A stretch of DNA of 64,000 nucleotides, taken from contig JAUIBP010000002.1 of NCBI GenBank assembly GCA_030427735.1, forward strand, positions 248,001 through 312,000, given 5' to 3'. Numbering within the stretch: position 1 is the stretch's first letter; the number at the start of each line of letters is the position of its first letter. This DNA is from Bacteroidia bacterium. Lineage in GTDB: Bacteria > Bacteroidota > Bacteroidia > Flavobacteriales > Flavobacteriaceae. Both the position numbers and the translations under genes were made by a program. The notes under the pieces were generated by a model that saw only the letters and a program-made list of their open reading frames with translations, had not been told where the DNA came from and did no database searches. Shown in pieces: positions 1-64,000 of the stretch.

Positions 1-552
1 ATGGCACAAAAAAGAACACTCCGAAAAGCCAAATATATCCTGCATAAGCAAACCGATTTTAATGCCCCTGAACATATCTGGACGTTTATCGGTGCCTTTT
101 TAGGGATCGGATTATTAGGTTACTTACAAAGCCTAAGATTTTCTGCAGTAGATAACACCTTTCTAATTGGGTCGTTTGGAGCTTCTGCAGTGCTAATTTA
201 CGGTGCCACTAACAGTCCGTTATCGCAACCTAGAAACGTGATCGGCGGACATGTGTTAAGTGCTTTAATAGGGGTTTGCATAGCCAAAGTTATTCCAGAC
301 ACCGACCTTAATTGGTTGGCCTGTGCGCTAGCGGTTTCCCTTTCTATAGTGGTTATGCAAATAACAAAAACCATGCATCCGCCAGGCGGAGCCACTGCTC
401 TTATAGCCAATATAGGCAGCAGTCAAATTAAGGCTTTAGGGTTTTGGTACATTGTTAACCCAGTACTTATTGGTATTCTTCTGCTACTAATTACCGCACT
501 TATTACAAACACTTGGGCTAAAAATAAAGCGTACCGCACAAAAAACAGGTAA
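1..552 (+). CDS. HPP family integral membrane protein
   Basis: Protein of 183 residues with four to five hydrophobic spans (about 28-45, 56-74, 85-100, 108-121 and 149-168). The family-naming His-Pro-Pro motif lies at residues 126-128, followed by a Gly-Gly-Ala-Thr stretch. HPP proteins are inner-membrane proteins; some relatives have been linked to nitrite transport in plastids and cyanobacteria, but the substrate here cannot be read from sequence. The ATG is the first base of the window, so the upstream context and any earlier start are not visible. A new -7 promoter element follows shortly after the stop, so it is probably not co-transcribed with the His-rich gene behind it. Confidence 0.85.
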   Translation: MAQKRTLRKAKYILHKQTDFNAPEHIWTFIGAFLGIGLLGYLQSLRFSAVDNTFLIGSFGASAVLIYGATNSPLSQPRNVIGGHVLSALIGVCIAKVIPDTDLNWLACALAVSLSIVVMQITKTMHPPGGATALIANIGSSQIKALGFWYIVNPVLIGILLLLITALITNTWAKNKAYRTKNR

Positions 553-579
553 CAACCAAGTCCGTGTAAAATTTATCTG

Positions 580-587
580 TATTTTTG
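580..587 (+). promoter_or_regulatory. Bacteroidota -7 promoter element
   Basis: TATTTTTG matches the TAnnTTTG -7 consensus of Flavobacteria. It lies 19 nt before the TTG start at 607 and would begin the transcript carrying the His-rich protein and probably the TonB receptor. Confidence 0.5.
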
Positions 588-606
588 AGACCTTAATCTG
601 AGTGGG

Positions 607-1116
607 TTGGTATTACAGGTAAATTTTAAATCGATACTATTTCAAGGCATCGCATTGGCGCTGGCCGTGTGTTACTTAATATCGCCTTTAAAAACTCAGG
701 TCTTCAACGCCCTACACACCGTTGTACATTATACTGAAACTATTGGGAGCACGCCACAAAACATCAGCTTACTAAGGTATCATGAACACGACGATTTTGG
801 AAACCACAACATTTTTGAAGATGCACCGCCTTTAGCCAACCACACGCATACGGCAACAGGAAAAACCATCAACAACCATTCGCATTCGGTAATAAGTTTT
901 TTTAACCGTATTTTTTTAGCTTCAGAAGATCACGACGACCATCAAAAAACGACTTCAAAAGCAGAAATCGACAAGCATTTTTTAACGCTTCAACAGCAGT
1001 TAACAGCACACACGCATTCAGAATACAAAACACCCTATTGGCACTTAAAAACACTTCAGTATACGTGTCATTTACAAATTACCAGTCCGCCTCCCCAAAA
1101 CGCTTGTACAATATAA
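607..1116 (+). CDS. histidine-rich exported or membrane-anchored protein
   Basis: Protein of 169 residues; no family recognised. The N-terminus (residues about 8-28) is a single hydrophobic segment that can serve as signal peptide or anchor. The rest is rich in His in HxH, HTHT, NHSHS and DHDDH clusters typical of metal-binding or metal-buffering regions. The start is TTG; no ATG exists near the N-terminus, and the -7 element at 580-587 places transcription just upstream. It precedes by 131 nt a TonB-dependent receptor that itself carries an HTHT stretch in its N-terminal domain. From this I infer a role in binding or sensing a divalent metal such as zinc, copper, nickel or cobalt at the cell envelope. 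Confidence 0.65.
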   Translation: MVLQVNFKSILFQGIALALAVCYLISPLKTQVFNALHTVVHYTETIGSTPQNISLLRYHEHDDFGNHNIFEDAPPLANHTHTATGKTINNHSHSVISFFNRIFLASEDHDDHQKTTSKAEIDKHFLTLQQQLTAHTHSEYKTPYWHLKTLQYTCHLQITSPPPQNACTI

Positions 1117-1247
1117 GAACTACAGTTACACGATATGGTTTTCAGCTTTAAAAACCGTTAAGCGTGACGTTATGTAATACCTAAAATTTAAAACTACAAC
1201 ACAAGCTTCTATAACAAATACTACAGAAGCCAAGACCTTTTATATAC

Positions 1248-3476
1248 ATGAAACATATTTTAATATGTGCTTGCTTACTTTTAAGCGGCATGTTGCATGC
1301 GCAACAATTAAACGGTGTTATTACAGATACACTGCATAATCCTATAGAAGATGTAAGCATCTTTAACAAAAACACCCAAAAACACACGCATACCAATCCA
1401 ACAGGGGCTTTTACGCTTCAAAACAGCTCGCCTAACGATACCATTTACATGTCGCGTTTAGGGTATCAGGCACAAACCATCGTACTTACAGCATCAGATT
1501 TAAACACGACAATTGATATAGTTATGCCTGCCGCAAACATGTCGTTAGACCAAGTGATGCTAGTTGGCGAAGTTGATGCCCTAAGCCGATTGGTAGATGT
1601 AAACGTAAAAACCGACCCGGTTAAATCGTCTCAAGACATTCTACGAAAAGTTCCTGGATTAATTATTGGTCAACATGCTGGTGGCGGTAAAGCAGAGCAG
1701 TTATTTTTAAGAGGATTCGATATCGATCACGGCACCGATGTGAGTCTTAGTGTAGACGGTTTACCTGTAAATATGGTGTCGCATGCCCATGGCCAAGGTT
1801 ATTCCGATTTACACTTTGTAATACCAGAAACCGTAGACAATGTAAAGTTTGGAAAAGGACCATATTATGGATCTGTTGGTAACTTTAACACTGCTGGATA
1901 TGTTAATTTGGGACTAAAAAAAACTTTAGATAATAACTACGTATCGTTAGAAGCTGGCCAATTTAATACCTCGCGTATAATGGGCATGCTAAACGTATTA
2001 AATAACGATAAAAGCAGTGCTTATGTGGCATCGGAATTAATGCTTACCGACGGCCCTTTCGACTCGCCACAAGATTTTAACCGCTTTAATATTTTAGGAC
2101 GCTACAATTACAAATTAAGCGGCAATCAAGAACTGAACATTACAACCTCGTATTTCGAGAGTAAATGGGATGCTTCTGGGCAAATACCACAGCGCGCTGT
2201 AGACGATAGTACTATAGACCGATTTGGCGCTATAGACGATACCGAAGGTGGCCAAACCAGCAGAACCAATGTCTTGGTAAATCACACTAAAACCATAGAC
2301 CACGACCAATCGTTTACAACAACGGCTTACCTATCGCAATACAATTTCGAGCTCTACTCTAACTTCACTTATTATCTGGACGATCCCGTTAATGGCGACC
2401 AGATAAGACAAAAAGAGAATCGTTTAATCGCTGGTGCCAGTACACAATACGAACAAAAAAATATAGCACTTGGCGAGTCGACGACATTCAACTATCAAGC
2501 GGGACTCGGTTTTCGATATGACAACGCAGACGATGTAGAACTGTCTCACACCATGAACCGACAAACCACTTTAGACCGCTTAGCACTTGGCGATATAGAC
2601 GAAGTGAATACCTATGGATTTATAAACACCGAATTCCAAACCGGAAAATGGCTGTTCAACCCAGCGGTACGATTAGATTACTTTAAATTTGATTATTACA
2701 ATAAGCTTTCCGAAATCTACGACAACAAAAGTGAAACCCAAGTCCGCGTAAGCCCTAAATTGAATACCATTTATTCGGTAAACCAAAACCTGCAATTATT
2801 CTTAAAAACAGGTATCGGATTTCACTCTAACGACACCAGAGTAGTTGTTGCCGACACCGAATGGCAAACCCTACCTGCTGCTTACGGCGCAGACTTAGGC
2901 GCTATACTAAAACCCACAAATCGTTTGGCCATAAACGCCGCCCTATGGTATTTATATCTGGAACAAGAGTTTGTATATGTTGGCGATGCCGCCATAGTAG
3001 AACCTAGCGGAAAAACACAACGTTTAGGGGTAGATGTTGGCGCGCGCTACCAAGCCCTAGACTGGCTTTATCTGTTCGCCGATGTTAACTACGCCCACGG
3101 CAGAAGCATCGATGATCCTGAAGGCGAAAACTACATTCCTTTAGCGCCAGATTTCACCTCGGCAGGAGGTATTATTATCGATAATTTAGGAAGATTCTCC
3201 GGAGGCCTAAACTACAGGTATATTGACGACAGACCAGCAAACGAAGACGATTCTATTGTTGCGGAAGGCTATTTTGTTACCGATTGCAATGTGAATTATC
3301 AATGGAAAAACTGGACCTATAGCATTATTATAGAAAACCTGTTTAATACCGAATGGAACGAAACCCAATTCGCTACCGAAAGTCGTTTATATAACGAACC
3401 AGAGCCTGTAGACGAAATCCATTTTACACCTGGAACCCCATTCTATATCCGCGGAAAAATAGCTTTAACCTTTTAA
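1248..3476 (+). CDS. TonB-dependent outer-membrane receptor (putative metal uptake)
   Basis: Protein of 742 residues. Residues 1-18 form a signal peptide ending Leu-His-Ala. Residues about 20-105 form a carboxypeptidase-regulatory-like beta domain containing His-Thr-His-Thr at 46-49. A TonB plug domain covers about 120-230 and the remainder is the 22-strand barrel ending in Phe. The plug contains a conserved stretch rich in His and Gly (Ser-His-Ala-His-Gly-Gln-Gly). TonB receptors import scarce ligands such as siderophores, vitamins, glycans or metal complexes using proton-motive force. The His-rich gene just upstream suggests a metal rather than a glycan ligand; there is no SusD partner. The specific ligand is inference only. 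Confidence 0.85.
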   Translation: MKHILICACLLLSGMLHAQQLNGVITDTLHNPIEDVSIFNKNTQKHTHTNPTGAFTLQNSSPNDTIYMSRLGYQAQTIVLTASDLNTTIDIVMPAANMSLDQVMLVGEVDALSRLVDVNVKTDPVKSSQDILRKVPGLIIGQHAGGGKAEQLFLRGFDIDHGTDVSLSVDGLPVNMVSHAHGQGYSDLHFVIPETVDNVKFGKGPYYGSVGNFNTAGYVNLGLKKTLDNNYVSLEAGQFNTSRIMGMLNVLNNDKSSAYVASELMLTDGPFDSPQDFNRFNILGRYNYKLSGNQELNITTSYFESKWDASGQIPQRAVDDSTIDRFGAIDDTEGGQTSRTNVLVNHTKTIDHDQSFTTTAYLSQYNFELYSNFTYYLDDPVNGDQIRQKENRLIAGASTQYEQKNIALGESTTFNYQAGLGFRYDNADDVELSHTMNRQTTLDRLALGDIDEVNTYGFINTEFQTGKWLFNPAVRLDYFKFDYYNKLSEIYDNKSETQVRVSPKLNTIYSVNQNLQLFLKTGIGFHSNDTRVVVADTEWQTLPAAYGADLGAILKPTNRLAINAALWYLYLEQEFVYVGDAAIVEPSGKTQRLGVDVGARYQALDWLYLFADVNYAHGRSIDDPEGENYIPLAPDFTSAGGIIIDNLGRFSGGLNYRYIDDRPANEDDSIVAEGYFVTDCNVNYQWKNWTYSIIIENLFNTEWNETQFATESRLYNEPEPVDEIHFTPGTPFYIRGKIALTF

Positions 3477-3505
3477 AGTAACACGAATCGCAATAATTAA
3501 ATATG

Positions 3506-3657
3506 AAGACTGTCTAAAAAGTTTAAAAGCGCGTCATTCTGTACTCCTCCGGCAGGCAGGTGGCACAGAATCTCATCTTATTGAGAATCTGAAATCGAAG
3601 ATTCAATGAAGTTAAATAAATTCAGATTGACGAAAAGTTAATTTTTTAGACAGCTTC
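3506..3657. repeat. dispersed palindromic element, copy 1
   Basis: About 150 nt with imperfect terminal inverted repeats (CTGTCTAAAAA at left, its complement at right) and an interior reading CGTCATTCTG...CACAGAATCTC and CTGAA...TTCAG. The same arrangement recurs at 19589-19711, 24701-24837 and 53001-53137. This copy differs by a GC-rich insertion in the first inner hairpin (about 3542-3563). It fills most of the 308-nt gap between the TonB receptor and the next gene. It carries no transposase. Confidence 0.75.
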
Positions 3658-3784
3658 TTTTTATGATTTATACATATTATAAGTGCGTTCAATTTAAAAT
3701 GTATAACAAATAGTTCCTTCAAAAAAATCAAAAGAAATATTGTATATTTAAAGTCTATATAATCAATAACTTAAAACCATTTTT

Positions 3785-4105
3785 ATGAAAACGCTTAACG
3801 TAGATTACGAAGGGCTATCAATTAATTTTAAAGATAGCAACCACCATGATGCCGATATTTTATGGGAACCAACACAAGATGTTGAAATAGACGGTAAATT
3901 ATATAAAGCAGGCGACCATATTCACGTTATGTCTGTTGAATACGATCAAGCAGACGATAATTACTCCCTTTTAAACAAGTTTTTTAACAGTATGCATTTA
4001 GAAATGTCTTCTACAGATTTTGAAGCATTAAAACAAGCGATAGTCACGCACAAGAACGATTCGACCAATTTATATTTTAACGACCGATTAATTAAAGTAA
4101 ATTAG
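3785..4105 (+). CDS. small acidic hypothetical protein
   Basis: Protein of 106 residues without signal peptide or membrane span; acidic, with a His-His near residue 20 and alternating polar/hydrophobic segments suggesting a small beta-rich cytoplasmic fold with a C-terminal helix. No family recognised. The ATG follows an AT-rich leader, and a perfect 13-bp hairpin terminator follows the stop by 7 nt, so this is a monocistronic transcript. The clean gene-terminator arrangement supports a real gene. Confidence 0.65.
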   Translation: MKTLNVDYEGLSINFKDSNHHDADILWEPTQDVEIDGKLYKAGDHIHVMSVEYDQADDNYSLLNKFFNSMHLEMSSTDFEALKQAIVTHKNDSTNLYFNDRLIKVN

Positions 4106-4112
4106 TTGTTAT

Positions 4113-4155
4113 AAAAAACCTTCAACGCGATTTACAATAGCATTGAAGGTTTTTT
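4113..4155 (+). terminator. Rho-independent terminator
   Basis: Perfect 13-bp stem (4113-4125 with 4143-4155), 17-nt loop, with A-run and T-run at the stem ends, immediately after the 106-residue gene. It would also work on the minus strand. Confidence 0.85.
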
Positions 4156-4291
4156 ATTGCTTTCTATAGCAATTTCAAACAACCCAGGTTTACATATCTA
4201 CTAGATAAACACAACCCGAGCCGAGAGGTTAATAAGTAACTAGACGTTACACAGTCTCAGATCGAAAAGTCGACAAAGACCTAATCGTGTT

Positions 4292-4384
4292 TTAAACAAT
4301 TAAAAAATACGCCCCTACAAACATAATAATATACATAAGTATAATTACGGTCTGCAATCTGTATTTGTACCATTTTGAATGCAT
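4292..4384 (-). CDS. candidate 30-residue single-span membrane protein
   Basis: An ATG at 4384 opens a 30-codon frame: a basic N-terminus (Lys, Tyr, Arg within the first ten residues) followed by one continuous hydrophobic helix (about residues 12-30) ending Phe-Leu-Ile-Val. This positive-inside, single-helix architecture is typical of small bacterial membrane proteins. It sits alone in the 480-nt gap between the 106-residue gene and tRNA-Asn. No clear -7 element was found upstream. Could be a chance frame in AT-rich DNA. Confidence 0.35.
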   Translation of the reverse strand: MHSKWYKYRLQTVIILMYIIMFVGAYFLIV

Positions 4385-4480
4385 AGTGTTAGTTAGTTTT
4401 TGTGGTTAAAGGTTGTATTGGTTTTGCTCATAGTTAAGGGCAAATCCCTTACATTACAAGCTTAGGTTAATGTAGTAACG

Positions 4481-4498
4481 CTAAAACTATAGTTTTAG
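4481..4498. repeat. perfect 18-bp palindrome
   Basis: CTAAAACTATAGTTTTAG is self-complementary over 18 bp. It lies 97 nt upstream of the 30-residue ORF start and downstream of the tRNA-Asn terminator. It may be an operator or a small hairpin; nothing else in the gap from 4385 to 4547 was recognised apart from a 6-bp hairpin at 4435-4451. Confidence 0.5.
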
Positions 4499-4547
4499 TG
4501 TATAAAAAATATTTTTTTAACATCACCAATTAAAAAAGTAGCATATA

Positions 4548-4578
4548 CAAAAAAAGCCTCTCATTTCTGAAAGGCTTT
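4548..4578 (-). terminator. terminator of tRNA-Asn
   Basis: On the minus strand, a 7-bp stem AAAGCCT/AGGCTTT with an 11- to 12-nt loop followed by a T-run, 12 nt beyond the tRNA 3' end. Confidence 0.7.
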
Positions 4579-4589
4579 CTGTAAGCTTG

Positions 4590-4663
4590 CTCCCCCTCTT
4601 GGGCTCGAACCAAGGACCCTTTGATTAACAGTCAAATGCTCTAACCAACTGAGCTAAGGAGGA
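4590..4663 (-). tRNA. tRNA-Asn (GTT)
   Basis: Read on the minus strand the 74 nt fold as a full cloverleaf: acceptor TCCTCCT with AGGGGGA (one G-T wobble), D arm starting AGCTCAGTTGG, anticodon loop with GTT, and T arm CTTGG-TTCGAGC-CCAAG. The discriminator is G. CCA is not encoded; only CA follows. Confidence 0.97.
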
Positions 4664-4731
4664 GTGTTTTGCTTTTGCGAGTGCAAATATATATCATCAT
4701 TTCGAACTCACCAAACTTTTTTTTATTTTTT

Positions 4732-6078
4732 TTATTTAAATAAAGCTTTAAAAATATCGTTTCCATTCGCAAATAACACTAACGCTATGAGAATGAAGAA
4801 TCCAACCATTTGCGCATACTCCATAAATTTATCGCTAGGTTTACGTCCGGAAATCATTTCGTATAATAAAAACATAACATGACCACCATCTAAAGCCGGA
4901 ATAGGTAATAAATTTAGTACACCAAGCATAATAGATAAAAAGGCCGTAATACCCCAAAAGGCTTCCCAACTCCAAGTATTTGGAAAGATATCGAAAATAG
5001 CTTTAAATCCTCCCACACCTTTGTACGCCCCTGTATTAGGATTAAAAATCATTCCTAACTGCGTCCAATACGACGAGATTTGTTCTGTAAACATGTTCGC
5101 ACCAACACCAATACTTTCTCCAAAAGAATACGATTTGGTTACGATGTTATAGTAGCCTAATTTTTCTAACGTTTTACCGCTTGCATTAGAATACGCAGCA
5201 ATTTCGAATTTACCGTCTTCATCTACCTGAAGCGTTCTGCTTATAGGCTTCGTATCTCGCAAGGCTTCAACTTGAACTGTTTGCCCTTTCAATTGTGCTA
5301 AAAAAGGCGCGTATTCATCGTAATACTTTAATTTGGTGTTATTAATTCCGGTAATAATATCACCTTGTTTTAAATCGACATTTTTATTTAAAGACGAATC
5401 TGGTACTTGGGCCACCACAAAAGGTATACGTAACTGAAAAAAGGTTTTATCGTCCCCAGTGCTTAATTGCCCTAAAAAGTCTTCGGGTGTTGTAATGGTT
5501 TTTTCTACCCCATCGCGCTCTAAAACTATGGTTTTTGCTTCGATTAACTTAGCACGCAAATCGGAATAGTTTTCTACAGTTTCGTTATTTACTGAAACTA
5601 CCTTATCGCCTGTCTGCGCCCCCATTTCTATAAGTAACGGATTGGTAATCCAATAGCCATCCTTAATACTACTTGTTGCAATATCGGTTTCGCCGTAAGC
5701 AAAAGCCATAAACATATAAATGAGCGCGGCCAAAATAAAGTTTACAGTAACACCACCTAACATAATGATTAAACGCTGCCAAGCTGGTTTGCTTCTAAAC
5801 TCCCATGGTTCTGGATCTTTAGCCATTTGCTCAGTATCCATACTCTCATCTATCATTCCAGATATTTTTACATATCCGCCTAAAGGCAACCAACCAATAC
5901 CGTATACCGTTTCGCCAATTTTCTTTTTAAATAGCGAAAACTTAACATCAAAAAACAAATAGAATTTCTCTACTCGGGTTTTAAATAGTTTTGCAGGAAT
6001 AAAATGCCCCAATTCGTGTAAGACAATAAGTAGGGAAAGACTCAATAAAAATTGAGAGATTTTAATTAAAAACTCCAT
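4732..6078 (-). CDS. rseP: RIP metalloprotease RseP (site-2 protease, M50B)
   Basis: Protein of 448 residues, normal for the family. The zinc-binding HExxH is HELGH at residues 21-25 in the first membrane helix; the second active-site motif Leu-Asp-Gly-Gly-His lies near residue 400. PDZ region(s) occupy roughly residues 150-290 between the membrane parts. RseP cuts membrane-embedded substrates such as anti-sigma factors and leftover signal peptides, in the inner membrane. A -7 element (TATTTTTG on the minus strand, 6103-6110) lies 25 nt before the ATG. The downstream tRNA is a separate unit. Confidence 0.95.
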   Translation of the reverse strand: MEFLIKISQFLLSLSLLIVLHELGHFIPAKLFKTRVEKFYLFFDVKFSLFKKKIGETVYGIGWLPLGGYVKISGMIDESMDTEQMAKDPEPWEFRSKPAWQRLIIMLGGVTVNFILAALIYMFMAFAYGETDIATSSIKDGYWITNPLLIEMGAQTGDKVVSVNNETVENYSDLRAKLIEAKTIVLERDGVEKTITTPEDFLGQLSTGDDKTFFQLRIPFVVAQVPDSSLNKNVDLKQGDIITGINNTKLKYYDEYAPFLAQLKGQTVQVEALRDTKPISRTLQVDEDGKFEIAAYSNASGKTLEKLGYYNIVTKSYSFGESIGVGANMFTEQISSYWTQLGMIFNPNTGAYKGVGGFKAIFDIFPNTWSWEAFWGITAFLSIMLGVLNLLPIPALDGGHVMFLLYEMISGRKPSDKFMEYAQMVGFFILIALVLFANGNDIFKALFK

Positions 6079-6152
6079 ATTTTGCTAAAAAATTTCAAGG
6101 CACAAAAATAACCTTTTAAAGCTATTAATAAAATTAAACCTTTATTATAATA

Positions 6153-8087
6153 TTAGTTTTTTATTATGGTTTTATACACTACCCCTTTATTAGTCTGTAT
6201 TTTAATAAAAAGCAGTCCGTTGGCATAGCTGGAAACATCTAATTGATGCACCCAATTTGAAGTCGATAAGGTTTGGCCCAAGGCATTATACACGCGTATT
6301 CCGTGCACTTGAAGCGCAGCAGGTTTTTCTAAATACACGATATGATTTGAAGGATTAGGATAAACCTGAATATCATTCTGTATTTGAGAATCGCTTACCC
6401 CGAGTGTTAAGTTGTTGTTATTAGAAATGATATCGTTATCGACATTAAACAAAGCATTACTCACTTTAAAATCTACTGTTTCGTTAAACACCTGATTGTT
6501 TACAGTATGATCTAAAACCAAATCTAAAACTTCGCCTGACGCACCTAATAACCTAATGGGCACTCCAGCTTCGAAAAAGGAGACCGAACTATGGCTTTGG
6601 ATTTGATTGATTGTAATAGACACATTGGTTTCGGTCGTTTGATCGACAATAATAGTATAACTCGGATAGCCTTCTCCGTAAACCCAGTCGTTAAAAAATG
6701 CAGTTAAATCTTGCCCTGTACTCGTTTGCAAAACCGATTGTAAATCGGCTGTTTTAGCGTAACCAAAGGCCAGCGCCTCATCTTGTAAGTAATCTTTTAA
6801 TCCCTTATAAAAAGCCTCGTCACCTAATTTCTTTCGTAACATGTGCAAAACCATAGCGCCTTTGTTATAACTTAATCGGCTGCTGAAAATTCTATTAACA
6901 CTTAAGGTATCGGTATCCGATAAATAAACGGCTCCATCGGTTCTAGATGTAATATTACTGATGCGCTCGGCTTTCCATGCGTTAAAATAATCTTCGCCAT
7001 CTAAATCTTCAATAACTAAACCCGACAAATAAGTTGCAAAACCTTCGTTTAACCAAATGTCTTTCCAACTGCCGCAGGTAACCTTATTGCCAAACCATTG
7101 ATGCGCCAATTCGTGAGCGATTAAATTTCTATTAAAACTCCCCATAAAAGACACTGTAGTATGCTCCATACCACCACCCCAGCCAAACTGGGCATGGCCA
7201 TATTTTTCATCGGCATACGGATATTCTTCAAATAAATTGGTAAATAAATTCATAATATCTACAGTTACCGGAGTACTATTTTTGGCGTAGTCTAAATTTT
7301 CTGGATACACATAATTAACAATCTCGAACGGATTGCCATTATTCGCTACAGTATGATTGTAAATATCGTAATTGGTTACCGCCATCGCAATTAAATAGGC
7401 CGGAATCGGGTGTCGGTGTTTATAACGTGTTGTTTTAAAATCGCCATCTATTTCCTGACTCAGCTCGACACCGTTAGCAACAGCATAATACGGATCTGAA
7501 TCGGCATTAAATCGCGGAGTTTTAATATAAACATCTATCGAATCTATCTTATCTATCAAATCTTGTTTACAGGGCCACCAAGCTTTTGCACCGTAAGGCT
7601 CCGACAAAGTCCACACGATAGGTTTACCATTGTGTTCGGATTGCTCGAAAGCACCAAAACCAGAAGCCACTGGATTGCCCGAATACGAAATAGACAACGA
7701 ATCTAACACACCTGCTTGTTGTGTTTCTGGTAAAAGTACAACCACCTCATCGTCATCATTTTGGGTAAAACTTAAAGCATTGCCATTTTTGGTAACTCCC
7801 GAAACCGTCATGTTACTGGTTAACTCGAAAGTAATGCGATCTAAATTCTCTTTAGCCAAAAAATACGATGTTACTGTTCCCGATATAAATGCTTCTGCGG
7901 GATCGACTTCCAGCTCCAATTTATGGTATTTTAAATCGTAATTACCCGTATTGGCATTCGCCCTAAATGTTTGTCGGTGTAACGCCGATTTTGCTTCCGA
8001 TTCCTGAATTTGCTTCAAATCGTTGTTAAAATTCTGAGAAAACACAGCAAGAGGCAAACACCAAAAAGCAAGTATTAATCTTTTCAT
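6153..8087 (-). CDS. M1 family aminopeptidase with T9SS sorting domain
   Basis: I place the start at the ATG at 8087 (644 residues) because it begins a typical signal peptide ending Val-Phe-Ser-Gln; an in-frame ATG at 8117 would add ten residues that spoil it. The M1 exopeptidase motif GGMEHT (variant of GxMEN) is near residue 305, the zinc site HELAH at about 325-329, and the third ligand Glu in LNEGF about 18 residues later. The last 75 or so residues form a type A C-terminal sorting domain (YPNPS...), which directs export by the type IX secretion system. It therefore acts at the cell surface or is released, removing N-terminal residues from external peptides. Confidence 0.93.
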   Translation of the reverse strand: MKRLILAFWCLPLAVFSQNFNNDLKQIQESEAKSALHRQTFRANANTGNYDLKYHKLELEVDPAEAFISGTVTSYFLAKENLDRITFELTSNMTVSGVTKNGNALSFTQNDDDEVVVLLPETQQAGVLDSLSISYSGNPVASGFGAFEQSEHNGKPIVWTLSEPYGAKAWWPCKQDLIDKIDSIDVYIKTPRFNADSDPYYAVANGVELSQEIDGDFKTTRYKHRHPIPAYLIAMAVTNYDIYNHTVANNGNPFEIVNYVYPENLDYAKNSTPVTVDIMNLFTNLFEEYPYADEKYGHAQFGWGGGMEHTTVSFMGSFNRNLIAHELAHQWFGNKVTCGSWKDIWLNEGFATYLSGLVIEDLDGEDYFNAWKAERISNITSRTDGAVYLSDTDTLSVNRIFSSRLSYNKGAMVLHMLRKKLGDEAFYKGLKDYLQDEALAFGYAKTADLQSVLQTSTGQDLTAFFNDWVYGEGYPSYTIIVDQTTETNVSITINQIQSHSSVSFFEAGVPIRLLGASGEVLDLVLDHTVNNQVFNETVDFKVSNALFNVDNDIISNNNNLTLGVSDSQIQNDIQVYPNPSNHIVYLEKPAALQVHGIRVYNALGQTLSTSNWVHQLDVSSYANGLLFIKIQTNKGVVYKTIIKN

Positions 8088-8137
8088 AATTATTATATAA
8101 GGTTTTAAAAATACCATTATTAATTAATAATGAATTG

Positions 8138-8145
8138 TATTTTTG
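8138..8145 (+). promoter_or_regulatory. -7 element for the SCO1/SenC gene
   Basis: TATTTTTG, 28 nt before the ATG at 8173, in the divergent gap with the M1 peptidase gene. Confidence 0.45.
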
Positions 8146-8172
8146 TAAAGAATTCTTTTTACCCCTTGCCTA

Positions 8173-8847
8173 ATGTTATCATTCTTTAAAGCATACAAAT
8201 CGTTTGCTATTGTATTTGCCATCATATCGCTCATCATTATCGCTATCATTTACAATATTTTAGATGTTCAAAAACCGCTTCCTATCTATCAACCCGCACA
8301 AGTTGCCCAAGATTTAGTGGATAGCAGTTTAATAGATGTAAAAAAATATCATAAAATCGCCCATTTTAGTCTTATCAATCAAAACGGAAAAACCATAACC
8401 GAAAACGATTATAAAAATAAAATTTACGTTGCCGATTTCTTTTTTACGACCTGCCAAACCATTTGCCCGATTATGACAGACCACATGGTACAAATTCAAA
8501 AAGAAATACGTAACGACAACGAAGTTATGTTGCTTTCGCACACCGTAACCCCAGAAATAGATACCGTTGCACAACTAAAACGCTATGCGATACAAAAAGG
8601 TGTAGACGATACGAAATGGAATTTAGTAACTGGCAACAAAAAAGACATTTACGATTTAGCACGAAAGAGTTATTTAGCAGTAAAGACAACAGGGAATGGC
8701 GATGAATACGATATGATTCACACCGAAAACTTTATGCTTATAGACAAAAAAAGACAAATTCGAGGCTTTTACGATGGCACCGACCCTAAGGCCATACAAC
8801 AGTTACTAGACGATATAAAAATCTTAAAACAGGAATATAAAAAGTAG
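8173..8847 (+). CDS. SCO1/SenC family copper chaperone/thiol protein
   Basis: Protein of 224 residues with an N-terminal membrane anchor (about 10-29) and a periplasmic thioredoxin-like domain. The copper/redox ligands CxxxC are Cys94 and Cys98 and the distal His is His183, as in SCO proteins that deliver copper to the CuA site of cytochrome c oxidase. No oxidase genes are in the window. It is divergent from the M1 peptidase and followed by a separate feo promoter. Confidence 0.93.
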   Translation: MLSFFKAYKSFAIVFAIISLIIIAIIYNILDVQKPLPIYQPAQVAQDLVDSSLIDVKKYHKIAHFSLINQNGKTITENDYKNKIYVADFFFTTCQTICPIMTDHMVQIQKEIRNDNEVMLLSHTVTPEIDTVAQLKRYAIQKGVDDTKWNLVTGNKKDIYDLARKSYLAVKTTGNGDEYDMIHTENFMLIDKKRQIRGFYDGTDPKAIQQLLDDIKILKQEYKK

Positions 8848-8885
8848 AATTTTGGTTTCCATTTTTTTAGCACTTCAATTTATCT

Positions 8886-8893
8886 TACTTTTG
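8886..8893 (+). promoter_or_regulatory. -7 element for the feo operon
   Basis: TACTTTTG matches TAnnTTTG and lies 26 nt before the TTG start of feoA. Confidence 0.5.
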
Positions 8894-8919
8894 CCTCTTT
8901 AAAATCAATCTAAATAAGC

Positions 8920-9156
8920 TTGCAAACAACTTTAGCACATCTAAAACGCGGAGAAACAGCTGTAATAACAGATGTATCGTCTATACACATTCCTTTAAAA
9001 TTATTAGAAATGGGTTGCTTACCAGGCAATGAAGTAGAATTGGTACAAATCGCTCCTTTTAAAGACCCGATTTACTTTAATATTAACGGATCGCATTTGG
9101 CCATTAGAAAAGAAACCGCAAGCCATATTTTAATTGAAATGATATCGCATGAGTAA
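8920..9156 (+). CDS. feoA: ferrous iron transport protein FeoA
   Basis: Protein of 78 residues forming one SH3-like FeoA domain, with the characteristic Leu-Lys-Arg-Gly start, the Leu-x-x-Met-Gly-Cys-x-Pro-Gly turn and the terminal Ala-x-x-Ile segment. It starts with TTG; the stretch it opens aligns with known FeoA N-termini and no ATG is available. FeoA is a small cytoplasmic protein needed for FeoB function. Its stop overlaps the feoB start by 8 nt. Confidence 0.92.
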   Translation: MQTTLAHLKRGETAVITDVSSIHIPLKLLEMGCLPGNEVELVQIAPFKDPIYFNINGSHLAIRKETASHILIEMISHE

Positions 9157-11248
9157 ACACATTAATGTTGCGCTAATAGGAAACCCTAACACAGGTAAAA
9201 CCTCGGTGTTTAACGCCTTAACCGGTCTACACCAAAAAGTAGGTAATTACCCAGGGATTACTGTCGAAAAAAAAGAAGGCATCTGTAAATTATCAAGAGG
9301 CTTAAAAGCCCATATTATAGATTTACCTGGTACTTACAGTTTAAATGCTTCGTCTTTAGATGAAAATGTTGTTATTGAATTACTGCTGAACAAAAACGAC
9401 AAAGACTTTCCAGATGTAGCCATTGTAGTAAGCGATGTAGAAAACCTAAAACGCAACTTACTTCTGTTTACCCAAATAAAAGATTTAGAAATCCCTACCA
9501 TTCTGGTTATTAACATGGCAGACAGAATGGACAAAAAAGGGATTAGCTTAGATATTCCGTTTTTAGAAGCGCAATTACAAACAAAAATAGCAGTAGTAAG
9601 TACACGAAAAAATCAAGGTGTCGATAGTCTTAAAGAACTCATCATTAATTATAAAGAATTACCAACGCAACCTTGTTTAAATGCTTCGGAAATTTATCGT
9701 GAGTATTTCGACAAGCTTCAGCAGGTCTTTCCAAACCAACTACTCTATAAACTTTGGTTAGTCATAACCCAAGATGTTAATTTCGGAACGACGTCTCGAA
9801 ACGAATTTGAAGCCGTTGCCGATTTTAAAACAAAAAGTAAAACCGATTTAAAACGCTTACAACAAAAAGAAACCATAAAACGCTATCAGTTTATAAATCA
9901 AACCTTAAAAAAAGGACAAACTATAGACACTAGCAAGGCCACAGATTTACGCTCTAAATTAGATCGTGTTTTAACGCATAAAGTATGGGGCTATGTTATT
10001 TTCTTTTTCATTTTATTACTCATTTTTCAGGCCATCTTTAACTGGTCCAGCATCCCAATGGATTTCATCGACGCTTCATTTGCATCTATGAGCGAATGGG
10101 TAAAACTTCAATTGCCAGAAGGGCCATTTACCAGTTTGTTGGCAGAAGGCATTATTCCTGGTTTAGGTGGTGTCGTTATTTTTATTCCGCAAATTGCCTT
10201 TCTGTTTCTGTTTATTGCCATTTTAGAAGAAAGCGGCTATATGAGCCGTGTGGTGTTTTTAATGGATAAAATTATGAGACGCTTTGGGTTAAGTGGTAAA
10301 AGTGTTGTGCCTTTAATTTCAGGAACCGCTTGTGCCATTCCTGCTATTATGGCCACTAGAAATATTGAAAGCTGGAAAGAACGATTAATCACCATTTTAG
10401 TAACCCCATTCACAACCTGTTCGGCGCGTTTACCGGTGTATCTTATCATCATTTCATTAGTCATTCCCGAAGGATCCTTTTTAGGTTTTGGCTATCAAGC
10501 CTTAACCTTAATGCTGTTATATCTTTTAGGTTTTGGGGCAGCTATCGTGTCGGCTTATATTTTAGATCGGATTATGGCCATTAAAAGCAAATCGTTTTTT
10601 GTAGTCGAAATGCCAAATTACAAATTACCGCTACCAAAAAACGTAGCGCTTACGGTTGTAGAAAAAACTAAATCGTTTGTATTTGGCGCTGGTAAAATCA
10701 TTTTGGCCTTATCAATTGTGCTTTGGTTTTTAGCATCGTATGGCCCTGGAAACGATTTTAATAACGCCGAAACAATTATTACAGAACAGCATGCTAACGA
10801 ACAATTATCGGAAGACGAGCTCAATCAGAAAATTGATGCCTACAAATTAGAACACTCTTACATAGGCATTGCTGGTCGTGGTATAGAACCTATTATTAGA
10901 CCTCTAGGCTACGATTGGAAAATTGGTATCGCCATTGTAAGTTCGTTTGCCGCGAGAGAAGTTTTTGTAGGAACTTTGGCCACTATTTACAGTGTAGGTA
11001 GCGACGAAGAAGTAACCATAAAAAACCGCATGGCCGCAGAAGTAAATCCGGTTTTAGGCGGACCACTATTTAACTTTGCTTCTGGCATTTCGCTATTACT
11101 ATTTTATGCGTTTGCTATGCAATGTATGAGCACCCTTGCCATTGTAAAAAAAGAAACCAATAGCTGGAAATGGCCAATGCTACAGTTGGTTTTTATGAGC
11201 GGATTAGCTTATATTACCGCTTTAATAGCCTATCAAACATTACTGTAA
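9149..11248 (+). CDS. feoB: ferrous iron transporter FeoB
   Basis: Protein of 699 residues. The N-terminal G domain shows G1 GNPNTGKT (11-18), G3 DLPG (58-61) and G4 NMAD (122-125). A helical GDI-like segment follows, then about eight membrane helices with the two Gate motifs from about residue 275. FeoB takes up Fe(II) across the inner membrane. It overlaps feoA and is followed 41 nt later by the Cys-rich small partner, giving the order feoA-feoB-small protein. Confidence 0.96.
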   Translation: MSKHINVALIGNPNTGKTSVFNALTGLHQKVGNYPGITVEKKEGICKLSRGLKAHIIDLPGTYSLNASSLDENVVIELLLNKNDKDFPDVAIVVSDVENLKRNLLLFTQIKDLEIPTILVINMADRMDKKGISLDIPFLEAQLQTKIAVVSTRKNQGVDSLKELIINYKELPTQPCLNASEIYREYFDKLQQVFPNQLLYKLWLVITQDVNFGTTSRNEFEAVADFKTKSKTDLKRLQQKETIKRYQFINQTLKKGQTIDTSKATDLRSKLDRVLTHKVWGYVIFFFILLLIFQAIFNWSSIPMDFIDASFASMSEWVKLQLPEGPFTSLLAEGIIPGLGGVVIFIPQIAFLFLFIAILEESGYMSRVVFLMDKIMRRFGLSGKSVVPLISGTACAIPAIMATRNIESWKERLITILVTPFTTCSARLPVYLIIISLVIPEGSFLGFGYQALTLMLLYLLGFGAAIVSAYILDRIMAIKSKSFFVVEMPNYKLPLPKNVALTVVEKTKSFVFGAGKIILALSIVLWFLASYGPGNDFNNAETIITEQHANEQLSEDELNQKIDAYKLEHSYIGIAGRGIEPIIRPLGYDWKIGIAIVSSFAAREVFVGTLATIYSVGSDEEVTIKNRMAAEVNPVLGGPLFNFASGISLLLFYAFAMQCMSTLAIVKKETNSWKWPMLQLVFMSGLAYITALIAYQTLL

Positions 11249-11289
11249 ATAATAGAGTAAGCTATTTTTAAATAAACGACTATTATAAC

Positions 11290-11430
11290 ATGAATACCAT
11301 TATCCAAAATATACTCGTTTTCGCAGCTTTAGGGACAGCATTATATATTTTGTACCGCAAGTTTATAAACACCAAACCTAAGTCGAAAAAAGCTTGCGGA
11401 ACCAATAACTCCGATTGCGGATGCCATTAA
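11290..11430 (+). CDS. FeoB-associated Cys-rich membrane protein
   Basis: A 46-residue protein: one N-terminal membrane helix (about residues 4-22), a basic stretch, then a Cys-rich tail with Cys36, Cys43 and Cys45 ending Cys-Gly-Cys-His. This matches the small FeoB-associated Cys-rich family that often closes feo operons in Bacteroidota and Firmicutes, where a FeoC is absent. Probably it assists FeoB at the inner membrane, perhaps by binding iron. It ends 12 nt before the convergent ZIP gene. Confidence 0.85.
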   Translation: MNTIIQNILVFAALGTALYILYRKFINTKPKSKKACGTNNSDCGCH

Positions 11431-11442
11431 TTGAAGATGTGC

Positions 11443-12267
11443 TTAACCTAAAGCTACATCTAAGGTCATCATAATTATAAATCCACCAATAAATCCTAAA
11501 GTAGCTACATCGGTATACTTATCGCGTTGCGTTTCTGGCACAACTTCCTCAACCACAACAAAAATCATAGCCCCTGCAGCAAAAGCCAAAGCATAGGGTA
11601 AAATAGGTGTAAAAAAGGTTACCGCTATTGCACCTATCACTGCAGCAATAGGCTCTACAATGGCCGATAGCTGACCATACCAAAAACTTTTAAATTTACT
11701 AATGCCTTGTCGGCGTAACGGCATCGAAACCGCCAGACCTTCGGGAAAATTCTGAATCCCAATTCCAATAGCCAAGGCAACAGCGCCCCCTATAGTGGCT
11801 TCGGGTATACCGGCAGCTACACCACCAAACAACACGCCAACCGCTAAACCTTCCGGAATATTATGTAAGGTAATGGCAAGCACCAAAAGTGTGGTTCTTC
11901 GCCAAGGACTTTTTACGCCCTCTTTTTCGTTTTCCTTAAAATTGATATGTAAATGAGGTAAAATTTTATCGAGTGCAAACAAAAACAAAGCCCCCATAGC
12001 AAAGCCAACCGCCGCAGGAATAACTTTTACAAAACCCTCGCCAGGGCTCATTTCGATACCCGGCGCCAACAAACTCCAAAAACTGGCCGCCACCATAACA
12101 CCGCCTGTAAACCCCAGCATGCCATCAAGTAAACCACGGTTCATACCTTTAAAAAAGAATACCAAAGCCGCACCGGCAGCGGTAACAATCCAAGTAAACA
12201 AAGAAGCATAAAGCGCCCCTAAAACCGGATCTATAGATTCGAAATATTGAATGATTGTATCTAACAT
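11443..12267 (-). CDS. ZIP family divalent metal transporter
   Basis: Protein of 274 residues with about eight membrane helices. The metal-site helices carry the ZIP signatures HNIPEG and QNFPEG near residues 140 and 175, and a His-containing loop (Pro-His-Leu-His) precedes them, as in GufA/ZupT-type members. ZIP proteins import Zn, Fe or Mn. Its ATG overlaps the stop of the DtxR/MntR gene by one base (TAATG), so both are translationally coupled; this favours manganese or iron as substrate. Confidence 0.92.
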   Translation of the reverse strand: MLDTIIQYFESIDPVLGALYASLFTWIVTAAGAALVFFFKGMNRGLLDGMLGFTGGVMVAASFWSLLAPGIEMSPGEGFVKVIPAAVGFAMGALFLFALDKILPHLHINFKENEKEGVKSPWRRTTLLVLAITLHNIPEGLAVGVLFGGVAAGIPEATIGGAVALAIGIGIQNFPEGLAVSMPLRRQGISKFKSFWYGQLSAIVEPIAAVIGAIAVTFFTPILPYALAFAAGAMIFVVVEEVVPETQRDKYTDVATLGFIGGFIIMMTLDVALG

Positions 12268-12926
12268 TAATTTTTAATTTTTACATATAAATTATTGGAA
12301 ACTGTTTTGGAAACCGACAAAGGACTTTCGTTTAAAGTTATGGTTAACGACTCGTCGAACACTTCTTTAGACGCCACAGTAAACACCGTACCCAAACCAA
12401 TGCTTAACTTATCTAAATACTGTAAAAACTCTACCGACGAATCTTTAACACCAACACAAATACAAACGCTACCTGTCGAAACCTGAGACAGCAATACCTT
12501 TTGTGAATTTTTAATATAGCCTTGTTTATCTGGTATAGGATCGCCATGCGGATCTTCCTCTGGGAATTCTAAAAAAGCATCGAGTTCGTTTGTGAGTTTT
12601 TCAGATTTTATGTGCTCTAACTGCTCGGCTACCTCATGAACCTCATCCCAAGAAAAATTTAATTTATCTACTAAAAACACCTCCCACAAGCGGTGCTTTC
12701 GCACGACATTAGATGCCGCCAAGCGTCCTTTTTCGGTAAGGCGTACTCCTTGATATTTTTTATAGTTAACAAACGATTTGTCTGCCAGCTTTTTAATCAT
12801 ATCGGTAACAGACGATGCTTTGGTATCCATTCTTTCGGCAATAGCATTAGTGCTCACCGATTCGCCTCCGTATTTGCTAATTAAATAAATCGCTTTTAAA
12901 TAATTTTCTTCAGATAATGTAACCAC
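12267..12926 (-). CDS. DtxR/MntR family metal-dependent repressor
   Basis: I choose the GTG at 12926 (219 residues, beginning Met-Val-Thr-Leu-Ser-Glu-Glu), because the -7 element at 12944-12951 lies inside the longer frame that begins with ATG at 12971. The N-terminal winged helix-turn-helix (about 1-65) is followed by the metal-dependent dimerisation domain (Glu-His-Ile-Lys-Ser near 105) and a FeoA/SH3-like C-terminal domain. Such regulators bind Mn(II) or Fe(II) and repress uptake genes. It is co-transcribed with the ZIP transporter and divergent from a TonB receptor, with a perfect palindrome between them that is probably its operator. Confidence 0.9.
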   Translation of the reverse strand: MVTLSEENYLKAIYLISKYGGESVSTNAIAERMDTKASSVTDMIKKLADKSFVNYKKYQGVRLTEKGRLAASNVVRKHRLWEVFLVDKLNFSWDEVHEVAEQLEHIKSEKLTNELDAFLEFPEEDPHGDPIPDKQGYIKNSQKVLLSQVSTGSVCICVGVKDSSVEFLQYLDKLSIGLGTVFTVASKEVFDESLTITLNESPLSVSKTVSNNLYVKIKN

Positions 12927-12943
12927 TATAATATTGTTTGCCA

Positions 12944-12951
12944 CAAATATA
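12944..12951 (-). promoter_or_regulatory. promoter of the MntR-ZIP operon
   Basis: TATATTTG on the minus strand, with a TTTG -33 element at 12969-12972 and a 17-nt spacer. It places the transcript start between the two possible start codons of the regulator gene. Confidence 0.6.
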
Positions 12952-12978
12952 CACTTTTTACCGTAATACAAATATATT

Positions 12979-12994
12979 TTTAGACTAGTCTAAA
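12979..12994. promoter_or_regulatory. putative DtxR/MntR operator palindrome
   Basis: TTTAGACTAGTCTAAA is a perfect 16-bp palindrome placed 8 nt before the -7 element of the TonB receptor gene and 6 nt beyond the -33 element of the divergent MntR operon. Its TTTAG...CTAAA form resembles DtxR/MntR operators. Confidence 0.65.
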
Positions 12995-13002
12995 TTTTAT
13001 TT

Positions 13003-13010
13003 TATATTTG
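13003..13010 (+). promoter_or_regulatory. -7 element for the TonB receptor at 13041
   Basis: TATATTTG, 31 nt before the ATG, with the palindrome at 12979-12994 covering the space where -33 contacts occur. Confidence 0.6.
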
Positions 13011-13040
13011 CACAACATTTAAAATTACCAAGGACTAAAA

Positions 13041-15290
13041 ATGAAATTCAGTTTAATACTCATCTTTCTGTTCAGCATCAATTTAAGCGCCCAGAATTCT
13101 TTTACTATTTCAGGTAAAGTAACCACCGAAGGCCTACCTATGCCTTACGCAAATGTATATTTAAAAGGAACCGACAAAGGCGCAGTGACAGATGAAAACG
13201 GAAACTATATTATTAAAAATATACCCGAAGGCAATTATACAGTTGTAGCCTCTTTTACTGGTTTTAAAGCCCAAGCCAAGACAGTAACGGTAAACACAAA
13301 CATCAACATAAATTTTAATCTTGAAGAAACTGAAACGTTAGATGAAGTCGTAATTTCAGGTACGTTAAAGCCGGTTAGCCGATTAGAAAGTCCGGTACCC
13401 GTAGAAGTTTATACGACTACTTTTTTGAAGCAAAACCCCACGCCTTCAATTTTTGAAGCCTTACAAAATGTTAATGGCGTACGCCCACAAATAAACTGTA
13501 ATGTGTGTAATACGGGAGACATACACATTAACGGACTGGAAGGCCCTTACACTTTAGTGCTTATAGATGGAATGCCCATTGTTAGTGGACTCTCTACTGT
13601 TTACGGTCTTTCGGGAATTCCCAATGCTTTAATAGAACAGATTGAAATTGTAAAGGGACCCGCTTCCTCTTTATACGGAAGTGAAGCCGTTGGCGGATTG
13701 ATTAACATCATTACCAAATTGCCCGAAAACACCTCTAAATTTGCTGCCGACGGCTTTATAACGAGTTGGGGCGAAGCGAATATTGATTTAGGTTTTAAAG
13801 CGGCTCTTGGCAGTAAAACCGATGTATTAACTGGTGTCAACTATTTTAACTACAGCAATCCGATTGACAACAACCACGACAATTTTACCGATGTCACCTT
13901 ACAGGATCGCGTGTCTGTCTTTCAAAAATGGTCGTTTAAACGCGCTGAAAACCGACAATTTTCTGTTGCTGGCCGCTATTTTTACGAAGACCGTTGGGGT
14001 GGCGAAATGCAATGGACACCAGAATACCGTGGTGGCGACGACATCTATGGCGAAAGCATTTATACCTCACGTTTTGAAGTGATAGGAAATTACCAGTTGC
14101 CTTTTAAAGAAAAAGTAAACTTCCAATTCTCGTATTCCGATCACGATCAAAATTCGGTGTACGGAAACACACCATATTTGGCTCAACAACGCATTGGTTT
14201 TGGACAATTCATTTGGGATAAATCGGTAAACAACCATGATTTATTATTCGGTACCGCAGTCAGATATAACTATTACAACGACAATACCACAGCCACTGAA
14301 ACAGCCGACGAAGTCGCCATTCCGTCCCTGTTTATTCAAGACGAAATCGCCTTAAACAGCAAACATCATGTATTGTTGGGCGCCCGTTACGACTACGACA
14401 AACGCCACGGTAACATTTTCACACCCAGACTTGCCTACCGTTTTAAACCCACCGAAGAAGACATCATCCGTATCAATGCTGGAACCGGATTTCGGGTTGT
14501 TAATTTATTTACCGAAGAGCACGCTGCCCTAACCGGAGCCCGCGATGTGATTATAGAAGAAGAACTGAAACCCGAAGAGTCGTATAATGTCAACATCAAC
14601 TATCTTAAAAAAATATACACCACAAATGGTATGATGTTTACGTTGGATGCCTCGGCATGGTACACCTATTTTACCAATCAAATTGTGCCGGATTACGAAA
14701 CCAATCTCAATCAAATTATTTACGATAATTTAGACGGACATGCCATTTCGCAAGGTGTTAGCCTAAATTTGGATGCCGTTTTTGCCCAAGGTATCAAAGC
14801 CAATATTGGTGCCACTTATCAAGATGTGAGTCAGCATGAAAACGGGGAGAAAAACAGACAATTGCTTACCGAACGTTTTTCGGGTAATTGGGGCGTCACC
14901 TATAAACATTACCCAACCAACCTCACGTTTGACTATACCGGAAGCATTTACGGGTCGATGTTATTGCCCACCTTGGGTGAACTTGATCCCAGAAGTGATG
15001 CATCGCCTATTTGGAGTCTTCAAAACATTCAAGTGACTTATGATGGTTTAAAAAACATGGAGTTTTACGGTGGCGTAAAAAACATTTTAAACTGGACCCC
15101 TGAAAAAAACGAACCTTTTTTAATTGCCAGAGCCGACGATCCTTTTGATGAACAGGTAGATTTTGATAACGACGGCAATGTGATTCCAACTCCAGACAAT
15201 CCGTATGCGCTTACTTTCGATCCGTCTTATGTGTATGCGCCCAACCAAGGCAGACGCTTATTTTTTGGGGTACGCTTTAATATAAATTAA
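13041..15290 (+). CDS. TonB-dependent receptor, probably iron/manganese complex uptake
   Basis: Protein of 749 residues: signal peptide 1-18, carboxypeptidase-regulatory-like domain about 22-105, plug about 120-230 and C-terminal barrel. The plug has Asn-Cys-Asn-Val-Cys (Cys153, Cys156) before Ile-His-Ile-Asn-Gly and a Leu-Ile-Asp-Gly-Met-Pro stretch like BtuB and enterobactin-type receptors, without a SusD partner. Its promoter contains a perfect MntR/DtxR-type palindrome and it is divergent from the MntR-ZIP operon. From this I infer uptake of an iron or manganese complex, repressed when metal is plentiful. It converges on the next gene with a 14-nt gap and no visible terminator. Confidence 0.87.
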   Translation: MKFSLILIFLFSINLSAQNSFTISGKVTTEGLPMPYANVYLKGTDKGAVTDENGNYIIKNIPEGNYTVVASFTGFKAQAKTVTVNTNININFNLEETETLDEVVISGTLKPVSRLESPVPVEVYTTTFLKQNPTPSIFEALQNVNGVRPQINCNVCNTGDIHINGLEGPYTLVLIDGMPIVSGLSTVYGLSGIPNALIEQIEIVKGPASSLYGSEAVGGLINIITKLPENTSKFAADGFITSWGEANIDLGFKAALGSKTDVLTGVNYFNYSNPIDNNHDNFTDVTLQDRVSVFQKWSFKRAENRQFSVAGRYFYEDRWGGEMQWTPEYRGGDDIYGESIYTSRFEVIGNYQLPFKEKVNFQFSYSDHDQNSVYGNTPYLAQQRIGFGQFIWDKSVNNHDLLFGTAVRYNYYNDNTTATETADEVAIPSLFIQDEIALNSKHHVLLGARYDYDKRHGNIFTPRLAYRFKPTEEDIIRINAGTGFRVVNLFTEEHAALTGARDVIIEEELKPEESYNVNINYLKKIYTTNGMMFTLDASAWYTYFTNQIVPDYETNLNQIIYDNLDGHAISQGVSLNLDAVFAQGIKANIGATYQDVSQHENGEKNRQLLTERFSGNWGVTYKHYPTNLTFDYTGSIYGSMLLPTLGELDPRSDASPIWSLQNIQVTYDGLKNMEFYGGVKNILNWTPEKNEPFLIARADDPFDEQVDFDNDGNVIPTPDNPYALTFDPSYVYAPNQGRRLFFGVRFNIN

Positions 15291-15304
15291 AACAACCGCT
15301 TCAT

Positions 15305-16225
15305 TTACACCCCTAAATTAGGCAACACAAAAGATTTAGTATTGTTGTGCAATCTGATCCACAACCCTGGATTGGCGTTTAATTGCTGTTTAGCCTCCTC
15401 TAAATTGGAACTGATGGTTGTTTGAAGCACCTTGGCATAAGTATCTACTTTGGCTGGAGCTGTATCGGCATCCACCACCGATTGCACCACTTTTTTAGCT
15501 TGTAATATGGCTGCAGGCCCAAGAGTTAAAATATATTTCGCGGCCCGACACTCTTGTTCGTCGCTCTCGCTTACCATACTTCCGCCTGCTTTAAATTTAT
15601 TGATATGATGTTCTAAAATACTATTGGAAATAGGTATGATGCCTGCCACGTGATGCCATTGTGCTCCCGAAAACGGCTTGATATACGCCAAATGTGAAGC
15701 TTGGTTGGCTTCTGGTCCATGACCAATAAAGAAGATATCGAGTCCGCCTAAATGTTCCAACTTGGTTAAATAGGCCGTAAGTGCCGATTCCAGATCGTCT
15801 GTATCGGTTTGCATGGGGGTAAAGCTTTTTATTTTCTTGAAAAAAGCGTCTCCTAAAATACGTTCGAAATCCCTAACAAAACTGAAGCCATTAGCCATGT
15901 TCATTGGCGCTAATGCATCTTGGGTAAACACATTTAACCGACTTAACAATGCATCTTGCTCGCCAGTCTTAGCGATTTCACCCAACAAACGATGTAATTC
16001 CTGAGCACCACGACCACCCAAAAGCGCGATGTTGATATCGCCTTCTTTTTCGGCTGCCGTTGCATATAATTCCTGTAACATGGCTTGCCCTACAACGGCT
16101 TCGGAAGGCAAAACGGTTGGCGTTACACCATGATCTACCACCTGAAACGCTGTAGCATCTAAATGAGACAACCACACATTATTATTTTCTTCTTGTCTTG
16201 TAAATTCTAATTGTTGCTCAATCAT
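15305..16225 (-). CDS. NagB/6-phosphogluconolactonase-like protein with altered active site
   Basis: Protein of 306 residues with the layout of the glucosamine-6-phosphate deaminase/6-phosphogluconolactonase superfamily: a Gly-Gly-Arg-Gly phosphate-loop-like turn near residue 70, Phe-Thr-Gln-Asp-Ala near 100, and a late Gly-His-Gly-Pro-Glu segment near 170. In active members that last segment reads G-x-G-x-DGH-x-A; here Asp is Glu and the catalytic His is Asn (GPEANQAS). It may therefore be a diverged enzyme or a binding protein. It shares no obvious operon partner except the TerB-DnaJ gene 24 nt upstream on the same strand. Confidence 0.6.
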   Translation of the reverse strand: MIEQQLEFTRQEENNNVWLSHLDATAFQVVDHGVTPTVLPSEAVVGQAMLQELYATAAEKEGDINIALLGGRGAQELHRLLGEIAKTGEQDALLSRLNVFTQDALAPMNMANGFSFVRDFERILGDAFFKKIKSFTPMQTDTDDLESALTAYLTKLEHLGGLDIFFIGHGPEANQASHLAYIKPFSGAQWHHVAGIIPISNSILEHHINKFKAGGSMVSESDEQECRAAKYILTLGPAAILQAKKVVQSVVDADTAPAKVDTYAKVLQTTISSNLEEAKQQLNANPGLWIRLHNNTKSFVLPNLGV

Positions 16226-16249
16226 ATCTTTATGTTGAATATTTTATGT

Positions 16250-16999
16250 TTAATTAAATCCGCGTTCCTTTTGAAGCTGATCGTAAGCCTCTTGTACTTG
16301 TCGGAACTTTTCTTCGGCACCCTTACGGTGCTCTTCACCTAAATGAATCACCTTATCTGGGTGATATTTTTTAGCCATATGGCGATATGCCTTTTTAATT
16401 TCATCGTTTGTTGCCGACTTATCGATTTCTAAAATTTTATAAGCATTATCGCTACTGTTATAAAACATAGCTTTAATACTTTCGAAATCTAAAGCGCGAA
16501 TGCCTAAATAATTAGAAATGGTATAAATAATGTCGACTTCGGACTGACTTACATTCCCATCGGCTTTAGCGATTCCGAATAAAAAATGAAGCAATTGTAA
16601 GCGCGACGGATGATCCATCATTTGCTTAATTTGCAAACACACATCACGCACAGGAATATTATTTTGTTTACTAATATTTTTGAACAATCTAAACGCATGA
16701 TTAGCGCGTTCTTTACCATACATACCCACAAATTGCGATCGTACAAAGTCTAATTCGCTTTGGTTACTTTTACCATCGGCCTTAATAACCACTGCCGATA
16801 GAATAAGCAGACTTACCTCGAAATCGCCCGATTGCGTTCTGGGTTGTTGGGTATTTCCATATGGGCCTTGGGTATTTACTTTTATACCACCGTTGGACAA
16901 GCCATCTACAACGCTACCTAATGCAAACCCTAAAATAGCGCCTATTGGCCCTCCAAACGACCATCCTAAAGTGGCGCCTAACCATTTTGATATACTCAT
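16250..16999 (-). CDS. TerB-like/DnaJ-domain protein (DjlA-like)
   Basis: The start is the ATG at 16999 (249 residues), because the -7 element at 17017-17024 overlaps the alternative GTG at 17017. Residues about 1-35 form a Gly-rich hydrophobic segment, about 55-165 a TerB-like helical domain with Asp-Gly motifs (KADG, KADGN), and the last 65 or so a J-domain with the His-Pro-Asp tripeptide (KYHPDK). This is the DjlA arrangement: a membrane-tethered co-chaperone recruiting DnaK. No dnaK is in the window. Confidence 0.87.
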
Positions 17000-17016
17000 A
17001 ATAATTAATTTACGCA

Positions 17017-17024
17017 CAAATATA
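17017..17024 (-). promoter_or_regulatory. -7 element for the DjlA-like gene
   Basis: TATATTTG on the minus strand, 17 nt upstream of the ATG at 16999; decides that start over the GTG at 17017. Confidence 0.55.
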
Positions 17025-17074
17025 CTACATGCAATACTTTTACAGTTGTTAGTAGTAACTTAAAATAATTTTCT

Positions 17075-17221
17075 GCGTTAGGGATAGCAGCGGCATCCTT
17101 TTTGCTTTTACAATACATTTACATAACACCTGCTTAGCTTACCATGTGGAAGTAACTAGTTAAAAATCCTGAAAGCAAAAAGATACAGCGTATAGCCCGC
17201 CCTTGCCGTGCAAGGAAACGC
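17075..17221 (+). ncRNA. structured RNA candidate
   Basis: The 314-nt gap between the divergent DjlA-like and bacilliredoxin genes holds nested complementary segments: outer GCGTT (17075-17079) with AACGC (17217-17221), GGG (17081-17083) with CCC (17196-17198), a long stem 17095-17108 with 17172-17184 (one bulged C), and a hairpin CCTTGC-CGT-GCAAGG (17201-17215). Between the helices are similar strands (ATAGCAGCGG and ACAGCGTATAG), which looks like an internal-loop motif. It resembles conserved intergenic motifs I remember from flavobacterial genomes (possibly the Flavo-1 family), but I cannot confirm identity or strand. Confidence 0.5.
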
Positions 17222-17290
17222 CACAATATACTTATACAAAAACATCTTTAGCATTACTGCTTTTGGTGTGCATAAGCGCTTAATTTTATG

Positions 17291-17298
17291 TATCTTTG
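17291..17298 (+). promoter_or_regulatory. -7 element for bacilliredoxin
   Basis: TATCTTTG, 34 nt before the ATG at 17332. Confidence 0.5.
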
Positions 17299-17331
17299 CA
17301 ACTTATTGTTAAACATAAAAGAAATTAAAAT

Positions 17332-17742
17332 ATGTATCCAGCAGAATTAGTAAAACCTATGCGCGAGCATTTAACGCAAGTTGGTTTTGAAGAATTGCAA
17401 ACTGCCGAAGCTGTAGATGCTGCCATAGCAAAAGAAGGCACAACTTTAGTAGTTGTAAATTCGGTTTGTGGCTGTGCTGCGGCAAATGCTAGACCAGGAG
17501 CCATTACAAGTATACAAAACGAAAAACACCCAGACCATTTAGTAACTGTGTTTGCGGGTGTAGACAAAGAAGCTGTAGACAAAGCTAGAGGGTATATGAT
17601 CCCTTTCCCGCCAAGTTCGCCAAGTATTGCTTTATTTAAAGATGGTGAATTGGTACACATGTTAGAGCGCCACCATATTGAAGGTCGCCCAGCAGAGATG
17701 ATTGCCGACAACCTTAAAGATGCTTATAACCAATTTTGTTAA
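17332..17742 (+). CDS. BrxA/BrxB family bacilliredoxin
   Basis: Protein of 136 residues, the usual length. The Cys-Gly-Cys redox centre is Cys46-Gly-Cys48 in the stretch NSVCGCAAANARPG. Bacilliredoxins remove bacillithiol from mixed disulfides in the cytoplasm during oxidative stress; related proteins were formerly called YphP/YqiW. It is monocistronic, between its own promoter and a terminator. Confidence 0.95.
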   Translation: MYPAELVKPMREHLTQVGFEELQTAEAVDAAIAKEGTTLVVVNSVCGCAAANARPGAITSIQNEKHPDHLVTVFAGVDKEAVDKARGYMIPFPPSSPSIALFKDGELVHMLERHHIEGRPAEMIADNLKDAYNQFC

Positions 17743-17762
17743 AAGCTTTTTTAAAATAATAC

Positions 17763-17789
17763 AAACCACGCTTTTTGCGTGGTTTTTTT
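17763..17789 (+). terminator. terminator of bacilliredoxin gene
   Basis: 9-bp perfect stem AAACCACGC/GCGTGGTTT with a TTTTT loop followed by a T-run. Confidence 0.88.
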
Positions 17790-17834
17790 ATGTGTAATTT
17801 TACAGCTAAATTAAATTAGAACTAATTACCATTA

Positions 17835-18572
17835 ATGAAACTATTAGCGTATCCGTTAACCATTTTATATTTAATTGCTTTTGGGTTAACCTTACTCGTT
17901 TTCCATCCTATACTCTGGATTAGCCATCGTGTTTTTGGCTACACTGCCTTACAAAACAGTGTAAATGTCCTTCAGTTTTGTTTACTGCGTTGTTTAAATA
18001 TTTTAGGCACAAGATTCACTTATAACAATCCGTATCCGTTACCTAAAAACACGCCAATAATTATAGTATCTAACCACCAAAGCATGTACGACATATCGCC
18101 AATAATATGGTTTATGCGCGAGGTACATCCAAAATTTATTAGTAAATTAGAGTTAGGTAAAGGCATACCCAGTGTATCGTACAATTTACGTCATGGTGGT
18201 TCTGCCTTAATAGATCGCAAAAATGCCAGACAGTCTATAAAAGCCATAAATGATTTTTCGACTTTTATAAACGAAAAGAAATATGCTGCCGTAATTTTCC
18301 CAGAAGGCACACGCAGTAAAACTGGGGAGCCCAAACCGTTTCAACGCCGTGGTTTACAAACCTTAATAAAAAATTTACCCGATGCCTACATAATACCATT
18401 AACCATTAACAACTCCTGGAAAACATTGCGTTATGGTAAATTCCCAATGGGATTGGGTGCACATATTACATTAACGGCACATAAACCCATAAATTTGGCT
18501 ACCTTTACAGCAACAACAGACGAGTTAATCGATCAAGTAGAACAGACCGTAAAACAAAGTATAAACTCTTAA
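17835..18572 (+). CDS. 1-acyl-sn-glycerol-3-phosphate acyltransferase (PlsC family)
   Basis: Protein of 245 residues with hydrophobic N-terminus (about 5-35). The acyltransferase HxxxxD motif is His81 to Asp86 (NHQSMYD) and the FPEGTRS phosphate-binding motif is near residue 155. It transfers an acyl chain to the sn-2 position of lysophosphatidic acid at the inner membrane. It lies 11 nt before an acyl-ACP desaturase gene on the same strand, so both act on the supply of membrane acyl chains. A second PlsC-type gene is at 62775-63515. Confidence 0.92.
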   Translation: MKLLAYPLTILYLIAFGLTLLVFHPILWISHRVFGYTALQNSVNVLQFCLLRCLNILGTRFTYNNPYPLPKNTPIIIVSNHQSMYDISPIIWFMREVHPKFISKLELGKGIPSVSYNLRHGGSALIDRKNARQSIKAINDFSTFINEKKYAAVIFPEGTRSKTGEPKPFQRRGLQTLIKNLPDAYIIPLTINNSWKTLRYGKFPMGLGAHITLTAHKPINLATFTATTDELIDQVEQTVKQSINS

Positions 18573-18583
18573 AATATAACGTT

Positions 18584-19570
18584 ATGTCATTAAAAAATGT
18601 GAGGTTAGAAGTCATGCAGTTTTTGGAAAAAGACGTAGACGCATTAATAGAAAAATATTTAATTCCGATAGAAAAAATTTGGCAACCAACAGATTTTTTA
18701 CCAGATTCTGAAGGCGATACTTTTTTTGAAGAAGTAAAAGAAATTAGAGAATTAGCCAAAGAGCTCCCTTACGATTTTTGGGTAGTTCTTGTAGGCGATA
18801 TGATTACCGAAGAAGCCCTACCAACTTACGAATCTTGGTTAATGGATGTTGAAGGTGTTGGCCAGGTAGAACGCAACGGATGGTCTAAGTGGGTGCGCCA
18901 CTGGACTGCCGAAGAAAACAGACACGGCGACGTACTTAACAAGTATTTATACCTTTCTGGCCGTGTAAATATGCGCGAGATAGAAAAAACCACCCAATAT
19001 TTAATTTCCGATGGTTTTGATATCGGTACCGATCGTGACCCATACAAAAACTTTGTATACACCAGTTTCCAAGAGTTGGCCACCTACATTTCGCACAATC
19101 GTGTAGCCAAGTTAGCCAAAGACAGAGGCAATAAACAATTGAGTAAAATGTGTCGTATTATTTCGGGCGACGAAATGAGACACCACAATGCCTATAGCGA
19201 ATTTGTAGAGCGTATTTTTAAAGTAGACCCAAGCCAAATGATGATGGCGTTTCATTACATGATGAAACAAAAAATTACGATGCCGGCTCACTTTTTAAGA
19301 GAATCTGGCGACAAAATTAGCACGGCTTTCGAAGAGTTTTCGAACACTGCACAGCGTATTGGTGTGTACACATCTGTTGATTATGTGCAAATTTTAGAAA
19401 AGCTTATTGATCGTTGGGAAATTGAAAAAATTACAGGATTAACAGATGAAGCAGAAAAAGCCAGAGATTATTTGGTTAAGCTTCCCGCAAGAATGATGCG
19501 ATTAGCAGAACGTATGAAAATTCCTGAAAACTCATATCAATTTAAGTGGGTTGAGCCCGCAAAACTTTAA
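18584..19570 (+). CDS. acyl-ACP desaturase (soluble di-iron)
   Basis: Protein of 328 residues, all-helical. The two di-iron ExxH motifs are Glu111-x-x-His114 (EENRHG) and Glu197-x-x-His200 (DEMRHH), as in plant stearoyl-ACP 9-desaturase and bacterial homologues. It introduces a cis double bond in ACP-bound fatty acids in the cytoplasm, using O2. Co-transcribed with the plsC-like gene in front. Confidence 0.93.
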   Translation: MSLKNVRLEVMQFLEKDVDALIEKYLIPIEKIWQPTDFLPDSEGDTFFEEVKEIRELAKELPYDFWVVLVGDMITEEALPTYESWLMDVEGVGQVERNGWSKWVRHWTAEENRHGDVLNKYLYLSGRVNMREIEKTTQYLISDGFDIGTDRDPYKNFVYTSFQELATYISHNRVAKLAKDRGNKQLSKMCRIISGDEMRHHNAYSEFVERIFKVDPSQMMMAFHYMMKQKITMPAHFLRESGDKISTAFEEFSNTAQRIGVYTSVDYVQILEKLIDRWEIEKITGLTDEAEKARDYLVKLPARMMRLAERMKIPENSYQFKWVEPAKL

Positions 19571-19588
19571 GCATTACTTAGATAAACT

Positions 19589-19711
19589 GAGGTCTGAAAA
19601 GTTAAAAAGTATCGTCATTCTGTGCTCGACACAGAATCTCTCTACACTGAAAATTGGTGGTTAGAGCATCTGAAATAAATTCAGATTGACGAAAAATTAA
19701 CTTTTCAGACC
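19589..19711. repeat. dispersed palindromic element, copy 2
   Basis: The cleanest copy: perfect 15-bp terminal inverted repeat GGTCTGAAAAGTTAA at 19591-19605 and 19697-19711, and the two inner hairpins (ATTCTGTG...CACAGAAT and CTGAA...TTCAG). It fills the gap between desaturase and HD gene and ends 8 nt before the HD start. Confidence 0.8.
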
Positions 19712-19719
19712 TTTTTTTC

Positions 19720-20382
19720 ATGACAATTATGAGCGATACTACTATTATACCACAAACCATAGATTTTGTTAAACACACGCTACAACATGCCGAAGGCGGG
19801 CACGATTGGTTTCATATAGAACGGGTTTACAACAATGCTAAACTAATTGCAAAAACCGAAAACGTAAACCTATTGGTTGTAGAATTAGCTGCTCTTTTAC
19901 ACGATATTGCCGATAGTAAGTTTTATGATGGCGACGAAACCATTGGCCCAAAAATGGCTTCAGAGTTTTTAAACAGTATTCATGTTGACAATACTACAAT
20001 TAACCATGTAGTTGCGATTATTGAAAACATTTCGTTTAAAGGCGGGCACACTAAAAGCTCTTTTTCTTCAATAGAACTAGATGTTGTTCAAGATGCCGAT
20101 CGATTAGACGCCATTGGCGCCATTGGTATTGCCAGATGTTTTAATTATGGAGGCTTTAAAAACAGAGCCATTTACGACCCGAACATCGCACCAAATCTAA
20201 ACATGACGAAAGAAGCTTATAAGGCATCTACTGCGCCTTCCATAAATCATTTTTATGAAAAGCTTTTACTTTTAAAAGATAAAATGAACACTCTAACCGG
20301 TAAGACCATAGCAGCACAACGCCACGAATTTATGGAGTTGTATCTAAAACAATTTTACGCCGAATGGAACGGCGAACGCTAA
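19720..20382 (+). CDS. HD domain phosphohydrolase
   Basis: Protein of 220 residues (217 if the second ATG at 19729 is used). The HD pattern is His32, His61-Asp62 (LLHDIAD) and a later Asp near 126 (QDADRLDAIG), the metal ligands of HD phosphohydrolases of the YedJ type. Substrate unknown, likely a nucleotide or phosphate ester in the cytoplasm. Its stop codon abuts that of the convergent AraC gene with no gap. Confidence 0.87.
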   Translation: MTIMSDTTIIPQTIDFVKHTLQHAEGGHDWFHIERVYNNAKLIAKTENVNLLVVELAALLHDIADSKFYDGDETIGPKMASEFLNSIHVDNTTINHVVAIIENISFKGGHTKSSFSSIELDVVQDADRLDAIGAIGIARCFNYGGFKNRAIYDPNIAPNLNMTKEAYKASTAPSINHFYEKLLLLKDKMNTLTGKTIAAQRHEFMELYLKQFYAEWNGER

Positions 20383-21252
20383 TTATTGAATAATACGCGT
20401 CATTTCACTTCGATATTTAGAAGCAGTGGTTCCGGTAATCTCGTTAAAAAATTTATTGAAATGCGAGAAATTATTAAAGCCGCATTCAAAACAAATATCG
20501 GTTATACTCATTTTACTTTCTTGAAGCAATTTAGTAGCATGCACTACGCGGTATTCGTTAACTAACTTGGTAAATGTTTTTCCTGTTGCTTTTTTAAAGA
20601 ATCTACAAAACGCCGGCACCGTCATGTTTACTTTACCAGCCATGTCTTCTAAACTAATGTGCTCCTGAAAGTTATTATTTATGTACTTAAAAATAACATC
20701 TATTTTAGCACTGTCTTGAGGTTCGGTTTCGAAAGCCACACCATCTACATTTAATAAGGTATAATGTTCGCTAAGCGCTAAATCGTTTAAAATTTCCAAA
20801 AATTTTAAAACCCTATTAAAACCCTGAAGGTCGTTTAAAGATTCTATTTTAGGGCCAACCAAAAATTTAGTTTCAGGTTTGTAAAGAATTCCTTTTTTAG
20901 CGCGCTCAAACAGTAAAGCGATGCGTTCCATCTCTGGAAGTTTAAAAAACGAATCTCCCAAGAAATCTGGTAAAAACTGTATAATGGTTTCCGAACCGCT
21001 AGCTGTTAAACGATCTGTAAATCCGTTATGCGGCAAATTAGATCCAATAAGGATAAGCTGACTATTATTAAAATAAGACAAATGGTTACCAATATGGCGT
21101 TTACCTTGTCCTTTATTTACATAAACCAATTCTAATTCTGGATGAAAATGCCAAAACGCACGGCTTTTGTGCGCTTCTTGCGTATGGTGCCTAACCACTA
21201 AGGAACTTCCAAAGCTGGGCGTTACTTTTTCGTATGTAGGTTTTATTTTCAT
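20383..21252 (-). CDS. AraC family transcriptional regulator with cupin domain
   Basis: Start taken at the ATG at 21252 (289 residues; the longer frame from 21291 adds 13 non-conserved residues and runs through the -7 element at 21271-21278). An N-terminal cupin-like ligand domain (HFHPELELVYV near residue 40) is followed by two C-terminal helix-turn-helix units (last 100 residues, ending with the CGFNNFSHFNKFF signature). It is divergent from a promoter block repeated before three downstream paralogous genes, which makes it the obvious candidate regulator of that family. Confidence 0.9.
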   Translation of the reverse strand: MKIKPTYEKVTPSFGSSLVVRHHTQEAHKSRAFWHFHPELELVYVNKGQGKRHIGNHLSYFNNSQLILIGSNLPHNGFTDRLTASGSETIIQFLPDFLGDSFFKLPEMERIALLFERAKKGILYKPETKFLVGPKIESLNDLQGFNRVLKFLEILNDLALSEHYTLLNVDGVAFETEPQDSAKIDVIFKYINNNFQEHISLEDMAGKVNMTVPAFCRFFKKATGKTFTKLVNEYRVVHATKLLQESKMSITDICFECGFNNFSHFNKFFNEITGTTASKYRSEMTRIIQ

Positions 21253-21270
21253 AGGGTACAGGTTTTTACA

Positions 21271-21278
21271 CAAAAATA
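21271..21278 (-). promoter_or_regulatory. -7 element of the AraC gene
   Basis: TATTTTTG on the minus strand, 19 nt upstream of the chosen start at 21252. Confidence 0.45.
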
Positions 21279-21337
21279 CAAAATGCTGCAAAGGTATAAC
21301 ATGTTCTTAATTATCTATAATATATGCTAAATTATCT

Positions 21338-21429
21338 TTACAAAAGCTTAACGTAAATTTCACAGTTAATATTCCACACAAAATAGGCAATATTGATGTT
21401 TTACAGCTTAAAATACCACCCTATATTTG
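21338..21429 (+). promoter_or_regulatory. conserved promoter block, cassette 0
   Basis: Contains TTACAAAAGCTTAAC, a GCAATATTGATGTTTT stretch and the -7 element TATATTTG (21422-21429), with a 19- to 20-nt gap between GATGTTTT and the -7. The same block precedes each of the three paralogous genes that follow, but no protein gene follows this copy. Confidence 0.7.
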
Positions 21430-21434
21430 TCATG

Positions 21435-21628
21435 TAATCATACAACAAGCTGTAAGTCTTAGCTTACCTTTTTGGATAACAACAATAAAGTTCTCAATAC
21501 TCGAATACATAACCTATTTAATACGAGTATGATAAAATATAATTTTTGAATTTAAATAAATAGTTAGTTAGACTATGTCAATTAGTTAGTTTGTTAGAGT
21601 GGGTCTGGTTAACCCACTCTTTTTTTTT
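21435..21628 (+). ncRNA. candidate small RNA or coding-deleted cassette remnant
   Basis: From the cassette 0 promoter to its terminator the transcript would be about 195 nt. It has no reading frame of note (an ATG is followed directly by TAA; others stop within a few codons). It keeps the conserved 3' block (TAGTTAGTTAGACTATGTCAATTAG from 21561 onward) found after the first two paralogues. An inner inverted repeat TACTCG...CGAGTA lies near 21497-21531. Either a small RNA or a deletion remnant of a fourth paralogue. Confidence 0.45.
21596..21628 (+). terminator. terminator, cassette 0
   Basis: 9-bp stem AGAGTGGGT/ACCCACTCT with loop CTGGTTA and a 9-nt T-run. Confidence 0.88.
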
Positions 21629-21814
21629 ATTTATTTAAATTACAGAATTATCATCTTCATGAGTTTTTAAGTACTAAAAACGGCTCCCGATTAAAATTTT
21701 ATACTTTTTTTTAATCAGCCTTCAAAAAAAACTTCAAACTACAACGTTTTCGATTCAAAAAATATTACAATATAGAACATAAAATGTTTTATTTTAACTC
21801 AATAAAACATATTT

Positions 21815-21891
21815 ACAACGTTTTCGGATAATATAGCATACAAACAAGGCAATATTGATGTTTTTCAGCATGTAAAACCGCTCTATATTTG
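21815..21891 (+). promoter_or_regulatory. conserved promoter block, cassette 1
   Basis: Carries ATAATATAGCATACAAAC, AATATTGATGTTTT and -7 TATATTTG (21884-21891), 27 nt before the ATG. ACAACGTTTTCG at 21815-21826 is repeated at 21741-21752, 74 nt upstream, unique to this cassette. The stretch from 21629 to 21740 holds nothing recognised. Confidence 0.65.
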
Positions 21892-21917
21892 CAGTGTTAA
21901 TCGTTAAGAAAAACAAC

Positions 21918-22523
21918 ATGAAAAACGTAATTAAATTTAGCATGTGCCTATTAGTAATGGTTACTACAATGGCAACAAGTTACGCAGGTAACACAAAAAA
22001 AGAAGATGATGATAAAGGTAAAATGGTTATAACATTAACCTTAAATAACGTAAAAGCTGGTCAACAATTAGTAATTAAGGATTTAGATGGTTTAACCATT
22101 TACAAAGAAGCTATTGCTACTACTGGTTTATACAACAACACGTTTAACTTAAAAGCGTTACCAGAAGGAACATATTATTTTGAGCACTATAAAGATTTAC
22201 AAATTAAACGTATTCCTTTTACAGTTGCCAAAGGCGAAGTTTCTTTTGATAGCAACAACGGTAAAACATTCTTTAAGCCAGTGGTACGCAAACAAGGCAA
22301 CGTTATGTATTTAACCCAATTAGCTTTAGACAAAGAAGATTTAAATGTAGCAATATACTACAGCAGCGATGTAAAATCTGATTTCGAGTTAATCCATGCA
22401 GAGCATGTTACCGACACCTTAAACATCGAGCGTATTTACCAATTATCTCCAGAAAGAAAAGGAGAATACAGAGTAGTACTTACCACAAATGGCGAAGATT
22501 TTGTAGAAAACTTCACCTTATAA
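21918..22523 (+). CDS. secreted paralogue 1 of 3, unknown function
   Basis: Start taken at the ATG at 21918 (201 residues), which begins a standard signal peptide ending Ser-Tyr-Ala; an in-frame ATG at 21894 would overlap the promoter. The mature protein looks all-beta, with two related halves: each has a hydrophobic strand pair, a Tyr-rich strand and a terminal strand pattern like Gly-x-Tyr-x-Phe. The first half (Leu-Pro-Glu-Gly-Thr-Tyr-Tyr-Phe) resembles the fold of T9SS type A sorting domains, but it is not at the C-terminus of a cargo. No family recognised. Paralogous to genes at 23011 and 24065. Confidence 0.8.
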   Translation: MKNVIKFSMCLLVMVTTMATSYAGNTKKEDDDKGKMVITLTLNNVKAGQQLVIKDLDGLTIYKEAIATTGLYNNTFNLKALPEGTYYFEHYKDLQIKRIPFTVAKGEVSFDSNNGKTFFKPVVRKQGNVMYLTQLALDKEDLNVAIYYSSDVKSDFELIHAEHVTDTLNIERIYQLSPERKGEYRVVLTTNGEDFVENFTL

Positions 22524-22534
22524 AATATTAAATG

Positions 22535-22609
22535 AATAGTTAGTTAGACTATGTCAATTAGTTAGTTAGTTTGTTAGAGAGCGGGTCTGGTTAACCCGCT
22601 CTTTTTTTT
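22535..22609 (+). terminator. conserved 3' block and terminator, cassette 1
   Basis: TTAG-rich block (from 22535) then stem AGAGCGGGT/ACCCGCTCT (22578-22586 with 22594-22602), same CTGGTTA loop, T-run. The stem differs from cassette 0 by a compensated T-A to C-G pair. Confidence 0.88.
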
Positions 22610-22889
22610 GTTTATTATTCAAGTAAAAAACACAAACAAGCAACACCGTCTTAGCACATGAACCTCATCTACATTTAAAATTCAATTAACATATACTCCG
22701 CTAAATTTCGAGATGGTTATATGTATTTTAATTTAAGATTAACCTGAATCGCCTTATCTAAAAGTCCATTTGCCGTCGTAAATTTTATAATACCAAACTA
22801 CGCGGTTATTACAAAGCTTTTACGTGTATTCCTTAAAATGATCAAGCATAACGGATGCACAAAATTACCAAAAATATACTCTATATTAA

Positions 22890-22983
22890 CCTTACAAAAG
22901 CTTAACTTAAATTTTACAGATAATATAGCATACAAAATAGCCAATATCGATGTTTTAGATACCACCAACACCCCATACATTTG
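22890..22983 (+). promoter_or_regulatory. conserved promoter block, cassette 2
   Basis: TTACAAAAGCTTAACTTAAA, ATAATATAGCATACAAAATAG, CAATATCGATGTTTTA and -7 TACATTTG (22976-22983), 28 nt before the ATG; about 19 nt separate GATGTTTT and the -7. The stretch 22610-22889 contains nothing recognised. Confidence 0.7.
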
Positions 22984-23010
22984 TAGTGTTAATTGTTAAA
23001 AACAATCACT

Positions 23011-23625
23011 ATGAAAAAGGTATTACAATTTAGTATTTGCATGTTAGCCGTTTTAACTAGCATAGCAACAACCTATGCCAAAGACAACAAAGTAAAGGTT
23101 GACGACAAAAACAAAAAAGAGATTACATTAACGCTAGACGATGTTAAACAAGGCCAGCAACTTTTAATAAAAGATATTAATGGCTTGACACTTTATAAAG
23201 AAGATTTTAAAAATACAGGCAGCTACAGCAATACGTTCAATCTTTCTAATTTACCCAACGGAAGTTATTATTTTGAACACGAAAAAGATTACCAAGTAAA
23301 AATTATTCCTTTCGAAATACAATCTGGAGCAGCAGCTTATAATACTGCAAATTTTGTAACATTGTTTAAACCCGTTACCCGTTTTAAAAACAACACGGTA
23401 TACATCTCGAAATTAGCTTTAAACAAAGAAGATTTACACATAAAAATCTACTACAAAAAGAACAGCAATACTACCCATACAGATTTTGAACTTTTACACT
23501 CCGAAACTATCAGTAACCAAGTTAACATAGAACGTATTTACAGCCTATCTGAAAAGCAACAAGGAGAATATAAAATAGTATTTGAAACGGAAGGAAGATT
23601 TTATACAGAATACATGCATATTTAG
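23011..23625 (+). CDS. secreted paralogue 2 of 3, unknown function
   Basis: Start taken at the ATG at 23011 (204 residues), giving a signal peptide ending Thr-Tyr-Ala-Lys. Shares with paralogue 1 the core Gly-Gln-Gln-Leu-x-Ile-Lys-Asp, the Leu-Pro-x-Gly-x-Tyr-Tyr-Phe-Glu-His turn, Phe-Lys-Pro-Val, and the C-terminal Asn-Ile-Glu-Arg-Ile-Tyr-x-Leu. Located between its own promoter block and terminator, so transcribed alone. Confidence 0.82.
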   Translation: MKKVLQFSICMLAVLTSIATTYAKDNKVKVDDKNKKEITLTLDDVKQGQQLLIKDINGLTLYKEDFKNTGSYSNTFNLSNLPNGSYYFEHEKDYQVKIIPFEIQSGAAAYNTANFVTLFKPVTRFKNNTVYISKLALNKEDLHIKIYYKKNSNTTHTDFELLHSETISNQVNIERIYSLSEKQQGEYKIVFETEGRFYTEYMHI

Positions 23626-23636
23626 CACACAACATA

Positions 23637-23702
23637 TAGTTAGTTAGACTATGTAATTAGTTAGTTTGTTTAGAGTGGGTCTGGTTAACCCACTCTTTTT
23701 TT
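23637..23702 (+). terminator. conserved 3' block and terminator, cassette 2
   Basis: TAGTTAGTTAGACTATGTAA-type block, then stem AGAGTGGGT/ACCCACTCT (23672-23680 with 23688-23696), loop CTGGTTA, T-run. Confidence 0.88.
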
Positions 23703-23939
23703 ATTTACAAAACATTAACACAAAATCTCAATAACACACTAATTATTAAGTGTTTATTAAAAAAATTTAAACTATTACCCAGAGCCTATACTATTTTGCA
23801 GAACGCCTATACCAAACCCCAAAGCATATTAAACAATTCCGCAATTAAGGCATGTCGGTTACTAACCGAGATAAACCAATATTTCACCTTAAGAGCGACA
23901 CCAATAAAATCTGCTACATTACCTTAAATATATTCTATT

Positions 23940-24037
23940 TTAACATTACAAAAACTTAACTTAAATTTTACAGGTAATTTAGCATATAAAGTAGCCAATA
24001 TCGATGTTTTACACCCCAGTATTACAACCTACATTTG
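23940..24037 (+). promoter_or_regulatory. conserved promoter block, cassette 3
   Basis: TTACAAAAACTTAACTTAAA, TAATTTAGCATATAAAGTAG, CCAATATCGATGTTTTA and -7 TACATTTG (24030-24037), 28 nt before the ATG. In 23703-23939 only a short TCGGTT-ACT-AACCGA hairpin (23855-23869) stands out. Confidence 0.7.
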
Positions 24038-24064
24038 TAATGTTAATCGTTAAATAATTCAATT

Positions 24065-24673
24065 ATGAAAAAAGTAATGAAACTCAGTATTTGCATGTTA
24101 GTAATGGTTTCTAGCATAGCAACAAGTTACGCCACTAACTTTTCATCATTTATTGATGATAAAGAGAAAATGGAGATTACGTTAACACTTAAAGATGCAA
24201 AAGAAGGACAGCAATTATTAATAAAAGATGTTAATGGTTTAATCTTACACAAAGAAACAATAGAAAAGACAGGCTTGTACAACAACACCTTCGATTTAAC
24301 CAATTTGCCAAACGGTAACTATTATTTCGAACATCAAAAAGCCTATCAAATCAAAATCATTCCTTTTAATGTAAAAACGGGTACTGTTGCCTTTATAACA
24401 GATAAAGAGATTACACTTTTTAAGCCTGTTTTAAGAGTAAAGGAAAACAACATTTTAATTTCTAAACTGGCTTTAGAAAAAGAACCTTTACACGTAAAAA
24501 TTTACTACAATACCAATTTAAGAGGAGCCGATTACGAACTTATTCATGCCGATACAATTACCAACGAAATGAATATCGAGCGCATCTATCAATTAGATGG
24601 TAAAGAACACGGTGATTACCGTATCGTTTTCGAATCGAACGGCAGAGAATACGTAGAATATTTTAAAATATAA
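24065..24673 (+). CDS. secreted paralogue 3 of 3, unknown function
   Basis: Protein of 202 residues with signal peptide ending Ser-Tyr-Ala-Thr. It keeps all shared motifs of the family (Gly-Gln-Gln-Leu-Leu-Ile-Lys-Asp, Tyr-Tyr-Phe-Glu-His, Phe-Lys-Pro-Val, Asn-Ile-Glu-Arg-Ile-Tyr-Gln-Leu). Unlike the other copies, its 3' side lacks the conserved terminator block; 28 nt after the stop comes copy 3 of the dispersed palindromic element, which may have replaced it. Confidence 0.82.
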   Translation: MKKVMKLSICMLVMVSSIATSYATNFSSFIDDKEKMEITLTLKDAKEGQQLLIKDVNGLILHKETIEKTGLYNNTFDLTNLPNGNYYFEHQKAYQIKIIPFNVKTGTVAFITDKEITLFKPVLRVKENNILISKLALEKEPLHVKIYYNTNLRGADYELIHADTITNEMNIERIYQLDGKEHGDYRIVFESNGREYVEYFKI

Positions 24674-24700
24674 TGTTTATCTAGTCACTAAGTTTATTGT

Positions 24701-24837
24701 AAAGAGGCCGCCTAAAAAGTTTAAAAGTACGTCATTCTGTGCTTGACACAGAATCTCACCATATTGAAAATCAATAATTATGAGAATCTGAAATAAATTC
24801 AGATTGACAAAAAACTAACTTTTTGGACAGCCTCTTT
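24701..24837. repeat. dispersed palindromic element, copy 3
   Basis: Terminal inverted repeats of 21 bp with three mismatches (24701-24721 with 24817-24837) and the shared inner hairpins. It lies between the convergent paralogue 3 and crotonase genes and could act as a bidirectional terminator in RNA. Confidence 0.8.
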
Positions 24838-24861
24838 CTTATGTTTTATAACCCCAGAAAA

Positions 24862-25641
24862 TCACTTATTAAACTGCGCTTTGCGTTTTTCTAAAAAAGC
24901 GGTAGTACCTTCTTTAAAATCATCGGTTCCAAAACAAGCGCCAAAAGCTTCAATTTCCGAAGCATAACCATTAACATTTGCCTTATACCCTGCATTAATT
25001 ACCGCAATGGCTTTACCAATGGCAACAGGCGAATTTTTCATTATTTTTTGAGCTATCCCTTCGCAAAACTCCAATAAAGTATCTTGCTCCACAACATGAT
25101 TTACTAAACCGTAATGCAAGGCTTGCTCGGCGTTAATCATTCCTGCAGTCATAATCATTTCCATAGCGCGACCTTTACCCACTAATTGTGGCAAACGCTG
25201 CGTACCGCCATAACCAGGAATAACCCCTAAAGAAACCTCCGGAAGTCCCATTTTAGCATTGGTACTAGCCACTCTAAAATGGCACGCCATAGCTAACTCT
25301 AAACCTCCACCTAAAGCGAAACCATTAACAGCAGCTATAACTGGTGTTTGCAAATTTTCTACAAAATCGAACAGCAACTCCTGACCTTTTGCTGCCAAAG
25401 CAGCGCCTTGATCGACATTAAAATGTGCGAATTCACTAATATCCGCACCGGCAACAAAGGCCTTTTCTCCAGTTCCAGTAATTAGTATAACGCGTGTTTC
25501 GGTATTTTCATCTGCTAATTTAAAAGCTGAATGCAACTCGGCTATCGTTTCTTTATTTAAAGCATTTAATTTTGTAGGTCGGTTTATGGTTATAGTGGCA
25601 ACCCCTTCGTGGGTTTCTAAAAGTAAATTATTAAACGTCAT
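24862..25641 (-). CDS. enoyl-CoA hydratase/isomerase family protein (crotonase)
   Basis: The start is the ATG at 25641 (259 residues, normal for the family); the longer frame from 25767 overlaps the kinase gene in a different frame. The oxyanion-hole segment Gly-Gly-Gly-Leu-Glu-Leu-Ala-Met lies near residue 110 and the Leu-Pro-Glu-Val-Ser-Leu-Gly-Val-Ile-Pro-Gly-Tyr-Gly-Gly segment near 130-140, so both catalytic Glu residues of enoyl-CoA hydratases are present. It hydrates trans-2-enoyl-CoA in fatty-acid or amino-acid breakdown. It follows the histidine kinase gene by 4 nt. Confidence 0.9.
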   Translation of the reverse strand: MTFNNLLLETHEGVATITINRPTKLNALNKETIAELHSAFKLADENTETRVILITGTGEKAFVAGADISEFAHFNVDQGAALAAKGQELLFDFVENLQTPVIAAVNGFALGGGLELAMACHFRVASTNAKMGLPEVSLGVIPGYGGTQRLPQLVGKGRAMEMIMTAGMINAEQALHYGLVNHVVEQDTLLEFCEGIAQKIMKNSPVAIGKAIAVINAGYKANVNGYASEIEAFGACFGTDDFKEGTTAFLEKRKAQFNK

Positions 25642-25645
25642 GTCT

Positions 25646-27097
25646 TTATAGTTTTGGAAAAGTAACAATAAACGTTGTTCCTTTTTCGTGTTGTGTTGTA
25701 AAGGTAATGTTTCCGTTATAAGTTTCCACAATATTCTTAACCATAGCCAGTCCAAGTCCCATACCACTAGATTTTGTGGTAAACTTTGGTTCGAATACTT
25801 TAGCTTCGTTTTCTTCGGAAATACCTGTACCGTTATCAGAAACGCTTAACCTAATAGCATTGTTTTGCAACGATACGTGCACAACTATTTTAGGCACGCG
25901 TTCTGGCGGAATTGATTGTATACCGTTTTTCACCAAATTGGTAACGATACGTATTAAATGTGTTTTATCGAACGTGGTAATTATGGTTTCCTGTTCGCAC
26001 AGAAACACAATATAGTCTTCGTTAAAAATGTCTAAAGCCAATCGTACCGTACTAACAACATCTATCGTTTCGTTTTGCTGCGCTGGCATTTTAGCAAAAT
26101 TCGAAAATGCCGATGCTATAGCACTCATGGTATCGATTTGTTGGATTAAAGTTTCGGAATACTCTTCGACTTTTTGATGAATTTGAGGATCGTTAGGATT
26201 AAATTTTCGTTGAAAATTCTGAACACTCAATCGCATTGGTGTTAAAGGGTTTTTAATTTCGTGCGCCACCTGTTTTGCCATTTCCCGCCAAGCCTGTTCG
26301 CGCTCACTCTTAGCCAATTTTACTGCGCTTTCCTCTAACTGATCGATCATACTATTATAGGAATTCACTAAAGTTGAAATTTCCTGACTCGCATCGTCTA
26401 CATCTATACGCTCGTTACGTTTTTCCAGAGTTGTTGTATTAATTTTATCGCTTATGGTTTTTATCGATTTTGTTATATAATTGGCCAAAAAGAACGCTAT
26501 TGCCGAAGCTAGAACCAACATAAACAAATAGGCGTAACTAATACGCTCCAAAAATTCATCGAGTTCCTTATCTAAAAAATCATCGTCTTCAAGATAAGGC
26601 AAATTAAGTATCGCTAAAGGTTTGTATTTTTGATCGGTGATATAAGAATACGACGATTGATACACTTTTTCGTTTTCATGTCGTTTTTCCACATAAGTAT
26701 GTTCTACAGAATGCGATAAGCGATTTAATATTTTAGCATCTATACAACTAGGCACAGAATCTTGAGCAAAAGCAGCTCTAGAAGAGGTTAAAATGGTACC
26801 GTCTAAATCGTAAATATTAATCGTTAAATTATGAATGGTAGCAATTTCGTATATTTTATTTTTTAAGATTAAAGGAAGTTTTTCGGTTTTAACCTCGTAC
26901 GAAGTTTCTTTTATAATAAAATTTAAGTGGGATTTTATGTTTTTCTCTTTACGCTCCAGACGTTGCTGATGATAATCTATCGCCTCTTCGCTGTACTGGT
27001 AAATCGCCACTACCACAATTAAAATAGATGCCAAAAGCACTACAAAAAGCATGGCCACAAAAATGCGAAGCCGTAAAGAGATTTTTTTTAGTTTCAT
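25646..27097 (-). CDS. sensor histidine kinase (NtrY-like)
   Basis: Protein of 483 residues: membrane helices at about 10-33 and 185-206 enclose a periplasmic sensor domain; a HAMP region follows (about 205-260), then the H-box with phospho-acceptor His279 (MAKQVAHEIKNPLTP, as in NtrY kinases) and a C-terminal ATPase domain with N, G1 and G2 boxes (NLVKNGIQ, DNGTGI, GMGLGLAMV). It phosphorylates a response regulator that is not in the window. Co-transcribed with the crotonase gene. Confidence 0.92.
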   Translation of the reverse strand: MKLKKISLRLRIFVAMLFVVLLASILIVVVAIYQYSEEAIDYHQQRLERKEKNIKSHLNFIIKETSYEVKTEKLPLILKNKIYEIATIHNLTINIYDLDGTILTSSRAAFAQDSVPSCIDAKILNRLSHSVEHTYVEKRHENEKVYQSSYSYITDQKYKPLAILNLPYLEDDDFLDKELDEFLERISYAYLFMLVLASAIAFFLANYITKSIKTISDKINTTTLEKRNERIDVDDASQEISTLVNSYNSMIDQLEESAVKLAKSEREQAWREMAKQVAHEIKNPLTPMRLSVQNFQRKFNPNDPQIHQKVEEYSETLIQQIDTMSAIASAFSNFAKMPAQQNETIDVVSTVRLALDIFNEDYIVFLCEQETIITTFDKTHLIRIVTNLVKNGIQSIPPERVPKIVVHVSLQNNAIRLSVSDNGTGISEENEAKVFEPKFTTKSSGMGLGLAMVKNIVETYNGNITFTTQHEKGTTFIVTFPKL

Positions 27098-27142
27098 ATG
27101 TTATATCCTGTGCTAAATATAACAATAATCAAGCCAATCGTT

Positions 27143-27691
27143 TTAAGCTCTCGGATTTTTAGAACGAATGCGTTTATATACCTTAAAACCCAACATAAGT
27201 AAGGCACCAAGCACAAAAATGGCAATAACCCCAAAAATCCAATTCATGGCATTTTTTAGAATCACTAAAAACACAACTGCAAACAGAATAAATGTAGCGC
27301 CTTCGTTCCATAATCGCATAAAATTAGATGTTTTGGTAACCTCATCGCGCTGTAATTGCTTGAAAAACTGATGTGTTTTTAAATGATAAATAATAAGCAG
27401 CACCACAAAACCTAGCTTAACATGCATCCATCCCTGCTGCAACCATACAGGCATAATTACAAGTAAAAGTATTGCAAAAACCACAGCTAAAATTGCGGAA
27501 GGCCAAGTTATAATATACCACAATCGCTTGGCCATTAATTTTAGTTGATCGCCAAGAATTTCCTTTTCTGGTGATGGCTTATGAAATGCTTCGATTTGGT
27601 ATACAAACAAGCGTGGAATGTAAAACAAACCTGCAAACCAGGTAATAACAAATATTAAATGAAGGGCTTTTATATAGTTGTAGTATTCCAT
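27143..27691 (-). CDS. hemJ: protoporphyrinogen IX oxidase HemJ (CopD-like)
   Basis: Protein of 182 residues with four to five membrane helices. The N-terminal LHLIFVITWFAGLFYIPRLFVY segment, split here by its conserved His11 and Arg/Tyr, and the later Lys-Arg-Leu-Trp and Arg-Leu-Trp-Asn-Glu motifs are HemJ signatures. HemJ oxidises protoporphyrinogen IX to protoporphyrin IX at the inner membrane in bacteria without HemG/HemY. Its position two genes from hemH and near the heme operon strengthens the assignment. Confidence 0.85.
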   Translation of the reverse strand: MEYYNYIKALHLIFVITWFAGLFYIPRLFVYQIEAFHKPSPEKEILGDQLKLMAKRLWYIITWPSAILAVVFAILLLVIMPVWLQQGWMHVKLGFVVLLIIYHLKTHQFFKQLQRDEVTKTSNFMRLWNEGATFILFAVVFLVILKNAMNWIFGVIAIFVLGALLMLGFKVYKRIRSKNPRA

Positions 27692-27699
27692 AATTACGT

Positions 27700-29058
27700 T
27701 TATACCATTACACTTTTTTGCTCTAAATCGGTTTTTATTTCTTTATTTAGAAAATAGCCGGTTACCACGGTTGACAAAACATCGGAAATAGGAAAAGACA
27801 CCCATACCCCCAACTCGCCAAAAAACTTTGGCAAAATTAAGATTAACGGAATAAAGAAAAAGCCTTGTCTGGTTAAAGTTAACAATAAGGCCGGAATTGC
27901 TTTTCCTATCGCCTGAAAATAAGCCGCTCCTATTAACTGAAGCGCAATAATTGGCGTTGCAGCAAATACCCACCTCATGGCAGAAGGTGTTTGTTGTAAC
28001 ACTGCTGAATCTTGTGTAAACATTTTGGTAATGCCTTCTGGAAAAGCCATCAGCAAAATAAAAATTAAAGTTGCCAAAACGGCTGCGTATTTAACCGCAA
28101 TGTAGATGGATTTCTTTACCCTTAAATACTGTTGCGCACCGTAATTATATCCTGCTATGGGTAAAAACCCTTGTGTAATTCCAAATACAGGAAACAAAGC
28201 AAACATTAACATTCTGCCTACAATAGCATAGGCTGTAACCGAAACTTCGCCACCAAGATTAAACAAAATGTTATTCATAAATAAATACGTAACACTAACC
28301 ACCGCCTGTCGAGCCAAGGTTACGAAGCCTAAAGAAGCCATTTCTTTTATTACAGCATATTTAAATTTTAAATATCGTGCTCGCACCTTTAAAACCGAAA
28401 TACCTGAATTGAAATACCAAACAATGTATAACAAACAAAGCATATAAGATCCAGTGGTCGCCCAAGCAGCACCCGTCATGCCCATACCCAAAACATTGAT
28501 AAAAATATAATCGAAAAGCAGGTTTCCTACCGAAGGAATCATCATGGCATACATGGCAAATTTAGGCTTACCCTCTGCCCTTATAACCGTATTCCCCATC
28601 ATACATAAAGCCAAGAATGGCACCCCATACAATACAATGGTATAATACACTTTTGCGGGTTCGAAAATATTACCTTTACCCCCAAAAGACTGTATAATAG
28701 GATCTTTAAAATACAACCCCAACACCACAAAAATAGTGGTTAGCAAAAAAGTTAATGTAATTTGATTACCAAAAGTATCTAAAGCTTTGTCCAATTGTTT
28801 AGCGCCCAAAGCCCTAGAAATAATTGAAGATCCACCAATACCAATTGCCATACCCAAAGCTGCAATAAAAAACGATACTGGCAAAACAACATTAATAGCC
28901 GCTATGGCAATAGCACCAATCCAATTACCAACAAATATGGTATCGACTAGTACATTTAAAGACATTACTAAAATACCTATAGAAGCGGGTACCGCTTGCC
29001 GTATTAGCAATTTCCCTATGGGCTCTGTGCCTAAATCTACAGTAGATACACCTGCCAT
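27700..29058 (-). CDS. MATE family multidrug/Na+ efflux transporter
   Basis: Protein of 452 residues with twelve hydrophobic helices in two homologous halves, typical of MATE transporters. It sits 8 nt after hemH and 8 nt before hemJ in one transcript direction, so it appears to have been inserted in, or recruited to, a heme end-pathway operon. Possible substrates include cationic compounds; a role in porphyrin export is only conceivable. Confidence 0.92.
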   Translation of the reverse strand: MAGVSTVDLGTEPIGKLLIRQAVPASIGILVMSLNVLVDTIFVGNWIGAIAIAAINVVLPVSFFIAALGMAIGIGGSSIISRALGAKQLDKALDTFGNQITLTFLLTTIFVVLGLYFKDPIIQSFGGKGNIFEPAKVYYTIVLYGVPFLALCMMGNTVIRAEGKPKFAMYAMMIPSVGNLLFDYIFINVLGMGMTGAAWATTGSYMLCLLYIVWYFNSGISVLKVRARYLKFKYAVIKEMASLGFVTLARQAVVSVTYLFMNNILFNLGGEVSVTAYAIVGRMLMFALFPVFGITQGFLPIAGYNYGAQQYLRVKKSIYIAVKYAAVLATLIFILLMAFPEGITKMFTQDSAVLQQTPSAMRWVFAATPIIALQLIGAAYFQAIGKAIPALLLTLTRQGFFFIPLILILPKFFGELGVWVSFPISDVLSTVVTGYFLNKEIKTDLEQKSVMV

Positions 29059-29066
29059 ACTAATTT

Positions 29067-30092
29067 TTAATTAGACTTTTCAGCCCAAGTATTTATCCAT
29101 GTCCCTAATAAATCTGCCCAAGCATCATCATCGTTCAAACAAGGTACGGTAGTAAATTCTTGCCCGCCAACTTCATGAAAAAGCTCTTGTCCTTCCATGG
29201 CAATTTCCTCTAGAGTTTCCAAGCAATCGCTAACAAAAGCAGGGGTTATAATAGCCATGTTCTTTACACCTTCTAAACCTAGACGCTCTATTGTTCTGTC
29301 GGTATAAGGCTGTAGCCACGGATCGAAACCTAATCGGGATTGGAACGACGTTGAAAATGTTCCTTCTTGCAACTGCAGTGTTTCGGCAACTAATCGTGTG
29401 ACCTCTAAGCACTGATGCCTGTAACAAAATTCGTGTGCTTTTGACGGGGTTTTACAACACGACCCGTCTATCTTACAATGCGATTTAGTAACATCGCTTT
29501 TTCTAATATGACGTTCTGGGACACCATGATAAGAAAACAACACATGATCGTAAGATTTACCAGCCAAATGCTTTTTAATGGAGGCACTTAGCACTGCAAT
29601 ATAATCGGGTTTATTATAAAACGCCGGTAAATGATCTATTTTTAAATTTGAAAAATGCGCTTGTCTCAATTCTTCTGCTAAAACCAAAATAGTTTCGGTT
29701 GTTGCCATAGCAAATTGCGGATATAAAGGGATAAGAAATACGTGCTCTACCCCTTGATCTACCAACTCCTGAAGTCCTTTTTTTATCATCATAGAACCAT
29801 ATCGCATGGCCAAAGCCACAGGATAGTCGACTACTTTTTGAACTTTAGTTTGCAAGCGTTCAGAAATTACAATTAACGGAGACCCTTCGTCCCACCAAAT
29901 CTTTTTGTACGCTGCCGCCGAAGCTTTTGGTCGCGTTTTTAAGATAATACCTTTTACAAGTGCCGTTCGCGCTATTAGTGGCAAATCTATAACGCGTTCA
30001 TCCATTAAAAACTCTCCTAAATACGTTTTAACATCTTGGGGTGTTGGACTCTCTGGGGATCCTAAATTAACAAGTAAAATTCCTTTTTTCAT
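29067..30092 (-). CDS. hemH: ferrochelatase HemH
   Basis: The start is the ATG at 30092 (341 residues); the -7 element at 30097-30104 excludes the upstream frame start at 30107. It begins Lys-Lys-Gly-Ile-Leu-Leu-Val-Asn-Leu-Gly-Ser-Pro, the family N-terminus, and carries the active-site His in FSYHGVP near residue 190 and a later Glu-rich stretch (CLETLEEIAMEG). A Cys cluster near 205-225 (Cys in KIDGSCCK and FCYRHQC) may hold an iron-sulfur centre or is simply family variation. It inserts Fe(II) in protoporphyrin IX, the last step of heme b synthesis. Confidence 0.95.
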   Translation of the reverse strand: MKKGILLVNLGSPESPTPQDVKTYLGEFLMDERVIDLPLIARTALVKGIILKTRPKASAAAYKKIWWDEGSPLIVISERLQTKVQKVVDYPVALAMRYGSMMIKKGLQELVDQGVEHVFLIPLYPQFAMATTETILVLAEELRQAHFSNLKIDHLPAFYNKPDYIAVLSASIKKHLAGKSYDHVLFSYHGVPERHIRKSDVTKSHCKIDGSCCKTPSKAHEFCYRHQCLEVTRLVAETLQLQEGTFSTSFQSRLGFDPWLQPYTDRTIERLGLEGVKNMAIITPAFVSDCLETLEEIAMEGQELFHEVGGQEFTTVPCLNDDDAWADLLGTWINTWAEKSN

Positions 30093-30096
30093 ATTG

Positions 30097-30104
30097 CAAA
30101 AATA
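30097..30104 (-). promoter_or_regulatory. -7 element of hemH
   Basis: TATTTTTG on the minus strand only 5 nt before the ATG, so the message has a very short leader. Confidence 0.5.
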
Positions 30105-30152
30105 CAATAGAAAATACTATCAAACTATTTTATAACGATAGTATTACCTTAT

Positions 30153-30183
30153 ACGATATTAAATCAAATTGATTTAATATCGT
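30153..30183. repeat. perfect 31-nt palindrome upstream of hemH
   Basis: Two 15-nt arms (30153-30167 and 30169-30183) are exactly complementary around a single A. A second inverted repeat AATACTATC/GATAGTATT (30113-30121 and 30137-30145) lies between it and the hemH promoter. No T-run follows on the minus strand, so it is more like an operator than a terminator. Confidence 0.7.
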
Positions 30184-30200
30184 GTTTAAATTCAAAAAAA

Positions 30201-30368
30201 CTACAGGTCTTTGGTTTGGTGTTTTGTACGACTTTGCTTTTTAAAGGTTTCTGGCGATTGGCTTGCATCTAAATCTTGAAAAATCCCGCAAGACACTCCT
30301 GGTTTTACCAAAGATGCTTCTTTCGATTTTTTAAACCAAGCTTCAATTTCTGGTGATAAGTAGCCCAT
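30201..30368 (-). CDS. small hypothetical protein (55 residues)
   Basis: An ATG at 30368 opens a 55-residue frame: a helical, charged first half (Trp-Phe-Lys-Lys near 11-14), a Gly-Val-Ser-Cys-Gly-Ile-Phe segment near 25-30, and a basic Gln/Lys-rich tail. Its composition looks protein-like rather than random, with no hydrophobic helix. It lies between ThuA and hemH in the same direction. No family recognised; confidence limited by length. Confidence 0.5.
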   Translation of the reverse strand: MGYLSPEIEAWFKKSKEASLVKPGVSCGIFQDLDASQSPETFKKQSRTKHQTKDL

Positions 30369-30405
30369 AATAATTATTTTTCAAATCATTTAAATCTACA
30401 AAAAA

Positions 30406-31119
30406 TTACCGGCGCAAACAATACAAAATTCCACCTAACAAATGCTGTTTTACATTGGTATCGTTATACGCTTCAGCGGTATGGCCTAATCCTGTATAAA
30501 ACATTCTTCCACCGTCGAATTCCTGACACCAAGCAATTGGGTGATGATGTCCATTTTCACCACCCGAGTAACTCGACTCGTCCAAAAATAAAAGCACCTG
30601 AATATCGCTACTAATCGATTTAAAATTATACCACTCATCAAAATGCGCCCATTCTGCTTCTAAATGCGCTGTTGCTTGATGAGCATATGGTGTCTTTTTT
30701 AAAATGGCTTTAGCTGGCTTTGGGTGATTTTCAAAATAGGCGCCAACCAATTTACCGTACCAAGGCCAATCGAATTCGGTATCTGTGGCAGCATGAACCC
30801 CCATAAAGCTACCACCTTGGTTTACGTAACGTTGTAATGCTGCCTCTTGCAAGGAATTTAACACATTTCCCGTTGTATTTAAAAATACCACCACTTTAAA
30901 CTGTTTTAAATTCTCGTTTGTAAACTGTGCTGCATTTTCGGTGTGAAATACATTAAAACCATGTTCCTCTCCTAAAGCCTTAAATGTTTGCACACCAGCT
31001 TCTATAGATTTATGCCTAAAGCCCTCGGTTTTGGTAAACACAAGCACACGATCTACATGCTGTTGCGCCCAACCATTAATTACAACAAACAAAAAAGAGA
31101 GTAGCCATTTCATGGACAT
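30406..31119 (-). CDS. ThuA-like domain protein, exported
   Basis: Protein of 237 residues with signal peptide ending Gly-Trp-Ala-Gln. ThuA (trehalose-utilisation) fold, a class I glutamine-amidotransferase-like alpha/beta domain: Phe-Thr-Lys-Thr-Glu-Gly-Phe-Arg-His-Lys near 30-38, Gly-Val-His-Ala-Ala-Thr-Asp near 113, and a late Gly-His-Thr. In Bacteroidota such proteins accompany sugar or glycoside catabolism; biochemical role unknown. Its start overlaps the stop of the AraC gene by one base, so the two are coupled. Confidence 0.87.
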   Translation of the reverse strand: MSMKWLLSFLFVVINGWAQQHVDRVLVFTKTEGFRHKSIEAGVQTFKALGEEHGFNVFHTENAAQFTNENLKQFKVVVFLNTTGNVLNSLQEAALQRYVNQGGSFMGVHAATDTEFDWPWYGKLVGAYFENHPKPAKAILKKTPYAHQATAHLEAEWAHFDEWYNFKSISSDIQVLLFLDESSYSGGENGHHHPIAWCQEFDGGRMFYTGLGHTAEAYNDTNVKQHLLGGILYCLRR

Positions 31120-32009
31120 TAGTTTATAGATTGCAAGTATTTTTTAGGTGTGGTTCCGTACTTTTTTTTGAATGCGGCAATAAAATGGCTAGACGTGCTA
31201 TACCCTACTTTTAACCCAACTTCGTTGACATTTAAACCTCCTGTTTCTAACAGTTTTCGGGCTTCTTCCATTTTATAATCAAATAAAAAGCTAAATACCG
31301 AATCGCCATAAATTTGCTTAAAGCCTTCCTTTAATTTTTTAAGACTCAACCCTATCTCATCGGCTAATTCTTGCAAACTTGGGGGTTCGGCCATTCTAGC
31401 AATAATAATGTCTTTGGCCTTACGTATTTTTATAACATTGGTTTCGTCTACCAAAAACGGACAATGCTCTGTATTGGCATCTTCACTCCTATTAAAATAC
31501 AAACTCAACAACTCGTAGGCTTTCCCTTTTAAATACAAATTTTTAATAGATGCATTTAAATTATAATGTGCTATTTGTGTTAAAACTATAGCCATAGATG
31601 GTGATATTTTTCCATCTTTATAATATTTTTTATCCTTATTATCGTCGCTTAAAAACGAAATATATCCCGCTTCTTGCGAAAACAACGCATGAAACTCTTT
31701 AATAGAAATAAGCAAAGTTACCAACCACGAATTTGGATTAACCTCTAAATGAATTGGTAAATCTTGTTGCGGATTATACAAAAGCAACGAATTTTCTTCA
31801 TTAATATTTAGCGTATAATTGCCTTTATTGAATTTAAACGCTAAAGCCCCTTTTAAACAAAAATGAAACTGAATGAAACTACTATCTATTGCACGCTCTA
31901 CTATCTCTACACCAACGCCCTCATTTTTATAGGTTAACACGAAAAAACCATCCTCGACCAGGGCTTCATCAAAAGTTCTTATAGCGTTATTTTTTATATT
32001 TATCGACAT
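31119..32009 (-). CDS. AraC family transcriptional regulator
   Basis: The likely start is the ATG at 32009 (296 residues); an in-frame ATG at 32051 adds 14 residues. N-terminal sensing domain (about 1-190) with beta-rich pattern, then two helix-turn-helix units (about 195-296; signature GYSTSSHFIAAFKKKYG near the end). It is divergent from hemA across a 200-nt gap, an arrangement suggesting control of either the heme operon or the coupled thuA-like gene; sequence alone cannot decide. Confidence 0.87.
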   Translation of the reverse strand: MSINIKNNAIRTFDEALVEDGFFVLTYKNEGVGVEIVERAIDSSFIQFHFCLKGALAFKFNKGNYTLNINEENSLLLYNPQQDLPIHLEVNPNSWLVTLLISIKEFHALFSQEAGYISFLSDDNKDKKYYKDGKISPSMAIVLTQIAHYNLNASIKNLYLKGKAYELLSLYFNRSEDANTEHCPFLVDETNVIKIRKAKDIIIARMAEPPSLQELADEIGLSLKKLKEGFKQIYGDSVFSFLFDYKMEEARKLLETGGLNVNEVGLKVGYSTSSHFIAAFKKKYGTTPKKYLQSIN

Positions 32010-32177
32010 CTCTTGCTTTTCTATTTTATTTAGACCTATTCTAAACAACACCCTCTAAAAGTATTTTTATTACTACAAAACTACAATATTTCTTATATTA
32101 GAATGAAAATATGTTTTAAAACACTCTTAACGACACTAAAAGTTCTTTGAGCGTTATTTTTTTAAAAAATGTCATTA

Positions 32178-32185
32178 TACTTTTG
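32178..32185 (+). promoter_or_regulatory. -7 element of the heme operon
   Basis: TACTTTTG, 27 nt before the hemA ATG at 32212. Confidence 0.5.
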
Positions 32186-32211
32186 TCCAACAAATACAAT
32201 CAACTTTATTA

Positions 32212-33471
32212 ATGAGTCAAAATCATGCCCTTAGAGGCACTTCTTTTTACGCTATAGGATTAAGTTACAAAAAAGCCGACGCCGAAACTAGAGGGCATTT
32301 TAGTTTAGACGACGCTGGTAAACACGCTGTACTTGAACAAGCTAAAGCAAATGGTATAGAAAGTTTGATTGTAACTTCTACCTGTAACCGTACAGAAATT
32401 TACGGTTTTGCAGAGCATCCATTTCAGCTTATTAAATTACTTTGCGATAACACAAAAGGAACTGTAGACGAGTTTCAGCAAGTGGCTTATGTGTATAAAA
32501 ACAAAGAAGCAATCTCGCACATGTTTCGTGTGGGGTCTGGTTTAGACAGCCAAATACTTGGCGATTTCGAGATTATAAGTCAGCTAAAAATTAGCGCTAA
32601 AATGTCTAAAAAAGCTGGAGTATTAAACACCTTTTTAGAGCGTTTAATAAACATGGTTACCCAAGCCAGCAAACGCATAAAAACAGAAACCGAAATTTCG
32701 TCTGGAGCAACTTCGGTATCGTTTGCTTCGGTACAATACATATTAAACCACGTAGAAAACGTATCGGCCAAAAATATTTTATTGTTTGGCACTGGAAAAA
32801 TTGGTCGAAATACTTGCGAGAATTTGGTAAAGCATACTAAAAACGACCATATTAAACTAATTAACAGAACTAAAGATAAGGCCGAAAAAATAGCTGGAAA
32901 ATTCAATTTACTAGTTAAAGACTACGCTAACCTTCAAGAAGAAATTAACACATCGGATATTTTAATTGTTGCCACAGGAGCTCAAAACCCTACAGTTGAT
33001 AAACATTTAATTCAGACTAAAAATCCGTTATTAATTTTAGACTTGTCTATCCCTAAAAATGTAGATGAAAATGTTACGGATTTAGACAATGTGCGCTTAA
33101 TTCATTTAGATCATTTATCGCAAATTACAGACGAGACTCTAGAAAAACGCAAAGCCTATATTCCTGTTGCAGAGACCATTTTAGAAGATGTTAAAAAAGA
33201 ATTTAACGACTGGTTAGAAACTAGAAAATTCGCACCAACCATTAAAGCGCTTAAAAACAAACTCCTGGACTTTAAAACCGCAGAATTAGACACACAACGT
33301 AAAAAAATTCAAGGATTTAACGAGGAGCAGGCAGAGTTAATAAGCAATAATATTATTCAAAAAATAACAAATCATTTTGCGCATCATTTAAGAGACGATG
33401 ATTTTTCTACCAACGAAAGCTTAGAATTTATAAAAAAAGTCTTTCAGTTAGACACACCAACAAATGCATAA
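32212..33471 (+). CDS. hemA: glutamyl-tRNA reductase HemA
   Basis: Protein of 419 residues. The catalytic Cys lies in Ser-Thr-Cys-Asn-Arg-Thr-Glu near residue 62; an NADPH-binding Gly-x-Gly-x-x-Gly (GTGKIGRNT) starts near 194, and a C-terminal helical dimerisation domain follows. It reduces Glu-tRNA to glutamate-1-semialdehyde, the first committed step of the C5 heme pathway. hemL, the next enzyme, is not in the window. Its end overlaps hemC by 8 nt. Confidence 0.97.
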   Translation: MSQNHALRGTSFYAIGLSYKKADAETRGHFSLDDAGKHAVLEQAKANGIESLIVTSTCNRTEIYGFAEHPFQLIKLLCDNTKGTVDEFQQVAYVYKNKEAISHMFRVGSGLDSQILGDFEIISQLKISAKMSKKAGVLNTFLERLINMVTQASKRIKTETEISSGATSVSFASVQYILNHVENVSAKNILLFGTGKIGRNTCENLVKHTKNDHIKLINRTKDKAEKIAGKFNLLVKDYANLQEEINTSDILIVATGAQNPTVDKHLIQTKNPLLILDLSIPKNVDENVTDLDNVRLIHLDHLSQITDETLEKRKAYIPVAETILEDVKKEFNDWLETRKFAPTIKALKNKLLDFKTAELDTQRKKIQGFNEEQAELISNNIIQKITNHFAHHLRDDDFSTNESLEFIKKVFQLDTPTNA

Positions 33472-34378
33472 AACAATTCGCATTGGCACAAGAGACAGCC
33501 AATTGGCGCTGTGGCAAGCAAATACCGTACAATCTCAACTAAACGAATTAGGCTATAATACAGAAATTGTTGCCGTAAAATCTACTGGCGATTTAATTCT
33601 AGACCAACCTTTATACGAGCTAGGCATTACAGGAATTTTCACTAAAACCTTAGATGTCGCTATGCTTAACGGCACTGTAGATATTGCTGTACACTCCATG
33701 AAAGATGTACCAACCCTACTGCCTAAAGGTATTGTGCAATCGGCTGTTTTACCAAGAGCCAACGTAAGCGATATTTTAGTTTATAAAGATTTAGATTTTT
33801 TAAATTCTGAAGGTACTATAGGCACAGGAAGTTTAAGACGTAAGGCCCAATGGCTTAACAAATACCCAAACCATAAAGTTGAAGATTTAAGAGGGAATGT
33901 AAATACCAGACTTCAAAAACTTGACAACAACACTTGGAATGCCGCCATTTTTGCCAAAGCAGGTTTAGAACGCATAAATGTGCTACCAGAACACCATATA
34001 GAGCTGGACTGGATGGTACCTGCACCAGCACAAGGCGCGATGGTTGTGGTAACATTAGAAAAAGACAAAGATATTACAGAAGCCGTTTCTAAACTAAATA
34101 ATTACGAAACAGACATTTGCACCTATGTAGAACGTGAATTTTTACGTATATTAGAAGCAGGTTGTACAGCTCCTGTTGGAGGTTTGGCAACCATAACCAA
34201 TGATACTATTGCGTTTACGGGTGTGCTATTAGCTCTAAACGGCAGTAAAAAACTAACCGTAAACCTAACAGAGTCCGTAGCAAATTACAAAGGCTTCGGA
34301 AAACGTTGTGCTTTAGAAATCATTGAAAATGGTGGAAAAGAACTCATGAATTCTATAAAAAAAGAAATGAATTCATAA
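33464..34378 (+). CDS. hemC: porphobilinogen deaminase HemC
   Basis: Protein of 304 residues. It begins Ile-Arg-Ile-Gly-Thr-Arg-Asp-Ser-Gln-Leu-Ala-Leu, the family start; His-Ser-Met-Lys-Asp-Val-Pro near 78-84 is the substrate loop, and Gly-Cys-Thr-Ala-Pro-Val-Gly near 230 carries the Cys that anchors the dipyrromethane cofactor. It joins four porphobilinogens to hydroxymethylbilane. Confidence 0.97.
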   Translation: MHKTIRIGTRDSQLALWQANTVQSQLNELGYNTEIVAVKSTGDLILDQPLYELGITGIFTKTLDVAMLNGTVDIAVHSMKDVPTLLPKGIVQSAVLPRANVSDILVYKDLDFLNSEGTIGTGSLRRKAQWLNKYPNHKVEDLRGNVNTRLQKLDNNTWNAAIFAKAGLERINVLPEHHIELDWMVPAPAQGAMVVVTLEKDKDITEAVSKLNNYETDICTYVEREFLRILEAGCTAPVGGLATITNDTIAFTGVLLALNGSKKLTVNLTESVANYKGFGKRCALEIIENGGKELMNSIKKEMNS

Positions 34379-34391
34379 AAACATTGTTTAG

Positions 34392-36134
34392 ATGAAGCTT
34401 AAAACGTTGCAAACCCTATATCGTTTTACTGATATTCTCATTCTATTTTTTTTAATATTCGATTTTGGATTTTCTATTCGGGAAGATTACAAACCTTTTA
34501 GAATGCCTGTTTACACAGTAATTACAGGGCTTTTAATCTTTTTCAACGTAGTAAAACATTCGCAATACTCGCATACTAAGGCTTTAAAAAAAACAATCAA
34601 GTTTAATATTGCCATTTTAATTACCACCATAATTGCAGCGCTTACTGTGTATTATTTAAATCACGATTTACCCGCTGTAGAGCGCCCTTTACGCCCTAAA
34701 GTCATTTATGAAATTGGCTTGTTTTTTTACCTGCTCATCCGATTAACGTTTTTTATTAAATACCTGTATAAAATTTATTTCAACCCTGCGATTTTATTTG
34801 TAGGTAGTTTTGGGATTTTATCTTTAATAGGTTCGTTATTTTTAATGTTACCCAATATAACCGTTAACGGCATATCGTTTATCGATGCACTATTTACCTC
34901 TACGAGTGCCATTTGCGTAACAGGCCTAGCGGTTTTAGACACAGGAAAAGATTTTACACAACTTGGCCAAACGGTTATTCTTATTTTAATACAAATTGGC
35001 GGTTTGGGTATTTTAACATTCACGTCGTTTTTTGCTTACTTTTTTAAAGAATCGTCTTCGTTTAGGGAAGGCATGTATTTAAAAGATTACACATCAACAG
35101 AAAATCTTCAAGATGTATTTAAAATCGGCGCGCAAATTGTTGCGTTTACACTTAGTATAGAATGTCTTGGTGCTATTTTTATTTATTTCTCTATAGATGA
35201 TCTTTCGGTTGTAGAAAACAAAGTCTTTTTTTCAATTTTCCATTCTATTTCGGCCTTCTGTAATGCTGGGTTTTCAACCTCATCGTCTAGTTTTTACGAG
35301 CCTAGTTTAAGAGTAGATTACTCGCTGCAATGGGTACTCATGGCCCTAATTATTATTGGAGGTATTGGGTATAATTTCATTTTTAATTCTTCGGCGTACA
35401 TCAGACGAAGTTTTTTAAACATGTTCAGAAAAAAAGATAAAATTAAAACTACCGTAAGGGTAATTACTTTAAATAGTAAAATCACGTTAATAACAACCAG
35501 TATTTTGCTACTTGTAGGTTTTGTATTCTTTTATTTTGCCGAAGCACAACACACTTTAAAAGAGCACACCTCCACTTTTGGAAAAATTACAGCCGCCATG
35601 TTTTCGTCTGTCACCCCTAGAACAGCTGGTTTTAACACGGTAGACTATACTCAAGTGGCAACGCCTTCACTCTTGTTTGTTATTTTGTTAATGTGGATTG
35701 GTGCTTCGCCAGGATCCACCGGTGGCGGTATAAAAACCAGTACTTTTGCTATTGCTACGCTTAACATTTTTGCAACTGCCAAAGGTCGAAAACGTATAGA
35801 ACTCAATACGCGAGAAATCTCTAGTAGCACCGTAAATCGTGCTTTTGCTATTATCTGTATCTCTCTTATAACTATTGGCATAAGTATATTATTACTGTTG
35901 TTTTTTGAACCTAAAAAGGATTTATTGGCCATAGCTTTCGAATGCTTTTCTGCTTACAGTACCGTAGGCCTCAGCCTCAATTTAACCCCTACACTAAGCG
36001 ACCCTAGTAAATACGTACTTATTGCTGTTATGTTTGTAGGCCGAATAGGATTACTAAACTTGCTTTTTGGTATGTTAGGACAAGTAGAACAAAAGTTTTA
36101 TCAGTATCCGCAAGAAAATATTTTAATCAACTAA
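34392..36134 (+). CDS. TrkH/KtrB family potassium uptake membrane protein
   Basis: Protein of 580 residues with four repeated M1-P-M2 units; pore loops with the characteristic Gly appear at Ser-Ala-Ile-Cys-Val-Thr-Gly-Leu, Phe-Cys-Asn-Ala-Gly-Phe-Ser, Pro-Arg-Thr-Ala-Gly-Phe-Asn and Ser-Thr-Val-Gly-Leu-Ser. An extra N-terminal membrane region (about 1-110) makes it longer than classic KtrB. It moves K+ with the RCK protein encoded 10 nt downstream. Both genes are embedded between hemC and hemD. Confidence 0.92.
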   Translation: MKLKTLQTLYRFTDILILFFLIFDFGFSIREDYKPFRMPVYTVITGLLIFFNVVKHSQYSHTKALKKTIKFNIAILITTIIAALTVYYLNHDLPAVERPLRPKVIYEIGLFFYLLIRLTFFIKYLYKIYFNPAILFVGSFGILSLIGSLFLMLPNITVNGISFIDALFTSTSAICVTGLAVLDTGKDFTQLGQTVILILIQIGGLGILTFTSFFAYFFKESSSFREGMYLKDYTSTENLQDVFKIGAQIVAFTLSIECLGAIFIYFSIDDLSVVENKVFFSIFHSISAFCNAGFSTSSSSFYEPSLRVDYSLQWVLMALIIIGGIGYNFIFNSSAYIRRSFLNMFRKKDKIKTTVRVITLNSKITLITTSILLLVGFVFFYFAEAQHTLKEHTSTFGKITAAMFSSVTPRTAGFNTVDYTQVATPSLLFVILLMWIGASPGSTGGGIKTSTFAIATLNIFATAKGRKRIELNTREISSSTVNRAFAIICISLITIGISILLLLFFEPKKDLLAIAFECFSAYSTVGLSLNLTPTLSDPSKYVLIAVMFVGRIGLLNLLFGMLGQVEQKFYQYPQENILIN

Positions 36135-36144
36135 ACATTACGAC

Positions 36145-36834
36145 ATGAAAATTATAATCTTTGGACTCGGAAATTTTGGAATGTCACTCGCCTTAAGCCT
36201 TACAGAATCTGGCAACGAAGTTGTAGGAGTAGACAAACAAATGGAAAAGGTTAATATTGTAAAAGATAAAATAGCGCATAGTATTTGTTTAGATTCTACC
36301 AACGAGCTTGCCTACCAGGCCTTGCCCATAAAGCAAACAGATATTGCCGTTGTTGCCATTGGCGAAAACGAAGGTGCCGCCATAATTACAACAGCCATTA
36401 TAAAAAAGTTATCGACAGCAAAAGTGATAAGCCGTTCGTTATCGCCCATTCACGATACTGTTCTTCAAGCTATGGGCATAACCTCGATAGTGCACCCAGA
36501 ACAGGAAGCTGCCGAAAAACTAACAAACAAAATCAATTTTAAAAACATTATAGACAATTTTAAAATCGATGAAAAATATTCAATTTCTGAAATTAAAACA
36601 CCAACAGAATTTGTAGGTAAAACCATTCAGGAATTAGACTTTAGGTCGAAGTATAAATTGAATATCATTACCATAATTCGTAAAAACGAAAAAACCAATC
36701 TTATTGGCAATGCCACTTCGGTGATGGAAGTTGTAGGCATTCCCGCTGCAAACACCGTTATTGAAGCCAACGATGTATTGGTTGTTTTTGGACTTAATGA
36801 CGATATTACCAAAATCTGCCATAAAAATCAGTAA
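36145..36834 (+). CDS. TrkA/KtrA-type RCK potassium channel regulator
   Basis: Protein of 229 residues: N-terminal RCK_N Rossmann domain beginning Gly-Leu-Gly-Asn-Phe-Gly (nucleotide-binding GxGxxG) and C-terminal RCK_C domain (about 140-220). One RCK pair, so KtrA-like rather than the duplicated TrkA. It gates the TrkH-like protein encoded just upstream in response to ATP/NADH. Its stop overlaps the hemD start by one base. Confidence 0.92.
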   Translation: MKIIIFGLGNFGMSLALSLTESGNEVVGVDKQMEKVNIVKDKIAHSICLDSTNELAYQALPIKQTDIAVVAIGENEGAAIITTAIIKKLSTAKVISRSLSPIHDTVLQAMGITSIVHPEQEAAEKLTNKINFKNIIDNFKIDEKYSISEIKTPTEFVGKTIQELDFRSKYKLNIITIIRKNEKTNLIGNATSVMEVVGIPAANTVIEANDVLVVFGLNDDITKICHKNQ

Positions 36835-37490
36835 TGCCAATCAACACTGTTTTATCTACAAAAACACTTAGCTCCGAACACAAACTGTTCTTAAACAAAG
36901 CTAATATTCAGGTTATCGATTACGATGCCATAGACATTGCGTTCGTTAATTTCGACACCGAAATTATCGTGGAAAACGCCATCATTACCAGTCAAAACGC
37001 AGCAAAAGCCATTATAGAAAACAAAGTCGTTATTAAAAATTGTTTTTGTGTAGGCGAAAAAACCATGGCCTATTTAGAAGAACACGGCCAATATGTTTCT
37101 AAAATGAAACTCTATGCGCAAGACCTAGCCAATCATATAGTAAAATACCATAAAAACGATAGTTTTATCTTTTTTTGCAGCGATAAAAGGCAAGATACTT
37201 TACCCGACATTTTAAAACAACACCATATCCCTGTTAAAGAAATTATTGTTTACAATACGGTTGAAACCCCGCAAACTATTAACGACACCTACGATGCCAT
37301 TCTATTTTTTAGTCCGAGCGGAATTAACAGTTTCACTTCTAAAAACAGCCTAGAAAACAAAACCGCATTTTGCATTGGCAATACCACAGCAGAAGCTGCA
37401 AAACCACACACAACAAACATAGTAACAGCAACTGCTCCTACCATAGAACACGTACTACAGTCTGTAGTTAAACACGCTAAAAAATTATGA
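36834..37490 (+). CDS. hemD: uroporphyrinogen-III synthase HemD
   Basis: Protein of 218 residues with the two-lobed HemD pattern, including the [10 protein letters not shown] segment near residue 160 and Cys-Ile-Gly-Asn-Thr-Thr-Ala near 180. HemD sequences are poorly conserved; the position between overlapping trkA-like and hemE genes supports it. It closes hydroxymethylbilane to uroporphyrinogen III with inversion of ring D. Overlaps hemE by 4 nt. Confidence 0.88.
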
Positions 37491-38509
37491 TTAAAAACGA
37501 TTTATATTTAAGAGCCTTAAAAGGCGAAACCGTAGAACGCCCACCAGTCTGGATGATGCGTCAAGCTGGGCGTTATTTACCAGAATTCATGGCCATTCGC
37601 GAAAAATACGACTTCTTTACCAGATGTCGCACTCCAGAATTAGCAAGCGAAATAACCGTACAACCTATAAGGCGTTATGGTATGGATGCCGCTATTTTAT
37701 TTAGCGATATTTTGGTGATTCCGCAAGCCATGAATATAGAGGTAGAAATGAAACCTAATTTTGGCCCCTATTTACCTAATCCCGTTCGCGACCAAAAAGG
37801 TGTAGACAACGTGATAGTCCCTGATGTTAATGTAGAACTAGATTATGTAATGCAGGCCATTAAAGCCACTAAAGAATTACTTAATAACGAGATTCCATTA
37901 ATTGGATTTGCAGGATCACCATGGACGATATTATGCTATGTAGTTCAAGGTCAAGGTAGCAAAACATTCGATAAAGCCAAAGAATTCTGTTTTACCAATC
38001 CCGTTGCAGCTCATCAATTATTACAAAAAATTACAGATACCACGATTGCTTATTTAAAAGCCAAAGTTATAGCTGGAGTTGATGCTGTACAAATTTTCGA
38101 CTCTTGGGGCGGCATGTTATCGCCTACCGATTATCAGGAATTTTCTTGGAAATACATCAACCAGATTATTGAAGCTTTAAAAGATGACGCACCAGTAATT
38201 GCATTTGGTAAAGGGTGTTGGTTTGCCTTAGGCGATATGGCTAAAAGCAACGTCTCTGCCCTTGGTATAGACTGGACCTGCTCGGCTAGAAATGCACGAT
38301 ACTTAACTGGAGGAAACATCACACTACAAGGTAATTTCGATCCAGCAAGATTATTATCGCCTCCTGCCGAAATCAAAAAAATGGTACACCAAATGATTAA
38401 CGAATTTGGTAAAGACAAATACATCGTAAATTTAGGTCACGGTATTTTACCAAACATTCCGTTAGACAATGCCAAAGCCTTTATAGATGCTGTAAAAGAA
38501 TACAAATAA
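37487..38509 (+). CDS. hemE: uroporphyrinogen decarboxylase HemE
   Basis: Protein of 340 residues, TIM barrel. The N-terminal signature [13 protein letters not shown] is at about 21-33, and Gly-Phe-Ala-Gly-Ser-Pro-Trp-Thr near 140. It removes four acetate carboxyls to give coproporphyrinogen III. Confidence 0.97.
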
Positions 38510-38512
38510 TAT

Positions 38513-39046
38513 ATGTCTAGCAAATCGTTTTACATTGAAGCCTTAAACAGAACCGATGCCAATGGTCTAAACAGTTTTATGCGTTCCAATGTAAAACAAT
38601 TTGTTACCTACTTACCCAATACCTTATCTAAAAACTTAAAGTTAGAAGGCTCTAAAACTTACATTGAAGAACAACTAAAAAAAGAGTTCAATAAAAAAGA
38701 ATTTACCTTTACTTTAAAAGACCTAAAAACCAACAAACTTATAGGGTTGATCATTTTAAAGGAACTCGATTGGGAAAAACAACAAGGCGAATTTGCCTAT
38801 TGTATAGATAAAAATGCTTCTGGTAAAGGCATTATGACCGAAGCTATTAAAGACATTTCCCTGTACGCATTTACAAAATTACAGCTTAAAACACTTCAAA
38901 TAATTACCCATAAAAGTAATATTGGCAGCACTAAAGTGGCTACCAATTCTGGTTATGTTTGGAAATCGACTTTAAAAAATGAATATACACCACCAAACGC
39001 CAAGACTTTAGATATGGAATTATACGAATTATATCATGAAAGATAA
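38513..39046 (+). CDS. GNAT family N-acetyltransferase (RimJ/RimL-like)
   Basis: Protein of 177 residues with the GNAT fold: acetyl-CoA-binding segment near residues 98-110 (Lys-Asn-Ala-Ser-Gly-Lys-Gly-Ile-Met-Thr-Glu-Ala) and the later Asn-Ile-Gly-Ser segment of RimJ/RimL enzymes, which acetylate ribosomal protein N-termini or small amines. It lies between hemE (3-nt gap) and hemF (11-nt overlap), so it is co-transcribed and translationally coupled with heme genes without obvious biochemical link. Confidence 0.87.
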   Translation: MSSKSFYIEALNRTDANGLNSFMRSNVKQFVTYLPNTLSKNLKLEGSKTYIEEQLKKEFNKKEFTFTLKDLKTNKLIGLIILKELDWEKQQGEFAYCIDKNASGKGIMTEAIKDISLYAFTKLQLKTLQIITHKSNIGSTKVATNSGYVWKSTLKNEYTPPNAKTLDMELYELYHER

Positions 39047-39938
39047 ATTTTACAACTACATACAAGAATTACAAGATACCATAACCCATGCACTCGAATC
39101 TTTAGACGGAAAAGCGCAATTTAAACAAGACATTTGGGAACGTCCCGAAGGCGGTGGCGGAAGAACACGGGTTATTGAAAATGGAGCTGTTTTTGAAAAA
39201 GGAGGCGTAAATATTTCTGGTGTTCACGGCGAATTACCCGACAGCATGCAAAATTATTTTGGTGTTAAAGATGCTAATTTTTTTGCCTGTGGGTTAAGTC
39301 TAGTATTACACCCTAAAAACCCAATGGTGCCCACTGTTCATGCCAACTGGCGGTATTTCGAAATGTACGATAAATCAGGTAATATTGTAGACCAATGGTT
39401 TGGCGGCGGACAAGATTTAACGCCGTATTATCTGTTTGAAGACGATGCCGTACACTTCCATACTGTATGTAAAGCTGCTTGCGACAAGCACAACCCGTCA
39501 TTTCACAAAACCTATAAAGAAAAATGCGATAATTACTTTTGGAATGCGCACCGAAACGAAGCCCGCGGAATTGGCGGCCTATTTTTCGATTACTGCAAAC
39601 AAACCGACGATATGACGATGCTAAATTGGTACGATTTTGTTACCGAAGTAGGAAACAGTTTCTTAGAAAGCTATGTGCCAATAGTAGAAAAACGTAAAAA
39701 CCTAGACTATACCAAAGCGCAAAGAAACTGGCAAGAAATACGTCGTGGTCGTTACGTAGAATTCAATTTAGTACATGATAAAGGCACTCTTTTCGGGTTA
39801 AAAACCAACGGACGTATAGAAAGTATTCTCATGAGTTTACCACCTCATGTACAATGGGTTTACAATTACGAAACAGAAAAAAACAGCCCCGAAGAAAAGC
39901 TTATCAATATCTTAAAACAACCAAAATCATGGGTTTAA
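39036..39938 (+). CDS. hemF: oxygen-dependent coproporphyrinogen III oxidase HemF
   Basis: Protein of 300 residues, normal for aerobic HemF. Shows Phe-Glu-Lys-Gly-Gly-Val-Asn-Ile-Ser near residue 50, the His-Ala-Asn-Trp-Arg-Tyr-Phe substrate strand near 103, and Trp-Phe-Gly-Gly-Gly-Gln-Asp-Leu-Thr-Pro. It decarboxylates two propionates using O2, so the organism makes heme aerobically; no hemN is seen here. Overlaps the next gene by 10 nt. Confidence 0.97.
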   Translation: MKDKFYNYIQELQDTITHALESLDGKAQFKQDIWERPEGGGGRTRVIENGAVFEKGGVNISGVHGELPDSMQNYFGVKDANFFACGLSLVLHPKNPMVPTVHANWRYFEMYDKSGNIVDQWFGGGQDLTPYYLFEDDAVHFHTVCKAACDKHNPSFHKTYKEKCDNYFWNAHRNEARGIGGLFFDYCKQTDDMTMLNWYDFVTEVGNSFLESYVPIVEKRKNLDYTKAQRNWQEIRRGRYVEFNLVHDKGTLFGLKTNGRIESILMSLPPHVQWVYNYETEKNSPEEKLINILKQPKSWV

Positions 39939-40948
39939 AAAGATGGATATTATCAGTATTGCTCACACTTAGTTTTACCACTTCAATTAAAGCTCAAAGC
40001 AACAGTACTGAAGTAGAAAACGACAGCTTAGCCCCTGTTGTTTATTCTGAAACAAACGAATACATTCACATCTACAAAAACCGTATTACCGCACGTTTAT
40101 TTTTTGTTAACACCTCTAATTACTTATCCGCCACAGATCAAGAAAACGATATCCAATTCGATCTAGCAGCCAACAAACAAAATAGAATTGGAGCTTCAGT
40201 AGCATTTAGGAGCATAAACATTTCCTACTCGTTTGCTCCCGATTTTCTTTCGGAAAATAAAGATAATGACGATTCTAAACTTTTTAACTTAAACTTCAGA
40301 ACCTATTTTGGAAAACATTGGATGCAGACTATAGATGTCTATAAAGAAAAAGGGTTTTATATCCAGAACGACGACATTAACATTTATTTACCTCGAACAA
40401 AATCATTTAAAATTGGAGGAAGAACTTCTTACATATGGAATGAAAACTTCTCCTTTAGAGCAATCGTTTCTCAAGATGAAAAACAATTAAAGAGTGTAGG
40501 AAGCTTTATACCAAGCATTGTTTATTATTACACCGATTATCATGTAGTTTGGGACACCGGCAACCCCTCTAATTCTATAGACGATACATCTCATGCCTTC
40601 GATATTGCCCTTGCACCATCGTATTACTACAATTTTGTACCTACGAAAAACCTATTTATCTCTGCAGGTATATCGGCAGGATTAGGATTACACTATTCAA
40701 AGGAAGAAAACGAAAGCGACACCTCTTTACTTACCGAGCTAGATTTAAGAGGCTCTATTAATTACGATATAGATAATTTATATGTTGGCGCACATTACAA
40801 CCTGTTAATCCTTAACTATAACTCAGACAGTTCAATTAATGTTAGCGACAACATTCCTTACTTTCAAATATTTATTGGCTACCGCTTTAAAGCTGGAAGA
40901 AGAATGATAAAAACTGCCGATGAAATTAATAACAAATTAAAACTTTAA
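39929..40948 (+). CDS. outer-membrane beta-barrel protein, unknown function
   Basis: Start taken at the ATG at 39929 (339 residues), opening a signal peptide ending Ile-Lys-Ala-Gln; an in-frame ATG at 39854 lies inside hemF. The mature part is a series of alternating aromatic/polar strands, many Asn and Tyr, typical of an outer-membrane barrel. It resembles the DUF6268-type barrel proteins of Bacteroidota, which I cannot confirm. Flanked by hemF and hemB (5-nt gap), so it is part of the heme operon; a role in envelope or porphyrin traffic is speculation. Confidence 0.72.
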   Translation: MGLKRWILSVLLTLSFTTSIKAQSNSTEVENDSLAPVVYSETNEYIHIYKNRITARLFFVNTSNYLSATDQENDIQFDLAANKQNRIGASVAFRSINISYSFAPDFLSENKDNDDSKLFNLNFRTYFGKHWMQTIDVYKEKGFYIQNDDINIYLPRTKSFKIGGRTSYIWNENFSFRAIVSQDEKQLKSVGSFIPSIVYYYTDYHVVWDTGNPSNSIDDTSHAFDIALAPSYYYNFVPTKNLFISAGISAGLGLHYSKEENESDTSLLTELDLRGSINYDIDNLYVGAHYNLLILNYNSDSSINVSDNIPYFQIFIGYRFKAGRRMIKTADEINNKLKL

Positions 40949-40953
40949 TCATT

Positions 40954-41943
40954 ATGTATCCATTAAAACGCAATAGAAGATTAAGAACCAACGAAGCCAT
41001 TCGTTCACTTGTTCGCGAAACCATAATATCTCCAAACGACTTTTTAGTACCCTTATTTATTGTTGAAGGAAAAGGTGTAAAAGAAGAAATTCCATCGATG
41101 CCCAATTACTTTAGATTGAGTTTAGATTTACTCGAAAAAGAAGTAAAAGAGCTTTGGAACTTAGGCCTAAAATCGGCGTTACTATTTGTAAAAGTAGACG
41201 ATAAGCTAAAAGACAATAAAGGCACCGAAGCTTTAAACCCGAATGGTTTAATGCAACGTGCCATAAAAACGGTGAAAAATGCCTGTCCAGACATGTTGGT
41301 AATGACCGATGTGGCCTTAGATCCATTTTCATCTTACGGCCATGATGGCATTGTTGCAAACGGACAAATATTAAACGACGAATCCTCTTCGGTATTAGCC
41401 GAAATGGCCTTAAGCCATGCCACAGCAGGTGCCGACTTTGTTGCCCCTAGCGATATGATGGATGGCCGCATATTAGAAATGCGTGAATTACTGGAAGACG
41501 AAGGGTTTATAAATACCGGCATTATGGCTTACAGTGCCAAATATGCTTCGGCTTTTTATGGCCCGTTTAGAGATGCTCTAGATTCTGCTCCTGTAGATAT
41601 GATGGATGTTCCTAAAGATAAAAAAACCTACCAAATGGATTACGCCAACCGCTTTGAAGCCTTGCGCGAAACCGAAATGGATATCGATGAAGGTGCCGAC
41701 ATTGTTATGGTAAAACCGGGCCTATGTTATCTGGACATCGTGCGCGATATTAAAAACGAAGTCAATGTTCCTGTAGCAGTTTATCAGGTTTCAGGCGAAT
41801 ATGCTATGCTAAAAGCTGCTGCCGAAAAAGGCTGGTTAGACCACGATGCCGTAATGATGGAGCAGGTAACCGCCATAAAAAGAGCTGGAGCCGATATCAT
41901 TGCTAGTTATTTTGCTAAGGATGTTGTGAAATTGATTTCGTAA
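40954..41943 (+). CDS. hemB: porphobilinogen synthase HemB (Mg-type)
   Basis: Protein of 329 residues. The Schiff-base lysines fall in Met-Ala-Tyr-Ser-Ala-Lys-Tyr (near 199) and Val-Met-Val-Lys-Pro (near 252). The metal loop reads Asp-Val-Ala-Leu-Asp-Pro-Phe-Ser-Ser-Tyr-Gly-His-Asp-Gly and lacks the three Cys of zinc enzymes, so it is the Asp-rich, magnesium-dependent type. It condenses two 5-aminolevulinates. It is the last heme gene of the operon. Confidence 0.97.
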   Translation: MYPLKRNRRLRTNEAIRSLVRETIISPNDFLVPLFIVEGKGVKEEIPSMPNYFRLSLDLLEKEVKELWNLGLKSALLFVKVDDKLKDNKGTEALNPNGLMQRAIKTVKNACPDMLVMTDVALDPFSSYGHDGIVANGQILNDESSSVLAEMALSHATAGADFVAPSDMMDGRILEMRELLEDEGFINTGIMAYSAKYASAFYGPFRDALDSAPVDMMDVPKDKKTYQMDYANRFEALRETEMDIDEGADIVMVKPGLCYLDIVRDIKNEVNVPVAVYQVSGEYAMLKAAAEKGWLDHDAVMMEQVTAIKRAGADIIASYFAKDVVKLIS

Positions 41944-41968
41944 CTTAGCGTAAATCAAATCTAAAACT

Positions 41969-43054
41969 ATGGGTGCACTCATTTTTTGGGCAACAGTCTC
42001 AATCTTTTTTTCCTTCTTATGTTCTATACTAGAAGCTGTGTTTTTAAGCGTAACACCTACGTTTATTAATGTAAAAAAATCTGAAGGTAAAGAATACGCT
42101 ACAACCTTAGAAAATTTAAAACAGGACGTAGACAAACCCTTAATTGCCATTTTAACACTAAACACCATAGCCCATACTTTAGGCGCCATGATGGTAGGTA
42201 TACAAGCCGAAAAACTTCCTTATAAGGTAGAAGTTTTTGGCATAAATACCGTTGGTATTGTATCGGCCATCATGACATTTTTAATTCTTGTAGTTTCAGA
42301 AATTATTCCAAAAACCATAGGGGCCAAATACTGGCAAAGTTTAGCCAATTTTACATCTAAAGCTTTACTCATAATTATTTTCCCTTTAAAATACACAGGC
42401 TTACTCTGGTTATTACAACTGGCCACCAAACTTATTGGCGGTAAAGGCCACGGTAGCGTTTTAAGCAGAGAAGATTTTCATGCCATGGCCGATATGGCCC
42501 AACAAGAAGGTGTGTTTCAAGAATCGGAAAGTAAAATTCTTAAAAACCTTTTAAACTTTAAAGATGTCCTTGCCAAAGACATCATGACGCCCAGAACAGT
42601 TATAAAAACCGAAGACGAAGAAACCACAGTAAAAACCTTTTTTAAAGAAAATTCTAATATTCGTTTTTCTAGAATTCCTGTTTACACCGAAAGTCAGGAC
42701 AATATTACCGGCCTAGTTTTAAAAGACGAAGTGTTTAAGGAAATGGCTTTGGGAAATGGCACAAAAACCTTAAAAGATTTAAAACGCGACATTATTATAG
42801 TTAACCGAAAAATTGCCATCCCAAAATTATTCGAACAGCTTGTAGAAAGCAAAAACCACATGGCTTTGGTGGTCGATGAATACGGTTCGGTAAGCGGTAT
42901 TGTAACTATGGAGGATGTGATTGAAACCTTGCTTGGTTTAGAAATTATGGATGAAAGCGACAATGTAGCCAATCTTCAACTTTTAGCAAGACAAAGTTGG
43001 GAAACCAGAGCCAAACGCTTAGGATTGATTCATGATGATATCGAGGAAAACTAA
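41969..43054 (+). CDS. CNNM-domain/CBS-domain transporter-like protein (hemolysin C family)
   Basis: Protein of 361 residues: three to four membrane helices in a DUF21/CNNM domain (about 1-170), then a CBS pair (about 195-325). It ends soon after the second CBS motif, so the C-terminal CorC/HlyC domain is short or absent. Family members move or regulate Mg2+ or Co2+, not true haemolysins. Its stop overlaps the ogt start by one base. Confidence 0.9.
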   Translation: MGALIFWATVSIFFSFLCSILEAVFLSVTPTFINVKKSEGKEYATTLENLKQDVDKPLIAILTLNTIAHTLGAMMVGIQAEKLPYKVEVFGINTVGIVSAIMTFLILVVSEIIPKTIGAKYWQSLANFTSKALLIIIFPLKYTGLLWLLQLATKLIGGKGHGSVLSREDFHAMADMAQQEGVFQESESKILKNLLNFKDVLAKDIMTPRTVIKTEDEETTVKTFFKENSNIRFSRIPVYTESQDNITGLVLKDEVFKEMALGNGTKTLKDLKRDIIIVNRKIAIPKLFEQLVESKNHMALVVDEYGSVSGIVTMEDVIETLLGLEIMDESDNVANLQLLARQSWETRAKRLGLIHDDIEEN

Positions 43055-43527
43055 TGGACACTTGCATTATTGCCACCCCTTTGGGCTTTACTAAAATTGA
43101 AGGAGATTTCGATGGCATCTGTGCCGTTACCGTATTAAATACTACAGAATCGGTTTCAAAAACTATTCCCGAGTCGCTTCAGGACAGTGTGCTACAACTG
43201 CAAGATTATTTTAAAGGCACGTTACAAAACTTCAACCTAAAATTAAATCCTAAAGGCACCGAATTTCAAAAGAAAGTATGGCAAGCCTTAACACAAATTC
43301 CTTACGGAAAAACCATATCGTATTTAGAATTATCGAAACAGCTTGGCGACGTTAAAGCCATTCGTGCTGTGGCCAGTGCCAATGGCAAAAATCCGCTTTG
43401 GATTATTGTTCCATGCCATCGCGTTATTGGTAGCGATGGTAGCCTAACAGGATATGCTGGCGGGTTACACCGTAAACAATGGCTTTTAGAGCATGAAAGC
43501 CCTTTTACCCAGCAATCTTTATTTTAA
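43054..43527 (+). CDS. ogt: methylated-DNA-protein cysteine methyltransferase (Ogt/AGT)
   Basis: Protein of 157 residues with the active site Ile-Val-Pro-Cys-His-Arg-Val near 121-127, the helix-turn-helix (IPYGKTISYLELSKQLGD) before it, and the Gly-Tyr-Ala-Gly-Gly-Leu loop after it. It removes the methyl from O6-methylguanine by a suicide transfer to Cys. No Ada domain is fused. Confidence 0.95.
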   Translation: MDTCIIATPLGFTKIEGDFDGICAVTVLNTTESVSKTIPESLQDSVLQLQDYFKGTLQNFNLKLNPKGTEFQKKVWQALTQIPYGKTISYLELSKQLGDVKAIRAVASANGKNPLWIIVPCHRVIGSDGSLTGYAGGLHRKQWLLEHESPFTQQSLF

Positions 43528-43559
43528 TTGTTTATATTTAAGCAGACAAACTACTACTT

Positions 43560-44714
43560 ATGAAATTCTTATTTAAGCTCTTCAAGTTTATATTATTAAT
43601 CTGTGCATTATTTATATTAGGTCTATACATTACGGGCTACGATTATATTTTAACCGCGGCAAAAATCACCTATGGCACTGGCCACAAAACAGCCTATCTA
43701 GAAGATTATACGCAGTTCGACAACAGAACTATCGATAACAGTTCGCCGCAACCTTGGCCCATACACGAAGCCTACAACACGGTTAAAGCCACAGATAGCT
43801 TAGAGCGCATTAACCAAGACAACGGAACCATTGCCTATTTAATTATTAAAAACGATAGTATTTGGTTCGAAAAGTATTACGATGGCTTCAATCAGCAGTC
43901 AAAATCCAACTCCTTTTCTATGGCTAAAAGCATCATTTCTGCCATGCTAGGCAAAGCCATTATGGAAGGAAAAATAAAGAATTTAGACCAAAAAGTAAGC
44001 GATTTTTATCCGCAGTTCAAAGACGGACTGTCAGCCAATTTAACTGTTGGCGATTTGTCGTCTATGGCATCGGGACTCGATTGGGACGAATCGTACTATT
44101 CGCCGTTTTCGGTAACAACACGGGCTTATTTTGATGAAGATTTAGCTTCAGTAATTTTAAACATGAAAGGTATTGAAGCTCCTGGCAAGAAATACAAATA
44201 CCTTAGCGGAAACACCCAGCTACTCGGCATGGTATTAACCAAAGCAACTGGGCAAACCATGTCTGGTTATTTAAGCGAAAAATTCTGGAAACCTATGGGT
44301 TTTGAAAGCGATGCCCTTTGGCAAATAGACAGCGACGAGCACGGTTTGGAAAAAGCTTATTGCTGTATTGCCAGTAACGCCCGCGATTTTGCCCGTTTTG
44401 GAAAGCTATATAAAGACTACGGCAAATGGAATGGCAAACAACTTTTAGATTCTGCCTTTGTACAAAAATCAATCACACCGCGATTTCCCGAAAGCCCAGA
44501 ATATGGTTACGGTTGGTGGCTAAAAACTATAGGTAATAAACACTTTTTTATGATGCGTGGTCACTTAGGGCAATACGTTATTGTAGAACCTACAGATAAT
44601 ATTATTATTGTAAGACTCGGCCACTCTAAAGGACCGCAAAAAACTGTAGCGACCTTTACCGACGATATCTTTACCTACATTGAAGAAGCTTACAACATGC
44701 TGGACAACCATTAA
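43560..44714 (+). CDS. beta-lactamase family serine hydrolase
   Basis: Protein of 384 residues with an N-terminal membrane anchor (about 9-27). Class C beta-lactamase/DD-peptidase fold: the catalytic SxxK is Ser-Met-Ala-Lys near 120 (NSFSMAKSIISAM). The second motif is Tyr-Leu-Ser-Gly-Asn, a YxN-like variant, and the terminal region shows Gly-His-Leu-Gly-Gln in place of the KTG motif. Probably a peptidase or esterase acting in the periplasm rather than an antibiotic-resistance enzyme. Confidence 0.87.
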   Translation: MKFLFKLFKFILLICALFILGLYITGYDYILTAAKITYGTGHKTAYLEDYTQFDNRTIDNSSPQPWPIHEAYNTVKATDSLERINQDNGTIAYLIIKNDSIWFEKYYDGFNQQSKSNSFSMAKSIISAMLGKAIMEGKIKNLDQKVSDFYPQFKDGLSANLTVGDLSSMASGLDWDESYYSPFSVTTRAYFDEDLASVILNMKGIEAPGKKYKYLSGNTQLLGMVLTKATGQTMSGYLSEKFWKPMGFESDALWQIDSDEHGLEKAYCCIASNARDFARFGKLYKDYGKWNGKQLLDSAFVQKSITPRFPESPEYGYGWWLKTIGNKHFFMMRGHLGQYVIVEPTDNIIIVRLGHSKGPQKTVATFTDDIFTYIEEAYNMLDNH

Positions 44715-44781
44715 TTACAGGAATTTTATTTTGAAGCCTTAAAATTAAACTGTAATTTACTAAGGTTCAATACTAAAACGC

Positions 44782-45492
44782 ATGATTAGTAAACTCAACC
44801 TCGAAGACATTTTATTTCTGGATATAGAAACAGTACCTGAAACGCAACAATTTTCAGATTTAAGTGCTACCAAACAACAACTTTGGGACTTAAAATCGAA
44901 ATACCAACGCCAAGAAATTTCGGCAGAAGAGTTTTACGAACGTGCAGGCATTTGGGCAGAGTTTGGAAAGATTGTTTGCATTTCTGTTGGATTTTTCACC
45001 CACAAAGGCGAAAACAGACAGTTTAGAACAACATCGTTTTACGGAGAAGAAATTACCATTTTAAAAGAATTTAAAACCCTTTTAGAAACACATTACAACC
45101 ACCCTAAACAATTGTTATGTGCCCATAATGGCAAGGAATTCGATTTTCCTTACATTGCCAGACGCATGATTATTCATAACATTACGCTACCAAACAAACT
45201 CAATTTATTTGGTAAAAAACCTTGGGAAGTGCCTCATTTAGACACTTTAGAATTATGGAAGTTTGGGGATTACAAAAACTACACCTCGCTAAAATTACTT
45301 ACCCACGTTTTAGGTATTCCATCACCCAAAGACGATATCGATGGCAGCGAAGTATGTAAGGTGTATTACGAAGAAAAAAACATAGACCGCATTATTACTT
45401 ATTGCGAAAAAGACACTATAGCCGTTGCGCAAATCTTTTTAAGATTACGGGGCGACAACATTTTAACCGAAGATGAAATTTTACATATTTGA
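44782..45492 (+). CDS. PolB-like 3'-5' exonuclease (DEDDy)
   Basis: Protein of 236 residues with RNase-H-like exonuclease motifs: Exo I Asp14-x-Glu16 (LDIETVPE), Exo II His-Asn-Gly-Lys-Glu-Phe-Asp near 114-120, and Exo III Tyr-Cys-Glu-Lys-Asp (YxxxD) near 211-215. This is the DNA polymerase B exonuclease-like domain as a stand-alone protein, of unknown pathway, likely removing nucleotides from single-stranded ends. Confidence 0.88.
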   Translation: MISKLNLEDILFLDIETVPETQQFSDLSATKQQLWDLKSKYQRQEISAEEFYERAGIWAEFGKIVCISVGFFTHKGENRQFRTTSFYGEEITILKEFKTLLETHYNHPKQLLCAHNGKEFDFPYIARRMIIHNITLPNKLNLFGKKPWEVPHLDTLELWKFGDYKNYTSLKLLTHVLGIPSPKDDIDGSEVCKVYYEEKNIDRIITYCEKDTIAVAQIFLRLRGDNILTEDEILHI

Positions 45493-45515
45493 TTATCGCT
45501 TAATTCTAATAATCT

Positions 45516-45543
45516 AGTCAGTTCGAGCGGAGTCGAGAACTCT
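45516..45543. repeat. dispersed-repeat-like fragment
   Basis: GTTCGAGCGGAGTCGAGAAC core, an imperfect palindrome that I recall as common in intergenic DNA of this family. Only one copy is visible here. The 326-nt gap 45493-45818 holds otherwise only the inverted repeat at 45775-45795. Confidence 0.4.
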
Positions 45544-45774
45544 AAAGTAAACAGTATAAAACTTTATTTCGTTTATACCCTAAAATGCGACAACAATACT
45601 GATTGCGTTAGATTCACACCCAATTTAGAGGCTCATTTGGAGCTAAACTAAATTAACTTACTTACATAATAGTTAGACTGTTTTTCACATCAAATTGCAA
45701 CCAAAAACTACTTAGTCTATTTTGTTAAATAATTTCGCAATTCTGTTAAAATACAACATGTTTTAATTAGAATT

Positions 45775-45795
45775 TTTAGTTTAGACTAAACTAAA
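45775..45795. repeat. inverted repeat, possible operator
   Basis: Perfect 10-bp arms TTTAGTTTAG and CTAAACTAAA around a single A, 24 nt before the ATG at 45819. The inner part TTTAGACTAAA resembles the palindrome at 12979-12994. Confidence 0.5.
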
Positions 45796-45818
45796 CACCA
45801 TTAAAATAAAATAACTGA

Positions 45819-46442
45819 ATGAAAAAACTACTTCTAATTTTAGCCTTAATTTCAAATGCAATACTATTACAAGCCCAAGAAAAATACCAACTTTTAGCTA
45901 AATCTCACTTTCCTGAAAGTATGGAAGAGATACAAATGAATTATTTCAAAGGCATTGAAGAATTAAAATTTTCTTTAAACGAGATTGACAAGAAAAAATT
46001 AGAAGGTAAAGACTATAGATTACTAATTAAAGAATACCAAAGCGGCAAATTACACAATGAAGTAATTGTGTCGGATTCTAAAAAAGAAAAACTTCCAAAA
46101 ATTGACTCGACTTTCCAATTTACATTAATCACACAAAACATTCTGAATTACGAAAAAATCGGGTTTTTCTTTCCAAGATTTTTTAACAAAAAAATATTCA
46201 ACATAAATAGCGAGTTTAAAGACGGTGACTTTGCATTAAGGAAAATTAATGTTAAAACTGATGAACTTGAATTTGAACTTAATAAACAATTTCAAATCGC
46301 ATTAATAACACCTCCTAATAGAGATCCCAGTAAAGGGAATTTAGGCTACTGTGAAGTTTCTCAGGGAGGAATCGATATTGAAAAATGGTATGCCAAATAC
46401 GAAATTTCACAGTTCTTTTTAATCTATTTTGAAATTATATAA
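45819..46442 (+). CDS. exported hypothetical protein
   Basis: Protein of 207 residues with signal peptide ending Leu-Gln-Ala-Gln. Mature part rich in Lys, Glu, Asn and Phe, mixed alpha/beta, ending Tyr-Phe-Glu-Ile-Ile; no family recognised and no lipobox. More AT-rich than its neighbours. It follows a perfect inverted repeat, and precedes a TlpA-like thioredoxin gene by 120 nt. Confidence 0.7.
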   Translation: MKKLLLILALISNAILLQAQEKYQLLAKSHFPESMEEIQMNYFKGIEELKFSLNEIDKKKLEGKDYRLLIKEYQSGKLHNEVIVSDSKKEKLPKIDSTFQFTLITQNILNYEKIGFFFPRFFNKKIFNINSEFKDGDFALRKINVKTDELEFELNKQFQIALITPPNRDPSKGNLGYCEVSQGGIDIEKWYAKYEISQFFLIYFEII

Positions 46443-46562
46443 ATTAGATTGTTTATAAGAAATAAAACACCCAAAATCATGTTACTCTCAACCTGATAAA
46501 AATGATTATTAAAATTATCAAGATAACTCACAATTAATCATATCCCTTCTAATTATAATACA

Positions 46563-47354
46563 ATGAAAAACATTATTTATCTAATTTTCGCTATTTACAG
46601 CCTAACTATTCATGCTCAAGAGACAATAAAAAAACCAGAGTATGTCATGATTGCCAATAATGAAATTATTACAATGGAAGAATTTGGAGCTTTAGCAAGT
46701 CAAAACTTAATAAAAAGTATTAACAAAGGAGTTAGTCAAGAAGAAAGAGATAAATACGCTGAAAAATTTGGTAATAAAATTGGAGACAGAGAATTTATAA
46801 TGAGGATAGATATATTAACTGAAGAAGAAAAAGCAAATCGAGAAAAACAAGTAGCTTCAAGTGATGAAAACAAGGAGGTATTAAACATAAAAAATCTAGA
46901 AAATGACTTAATATTAAAAACTAATGATCCAGCACATCCATTTTCTGTTAGAATGATAAATGATGAAATAATTAATCTTTCAGAGTTAAAAGGAAAAGTT
47001 GTTCTTTTAAATTTTTGGGCTACTTGGTGTGCTCCTTGCCTAATGGAATTTGCTGAATTTCCAGAAAAAATACTTGATCCCTACAAGTCTGAAGATTTTG
47101 TTTTAATACCAATTTCAATTGGAGAAAACAAAGAAAAGGTTGAAGAGAAAATGTTAAACATGAAAAAATATGGTGTACACTTTAATGTTGGTTTCGATCC
47201 AGAAAAACAAATTTGGGATAATTACGCAACCGGAGCGATACCTAAAAGCTTTGTAATTGATAAAAATGGAATTATTAGATATACCTCAATTGGAAATTTT
47301 GAAGGTAATGTAGACAAATTGGCTAATAAAATAGGAGAATTATTAGCGGAATAA
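46563..47354 (+). CDS. TlpA-like exported thioredoxin-fold protein
   Basis: Protein of 263 residues with signal peptide ending Ile-His-Ala-Gln. Residues about 20-110 are a Lys/Glu-rich spacer; a TlpA/ResA-like thioredoxin domain follows with Phe-Trp-Ala-Thr-Trp-Cys-Ala-Pro-Cys near 148-156 and the cis-Pro segment Ala-Ile-Pro-Lys-Ser-Phe near 222. A periplasmic disulfide reductase, perhaps for cytochrome maturation or respiratory stress; partner unknown. Confidence 0.87.
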   Translation: MKNIIYLIFAIYSLTIHAQETIKKPEYVMIANNEIITMEEFGALASQNLIKSINKGVSQEERDKYAEKFGNKIGDREFIMRIDILTEEEKANREKQVASSDENKEVLNIKNLENDLILKTNDPAHPFSVRMINDEIINLSELKGKVVLLNFWATWCAPCLMEFAEFPEKILDPYKSEDFVLIPISIGENKEKVEEKMLNMKKYGVHFNVGFDPEKQIWDNYATGAIPKSFVIDKNGIIRYTSIGNFEGNVDKLANKIGELLAE

Positions 47355-47384
47355 ACATCCTTTCTCAATAAGAAATTCATAAAA

Positions 47385-49061
47385 ATGAAAAACACTCCTA
47401 TTTTAGATATTAAAAACCTAAGTATTGCCTTTAATGGCAACGAGGTTATTCATACAATCTCGTATCATGTTAACCCGAATGAAATTTTGGGCATTGTTGG
47501 CGAATCGGGTTCTGGCAAGTCGGTGTCCTCTTTAGCTGTTTTAGGTTTATTGCCTAAAAAGAACACGACTATTTCGGGACATATTTATTATCAAGATCAA
47601 AACTTAATTGGGCTTACAAACAAAAACTTTCAAAGTATACGTGGTCGTAAAATCGCTATGATTTTTCAGGAGCCCATGAGTTCTTTAAATCCATCCATGA
47701 GCTGCGGGAAGCAAGTTGAAGAAATTCTTTTTCAGCATACAACACTATCCAAAAAAGCTGTTAAACAAAAGGTCATCAATTTATTTGAACAAGTAAAACT
47801 ACCTCAACCCGAACGCGTATTTGCATCGTATCCGCATGAAATTTCTGGCGGACAAAAACAGCGCGTTATGATTGCCATGGCCATAGCCTGTGAACCCGAT
47901 ATTTTAATTGCAGACGAACCCACAACTGCTCTGGATGTTACCGTACAAAAAGACATTATAGACTTGTTAAAAGAGCTTCAGGCTAAAACTAAAATGAGTA
48001 TTATTTTTATCACTCACGATTTAGCATTAATCTCCGAAATTGCCCACAGAGTTCTTGTAATGTACAAAGGCAATATTGTAGAACAAGGCACCGTAAACAG
48101 TGTATTTAACAATCCTAAACATAATTATACCAAAGCACTTTTAAATTCCAGACCGGCCTTAGATGTGCGTTTAAAAACTTTGCCAACCATTAATGATTAT
48201 TTAAATAACACATTTACACCACAAATAATAACTCCCGAAGAACGCCAAAAGGCGCACGAACAATTATACAGCAAACCGCCATTATTAGAAATTATAAACT
48301 TAGAAAAGGAATACCTTTCAACATCGCAATGGTTTGGAAAACCTAAACACTATAAAGCTGTTAACGATGTTAGCTTTAAAATTTATGAAGGCGAAACTTT
48401 AGGTTTGGTTGGCGAATCTGGTTGCGGTAAATCGACTTTAGGTAATGCTATTCTCCAGCTAGATAAAGCCACTTCTGGCTCCATTCTATATCAGGGGAAA
48501 GATATAACCAAGTTATCGTCTAAAGCCATGAGATCCCTTAGAAAAGACATACAGATTATATTTCAGGATCCCTACGCCTCTTTAAACCCGAGGTTAACGG
48601 TTGGACAGGCTATTATGGAACCTATGGTAGTACACAAATTACACAAAAACAACACCGAGCGTCAAGCAAAGGTGATAGATATTTTGAATCGTGTAGGACT
48701 TTCGGAAGCGCATTTTAACCGTTATCCACACGAATTTTCTGGTGGTCAGCGCCAGCGTATCGGTATTGCCAGAACCATTGCTTTACAACCTAAATTAATT
48801 GTTTGCGACGAATCGGTATCAGCTTTAGACATTTCGGTCCAGGCGCAGGTTTTAAATTTATTAAACGAGCTAAAAGCCAACTACGGTTTTACGTATATTT
48901 TTATATCTCACGATTTAGCTGTCGTAAAATACATGTCCGATCAATTAATGGTAATGAATAAAGGCGAGATTGTAGAAAAAAATGATGCGGATGTTGTTTA
49001 TAACAATCCGCATCAAGATTATACTAAAAAATTAATACAAGCTATTCCCAAAGGGCTATAG
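47385..49061 (+). CDS. fused double ABC ATPase (DppD-DppF/oligopeptide type)
   Basis: Protein of 558 residues with two complete ATPase domains. First: Walker A GESGSGKS (39-46), signature SGGQKQR, Walker [13 protein letters not shown]. Second (from about residue 305): [27 protein letters not shown]. Both halves match peptide/nickel importers (DppD and DppF) joined as one chain. No permease or binding-protein gene is adjacent, so its membrane partners are elsewhere. Confidence 0.93.
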
Positions 49062-49184
49062 CATAAACACTTTTTTCACTAAATACATTAAACTTCTAAC
49101 AAAATTAACAGTATTGTCTAAACTTTGTTGCCATTTGCTTTCTACAAATGCAGGTTCTTCTGGTAGGTTCGAGGTTACATTCAT
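49056..49184 (-). CDS. candidate 42-residue small protein
   Basis: An ATG at 49184 opens 42 codons: an acidic N-terminus with Pro and Glu (residues 8-15), then a helical, hydrophobic-basic tail (about 24-42). Its stop overlaps the end of the convergent ABC gene by 6 nt. No family recognised and no clear -7 element; could be chance. Confidence 0.35.
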   Translation of the reverse strand: MNVTSNLPEEPAFVESKWQQSLDNTVNFVRSLMYLVKKVFML

Positions 49185-49454
49185 AAGCGGTTAGTTTTTG
49201 GTAGATTTGGGTTAATTATAATATTGGTTTCTTTGGGGATTATAAAGATGGAAAAATATTTCAATTAATAGATGAAATGACATAAATAATCGACAAAAAA
49301 CACAAAATTTTAACATTTACCTCAAATACAACATCCTAACAGACTTCATTTTAGCAATAAATTACAACGGTGAGCATGCAAACTAAACCACTATAGACTG
49401 GAAGTCCATAGGTTTGAAAACAGACTGAAAGTCCAATTATTTGTGTTTGTTTTA

Positions 49455-49512
49455 GCCACAAATTCGCGAATATTTCTATAAAATCTATGTCAAATATTCG
49501 TGCATTCGTGGC
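49455..49512. repeat. long inverted repeat
   Basis: 21-bp arms 49455-49475 (starts GCCACAAATTCGCG) and 49492-49512 pair with three mismatches around 16 nt. Near it are ACTGAAAGTC-type short repeats (about 49400, 49425, 49531). It lies in the 552-nt gap 49185-49736, which contains no gene I can support. Confidence 0.6.
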
Positions 49513-49736
49513 GCAAAAATATTTATAGAAACTGAAAGTCTTGCACTAAAAGTGCATAGTTTCAACTAACGACTGAGACCAATGAATAATATAAAACACC
49601 GTCGCTTTATCCAAAACAAGATGAAATTAGTCTTCCTAAAAAAAATTGAATAACGATTATTTAACCAATAAAAGAATCGTGGCCTTCGAAAAAATTCGTT
49701 TCTTTATAATTAAAATACTTTCATTTTAAAACAACT

Positions 49737-50444
49737 ATGAATTGGCCCCAAAGCTTTATTAAACCAAAATACCTATCGTTAACATATCTTCTAAGTTTAT
49801 TTTTAACCCTATTCTTCTTGTCCTGTGAAATCAATTACGATGGAGACGAGAGGTTGTTAGTAACCGGTAGAATATTAAACGAAAATAACTTACCCATCCC
49901 CAATCAAGATGTCGAATTCTGGATTTATAAAGGCTCAGGCGCTGGAGGTGATGACGATTTAATAAGCTTGACGGCTACCGACAACAACGGCCAGTTTTTA
50001 ATGCTTATACCTAGCCCAAACAATGAGGACGGTTTCGAATTAAAAATTTCCGACCCCGATACGATTTATCAGCATAAAATCCTACACAGAATTCTAGACA
50101 AAAACTTTACGAACTACGAATACAACATAGGCGATATTGTACTGTACCAACACCACGTTATTACAAATGCCTATATAACTTTTAATAAAACCACGGTAAA
50201 CACTTCTTTAATGGATGTTAAATTTAAAGGGGATGCTGATTATTTAGTTTGGATTAATGAACCAGAAACATATTATGGCGATTACGAGCCTACATTAGCG
50301 CACGATTATTACAAAAACGTGCCATTAAACTCGACTTTAACTATTACTTACACGATTAGAGACAACAGTACAGAAACGCTAAGCACTCACGAAGCCACTG
50401 TAACTATAAACAATGAAAACCTTGAATACATTATAAACTATTAG
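49737..50444 (+). CDS. lipoprotein with carboxypeptidase-regulatory-like domain
   Basis: Protein of 235 residues. A long basic N-terminus, hydrophobic segment about 14-29, and lipobox Phe-Leu-Ser-Cys predict lipidation near residue 30. After it, Gly-Arg-Ile-Leu-Asn-Glu-Asn-Asn-Leu-Pro-Ile-Pro-Asn is typical of the regulatory-like beta domain. The rest is beta-rich with no enzyme motif. It is 4 nt upstream of a barrel protein gene, so it is probably an envelope pair. Confidence 0.75.
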   Translation: MNWPQSFIKPKYLSLTYLLSLFLTLFFLSCEINYDGDERLLVTGRILNENNLPIPNQDVEFWIYKGSGAGGDDDLISLTATDNNGQFLMLIPSPNNEDGFELKISDPDTIYQHKILHRILDKNFTNYEYNIGDIVLYQHHVITNAYITFNKTTVNTSLMDVKFKGDADYLVWINEPETYYGDYEPTLAHDYYKNVPLNSTLTITYTIRDNSTETLSTHEATVTINNENLEYIINY

Positions 50445-50448
50445 GGCT

Positions 50449-51060
50449 ATGAGAGTATTGTTTATCATCGTTTTTATATGGCCTTTCGTGGCGTTTGCTC
50501 AAAAACAATCAGCCGAAAACACCGTGAGGTTCTCAGCTAATTTTTCGACGTATTTAAAATACGATAATAATTTAGGAACTCATTTTTTGGGTGATGCTAC
50601 AGAAGCAAAATTCCCAGGTTTTGGGTTTCAATTCGATTTTCTTAAATACCAAAACCTGAAATTTGGGCTCGGTGTAGAGTTTATGCCCTACGATGTAGTA
50701 GACATTACTATGGCAGGAAACATAGATAAAACCGATACAAGAGCCTATTTCGGTAAATTTTTGTACGAAATAAAACTAGGTGAATCCTGGCGAATAGCGC
50801 CCAACTTAGGCATTGGAAGTTCTATAGTTAGACAAAAAACCAGTACAACAAATCTTGATAGCTTTAAAGGCATTAAATATTATGCCGGAACAAATATAAC
50901 TTACAAACTAACCGAAGTTATTGGTCTATTTTTGGGTGTAAATTATGCCTTTGCCAAGTACAACGTAAACACTGCTGAAGCATTCGAATCTTACTTTAGA
51001 AACTCAACCCAAATGCAAATCCTCTTTGGATTGAGTTTTACTGTACCCAACAAAAAATAA
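50449..51060 (+). CDS. outer-membrane beta-barrel protein
   Basis: Protein of 203 residues with signal peptide ending Val-Ala-Phe-Ala-Gln and about eight beta strands with alternating Phe/Tyr and Gly, ending Gly-Leu-Ser-Phe-Thr-Val. Resembles OmpA/OmpW-like small barrels of Bacteroidota. Co-transcribed with the lipoprotein gene. Confidence 0.75.
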   Translation: MRVLFIIVFIWPFVAFAQKQSAENTVRFSANFSTYLKYDNNLGTHFLGDATEAKFPGFGFQFDFLKYQNLKFGLGVEFMPYDVVDITMAGNIDKTDTRAYFGKFLYEIKLGESWRIAPNLGIGSSIVRQKTSTTNLDSFKGIKYYAGTNITYKLTEVIGLFLGVNYAFAKYNVNTAEAFESYFRNSTQMQILFGLSFTVPNKK

Positions 51061-51074
51061 TACCCAAAGTCGTT

Positions 51075-51728
51075 TTACAATACCATTTCGGGAATATCTC
51101 CCTCTACAAGTAGTGTGCCTCCTGTAGCTTGTTTAATGGCATCTACACTCACACCAGGAGCGCGTTCCAATAATTTAAATCCGTCTTTAGTAACTTCTAA
51201 AACCGCGAGGTTAGTCACTATTTTTTTTACACAACCAACACCTGTTAATGGCAAAGTACAACGCTTTAACAGCTTCGATTCTCCTGCTTTATTGGTATGC
51301 ATCATTGCCACAATAATATTCTCGGCGCTGGCCACCAAATCCATAGCGCCCCCCATACCTTTAACCATTTTACCTGGAATTTTCCAATTAGCGATATCTC
51401 CATTTTCGGCAACTTCCATAGCTCCTAAAATGGTTAAATGCACATGTTTACCTCTAATCATTCCAAAACTTGTAGCCGAATCGAAAAAACTCGCTCCCGG
51501 TAAAGTCGTAATGGTTTGCTTACCCGCATTTATAATATCGGCATCTTCTTCGCCTTCAAAAGGAAATGGCCCCATACCTAGTACACCGTTTTCGCTTTGA
51601 AATTCTACTTCTATATTTTCAGGCACGTAATTGGCTACTAACGTAGGAATACCAATTCCTAGATTCACATAATAGCCATCTTTTACTTCTTTTGCTATAC
51701 GCTTTGCAATCCCTATTTTGTCTAACAT
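51075..51728 (-). CDS. scoB: 3-oxoacid CoA-transferase subunit B
   Basis: Protein of 217 residues. The catalytic Glu region Glu-Phe-Gln-Ser-Glu-Asn-Gly-Val-Leu-Gly-Met-Gly-Pro is at about 40-52, typical of SCOT beta subunits. Together with subunit A it moves CoA from succinyl-CoA to acetoacetate. The partner gene lies upstream on the same strand, separated by a 430-nt insertion holding a four-helix-bundle gene. Confidence 0.95.
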   Translation of the reverse strand: MLDKIGIAKRIAKEVKDGYYVNLGIGIPTLVANYVPENIEVEFQSENGVLGMGPFPFEGEEDADIINAGKQTITTLPGASFFDSATSFGMIRGKHVHLTILGAMEVAENGDIANWKIPGKMVKGMGGAMDLVASAENIIVAMMHTNKAGESKLLKRCTLPLTGVGCVKKIVTNLAVLEVTKDGFKLLERAPGVSVDAIKQATGGTLLVEGDIPEMVL

Positions 51729-51752
51729 TTCTTATAATTTGAAAATGATTTA

Positions 51753-51768
51753 ATTTGAAAATTTGAAA
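51753..51768 (+). repeat. left inverted repeat flanking the four-helix-bundle gene
   Basis: ATTTGAAAATTTGAAA; its exact reverse complement is at 52167-52182. The pair encloses the gene at 51778-52134. Confidence 0.6.
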
Positions 51769-51777
51769 CTTTTAAAG

Positions 51778-52134
51778 TCATCCAGACTTTTTGCTTGTTG
51801 AAATGATTTTTGTTATAATCAAAATAATCTTTTGCAGATCCTCCAACAGCTCATCATTTGGGTTCGGATAGTGCTCTGACATCCTACACAAGGTCAGCCA
51901 ATAATCTAATTCGTCTGCTTCTTTAGCAGAAATTTTGAATTTATGAATAAAATCCCGTTTACTCTCTGCATTTTGTGCTTCTCTAACATTGGCCCCAATT
52001 GATGTTCCGCTTCTAAAAATTTGTGAAGCCATCTCATACTTATGAAGCGTTCGTAACGATTCTGAAAAAGTAATAACCTTCAATGAAAAATTAAATGTAA
52101 GCGTCACAATTAAATTATCCTTATCATTTCTCAT
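51778..52134 (-). CDS. four-helix-bundle protein (S23/IVS family)
   Basis: Protein of 118 residues, all-helical. The Phe-Ser-Leu-Lys-Val-Ile start of helix 1, Gln-Ile-Phe-Arg-Ser-Gly-Thr-Ser-Ile-Gly-Ala-Asn-Val-Arg-Glu-Ala loop and Lys-Glu-Ala-Asp-Glu-Leu-Asp-Tyr-Trp-Leu helix are family signatures. Relatives are encoded in intervening sequences of 23S rRNA genes, but in Bacteroidota they also stand alone. Here it separates scoA from scoB on the same strand, between two perfect 16-bp inverted repeats, suggesting insertion. Confidence 0.9.
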   Translation of the reverse strand: MRNDKDNLIVTLTFNFSLKVITFSESLRTLHKYEMASQIFRSGTSIGANVREAQNAESKRDFIHKFKISAKEADELDYWLTLCRMSEHYPNPNDELLEDLQKIILIITKIISTSKKSG

Positions 52135-52166
52135 CTTCCATAATTTAGATCACCCGTGAAACTCAT

Positions 52167-52182
52167 TTTCAAATTTTCAAAT
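52167..52182 (-). repeat. right inverted repeat flanking the four-helix-bundle gene
   Basis: Exact reverse complement of 51753-51768. Confidence 0.6.
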
Positions 52183-52200
52183 CAATAGATTATTCAATTA

Positions 52201-52899
52201 TTAATTTACCCTAACCGTTCGTTGTTCAATGCGCTTTTCATACTTTTCTCCTTGAAAAATCCGCTGCACAAATATCCCAGGAATATGAATTTGATTGGGA
52301 TCGAGTTCGCCTGCTGGAACCAACTCTTCGACTTCTGCTACGGTTATTTTAGCCGCTCCGCACATAACCGGATTAAAATTTCTGGCGGTACCTTTAAAAA
52401 TAAGATTTCCAGCAGTATCGCCCTTCCAGGCTTTTACAAAGGCAAAATCGGCTTTAAAAGCATGCTCTAACACATACATTTTCCCATCGAATTCTCGGGT
52501 TTCTTTTCCCTCGGCGACTTCTGTACCAAAACCTGCCGGGGTATAGATTGCTGGAAACCCAGCTTGGGCTGCCCGACACCGTTCGGCCAAAGTGCCTTGT
52601 GGTATAAGCTCTACATCGAGTTCGCCTTGAAGCATTTGGCGTTCAAACTCATCGTTTTCACCCACATACGACGAAATCATTTTTTTTATCTGTTTGTTTT
52701 GCAGTAATAAGCCAAGTCCAAAATCGTCTACTCCAGCATTATTAGAAATGCAGGTAAGCCCTTTCACTTTACGTTGTACTAGTGCCGAAATTGCATTTTC
52801 GGGAATGCCACATAAACCAAAACCGCCCAACATTAAAGTCATATTATCGACAACACCGGCAACGGCTTCATTTACAGACTGCACTGTTTTTGTTATCAT
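52201..52899 (-). CDS. scoA: 3-oxoacid CoA-transferase subunit A
   Basis: The start is the ATG at 52899 (232 residues); the longer frame from 52986 adds a hydrophobic stretch absent from the family and runs through the -7 element at 52930-52937. [10 protein letters not shown] near 24-33 is the CoA-transferase I signature. Forms the SCOT complex with subunit B; acts in ketone-body or branched-chain catabolism. Confidence 0.95.
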
Positions 52900-52929
52900 A
52901 TTTTTTTTTGAATTTATCGTATAAAAATA

Positions 52930-52937
52930 CAAAAATA
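52930..52937 (-). promoter_or_regulatory. -7 element of scoA operon
   Basis: TATTTTTG on the minus strand, 30 nt before the ATG. Confidence 0.45.
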
Positions 52938-53000
52938 TCAAGGACAATTGCAGAATTACAAACAAAGAGAACGTCAAATTACACATTTGTTAAAAAACAA

Positions 53001-53137
53001 AAAAGACCACCTAGAAAGTTTAACAATACGTCATTCTATGCTTGACACAGAATCTCATCATATTGAAATTCAATAATTATGAGAATCTGAAATAAATTCA
53101 GATTGACGAAAGTTATAACTTTTTAGACAGTCTCTTT
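53001..53137. repeat. dispersed palindromic element, copy 4
   Basis: Imperfect terminal repeats (AAAAGACCACCTAGAAAGTT against the complement of AACTTTTTAGACAGTCTCTTT) and the shared inner hairpins. Between scoA and the end of the PBP1A gene. Nearly the same length (137 nt) and interior as copy 3. Confidence 0.8.
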
Positions 53138-53190
53138 AATTATATCAACTACGCGTTAATCGCTATTATAGCTTTTACAAGAATTAACGA

Positions 53191-55515
53191 TTAAAAATCC
53201 AAATCGTCTGGAACATCCTGTATTGGCGTTTCTTCGTCTGCTTGCGCTTCGGTATCTTCACCGGAGCAATCTACACGTATGGTAAGTTCTTCTGGAGCTA
53301 TAAATTCTTCTTTAGAAATGTTTAAATCTTTATCGGCATAACAGCTTTTCATATACACGCCCCAAATGGGTAATGCCATAGCTGCTCCCTGACCGTAGGT
53401 TATGGTTTTAAAATGCGCTGCACGGTCTTCGGCACCTACCCATACGCCAGTTACTAAATTAGGTACCATACCCATAAACCAGCCGTCACTTTGGTTTTGC
53501 GTGGTTCCAGTTTTTCCAGCTATAGGATTTTTAAATTCGTAAGGATATCCAGTAATGATTTCGCGATAATCTGGACGCCATTTTTCGTAGCCTTGCGTGC
53601 GTAAACGAGTTCCAGAACCACCTTCGGTAACACCTTCTAACAACTTAACGGTTACATAAGCTACTTCTTCGCTTAATACATCTTTAGTATCTGGTGTAAA
53701 CTGGTATAAAATAGTATTGTTTTTATCTTCTATACTTGTAACCATAACCGGCTCGGTATACACACCTTTATTAGCAAAAGTGGCATAAGCAGCAACCATT
53801 TCGAACACACTTAAATCTACCGTTCCTAACCCAATAGAAGGCACTTCAGGAATCTCGGTACTTACCCCCAATTTGTGTGCCATTTCTATAACGTGTGCCG
53901 GCCCTACTTTATCCATTAAATTAGCGGTAATGGTATTTACAGAATTTGCTAATCCGTTTTTAAGTGTTCTGGTGCCTCCGTATTGCAAATTAGAGTTTTC
54001 GGGACACCAATCTTCTATATTACCCCATTTGCCTTTTTCGATACAATACGGAATATCTGGTAATTCATCGCATGGCGATAAGTGTAATTGGTCTATTGCT
54101 GTTGCATATACAAAAGGTTTGAATGTAGATCCAACCTGACGTTTTCCTTGCTTTACGTGGTCGTACTGAAAGTGCTTATAATTCATACCCCCTACCCATG
54201 CTTTTACATGACCTGTTTCGGGATCCATAGACATCATGCCCGGATGCAAAAACTTTTTGTAATAACGCATGGAATCCATTGGTTTCATGATGGTATCAAT
54301 CTCACCTTTCCACGAAAAAATCGTCATTTCTGTTGGCGTATTAAACGATGCAATAATCTCTTCGTTAGATTTTTTTAAATCGTACTTCATTTTTCTCCAA
54401 CGCTCCGATTGTCTCATCGAACGTTTCATGAGTGCATCAATTTCCGCTTCGTCCAAACCTAAAAATGGTGCTGTAGGGTTACGGTCTGGCGTATTTTGAT
54501 GGTCGAATTCAGCTTGTAACCTCTTCATATGTTGTTGCACGGCATCTTCGGCATATTGCTGCATTCTGGAATCTATAGTGGTGTACACTTTTAGTCCGTC
54601 GCTATACAGTTTGTATTTTGTGCCGTCTGCTTTTGGATTTTTCTCTATCCAATCTTTCATGAATTTTTTAAGATACTCTCTAAAATAAGTAGCAATACCT
54701 TCGCGATGCGATTCTGGGGTGTAGTTTAAGCTTAAATCTAATTGTTGTACAGAATCTTTGGTACGTTCTGTAATGTAACCATATTTTTGCATTTGTGCCA
54801 ACACCACATTTCTTCGGTTTTGCACGCCTTCCGGATTACGTCTTGGGTTGTATAACGACGAGTTTTTAAACATTCCCACCAACATCGCCGACTCTTTAAG
54901 ATCTAGATCTTTTGGTTGTTTACCAAAATAAATACTCGCGGCACTTTTTATACCATCGGCATTGTTACCAAAATCGTAAATATTGAAATATTGGGTTATA
55001 ATTTCTTCTTTTGTATACTGACGCTCCAATCGAATGGCAATAATCCACTCTTTAACTTTTTGGAACATACGTTCCACAATATTTTTAGACCCTTCGCCAT
55101 GAAATAACTGCTTAGCCAATTGCTGAGAAATGGTACTGGCACCACCACCAGCCCCAAGCTTTACAATGGCGCGCAACGTACCACGGCCATCGATACCTGA
55201 ATGCTGATGAAAACGCGCATCTTCGGTAGCAATTAAAGCATCTACAAGATGCTGTGGCAGATCTTCGTAATCTACAGGTGTTCGGTTATCGTTAAAATAA
55301 AACTTTCCAAGGGTTTTTCCATCGGAAGAAATAATTTCTGTGGCCAGATTGGTTTTTGGATTCTCTAAAATGGTATGATCTGGTAAATCTCCAAAAAGCG
55401 AAGCCGATAAAAACAGCAACACTACAGCTAGAATGCCAAGTAGAAAAAGCCCCCAAAACCAACGGAGGTAAGACGCATAACTTGACGTTTTTACAGGTTC
55501 TTTCTTTTTTGCCAT
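53191..55515 (-). CDS. penicillin-binding protein 1A (bifunctional)
   Basis: Protein of 774 residues: membrane helix about 13-37; glycosyltransferase 51 domain with catalytic Glu in Glu-Asp-Ala-Arg-Phe-His near 92 and Gly-Gly-Ala-Ser-Thr-Ile-Ser-Gln-Gln; transpeptidase domain with Ser-Thr-Phe-Lys (GSTFKPF) as SxxK, Ser-Val-Asn as SxN and Lys-Thr-Gly-Thr. It polymerises and cross-links peptidoglycan. The acidic C-terminal tail is rich in Asp and Glu. It follows gldH by 1 nt on the same strand. Confidence 0.95.
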   Translation of the reverse strand: MAKKKEPVKTSSYASYLRWFWGLFLLGILAVVLLFLSASLFGDLPDHTILENPKTNLATEIISSDGKTLGKFYFNDNRTPVDYEDLPQHLVDALIATEDARFHQHSGIDGRGTLRAIVKLGAGGGASTISQQLAKQLFHGEGSKNIVERMFQKVKEWIIAIRLERQYTKEEIITQYFNIYDFGNNADGIKSAASIYFGKQPKDLDLKESAMLVGMFKNSSLYNPRRNPEGVQNRRNVVLAQMQKYGYITERTKDSVQQLDLSLNYTPESHREGIATYFREYLKKFMKDWIEKNPKADGTKYKLYSDGLKVYTTIDSRMQQYAEDAVQQHMKRLQAEFDHQNTPDRNPTAPFLGLDEAEIDALMKRSMRQSERWRKMKYDLKKSNEEIIASFNTPTEMTIFSWKGEIDTIMKPMDSMRYYKKFLHPGMMSMDPETGHVKAWVGGMNYKHFQYDHVKQGKRQVGSTFKPFVYATAIDQLHLSPCDELPDIPYCIEKGKWGNIEDWCPENSNLQYGGTRTLKNGLANSVNTITANLMDKVGPAHVIEMAHKLGVSTEIPEVPSIGLGTVDLSVFEMVAAYATFANKGVYTEPVMVTSIEDKNNTILYQFTPDTKDVLSEEVAYVTVKLLEGVTEGGSGTRLRTQGYEKWRPDYREIITGYPYEFKNPIAGKTGTTQNQSDGWFMGMVPNLVTGVWVGAEDRAAHFKTITYGQGAAMALPIWGVYMKSCYADKDLNISKEEFIAPEELTIRVDCSGEDTEAQADEETPIQDVPDDLDF

Positions 55516-55516
55516 A

Positions 55517-56017
55517 TTATTTATTAATCGTTGATGGTTTTTCTATTCTGAAGCCAACATCTGTTATGCCTTCTAGATTTACAACGCCATTTACTTTACC
55601 GTTTTCGCGCATGGCTTGTTGTATTTTAATAGTATAATCGCCATTTTCGTTAAACACAACATCTTCTTTATACCATAATTTATTTTCTTTTAAATCGTTA
55701 AACCCTTCGCCTAAAAATTCACCATTAGGTTTAGCCATGCGGTACTCTAAAGTATCGGTTACTGTTTTACCATGCGGAAAGTCCATTTGTACAATTAAAA
55801 ACAGGTTACTGTATTTGTACTGGTTGGTATTTCTAAGGTTTACAAACAAATTGTAAGGGTTAATGGTGTCTGGCGGAGTAATAGCAAACTGTACAATAGA
55901 ATCTTTATGCCAAGCCTCTTGTGGTACCGATTTATACACATCGTAAACCTGATTGTTATCGCAAGACATAACGCTTAACAGCATTAAAACCATCAAAAAC
56001 AGACTATTTCTTTGCAT
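55517..56017 (-). CDS. gldH: gliding motility lipoprotein GldH
   Basis: Start taken at the ATG at 56017 (166 residues), with in-frame ATGs at 56023 and 56029 as alternatives; the frame extends to 56218 but lies inside ricT. The signal peptide ends in a lipobox with Cys19 (LSVMSC). Sequence and length fit GldH, required for gliding motility and T9SS function in Flavobacteria. The order ricT-gldH-PBP1A is familiar in the class. It overlaps the 3' end of ricT by 14 nt. Confidence 0.88.
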   Translation of the reverse strand: MQRNSLFLMVLMLLSVMSCDNNQVYDVYKSVPQEAWHKDSIVQFAITPPDTINPYNLFVNLRNTNQYKYSNLFLIVQMDFPHGKTVTDTLEYRMAKPNGEFLGEGFNDLKENKLWYKEDVVFNENGDYTIKIQQAMRENGKVNGVVNLEGITDVGFRIEKPSTINK

Positions 56018-57368
56018 CGCCATTTGCATTATTTTGATTCGGGTTTTGTTTATTATTAGGTTTTCGTTTATTGCGATTTCTATTGTTTCTGCTATTTCTT
56101 GGCTTATTATTAGCTGCCGATTTTCCTTCAGCTGAATTTTGATTTTGTTGTCCAGCAGGTTTTTGGCCCCCAGACTTATTTGATTTTCTACGATTAGCAG
56201 GCTTTTGCGTTTCTGCAACCGCAGTTTTTGGTTTTGCTGATTTAGAATTTCTGTTATTTCTACGTCTTTTAGAACGTTTAGGCTGATCGAATCGCGTTAA
56301 ACTATCCTGTCCTACAACGTTCTCGAATTCGTTTTTATTATCTTCTATTAAATCCGAAGCATACTCTTCTAAACTCGCAACCGTTTCGTTCTTTTTATTT
56401 AAAGCTATAATTTCTTTGGCCTGATCTATGGTAATTTTATGCCAGTTCATCCACTCGCCTTCGTAAGCATACCACATATGTCCTTTAAAAATATCGGTTT
56501 TTTGGCACACCGCAATTCCTTTTTCGGTCTTTAGCTTGGTATCGGTTTTTGGGAAGGCTTTTAAAGCATCTAAATACGTGTCTAATTCGTAGTTTAAACA
56601 ACATTTTAACTTACCACATTGTCCTGCTAATTTTTGCGGATTTAAAGATAACTGCTGATAGCGTGCTGCCGATGTACTTACCGATCTAAAATCGGTTAAC
56701 CAGGTAGAACAACACAGTTCGCGACCACAAGACCCTATGCCCCCTAAACGTGAAGCTTCTTGACGAAAACCTACCTGCTTCATCTCTATTCGGGTTCTAA
56801 ACTCTCTAGCAAATACTTTAATAAGTTCTCTAAAATCTACGCGTTCTTCGGCAGTGTAATAGAACGTGGCCTTGCTAGCATCGCCCTGATATTCGATATC
56901 GGAAATCTTCATTTGCAATTTAAGATCGATAGCAAACTGTCGCGCTTTAACCTTCATAGGTTCTTCTTTTTCGCGCGCTTCAGACCAAATATCAATATCG
57001 CGTTGCGAAGCTTTTCTGTATATTTTTAAAACATCGCCATCTAGCGGTATTTTTTTGCGTTTCATTTGCACTCTTACCAGTTCGCCGGTAAGGGTTACCA
57101 TGCCTATATCGTGCCCCGTTTGTGCTTGAGTAGCAACAATATCGCCAATACTTAACGATAAATTTTCTGTGTTTTTATAATATTCTTTACGTCCGTTTTT
57201 AAAACGAACCTCAACCCAATTAAAAGGAGCCTCGCCATTTGGAAGGGCCATATTTGCCAACCAATCAAAAACAGTTAATTTATTACAACTATCTGTTCCG
57301 CATGTTCCATTATTTTTGCATCCTTTTGGCTGACCATCTTTTCCTGTCGAGCAACTTGCACAAGCCAT
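56004..57368 (-). CDS. ricT: PSP1 domain protein RicT (YaaT) with long basic disordered tail
   Basis: Protein of 454 residues. The PSP1 core (about 45-330) has Cys clusters near the N-terminus (Cys3, Cys6 and following), CGRELCC near 209 and CGKLKCC near 245. In Bacillus, RicT with RicA and RicF binds iron-sulfur clusters and directs RNase Y. The C-terminal 100 or so residues are unusual: Asn, Lys, Arg, Gln and Ser repeats without hydrophobic core, a likely RNA-binding or low-complexity region. It overlaps gldH. Confidence 0.92.
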   Translation of the reverse strand: MACASCSTGKDGQPKGCKNNGTCGTDSCNKLTVFDWLANMALPNGEAPFNWVEVRFKNGRKEYYKNTENLSLSIGDIVATQAQTGHDIGMVTLTGELVRVQMKRKKIPLDGDVLKIYRKASQRDIDIWSEAREKEEPMKVKARQFAIDLKLQMKISDIEYQGDASKATFYYTAEERVDFRELIKVFAREFRTRIEMKQVGFRQEASRLGGIGSCGRELCCSTWLTDFRSVSTSAARYQQLSLNPQKLAGQCGKLKCCLNYELDTYLDALKAFPKTDTKLKTEKGIAVCQKTDIFKGHMWYAYEGEWMNWHKITIDQAKEIIALNKKNETVASLEEYASDLIEDNKNEFENVVGQDSLTRFDQPKRSKRRRNNRNSKSAKPKTAVAETQKPANRRKSNKSGGQKPAGQQNQNSAEGKSAANNKPRNSRNNRNRNKRKPNNKQNPNQNNANGDAKK

Positions 57369-57576
57369 AAATTAGTTATGTATATATAGATTCTGAAAAA
57401 CCCGAGGTTTAACAGAAGTAAATTAGTAAATATTTCATTTTGAAACTCTTGCAACAAGATAAGAATTTCATCCCAATATGCTACTTGGGGTTGTAAAGAT
57501 ATGATTATTCTAAAGACTGTAAAAGAAAGATATTTTTATTACAATACTTGTAAAATTTTAAAACTCAAATAAACGC

Positions 57577-57619
57577 AAAAAGCTGTATACCAGAGCAAAC
57601 AACCCTCGCATACAGCTTT
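57577..57619 (-). terminator. terminator of trhO
   Basis: 10-bp stem AAAGCTGTAT/ATACAGCTTT (57579-57588 with 57610-57619), 21-nt loop, T-run on the minus strand. Confidence 0.8.
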
Positions 57620-57638
57620 GTTTTTAATAGCTTTTGTT

Positions 57639-58703
57639 TTATTTCTTTAAGATTTCGAAAATATTGCGTAAATCTTTTTTGTAGGGCAAATGGTCTGCAC
57701 GCCCTTTTTTAAAGATATCGTTACTATTGCCTTGGCCACGACGCAATGCCTTTTGCTCGTCTTGTGGTAAACTGTGTACCTCTTTACAATTGCTAGAACA
57801 ACAACCGTCCATTTCTTCTTTACAAGCGTCGCACTGTATAAATAGTAAGTGGCAAGCATCGTTGGCACAATTAACATGAGTATCTGCAGGTGCGCCACAT
57901 TGATGACAACGTGCAATTACATCGTCTGAAATTCGCTCTGAACGACGTTCGTCGAACACAAAGTTTTTACCTATAAACTTATTATCTAATTGGCTTTCGT
58001 TTACCTGTCTGGTATATTCTATAATACCACCTTCTAACTGAAAAACGTTTTTAAAACCTTTGTGTTTAAAATAGGCACTGGCTTTTTCGCAACGAATACC
58101 GCCGGTGCAATACATTACTAAATTTTTATTTTCTTTAAATTCTTTTAAGTCGTCTTCAATTATCGGTAACGATTCTCTAAAAGTATCTACATCTGGAGTA
58201 ATGGCGTTTTTAAAATGCCCAATTTCGCTTTCGTAATGGTTTCTCATGTCTACAAGAATGGTATTCTCGTCTTCAATCAATTCATTAAATTGCTGTGCTC
58301 CTACATGCACTCCTTTATTGGTAACATCAAAAGTATCGTCGTTTAACCCGTCGGCAACAATTTTGTCGCGCACTTTAACTTTTAGTTTCAAAAACGACAT
58401 ATTGTCTTGCTCTACAGCTATGTTTAAACGGATGTCTTTTAAAAACGGAATGGTATCTAAATGCGTTTTAAACGCATTAAAACGATCTGCTGGTAAAGAC
58501 AATTGGCCATTTATACCTTCGTGGGCGACATAAATACGACCCAGCACATCTAATTTGTTCCAAACTACAAACAGTTGATTTCTAAATTCTGTAGGATTTT
58601 CGATTTTGGCATACTGATAAAAAGAAAGTGTTAATCGATCTTTGCCTGCTTTTTCGATTAATTCTGCTCTTTCTTTAGCGCTTAACTTATTGTACAGTTG
58701 CAT
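57639..58703 (-). CDS. trhO: tRNA uridine(34) hydroxylase TrhO (rhodanese family)
   Basis: Protein of 354 residues: N-terminal acylphosphatase-like domain, rhodanese domain with active Cys199 (MYCTGGIRC), then a Cys-rich C-terminal region (about 265-320) with paired Cys that may bind zinc. Members of this family, formerly YceA, hydroxylate U34 of tRNAs using O2, leading to 5-methoxyuridine or 5-oxyacetic acid modification. Own promoter and terminator indicate a single-gene transcript. Confidence 0.92.
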   Translation of the reverse strand: MQLYNKLSAKERAELIEKAGKDRLTLSFYQYAKIENPTEFRNQLFVVWNKLDVLGRIYVAHEGINGQLSLPADRFNAFKTHLDTIPFLKDIRLNIAVEQDNMSFLKLKVKVRDKIVADGLNDDTFDVTNKGVHVGAQQFNELIEDENTILVDMRNHYESEIGHFKNAITPDVDTFRESLPIIEDDLKEFKENKNLVMYCTGGIRCEKASAYFKHKGFKNVFQLEGGIIEYTRQVNESQLDNKFIGKNFVFDERRSERISDDVIARCHQCGAPADTHVNCANDACHLLFIQCDACKEEMDGCCSSNCKEVHSLPQDEQKALRRGQGNSNDIFKKGRADHLPYKKDLRNIFEILKK

Positions 58704-58738
58704 GCTATACTAATTTTAAGGTTAAAAAAATATTTTTG

Positions 58739-58746
58739 CAAAGGTA
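58739..58746 (-). promoter_or_regulatory. -7 element of trhO
   Basis: TACCTTTG on the minus strand, 35 nt before the ATG at 58703. Confidence 0.5.
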
Positions 58747-58776
58747 ACATTTTAAAACCAATTGAACACCACCCAC

Positions 58777-58809
58777 AAAAAAAGCATTCTGGACAACCAA
58801 AATGCTTTT
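58777..58809 (-). terminator. terminator after the 30-residue ORF
   Basis: 9-bp perfect stem AAAAGCATT/AATGCTTTT (58780-58788 with 58801-58809), 12-nt loop, T-run on the minus strand. It ends transcription coming from the direction of recA's upstream region, before trhO's own promoter. Confidence 0.8.
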
Positions 58810-58868
58810 AATAGACTAACTCGTTAATTATATTTTTTAATTTTAAAATCTAAAAAATACCATACGAG

Positions 58869-58961
58869 TTAACCACCATCGGTTTTGCAATTTCCGTTAA
58901 CACAAACAGTAAACGCAGCACCTGTAGTACGAATTAACAATGTTTGTTTTAGAAATTTCAT
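58869..58961 (-). CDS. candidate 30-residue peptide with two Cys
   Basis: An ATG at 58961 opens 30 codons: basic-hydrophobic N-terminus, central Thr-Gly-Ala-Ala-Phe, then Val-Cys-Val-Asn-Gly-Asn-Cys (Cys20, Cys24) and terminal Gly-Gly. A perfect minus-strand terminator follows 60 nt downstream and is separate from trhO's promoter, implying a small transcript from this strand. No -7 element was recognised. It might be a secreted or leader-like peptide; no family recognised. Confidence 0.45.
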   Translation of the reverse strand: MKFLKQTLLIRTTGAAFTVCVNGNCKTDGG

Positions 58962-59027
58962 AATTTTTAAACGTTTGTGTTGCTGTTTATATTCGTAAAC
59001 AAAAAAGGTTCATAGCAATAAATTCCC

Positions 59028-59042
59028 CTACGTATTACGTAG
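59028..59042. repeat. palindrome between recA and the 30-residue ORF
   Basis: CTACGTATTACGTAG: 7-bp perfect arms around one base. Possible operator in the divergent region. Confidence 0.45.
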
Positions 59043-59098
59043 ATGCATAAAGTGTAAAAAGGTTGCGTTATAAAATTGTTAGATGACAAAAGAAGTCG

Positions 59099-59106
59099 TA
59101 TTTTAG
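59099..59106 (+). promoter_or_regulatory. putative recA -7 element
   Basis: TATTTTAG, one mismatch to TAnnTTTG, with TTG 20 nt upstream (59076-59078). Confidence 0.35.
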
Positions 59107-59139
59107 CACCTATTATTTTCTTCTAAAAAACACATATCA

Positions 59140-60150
59140 ATGAGCAACGAGAAAGACGCAAAATTAAAAGCACTGCAACTCACTTTAGATAAATTAGACA
59201 AAACTTACGGCAAAGGAACGGTAATGAAAATGAGCGATAAAGCCGTAGTCGATATCGATTCTATTTCCAGTGGGTCTTTAGGTTTAGATTTAGCTTTAGG
59301 CGTTGGAGGATATCCTAGAGGTCGTGTAATAGAAATTTACGGACCAGAATCGTCGGGAAAAACAACTTTAACATTACACGCCATTGCCGAAGCACAAAAA
59401 GCTGGCGGTATTGCTGCTTTTATTGATGCAGAACATGCTTTTGATAGATTTTATGCCGAAAAATTAGGTGTAGATATCGACAACTTAATTATATCGCAAC
59501 CCGACCACGGAGAGCAAGCTCTAGAAATTGCCGACAACCTAGTGCGCTCTGGAGCAATAGACATTATAGTTATAGACTCGGTAGCCGCATTAACTCCCAA
59601 AAGCGAAATTGAAGGCGAAATGGGAGACTCTAAAATGGGGCTTCATGCACGTTTAATGTCTCAGGCTTTGCGTAAGCTTACGGCTTCGGTTAGCAAAACC
59701 AACTGTACCATGTTTTTTATTAACCAATTGCGTGAAAAAATTGGCGTTATGTTTGGAAACCCAGAAACCACTACCGGTGGTAACGCTTTAAAATTTTACG
59801 CTTCGGTACGTTTAGACATTCGTCGCTCTACGCAAATTAAAGATACTAATGGCGAAGTTATAGGTAACAAAACCAAAATAAAAGTGGTTAAAAACAAAGT
59901 AGCACCACCGTTTAAAACAGCAGAATTCGATATTATGTACGGCGAAGGCGTATCGAAAGTAGGAGAAGTTTTAGACATTGCTGTAGAATTGGATATTGTT
60001 AAAAAAAGTGGCTCGTGGTTTAGCTATCAAGACACAAAATTAGGACAAGGTCGCGATGCTGTTAAAACAGTAATTAAAGACAATCCAGAACTTCTAGAGG
60101 AGCTGGAAGATAAAATTAAAGAAGCTATAAAAGCTAGCAAAGAAGCTTAA
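59140..60150 (+). CDS. recA: recombinase RecA
   Basis: Protein of 336 residues. Walker A Gly-Pro-Glu-Ser-Ser-Gly-Lys-Thr-Thr is near 67-75, the Asp-Ser-Val-Ala-Ala-Leu Walker B near 148, and the Gly-Gly-Asn-Ala-Leu-Lys-Phe-Tyr L2 region near 215. It forms filaments on single-stranded DNA for homologous recombination and repair. It is single-gene, with a terminator. Confidence 0.98.
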
Positions 60151-60156
60151 ACTACT

Positions 60157-60184
60157 AAAATCCCAATTTATTTTGGGATTTTTT
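60157..60184 (+). terminator. recA terminator
   Basis: 9-bp stem AAAATCCCA/TGGGATTTT with 8-nt loop and T-run. Confidence 0.88.
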
Positions 60185-60242
60185 CATTTTTATACGCAAC
60201 CTTTTTAAACGCATTGCATCTAAAAAGAAAAACCTTATAATC

Positions 60243-60704
60243 ATGAAAAAATTAATTTTAGTATTGTGCTGCATAGCCACATTAGCATCTTGTAGTAACG
60301 ACGACGATTTCGACAATTATTATTTTGAAACCATGCCTACAGAGTCTGTAGATGCACCAGAAATAATGGCTGTAAACGAAGTCTATCAATTTACCGTTAA
60401 TTATATTAAACCAACATCTTGTTATGCGCTTTATGACTTATATTATCAAGATGGTGAAGAAGATGAAATTGACGACAGTGGTGAAACTATAGAAACTATA
60501 GACAAAGATTTCATCAGAATTATTGCTCCAATTAACGCTGTTTACGATGATAGCAATTGCGAACAATTGGATGAATTAACCGATGTGACTTTCGATTTTT
60601 CACCTAGAGAAACAGGTACTTTCCGATTTAAATTTTGGACTGGAACAGACGAAAACGACGAAGACACCTTTTTGGTTGTAGACATTCCTGTAGTTGAAGA
60701 ATAA
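60243..60704 (+). CDS. acidic lipoprotein, unknown function
   Basis: Protein of 153 residues with lipobox Leu-Ala-Ser-Cys (Cys17) followed by Ser-Asn-Asp-Asp-Asp, the usual Bacteroidota surface-lipoprotein start. The mature part is very acidic, beta-rich, with two Cys (in Thr-Ser-Cys-Tyr and Asn-Cys-Glu). No family recognised. The next gene is an ECF sigma factor 29 nt later, possibly in the same operon. Confidence 0.8.
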   Translation: MKKLILVLCCIATLASCSNDDDFDNYYFETMPTESVDAPEIMAVNEVYQFTVNYIKPTSCYALYDLYYQDGEEDEIDDSGETIETIDKDFIRIIAPINAVYDDSNCEQLDELTDVTFDFSPRETGTFRFKFWTGTDENDEDTFLVVDIPVVEE

Positions 60705-60733
60705 CAATTATTAAAAACCTATAAGTTTTTCAT

Positions 60734-61276
60734 TTGAGTTTAAAGCAACTCATACAAAAATGTAAACGGAACGACAGAAAAGCACAAGGAGAACTCTACA
60801 CACTGTACGCCAGTAAATTGTTCTCCATTTGCTTGAAATATTCCCGAAACCAGGCAGAAGCTAAAGACAATCTGCAAGATGCCTTTTTGACCATTTTTAG
60901 TAAAATTTCGCAATTTAACCATTCTGGCTCGTTCGAAGGTTGGTTAAAACGCATTACTATTAATACTGTACTACAACGGTATCGCGAGAAAGGGGTTTTC
61001 GACATTATAAATGAAGAGCTTATAGACCAAGTTATAGAGGTAGAGGACCATGATAGTATCTCGATTGATTTCCTATTAAGACTAATTCAAACACTGCCCA
61101 ATCGTTACCGATTGGTCTTTAACCTTTATGTTTTAGATGGCCATTCGCACAAAGACATTGCCAAAATGCTAAATATTTCTGTTGGTACTTCTAAATCTAA
61201 TTTAGCTCGCGCCAGACAGATTTTGAAAGAGAAAATTGAAAATTATTACGCGAAAAATCAATCGCAATCTTTATAA
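60734..61276 (+). CDS. ECF-type RNA polymerase sigma-70 factor
   Basis: Protein of 180 residues starting with TTG (the first sensible in-frame start). Sigma region 2 (about 20-90; Lys-Asp-Asn-Leu-Gln-Asp-Ala-Phe) and region 4 (about 115-170; Asp-Ile-Ala-Lys-Met-Leu-Asn-Ile-Ser-Val-Gly-Thr-Ser-Lys-Ser) are clear. It is directly followed, with no gap, by a gene for a membrane anti-sigma-like protein, the classic pair in Bacteroidota. Confidence 0.92.
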   Translation: MSLKQLIQKCKRNDRKAQGELYTLYASKLFSICLKYSRNQAEAKDNLQDAFLTIFSKISQFNHSGSFEGWLKRITINTVLQRYREKGVFDIINEELIDQVIEVEDHDSISIDFLLRLIQTLPNRYRLVFNLYVLDGHSHKDIAKMLNISVGTSKSNLARARQILKEKIENYYAKNQSQSL

Positions 61277-62695
61277 ATGAGTGATAGAAAGCACATAGAC
61301 CGCTTATTTCAAGAGCATCTAAAAGATCTTGATCACGCACCCGATCCAGACGTATGGAAAGCTATTGAAGCCGAGTTGAACAACAAAAAGAAACAACGTC
61401 GGGTAATCCCTATTTGGTGGCGAACAGCAGGCGTTGCCGCATTACTACTTTTATTTTTAGCTTTAGGGATTTCATTCTTTAACACTAATACCTCTGCACC
61501 TACACATACCGTTACAGAACAGGAGTTACCAGACAGTTTAAACCAAACCCTAAACAACACAAACAAAACACCTATACAAATTACCGATGCTGCAAATACA
61601 AGCAAATCGGAGTCCGAGGATAATTCTATATCAAAAGTGAATAACACAAGTACAGTAGCAAACACAAAAAGCATCAGCTCAAAGCCAACTGTAATTACAA
61701 AGTCTATAGCTTCAACAGAAAATGAAGACACGCGCAATATCGCTTCAAATAACAATAAAGACTCAAAATCATCTAGCTCCAACACTGTACCTTCTGAAAG
61801 CATTTCAACTTCAGAATTGAATCCTAAAAACGAAAACATCGGTTTAGCGCAAAAAAACACCCAAAAACCTGCAAATAACAGCACTACAAAACAAACAACA
61901 CCAACTAAAATAAAAGACACTTTAAGTATAGAAGAAGCCATTGCTCAAGCAGAAACTTCTGAAAGCACACCAGCAACTAAAAAATGGAATATTAATCCTA
62001 ACATTGCCCCCGTGTACTACAATGCCGCTGGAACTGGGTCGCATTTAGACGATCAGTTTGTAAACAATTCTAAAACTGGCGAAATTAACACCAGTTATGG
62101 CTTAAGTGTTGGCTACGCTGTTACCCAAAAATTAAAAATACGCTCTGGTATTAATAGTGTAAAGTTAAGTTTTAACACTAACGATGTTGTTGTTTACGAG
62201 CCATCTGCTTCAGCTTTTGCAGCTACGCCACAATTAAAGCATGTTAAAACACCTAAGCAACCAGATAACCTAGCTATGGTTAGCGCTAACAATCTATCGG
62301 GCATTAATAACAATTCGTTTTTAAATGAAAGCACAAATGCGGTTATCAATCAAAACATCAATTATTTTGAAGTGCCTTTAGAATTGGAATATAACATTAT
62401 AAACAAACGGATTGGACTTCATGTAATAGGCGGTGTTAGTACCTTTTTTCTAAACGATAATACTGTATATTCTGAAAGCAATAGCAATAGATCGTATTTA
62501 GGAGAGGCCACTAATTTAAACGATGTTAGTTTTAGTACTAATTTAGGTATAGGTGTAGATTATAGTTTCGCCAAACGATTTAACATCAATTTAGAACCCA
62601 CAGTAAAATATCAATTTAATGCCTACAACCAAACTTCTGGTAGTGTTAGACCTTATATAATTGGTGTTTACACAGGGTTTAGTTACAAGTTTTAA
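61277..62695 (+). CDS. anti-sigma-like membrane protein with outer-membrane barrel domain
   Basis: Protein of 472 residues. A cytoplasmic N-terminus (1-47; Asp-Pro-Asp-Val-Trp-Lys-Ala-Ile is typical of such proteins) is followed by one membrane helix (about 50-68), a long Ser/Thr/Asn-rich linker (70-235) and a C-terminal beta-barrel-like domain (about 240-472) ending Phe-Ser-Tyr-Lys-Phe. The long disordered linker would span periplasm between inner and outer membrane. Its start directly follows the sigma gene stop. Likely senses an envelope state and holds the sigma factor. Confidence 0.8.
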   Translation: MSDRKHIDRLFQEHLKDLDHAPDPDVWKAIEAELNNKKKQRRVIPIWWRTAGVAALLLLFLALGISFFNTNTSAPTHTVTEQELPDSLNQTLNNTNKTPIQITDAANTSKSESEDNSISKVNNTSTVANTKSISSKPTVITKSIASTENEDTRNIASNNNKDSKSSSSNTVPSESISTSELNPKNENIGLAQKNTQKPANNSTTKQTTPTKIKDTLSIEEAIAQAETSESTPATKKWNINPNIAPVYYNAAGTGSHLDDQFVNNSKTGEINTSYGLSVGYAVTQKLKIRSGINSVKLSFNTNDVVVYEPSASAFAATPQLKHVKTPKQPDNLAMVSANNLSGINNNSFLNESTNAVINQNINYFEVPLELEYNIINKRIGLHVIGGVSTFFLNDNTVYSESNSNRSYLGEATNLNDVSFSTNLGIGVDYSFAKRFNINLEPTVKYQFNAYNQTSGSVRPYIIGVYTGFSYKF

Positions 62696-62746
62696 TTTTA
62701 GGTTGATTATTACGGGCATTTCAACATCCCAATTGAAATGTCTTTT

Positions 62747-62786
62747 AAATAGAAGCAATTTTAAAATATTGCTTCTATTTTTTTTT
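62747..62786 (+). terminator. bidirectional terminator between sigma operon and plsC
   Basis: Perfect 13-bp stem (62747-62759 with 62768-62780), 8-nt loop, T-run. A second hairpin CATTTCAA/TTGAAATG (62717-62740) precedes it. The T-run lies inside the end of the convergent plsC gene. Confidence 0.85.
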
Positions 62787-63515
62787 ATACAACATTAATT
62801 GATTGAAAATAATATTACGCGCCTGCTCTCTTAACGGCTTACAATCGCTTAATGTTAAACCATCGGTATTTAAAAATTGATGCATGTGTACACGCATTTT
62901 TCCTGGACCACCACTAAAAATAGTAAACGGATATCTTGCCTTATTATCGGCAAAAGTTATGGGGACTATAGGAATTTGATGATTGATCGCCAACTTAAAA
63001 GCGCCGTCTTTAAACTGGTCTAAAACAATGTTCTCGTCGGGCACACCGCCTTCTGGAAAAATGCAAATACTCAATCCAGATTGCAATCGTTTTTGAGCTC
63101 TTAAAAATACAGCATGTCTACTTTTTAAACTATCGCGATCTACCAAAATACAAGTCCGTTTATAAAAAAACCCAAACAATGGTATTTTGGCCAGTTCTTG
63201 TTTACCCACAAAAACAAACGGATTTTTAACTGTAACCAACATAAGCATGATATCGGTCATTGAGGTATGGTTAGCAATAAACATATAACTCTTATCGAGG
63301 TCGGGAACCTGCTCACGGTCTATAAGCCAATAAAACCCCATTCCCATTAAAATAAATCGTGCCCAAATACGAGCCAATCTAAAGAAAAACGGATACCAGG
63401 ACTCTTTAATAATAGACACAACCAACAAAGGCAATAATACTAAAATAGGAAGGGTTACTAAAATGTAAAACCACACCCTATATAAAATCCAGAATAAATA
63501 TTTAAAAATTTTCAT
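62775..63515 (-). CDS. 1-acyl-sn-glycerol-3-phosphate acyltransferase (PlsC family)
   Basis: The start is the ATG at 63515 (246 residues), since the -7 element at 63522-63529 overlaps the alternative TTG at 63524. N-terminal membrane segment about 8-40, HxxxxD motif Asn-His-Thr-Ser-Met-Thr-Asp near 84, and Phe-Pro-Glu-Gly-Gly-Val-Pro near 155. It is the second such enzyme in the window. Its last codons are Lys-Lys-Lys, encoded by the A-run that is the opposite strand's terminator T-run. Confidence 0.93.
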   Translation of the reverse strand: MKIFKYLFWILYRVWFYILVTLPILVLLPLLVVSIIKESWYPFFFRLARIWARFILMGMGFYWLIDREQVPDLDKSYMFIANHTSMTDIMLMLVTVKNPFVFVGKQELAKIPLFGFFYKRTCILVDRDSLKSRHAVFLRAQKRLQSGLSICIFPEGGVPDENIVLDQFKDGAFKLAINHQIPIVPITFADNKARYPFTIFSGGPGKMRVHMHQFLNTDGLTLSDCKPLREQARNIIFNQLMLYKKK

Positions 63516-63521
63516 GCGTGC

Positions 63522-63529
63522 CAAAAATA
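63522..63529 (-). promoter_or_regulatory. -7 element of plsC
   Basis: TATTTTTG on the minus strand, 6 nt before the ATG; short leader as in hemH. Confidence 0.5.
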
Positions 63530-63616
63530 CACAATTGTATTGAGCTACTCTCTCTTAAAATTATATCTGTAAAACCTTTTTAACAGGTTGAATGATTTAC
63601 GAATTGATATACCATA

Positions 63617-63655
63617 AAATAAGGCCTCTACTTACTGAAAGCAGAGGCCTTATTT
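63617..63655. terminator. terminator of the edge T9SS gene
   Basis: 13-bp stem AAATAAGGCCTCT/AGAGGCCTTATTT (63617-63629 with 63643-63655) with 13-nt loop, after the stop of the minus-strand gene at 63674. Confidence 0.75.
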
Positions 63656-63673
63656 ATAAAAAATGAGATAAAA

Positions 63674-64000
63674 TTAATTGACAACTTTTTTGGTTACCAT
63701 TATGCCTCCTTGCAATTTAATAGTTGCCAAATAAACACCTTTTGAAAATTTAAAACTTTCACTAAAGTCTGGTTTAAAAGTCTTTAAATTATAAGAAACC
63801 ACCTGTTTTCCACTTATATCGTAAACAACAACAGATTCGATATTTTTAAAAGACTTAACGTTTAAAACACCATTAAATATATTTACAAAAGTTTGCGAAT
63901 TTGCATATTCGCTTACAGAAAGTGTTTTCGTGTAACGTAATACAAATCGGTTATTAAGTTCTCCTGCTTCTGCTGTAAACAAATAAGGCGACATCCTTAA
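63674..64000 (-). CDS. C-terminal part of a T9SS-exported protein (truncated by window)
   Basis: The reading frame stays open to the window end, so the gene starts outside; the ATG at 63994 is probably internal. The visible about 109 residues show a type A T9SS sorting domain (Val-Val-Val-Tyr-Asp-Ile-Ser-Gly-Lys-Gln-Val-Val, Lys-Gly-Val-Tyr-Leu-Ala-Thr-Ile, Lys-Lys-Val-Val-Asn). The cargo, possibly a large cell-surface enzyme or adhesin, cannot be identified. Confidence 0.85.
   Translation of the reverse strand, partial: LRMSPYLFTAEAGELNNRFVLRYTKTLSVSEYANSQTFVNIFNGVLNVKSFKNIESVVVYDISGKQVVSYNLKTFKPDFSESFKFSKGVYLATIKLQGGIMVTKKVVN

Follow-up and report, generated by a model that had tools for sequence, protein, structure and literature searches.

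The window analysed here, a 64,000-nt stretch of DNA, holds three tandem genes for related exported proteins beside a divergent gene for an AraC-family regulator, and raises the question of whether one regulator controls the whole family through a shared upstream sequence, as a sequence-only reading had proposed. We consider this quite likely: in the explanation we favor, one autoregulated AraC protein would activate a private, tandemly amplified family of DUF3244/Por_Secre_tail-like exported proteins. The locus comprises four cassettes, namely cassette 0, which adjoins the AraC gene and lacks a coding sequence (CDS), and copies 1, 2 and 3. Our comparison set was 59 genomes, including that of the window (G000) and five congeners (G001-G005).

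A divergent regulator and a family of exported proteins

The genes of the locus are as follows.

20383..21252, minus strand: AraC-family regulator gene (ATG start; the TTG start in the open reading frame list would give 21291)
21918..22523, plus strand: copy 1 of the exported two-domain family (201 aa; open reading frame list, Pfam and alignment)
23011..23625, plus strand: copy 2 of the exported two-domain family (204 aa; open reading frame list, Pfam and alignment)
24065..24673, plus strand: copy 3 of the exported two-domain family (202 aa; DUF3244 2.4e-7; no 3'UTR element follows)

The three proteins of 201-204 residues encoded from 21918, 23011 and 24065 are related as proposed (51-60% pairwise amino acid identity), and the AraC gene is indeed divergent to the first upstream block. 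The C-terminus of AraC matches Pfam HTH_18 (6e-22; 78.2 bits versus a cut-off of 33.6), while the N-terminus is weakly cupin-like, with an AraC_binding match (0.0041; 17.3 bits) under the cut-off of 21.1. Amino acid identity to the window AraC is 89-90% in G001-G004 and 46-74% in other genera. AraC is 94-99% identical within G001-G004, and the AraC-adjacent target is 62-77% identical within G001-G003 and G005.

The protein family had not been recognised in the sequence-only reading; a Pfam search gave DUF3244/Por_Secre_tail-like repeats. Whole-protein DUF3244 (PF11589) scores were 31.1, 22.0 and 19.4 bits for copies 3, 2 and 1 versus a cut-off of 25, which was reached by three of eight relatives tested. 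For Por_Secre_tail (PF18962), all three window copies fell under the cut-off, with the best-matching stretch N-terminal and no cargo domain; two of the eight relatives exceeded it. We rejected assignment of the window copies to the T9SS sorting domains, which calls for an above-cut-off, C-terminal match behind a cargo. The predicted structure of copy 3 is beta (mean pLDDT 80). A sequence search of solved structures gave three matches, none meaningful (best E 1.5), and kinship by Foldseek was also rejected, as its 33 matches at E<=0.001 were generic Ig/FnIII-like folds with listed TM-scores to the query of only 0.20-0.34. The table passages of PMC10434189 that concern B. thetaiotaomicron (DUF3244) have no bearing on function here. 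The window proteins resemble DUF3244/Por_Secre_tail in weak to moderate repeat matches and predicted beta structure, but differ in that they appear to be built of two repeats without a cargo domain and in that the curated cut-offs are not reached by copies 1 and 2 or by several relatives. Judged from sequence, the paralogs appear to be fast-evolving proteins of two such beta repeats that are presumably periplasmic or surface-exposed.

A mirrored operator and its linkage to AraC

The four upstream blocks (21365, 21827, 22919 and 23973) can be aligned, and the block pattern, at <=3 mismatches, matched exactly four times in the window, whereas 100 shuffles averaged 0.00 matches. Each is followed by the Bacteroidota sigma-A -7 box TAnnTTTG (4/4). 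The constant spacing claimed for these promoters was confirmed for the 19 nt between block and box (4/4), while the leaders of the three genes measured 26-27 nt instead of 27-28. A private promoter architecture was only partly upheld: the block is private, but the box, given as TAnATTTG, is the general Bacteroidota -7 box described in PMC9723704 and PMC7366714. Over 140 nt, the other promoters share 62-75% identity with the first one, versus 49% over 164 columns (92 gapped) for the one pair of between-gene stretches compared, in agreement with the view that the promoters are the better conserved; the coding sequences of the window copies are 61-65% identical in nucleotides.

We found that the block is part of a larger operator, composed of half-sites A and B, C, and D, whose mirrored upstream pair had been overlooked. 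This anatomy was derived from 47 upstream regions (25 AraC-adjacent, 22 tandem), of which 36 were used to build a 65-nt block model, R1. Six regions were left out before operator counts, namely L059_12779 (decayed core), L061 (same match as L049), and L074, L076, L078 and L079 (weak, shifted or motif-less); a count of terminators still takes in both L049 and L061. Regions outside the window were anchored on TAnnTTTG (L078 is one region without such a box), so conservation of this box there is partly circular. The operator features are listed below, with E values from R1 and all A/B pairs from profile comparison.

21271..21278, minus strand: presumed AraC -7 box TATTTTTG, near the mirror position of operator 0
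21301..21337, plus strand: half-sites A and B of operator 0 (direct, 21 bp apart; 47 upstream regions)
21364..21402, plus strand: half-sites C (inverted B) and D of operator 0 (E 1.5e-13)
21422..21429, plus strand: TATATTTG, the -7 box of cassette 0 (promoter alignment)
21763..21799, plus strand: half-sites A/B of copy 1 (degenerate)
21827..21891, plus strand: half-sites C/D of copy 1, with its -7 box (E 8.0e-14)
22855..22891, plus strand: half-sites A/B of copy 2
22919..22983, plus strand: half-sites C/D of copy 2, with its -7 box (E 8.7e-15)
23909..23945, plus strand: half-sites A/B of copy 3
23973..24037, plus strand: half-sites C/D of copy 3, with its -7 box (E 1.4e-15)

Half-sites A and B run in the same direction 21 bp apart, C is an inverted B, and D lies 21 bp beyond C, abutting the target promoter. 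Over the 47 regions, profile correlation was 0.98 between B and inverted C and 0.83 between A and B as direct repeats at 21 bp (background sd 0.18). The correlation of C with D was weak (0.37) and was not the best direct match of C; rather than a half-site, D may therefore be part of the promoter. C/D of cassette 0 carry the most mismatches of the four blocks (3). A mirror -7 box, CAAANNTA, occurs at -142..-144 in 17 of 25 AraC-adjacent regions (it is missing from the other eight) versus 0 of 22 tandem regions. In the tandem copies, A and B are still informative (means of 0.65 and 0.92 bits versus 0.33 for the B-C spacer); as these copies keep both half-sites though the AraC -7 box is gone, activation of the target probably involves both pairs.

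In E. coli araC-araBAD, a divergent, autoregulated activator uses direct half-sites 21 bp apart, with the proximal site against the promoter. The unit described here shares with AraC/RhaS-type activators the divergent regulator and target, the C-terminal HTH_18 domain and, clearly for A and B but weakly for C and the promoter-abutting D, direct half-sites 21 bp apart. It differs from araC-araBAD in its compact operator, which packs the half-sites as two mirrored pairs, in its Bacteroidota -7 box, in the weakness of half-site D, and in that the target is an amplified exported family whereas araC-araBAD targets are catabolic. We propose that AraC, read divergently from this operator, would bind its half-sites and activate rather than repress the target: one pair most likely seats AraC beside RNA polymerase at the target promoter, and the other most likely serves AraC's own promoter, giving autoregulation.

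Instead, a sigma factor or a different regulator might use the block as a promoter feature, with AraC a mere neighbor, and the overlap of D with the place of a -33 element would fit such a role. We regard this as improbable given that the block is private to the exported-protein family, that AraC and the family are linked, and that a mirrored AraC -7 box is present. A block common to promoters in general had been named as the result that would speak against a dedicated regulator; on the window's own genome, the four strong R1 matches (E<=1.5e-13) are all at this locus, and the next is at 8.7e-4. The five congeners gave 25 strong matches (E<=5.5e-9, next 0.009), of which 23 fell on the 23 family copies and two on copies without a CDS, R1 having been built from most of the loci that it then matched strongly. 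Among genomes outside R1, the block matched within the gap between AraC and target in G013, G015, G028 and G034. Under stricter filters, no block was found at E 1e-3 beside AraC in 10 of 24 AraC-bearing genomes (G006, G007, G011, G016, G017, G022, G029, G030, G039 and G052), and three matches at E<=1e-3 lay elsewhere (G053, G006:C12 and G000:C12).

The family is present in 23 of 59 genomes, or 22 without G041, where the match is 57 residues inside a 1542-aa frame. AraC is present in 23 of 59 genomes at E<=1e-60, plus G030 (split frame). All 22 family genomes, the window's own included, contain AraC, and in 19 of them it is divergent beside a family copy, so that its expected conservation near the family was borne out. 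AraC occurs without a family match only in G011 and G017, and in G017 a one-domain, 113-aa version occupies the divergent position. In the other three family genomes, G000, G004 and G007 (the last judged by eye), AraC faces a CDS-less promoter. Units that pair a single AraC with a single divergent target occur throughout Flavobacteriaceae, and G039 and G052 extend their range to a second family of the order. The comparison supports the proposal of one regulator and a co-switched family. The ancestral unit would have been one AraC with one divergent target, and in the genus of the window the target cassette would have been amplified along with its operator.

The CDS-less cassette and the 3'UTR element

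At the first block (21365), a promoter and a terminator are present and the gene is absent. A 3'UTR/terminator repeat, also missed by the sequence-only reading, follows cassette 0, copy 1 and copy 2. It consists of a hairpin, a UUAGUUAGUU linker and a terminator with an invariant CUGGUUA loop, and we modeled it (R2) from 12 training rows that include the three window elements.

21430..21628, plus strand: short transcript predicted for cassette 0 (no open reading frame of at least 80 aa)
21557..21624, plus strand: 3'UTR element of cassette 0 (hairpin, AGTT linker, CTGGTTA-loop terminator; R2 E 8.7e-14, training row)
22533..22606, plus strand: 3'UTR element of copy 1 (R2 E 1.0e-13, training row)
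23633..23700, plus strand: 3'UTR element of copy 2 (R2 E 1.2e-12, training row)

Two accounts of this element have to be weighed. In one, which adds to our favored explanation, the AraC-controlled transcript would encode a protein and its 3'UTR would also release a functional small RNA, and where paralogs make protein, the AraC-adjacent gene would shed its CDS to become a pure RNA gene (21430-21628, G004 and perhaps G007). In the other, the AGTT repeats would act as multi-frame stops before a strong terminator, protecting the mRNA end, and CDS-less cassettes would be dead copies. Conservation of the element favors the former: the window copies are 91-96% identical versus 61-65% for their coding sequences, and the element is identical at 72/72 nt across G001, G002, G003 and CDS-less G004 despite AraC third positions only 0.63-0.74 identical (fourfold sites 0.44-0.63) in the same four. 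In the terminator stem, pairing is kept in 108/108 cells with 3/9 pairs changed on both sides, while the CTGGTTA loop is invariant in 12 rows; the conserved linker is predicted to be unpaired in most copies folded. In G004, where the CDS is gone, leader identity is down to 0.46 (0.71 between intact copies), and the element and C+D stand at 0.99 and 0.91. Protection of the mRNA end leaves unexplained both the invariant loop on a varying stem and the perfect retention of the element beside a decayed leader in G004. It does account for TTAGTTAGTTAG-type repeats carrying TAG in each frame, for AGTT repeats ahead of an unrelated gene's terminator (G021, L233; the gene is SusD-like by eye), and for the decayed copy G003:993983, which lost its terminator and shows decay without retention.

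That copy also counts against a small RNA, as does G011, which keeps no 3'UTR element; copy 3 lacks the element too, and so do 15 of the 19 tandem copies of the congeners. R2 matched the AraC-adjacent 3'UTR in 10 of 19 loci beyond its training rows at E<=1 (7.6e-5 to 0.28), with four matches elsewhere in 477 kb; however, across 36 genomes at E<=0.1, family 3'UTRs accounted for only two of the 10 matches beyond the training rows. The 11-nt linker complement AAACTAACTAA showed no clear excess in six genomes (67 sites outside cassettes versus 62 for the reversed control), and the only site common to all six lies, by eye, between divergent promoters of a gene that looks pabB-like, is apparently untranscribed and is thus not convincing as an mRNA target. 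The CDS-less transcripts gave fold z-scores of -2.0 (window), -1.6 (G004) and -3.9 (G007) with the terminator, but folded no better than shuffles without it (0.37, -0.43 and -1.18), so the terminator accounts for most of the signal and the whole transcript was rejected as a structured RNA. Six Rfam matches at E<=5 in 20300-24900, none at gathering score, were taken as chance; three were L20-leader fragments over terminators.

Overall, the sequence comparisons suggest, somewhat short of an even chance, that the element is a functional RNA, possibly an sRNA, and the dual-output account merits the same tentative standing. More doubtful is the fuller proposition that a dual-function mRNA is made from the AraC-adjacent gene, its 3'UTR being an AraC-controlled sRNA conserved across Flavobacteriaceae, and that here, in G004 and perhaps in G007 the gene has shed its CDS and become purely a regulatory-RNA gene while the protein still comes from paralogs. 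Protection of the mRNA end is a credible account, though we would not quite bet on it. Among the papers listed by literature searches, none described an equivalent of the 3'UTR RNA. MalH of E. coli is described in PMC8081044 as a 3'UTR-derived sRNA, and PMC7366714 and PMC9723704 describe the Bacteroidota sRNAs GibS and Rfp18. The element would resemble these as a terminator-ended RNA whose conserved linker is predicted to be unpaired in most copies folded; it differs in matching no Rfam family at gathering score and in that its reading as an sRNA draws on retention after CDS loss.

The locus is a closed unit of regulator, operator and exported family, kept across a large bacterial family, and its regulon is predictable and testable in one experiment. 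To our knowledge, the Bacteroidota sRNAs that have been characterised are few. If the RNA reading is true, the locus would show a coding gene turning into a regulatory-RNA gene, and species with intact and CDS-less genes would be natural deletions side by side.

The regulator and its linkage to the exported-protein family

The window lies on contig 9 of a 3.64-Mb genome (G000), and in it four cassettes follow an AraC-family gene and read in the opposite direction to it:

20383-21252, minus strand, AraC-family gene

Cassettes 1-3 encode paralogous exported proteins (201, 204 and 202 amino acids; 51-60% identical), and cassette 0, which adjoins the AraC gene, has a block, promoter and terminator without a gene. 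The blocks and spacing described in the sequence-only reading were borne out, as were its leaders, at a measured 26-27 nt. The block pattern, allowing up to 3 mismatches, had exactly 4 matches in the window and none in 100 shuffles. By eye, a small and imperfect inverted repeat bounded by GAGGCCGCCTAAAAAG and CTTTTTGGACAGCCTC lies 3' of copy 3 (24700-24840); the other cassettes end differently.

The family was found in 23 of 59 genomes and AraC (E ≤ 1e-60) likewise in 23 of 59, G000 included. After we dropped the G041 family match (57 residues inside a 1542-aa frame), AraC was present in all 22 remaining family-bearing genomes and was divergent and adjacent in 19 of them, in agreement with the proposal that it is conserved near the family. 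In G005 and G030 the AraC reading is divided between two frames (L060:11253-12118 and L070:6317-7182); the split falls at different places and may reflect either real breakage or sequencing error. AraC faces a CDS-less promoter in G000, G004 and G007, the last judged by eye because the block model R1 was below threshold there. AraC occurs without a family match in G011, beside an operator-like region with no CDS seen, and in G017, beside a one-domain protein of 113 aa (E 8e-10 against the profile in a one-sequence search). The same AraC-target pair is present in four more named loci (three Lacinutrix, UBA5534), and the named relatives among the fetched sequences were Flavobacteriaceae only. 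One Lacinutrix locus (L047) has the window's order of HD-type hydrolase, AraC, target and enoyl-CoA hydratase (neighbours named by eye). Among the congeners, cassettes lie at two places in G001, G003 and G004, on three contigs in G002 and together in G005. Two nearly identical G003 copies (L057:10459-11061 and 11564-12166) represent a recent duplication and adjoin a decayed copy at about 9984.

The upstream block and operator architecture

TAnnTTTG is described in parts of PMC9723704 and PMC7366714 as a general Bacteroidota -7 box, so the TAnATTTG portion of the promoter proposed from sequence is not specific to these genes; the block upstream of it is not general, as judged by the R1 search. 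CAATATYGATGTTTT occurs exactly 4 times in G000, all in the window cassettes, and with one mismatch at 14 sites, versus 4 for a reversed control. R1, a 65-nt model from 36 regions whose training set took in most regions later matched in G000 and the congeners, gave 4 G000 matches (E ≤ 1.5e-13), all in the window cassettes, with a partial next-best match (8.7e-4). It gave 25 matches in the 5 congeners (E ≤ 5.5e-9; next 0.009), of which 23 precede the 23 family copies and 2 precede CDS-less copies (G004:1037994, G003:993983). R1 also matched the AraC-target gap in G013, G015, G028 and G034, all outside the training set; with the stricter filters of this search, no block beside AraC attained E 1e-3 in 10 of 24 AraC-bearing genomes, and three matches lay elsewhere (G053, G006:C12, G000:C12).

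Aligning 47 upstream regions on the -7 box revealed conservation in four places, labelled A (at -121), B (at -100), C (at -58) and D (at -37), centred on -71.5. C is an inverted B (profile correlation 0.98; background sd 0.18) and A repeats B at 21 bp (0.83; same background). C and D are also 21 bp apart and their resemblance is weak (0.37), so that D may belong in part or entirely to the promoter. A presumed -7 box for AraC, CAAANNTA, occupies the mirror position (-142 to -144) in 17 of the 25 regions next to AraC and in none of the 22 tandem regions; the tandem regions retain A (0.65) and B (0.92 bits per column), versus 0.33 for the B-C spacer. These features suggest that a single symmetric operator probably serves AraC and its target, and that the upstream half-site pair is likely to be important to the target in its own right.

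A conserved element 3' of the cassettes

A 68-74-nt element, comprising a weak hairpin, a linker with TTAGTTAGTT and a terminator with loop CTGGTTA, lies 3' of cassettes 0, 1 and 2. It is 91-96% identical between window cassettes, versus 61-65% for the CDS; the single gap pair compared is 49% identical. The element is identical at 72 of 72 positions in G001-G004, where AraC is identical at 63-74% of third positions and 44-63% of fourfold sites. G004 lacks a CDS at this cassette: its leader is down to 0.46 identity versus 0.71 between intact cassettes, with the element at 0.99 (intact 0.97) and C+D at 0.91 (intact 0.94). Window cassette 0 is more distant, and its values are 0.55 for the leader, 0.88 for the element, 0.84 for C+D and 0.68 for A+B. 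The identity of the G004 CDS-less element is not accounted for by copying from the tandem element of that genome, because the two differ in sequence. The terminator stem is paired in 108 of 108 cells, with 3 of 9 pairs altered on both sides, and its loop is invariant in 12 rows.

As an added hypothesis, the AraC-adjacent transcript may double as an RNA, and be RNA-only by now in G000 and G004, a reading that we hold tentatively and consider somewhat doubtful. Loss of the G004 CDS may instead be recent, but its decayed leader speaks against this. Plain gene loss also occurs, since the decayed G003 copy retains its operator with the terminator gone and G011 keeps no element. Further results speak against the RNA reading: the element is absent after copy 3 and after 15 of 19 congener tandem copies, the linker complement showed no clear excess (67 vs 62, the latter for a reversed control), and the structure of CDS-less transcripts, terminator excluded, was not unusual. 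AGTT repeats lie 5' of 18 among 38 terminators of the family versus 4 of 102 others, these 4 including 2 CDS-less cassettes and 1 after a weak G007 family copy. The repeats could be multi-frame stops, and they are also found 3' of an unrelated gene: in G021 (L233), several TTTAGTTAG repeats separate the stop codon of a gene judged SusD-like by eye from its terminator.

At E ≤ 1.2e-12, R2, a model of the element, matched only cassette copies from its own training rows, 3 of them in G000 and 9 in the congeners. There were 10 other matches at E ≤ 0.1 in 36 genomes, 2 of them at family 3'UTRs (G013, G021). The fetched loci gave 29 matches at E ≤ 1. Besides the 12 training rows, these were the 3'UTR of the AraC-adjacent copy in 10 of the 19 remaining loci, a duplicate of one locus (L061), 2 tandem copies and 4 sites of other kinds; CDS-less L077 and L079 were unmatched at this threshold. 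Weak matches at L057:9773-9842 (E 0.018; right where a 430-aa gene ends), L052:8929-8987 (E 0.020) and L059:9306-9359 (E 0.26) sit in tandem arrays of three congeners, outside family copies.

Separately, TTAGTTAGTTTAGTTAATTATTGG plus a terminator is a candidate second noncoding transcript at L225 (G000:C9:192998), L211 (G003:C1:937992) and L194 (G005:C1:2925674), with one and the same neighbouring gene in these 3 of the 6 genomes; any ORF that ends there in the 300 nt upstream is at most 42 aa long. The AAACTAACTAACTTTAC stretch is strongly conserved 5' of a pabB-like gene in 6 of 6 genomes of the genus, between divergent promoters (gene name and promoters by eye; L173, L174, L186, L202, L208, L223).

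The exported proteins and the proposed regulon

The best supported reading, and one we consider quite likely, is an AraC protein that regulates itself and a private, amplified set of exported targets. These targets have a signal-peptide-like N-terminus followed by two repeats of beta strands (AlphaFold2 model from 8 sequences: mean pLDDT 80, pTM 0.70). Pfam DUF3244 matched copy 3 above cut-off (2.4e-7) and copies 2 (1.6e-4) and 1 (1.1e-3) below it, and Por_Secre_tail matches to the window copies were weak; among 8 relatives, 3 and 2, respectively, were above cut-off. The three window copies cluster apart from congener copies in a tree (93/97). AraC-adjacent targets of G001, G002, G003 and G005 share 62-77% amino acid identity and AraC among G001-G004 94-99%, with third-position identities of 58-68% for targets and 63-74% for AraC, indicating that the family proteins evolve fast. 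Together with their tandem amplification, this rapid divergence may point to an outward-facing role for these proteins.
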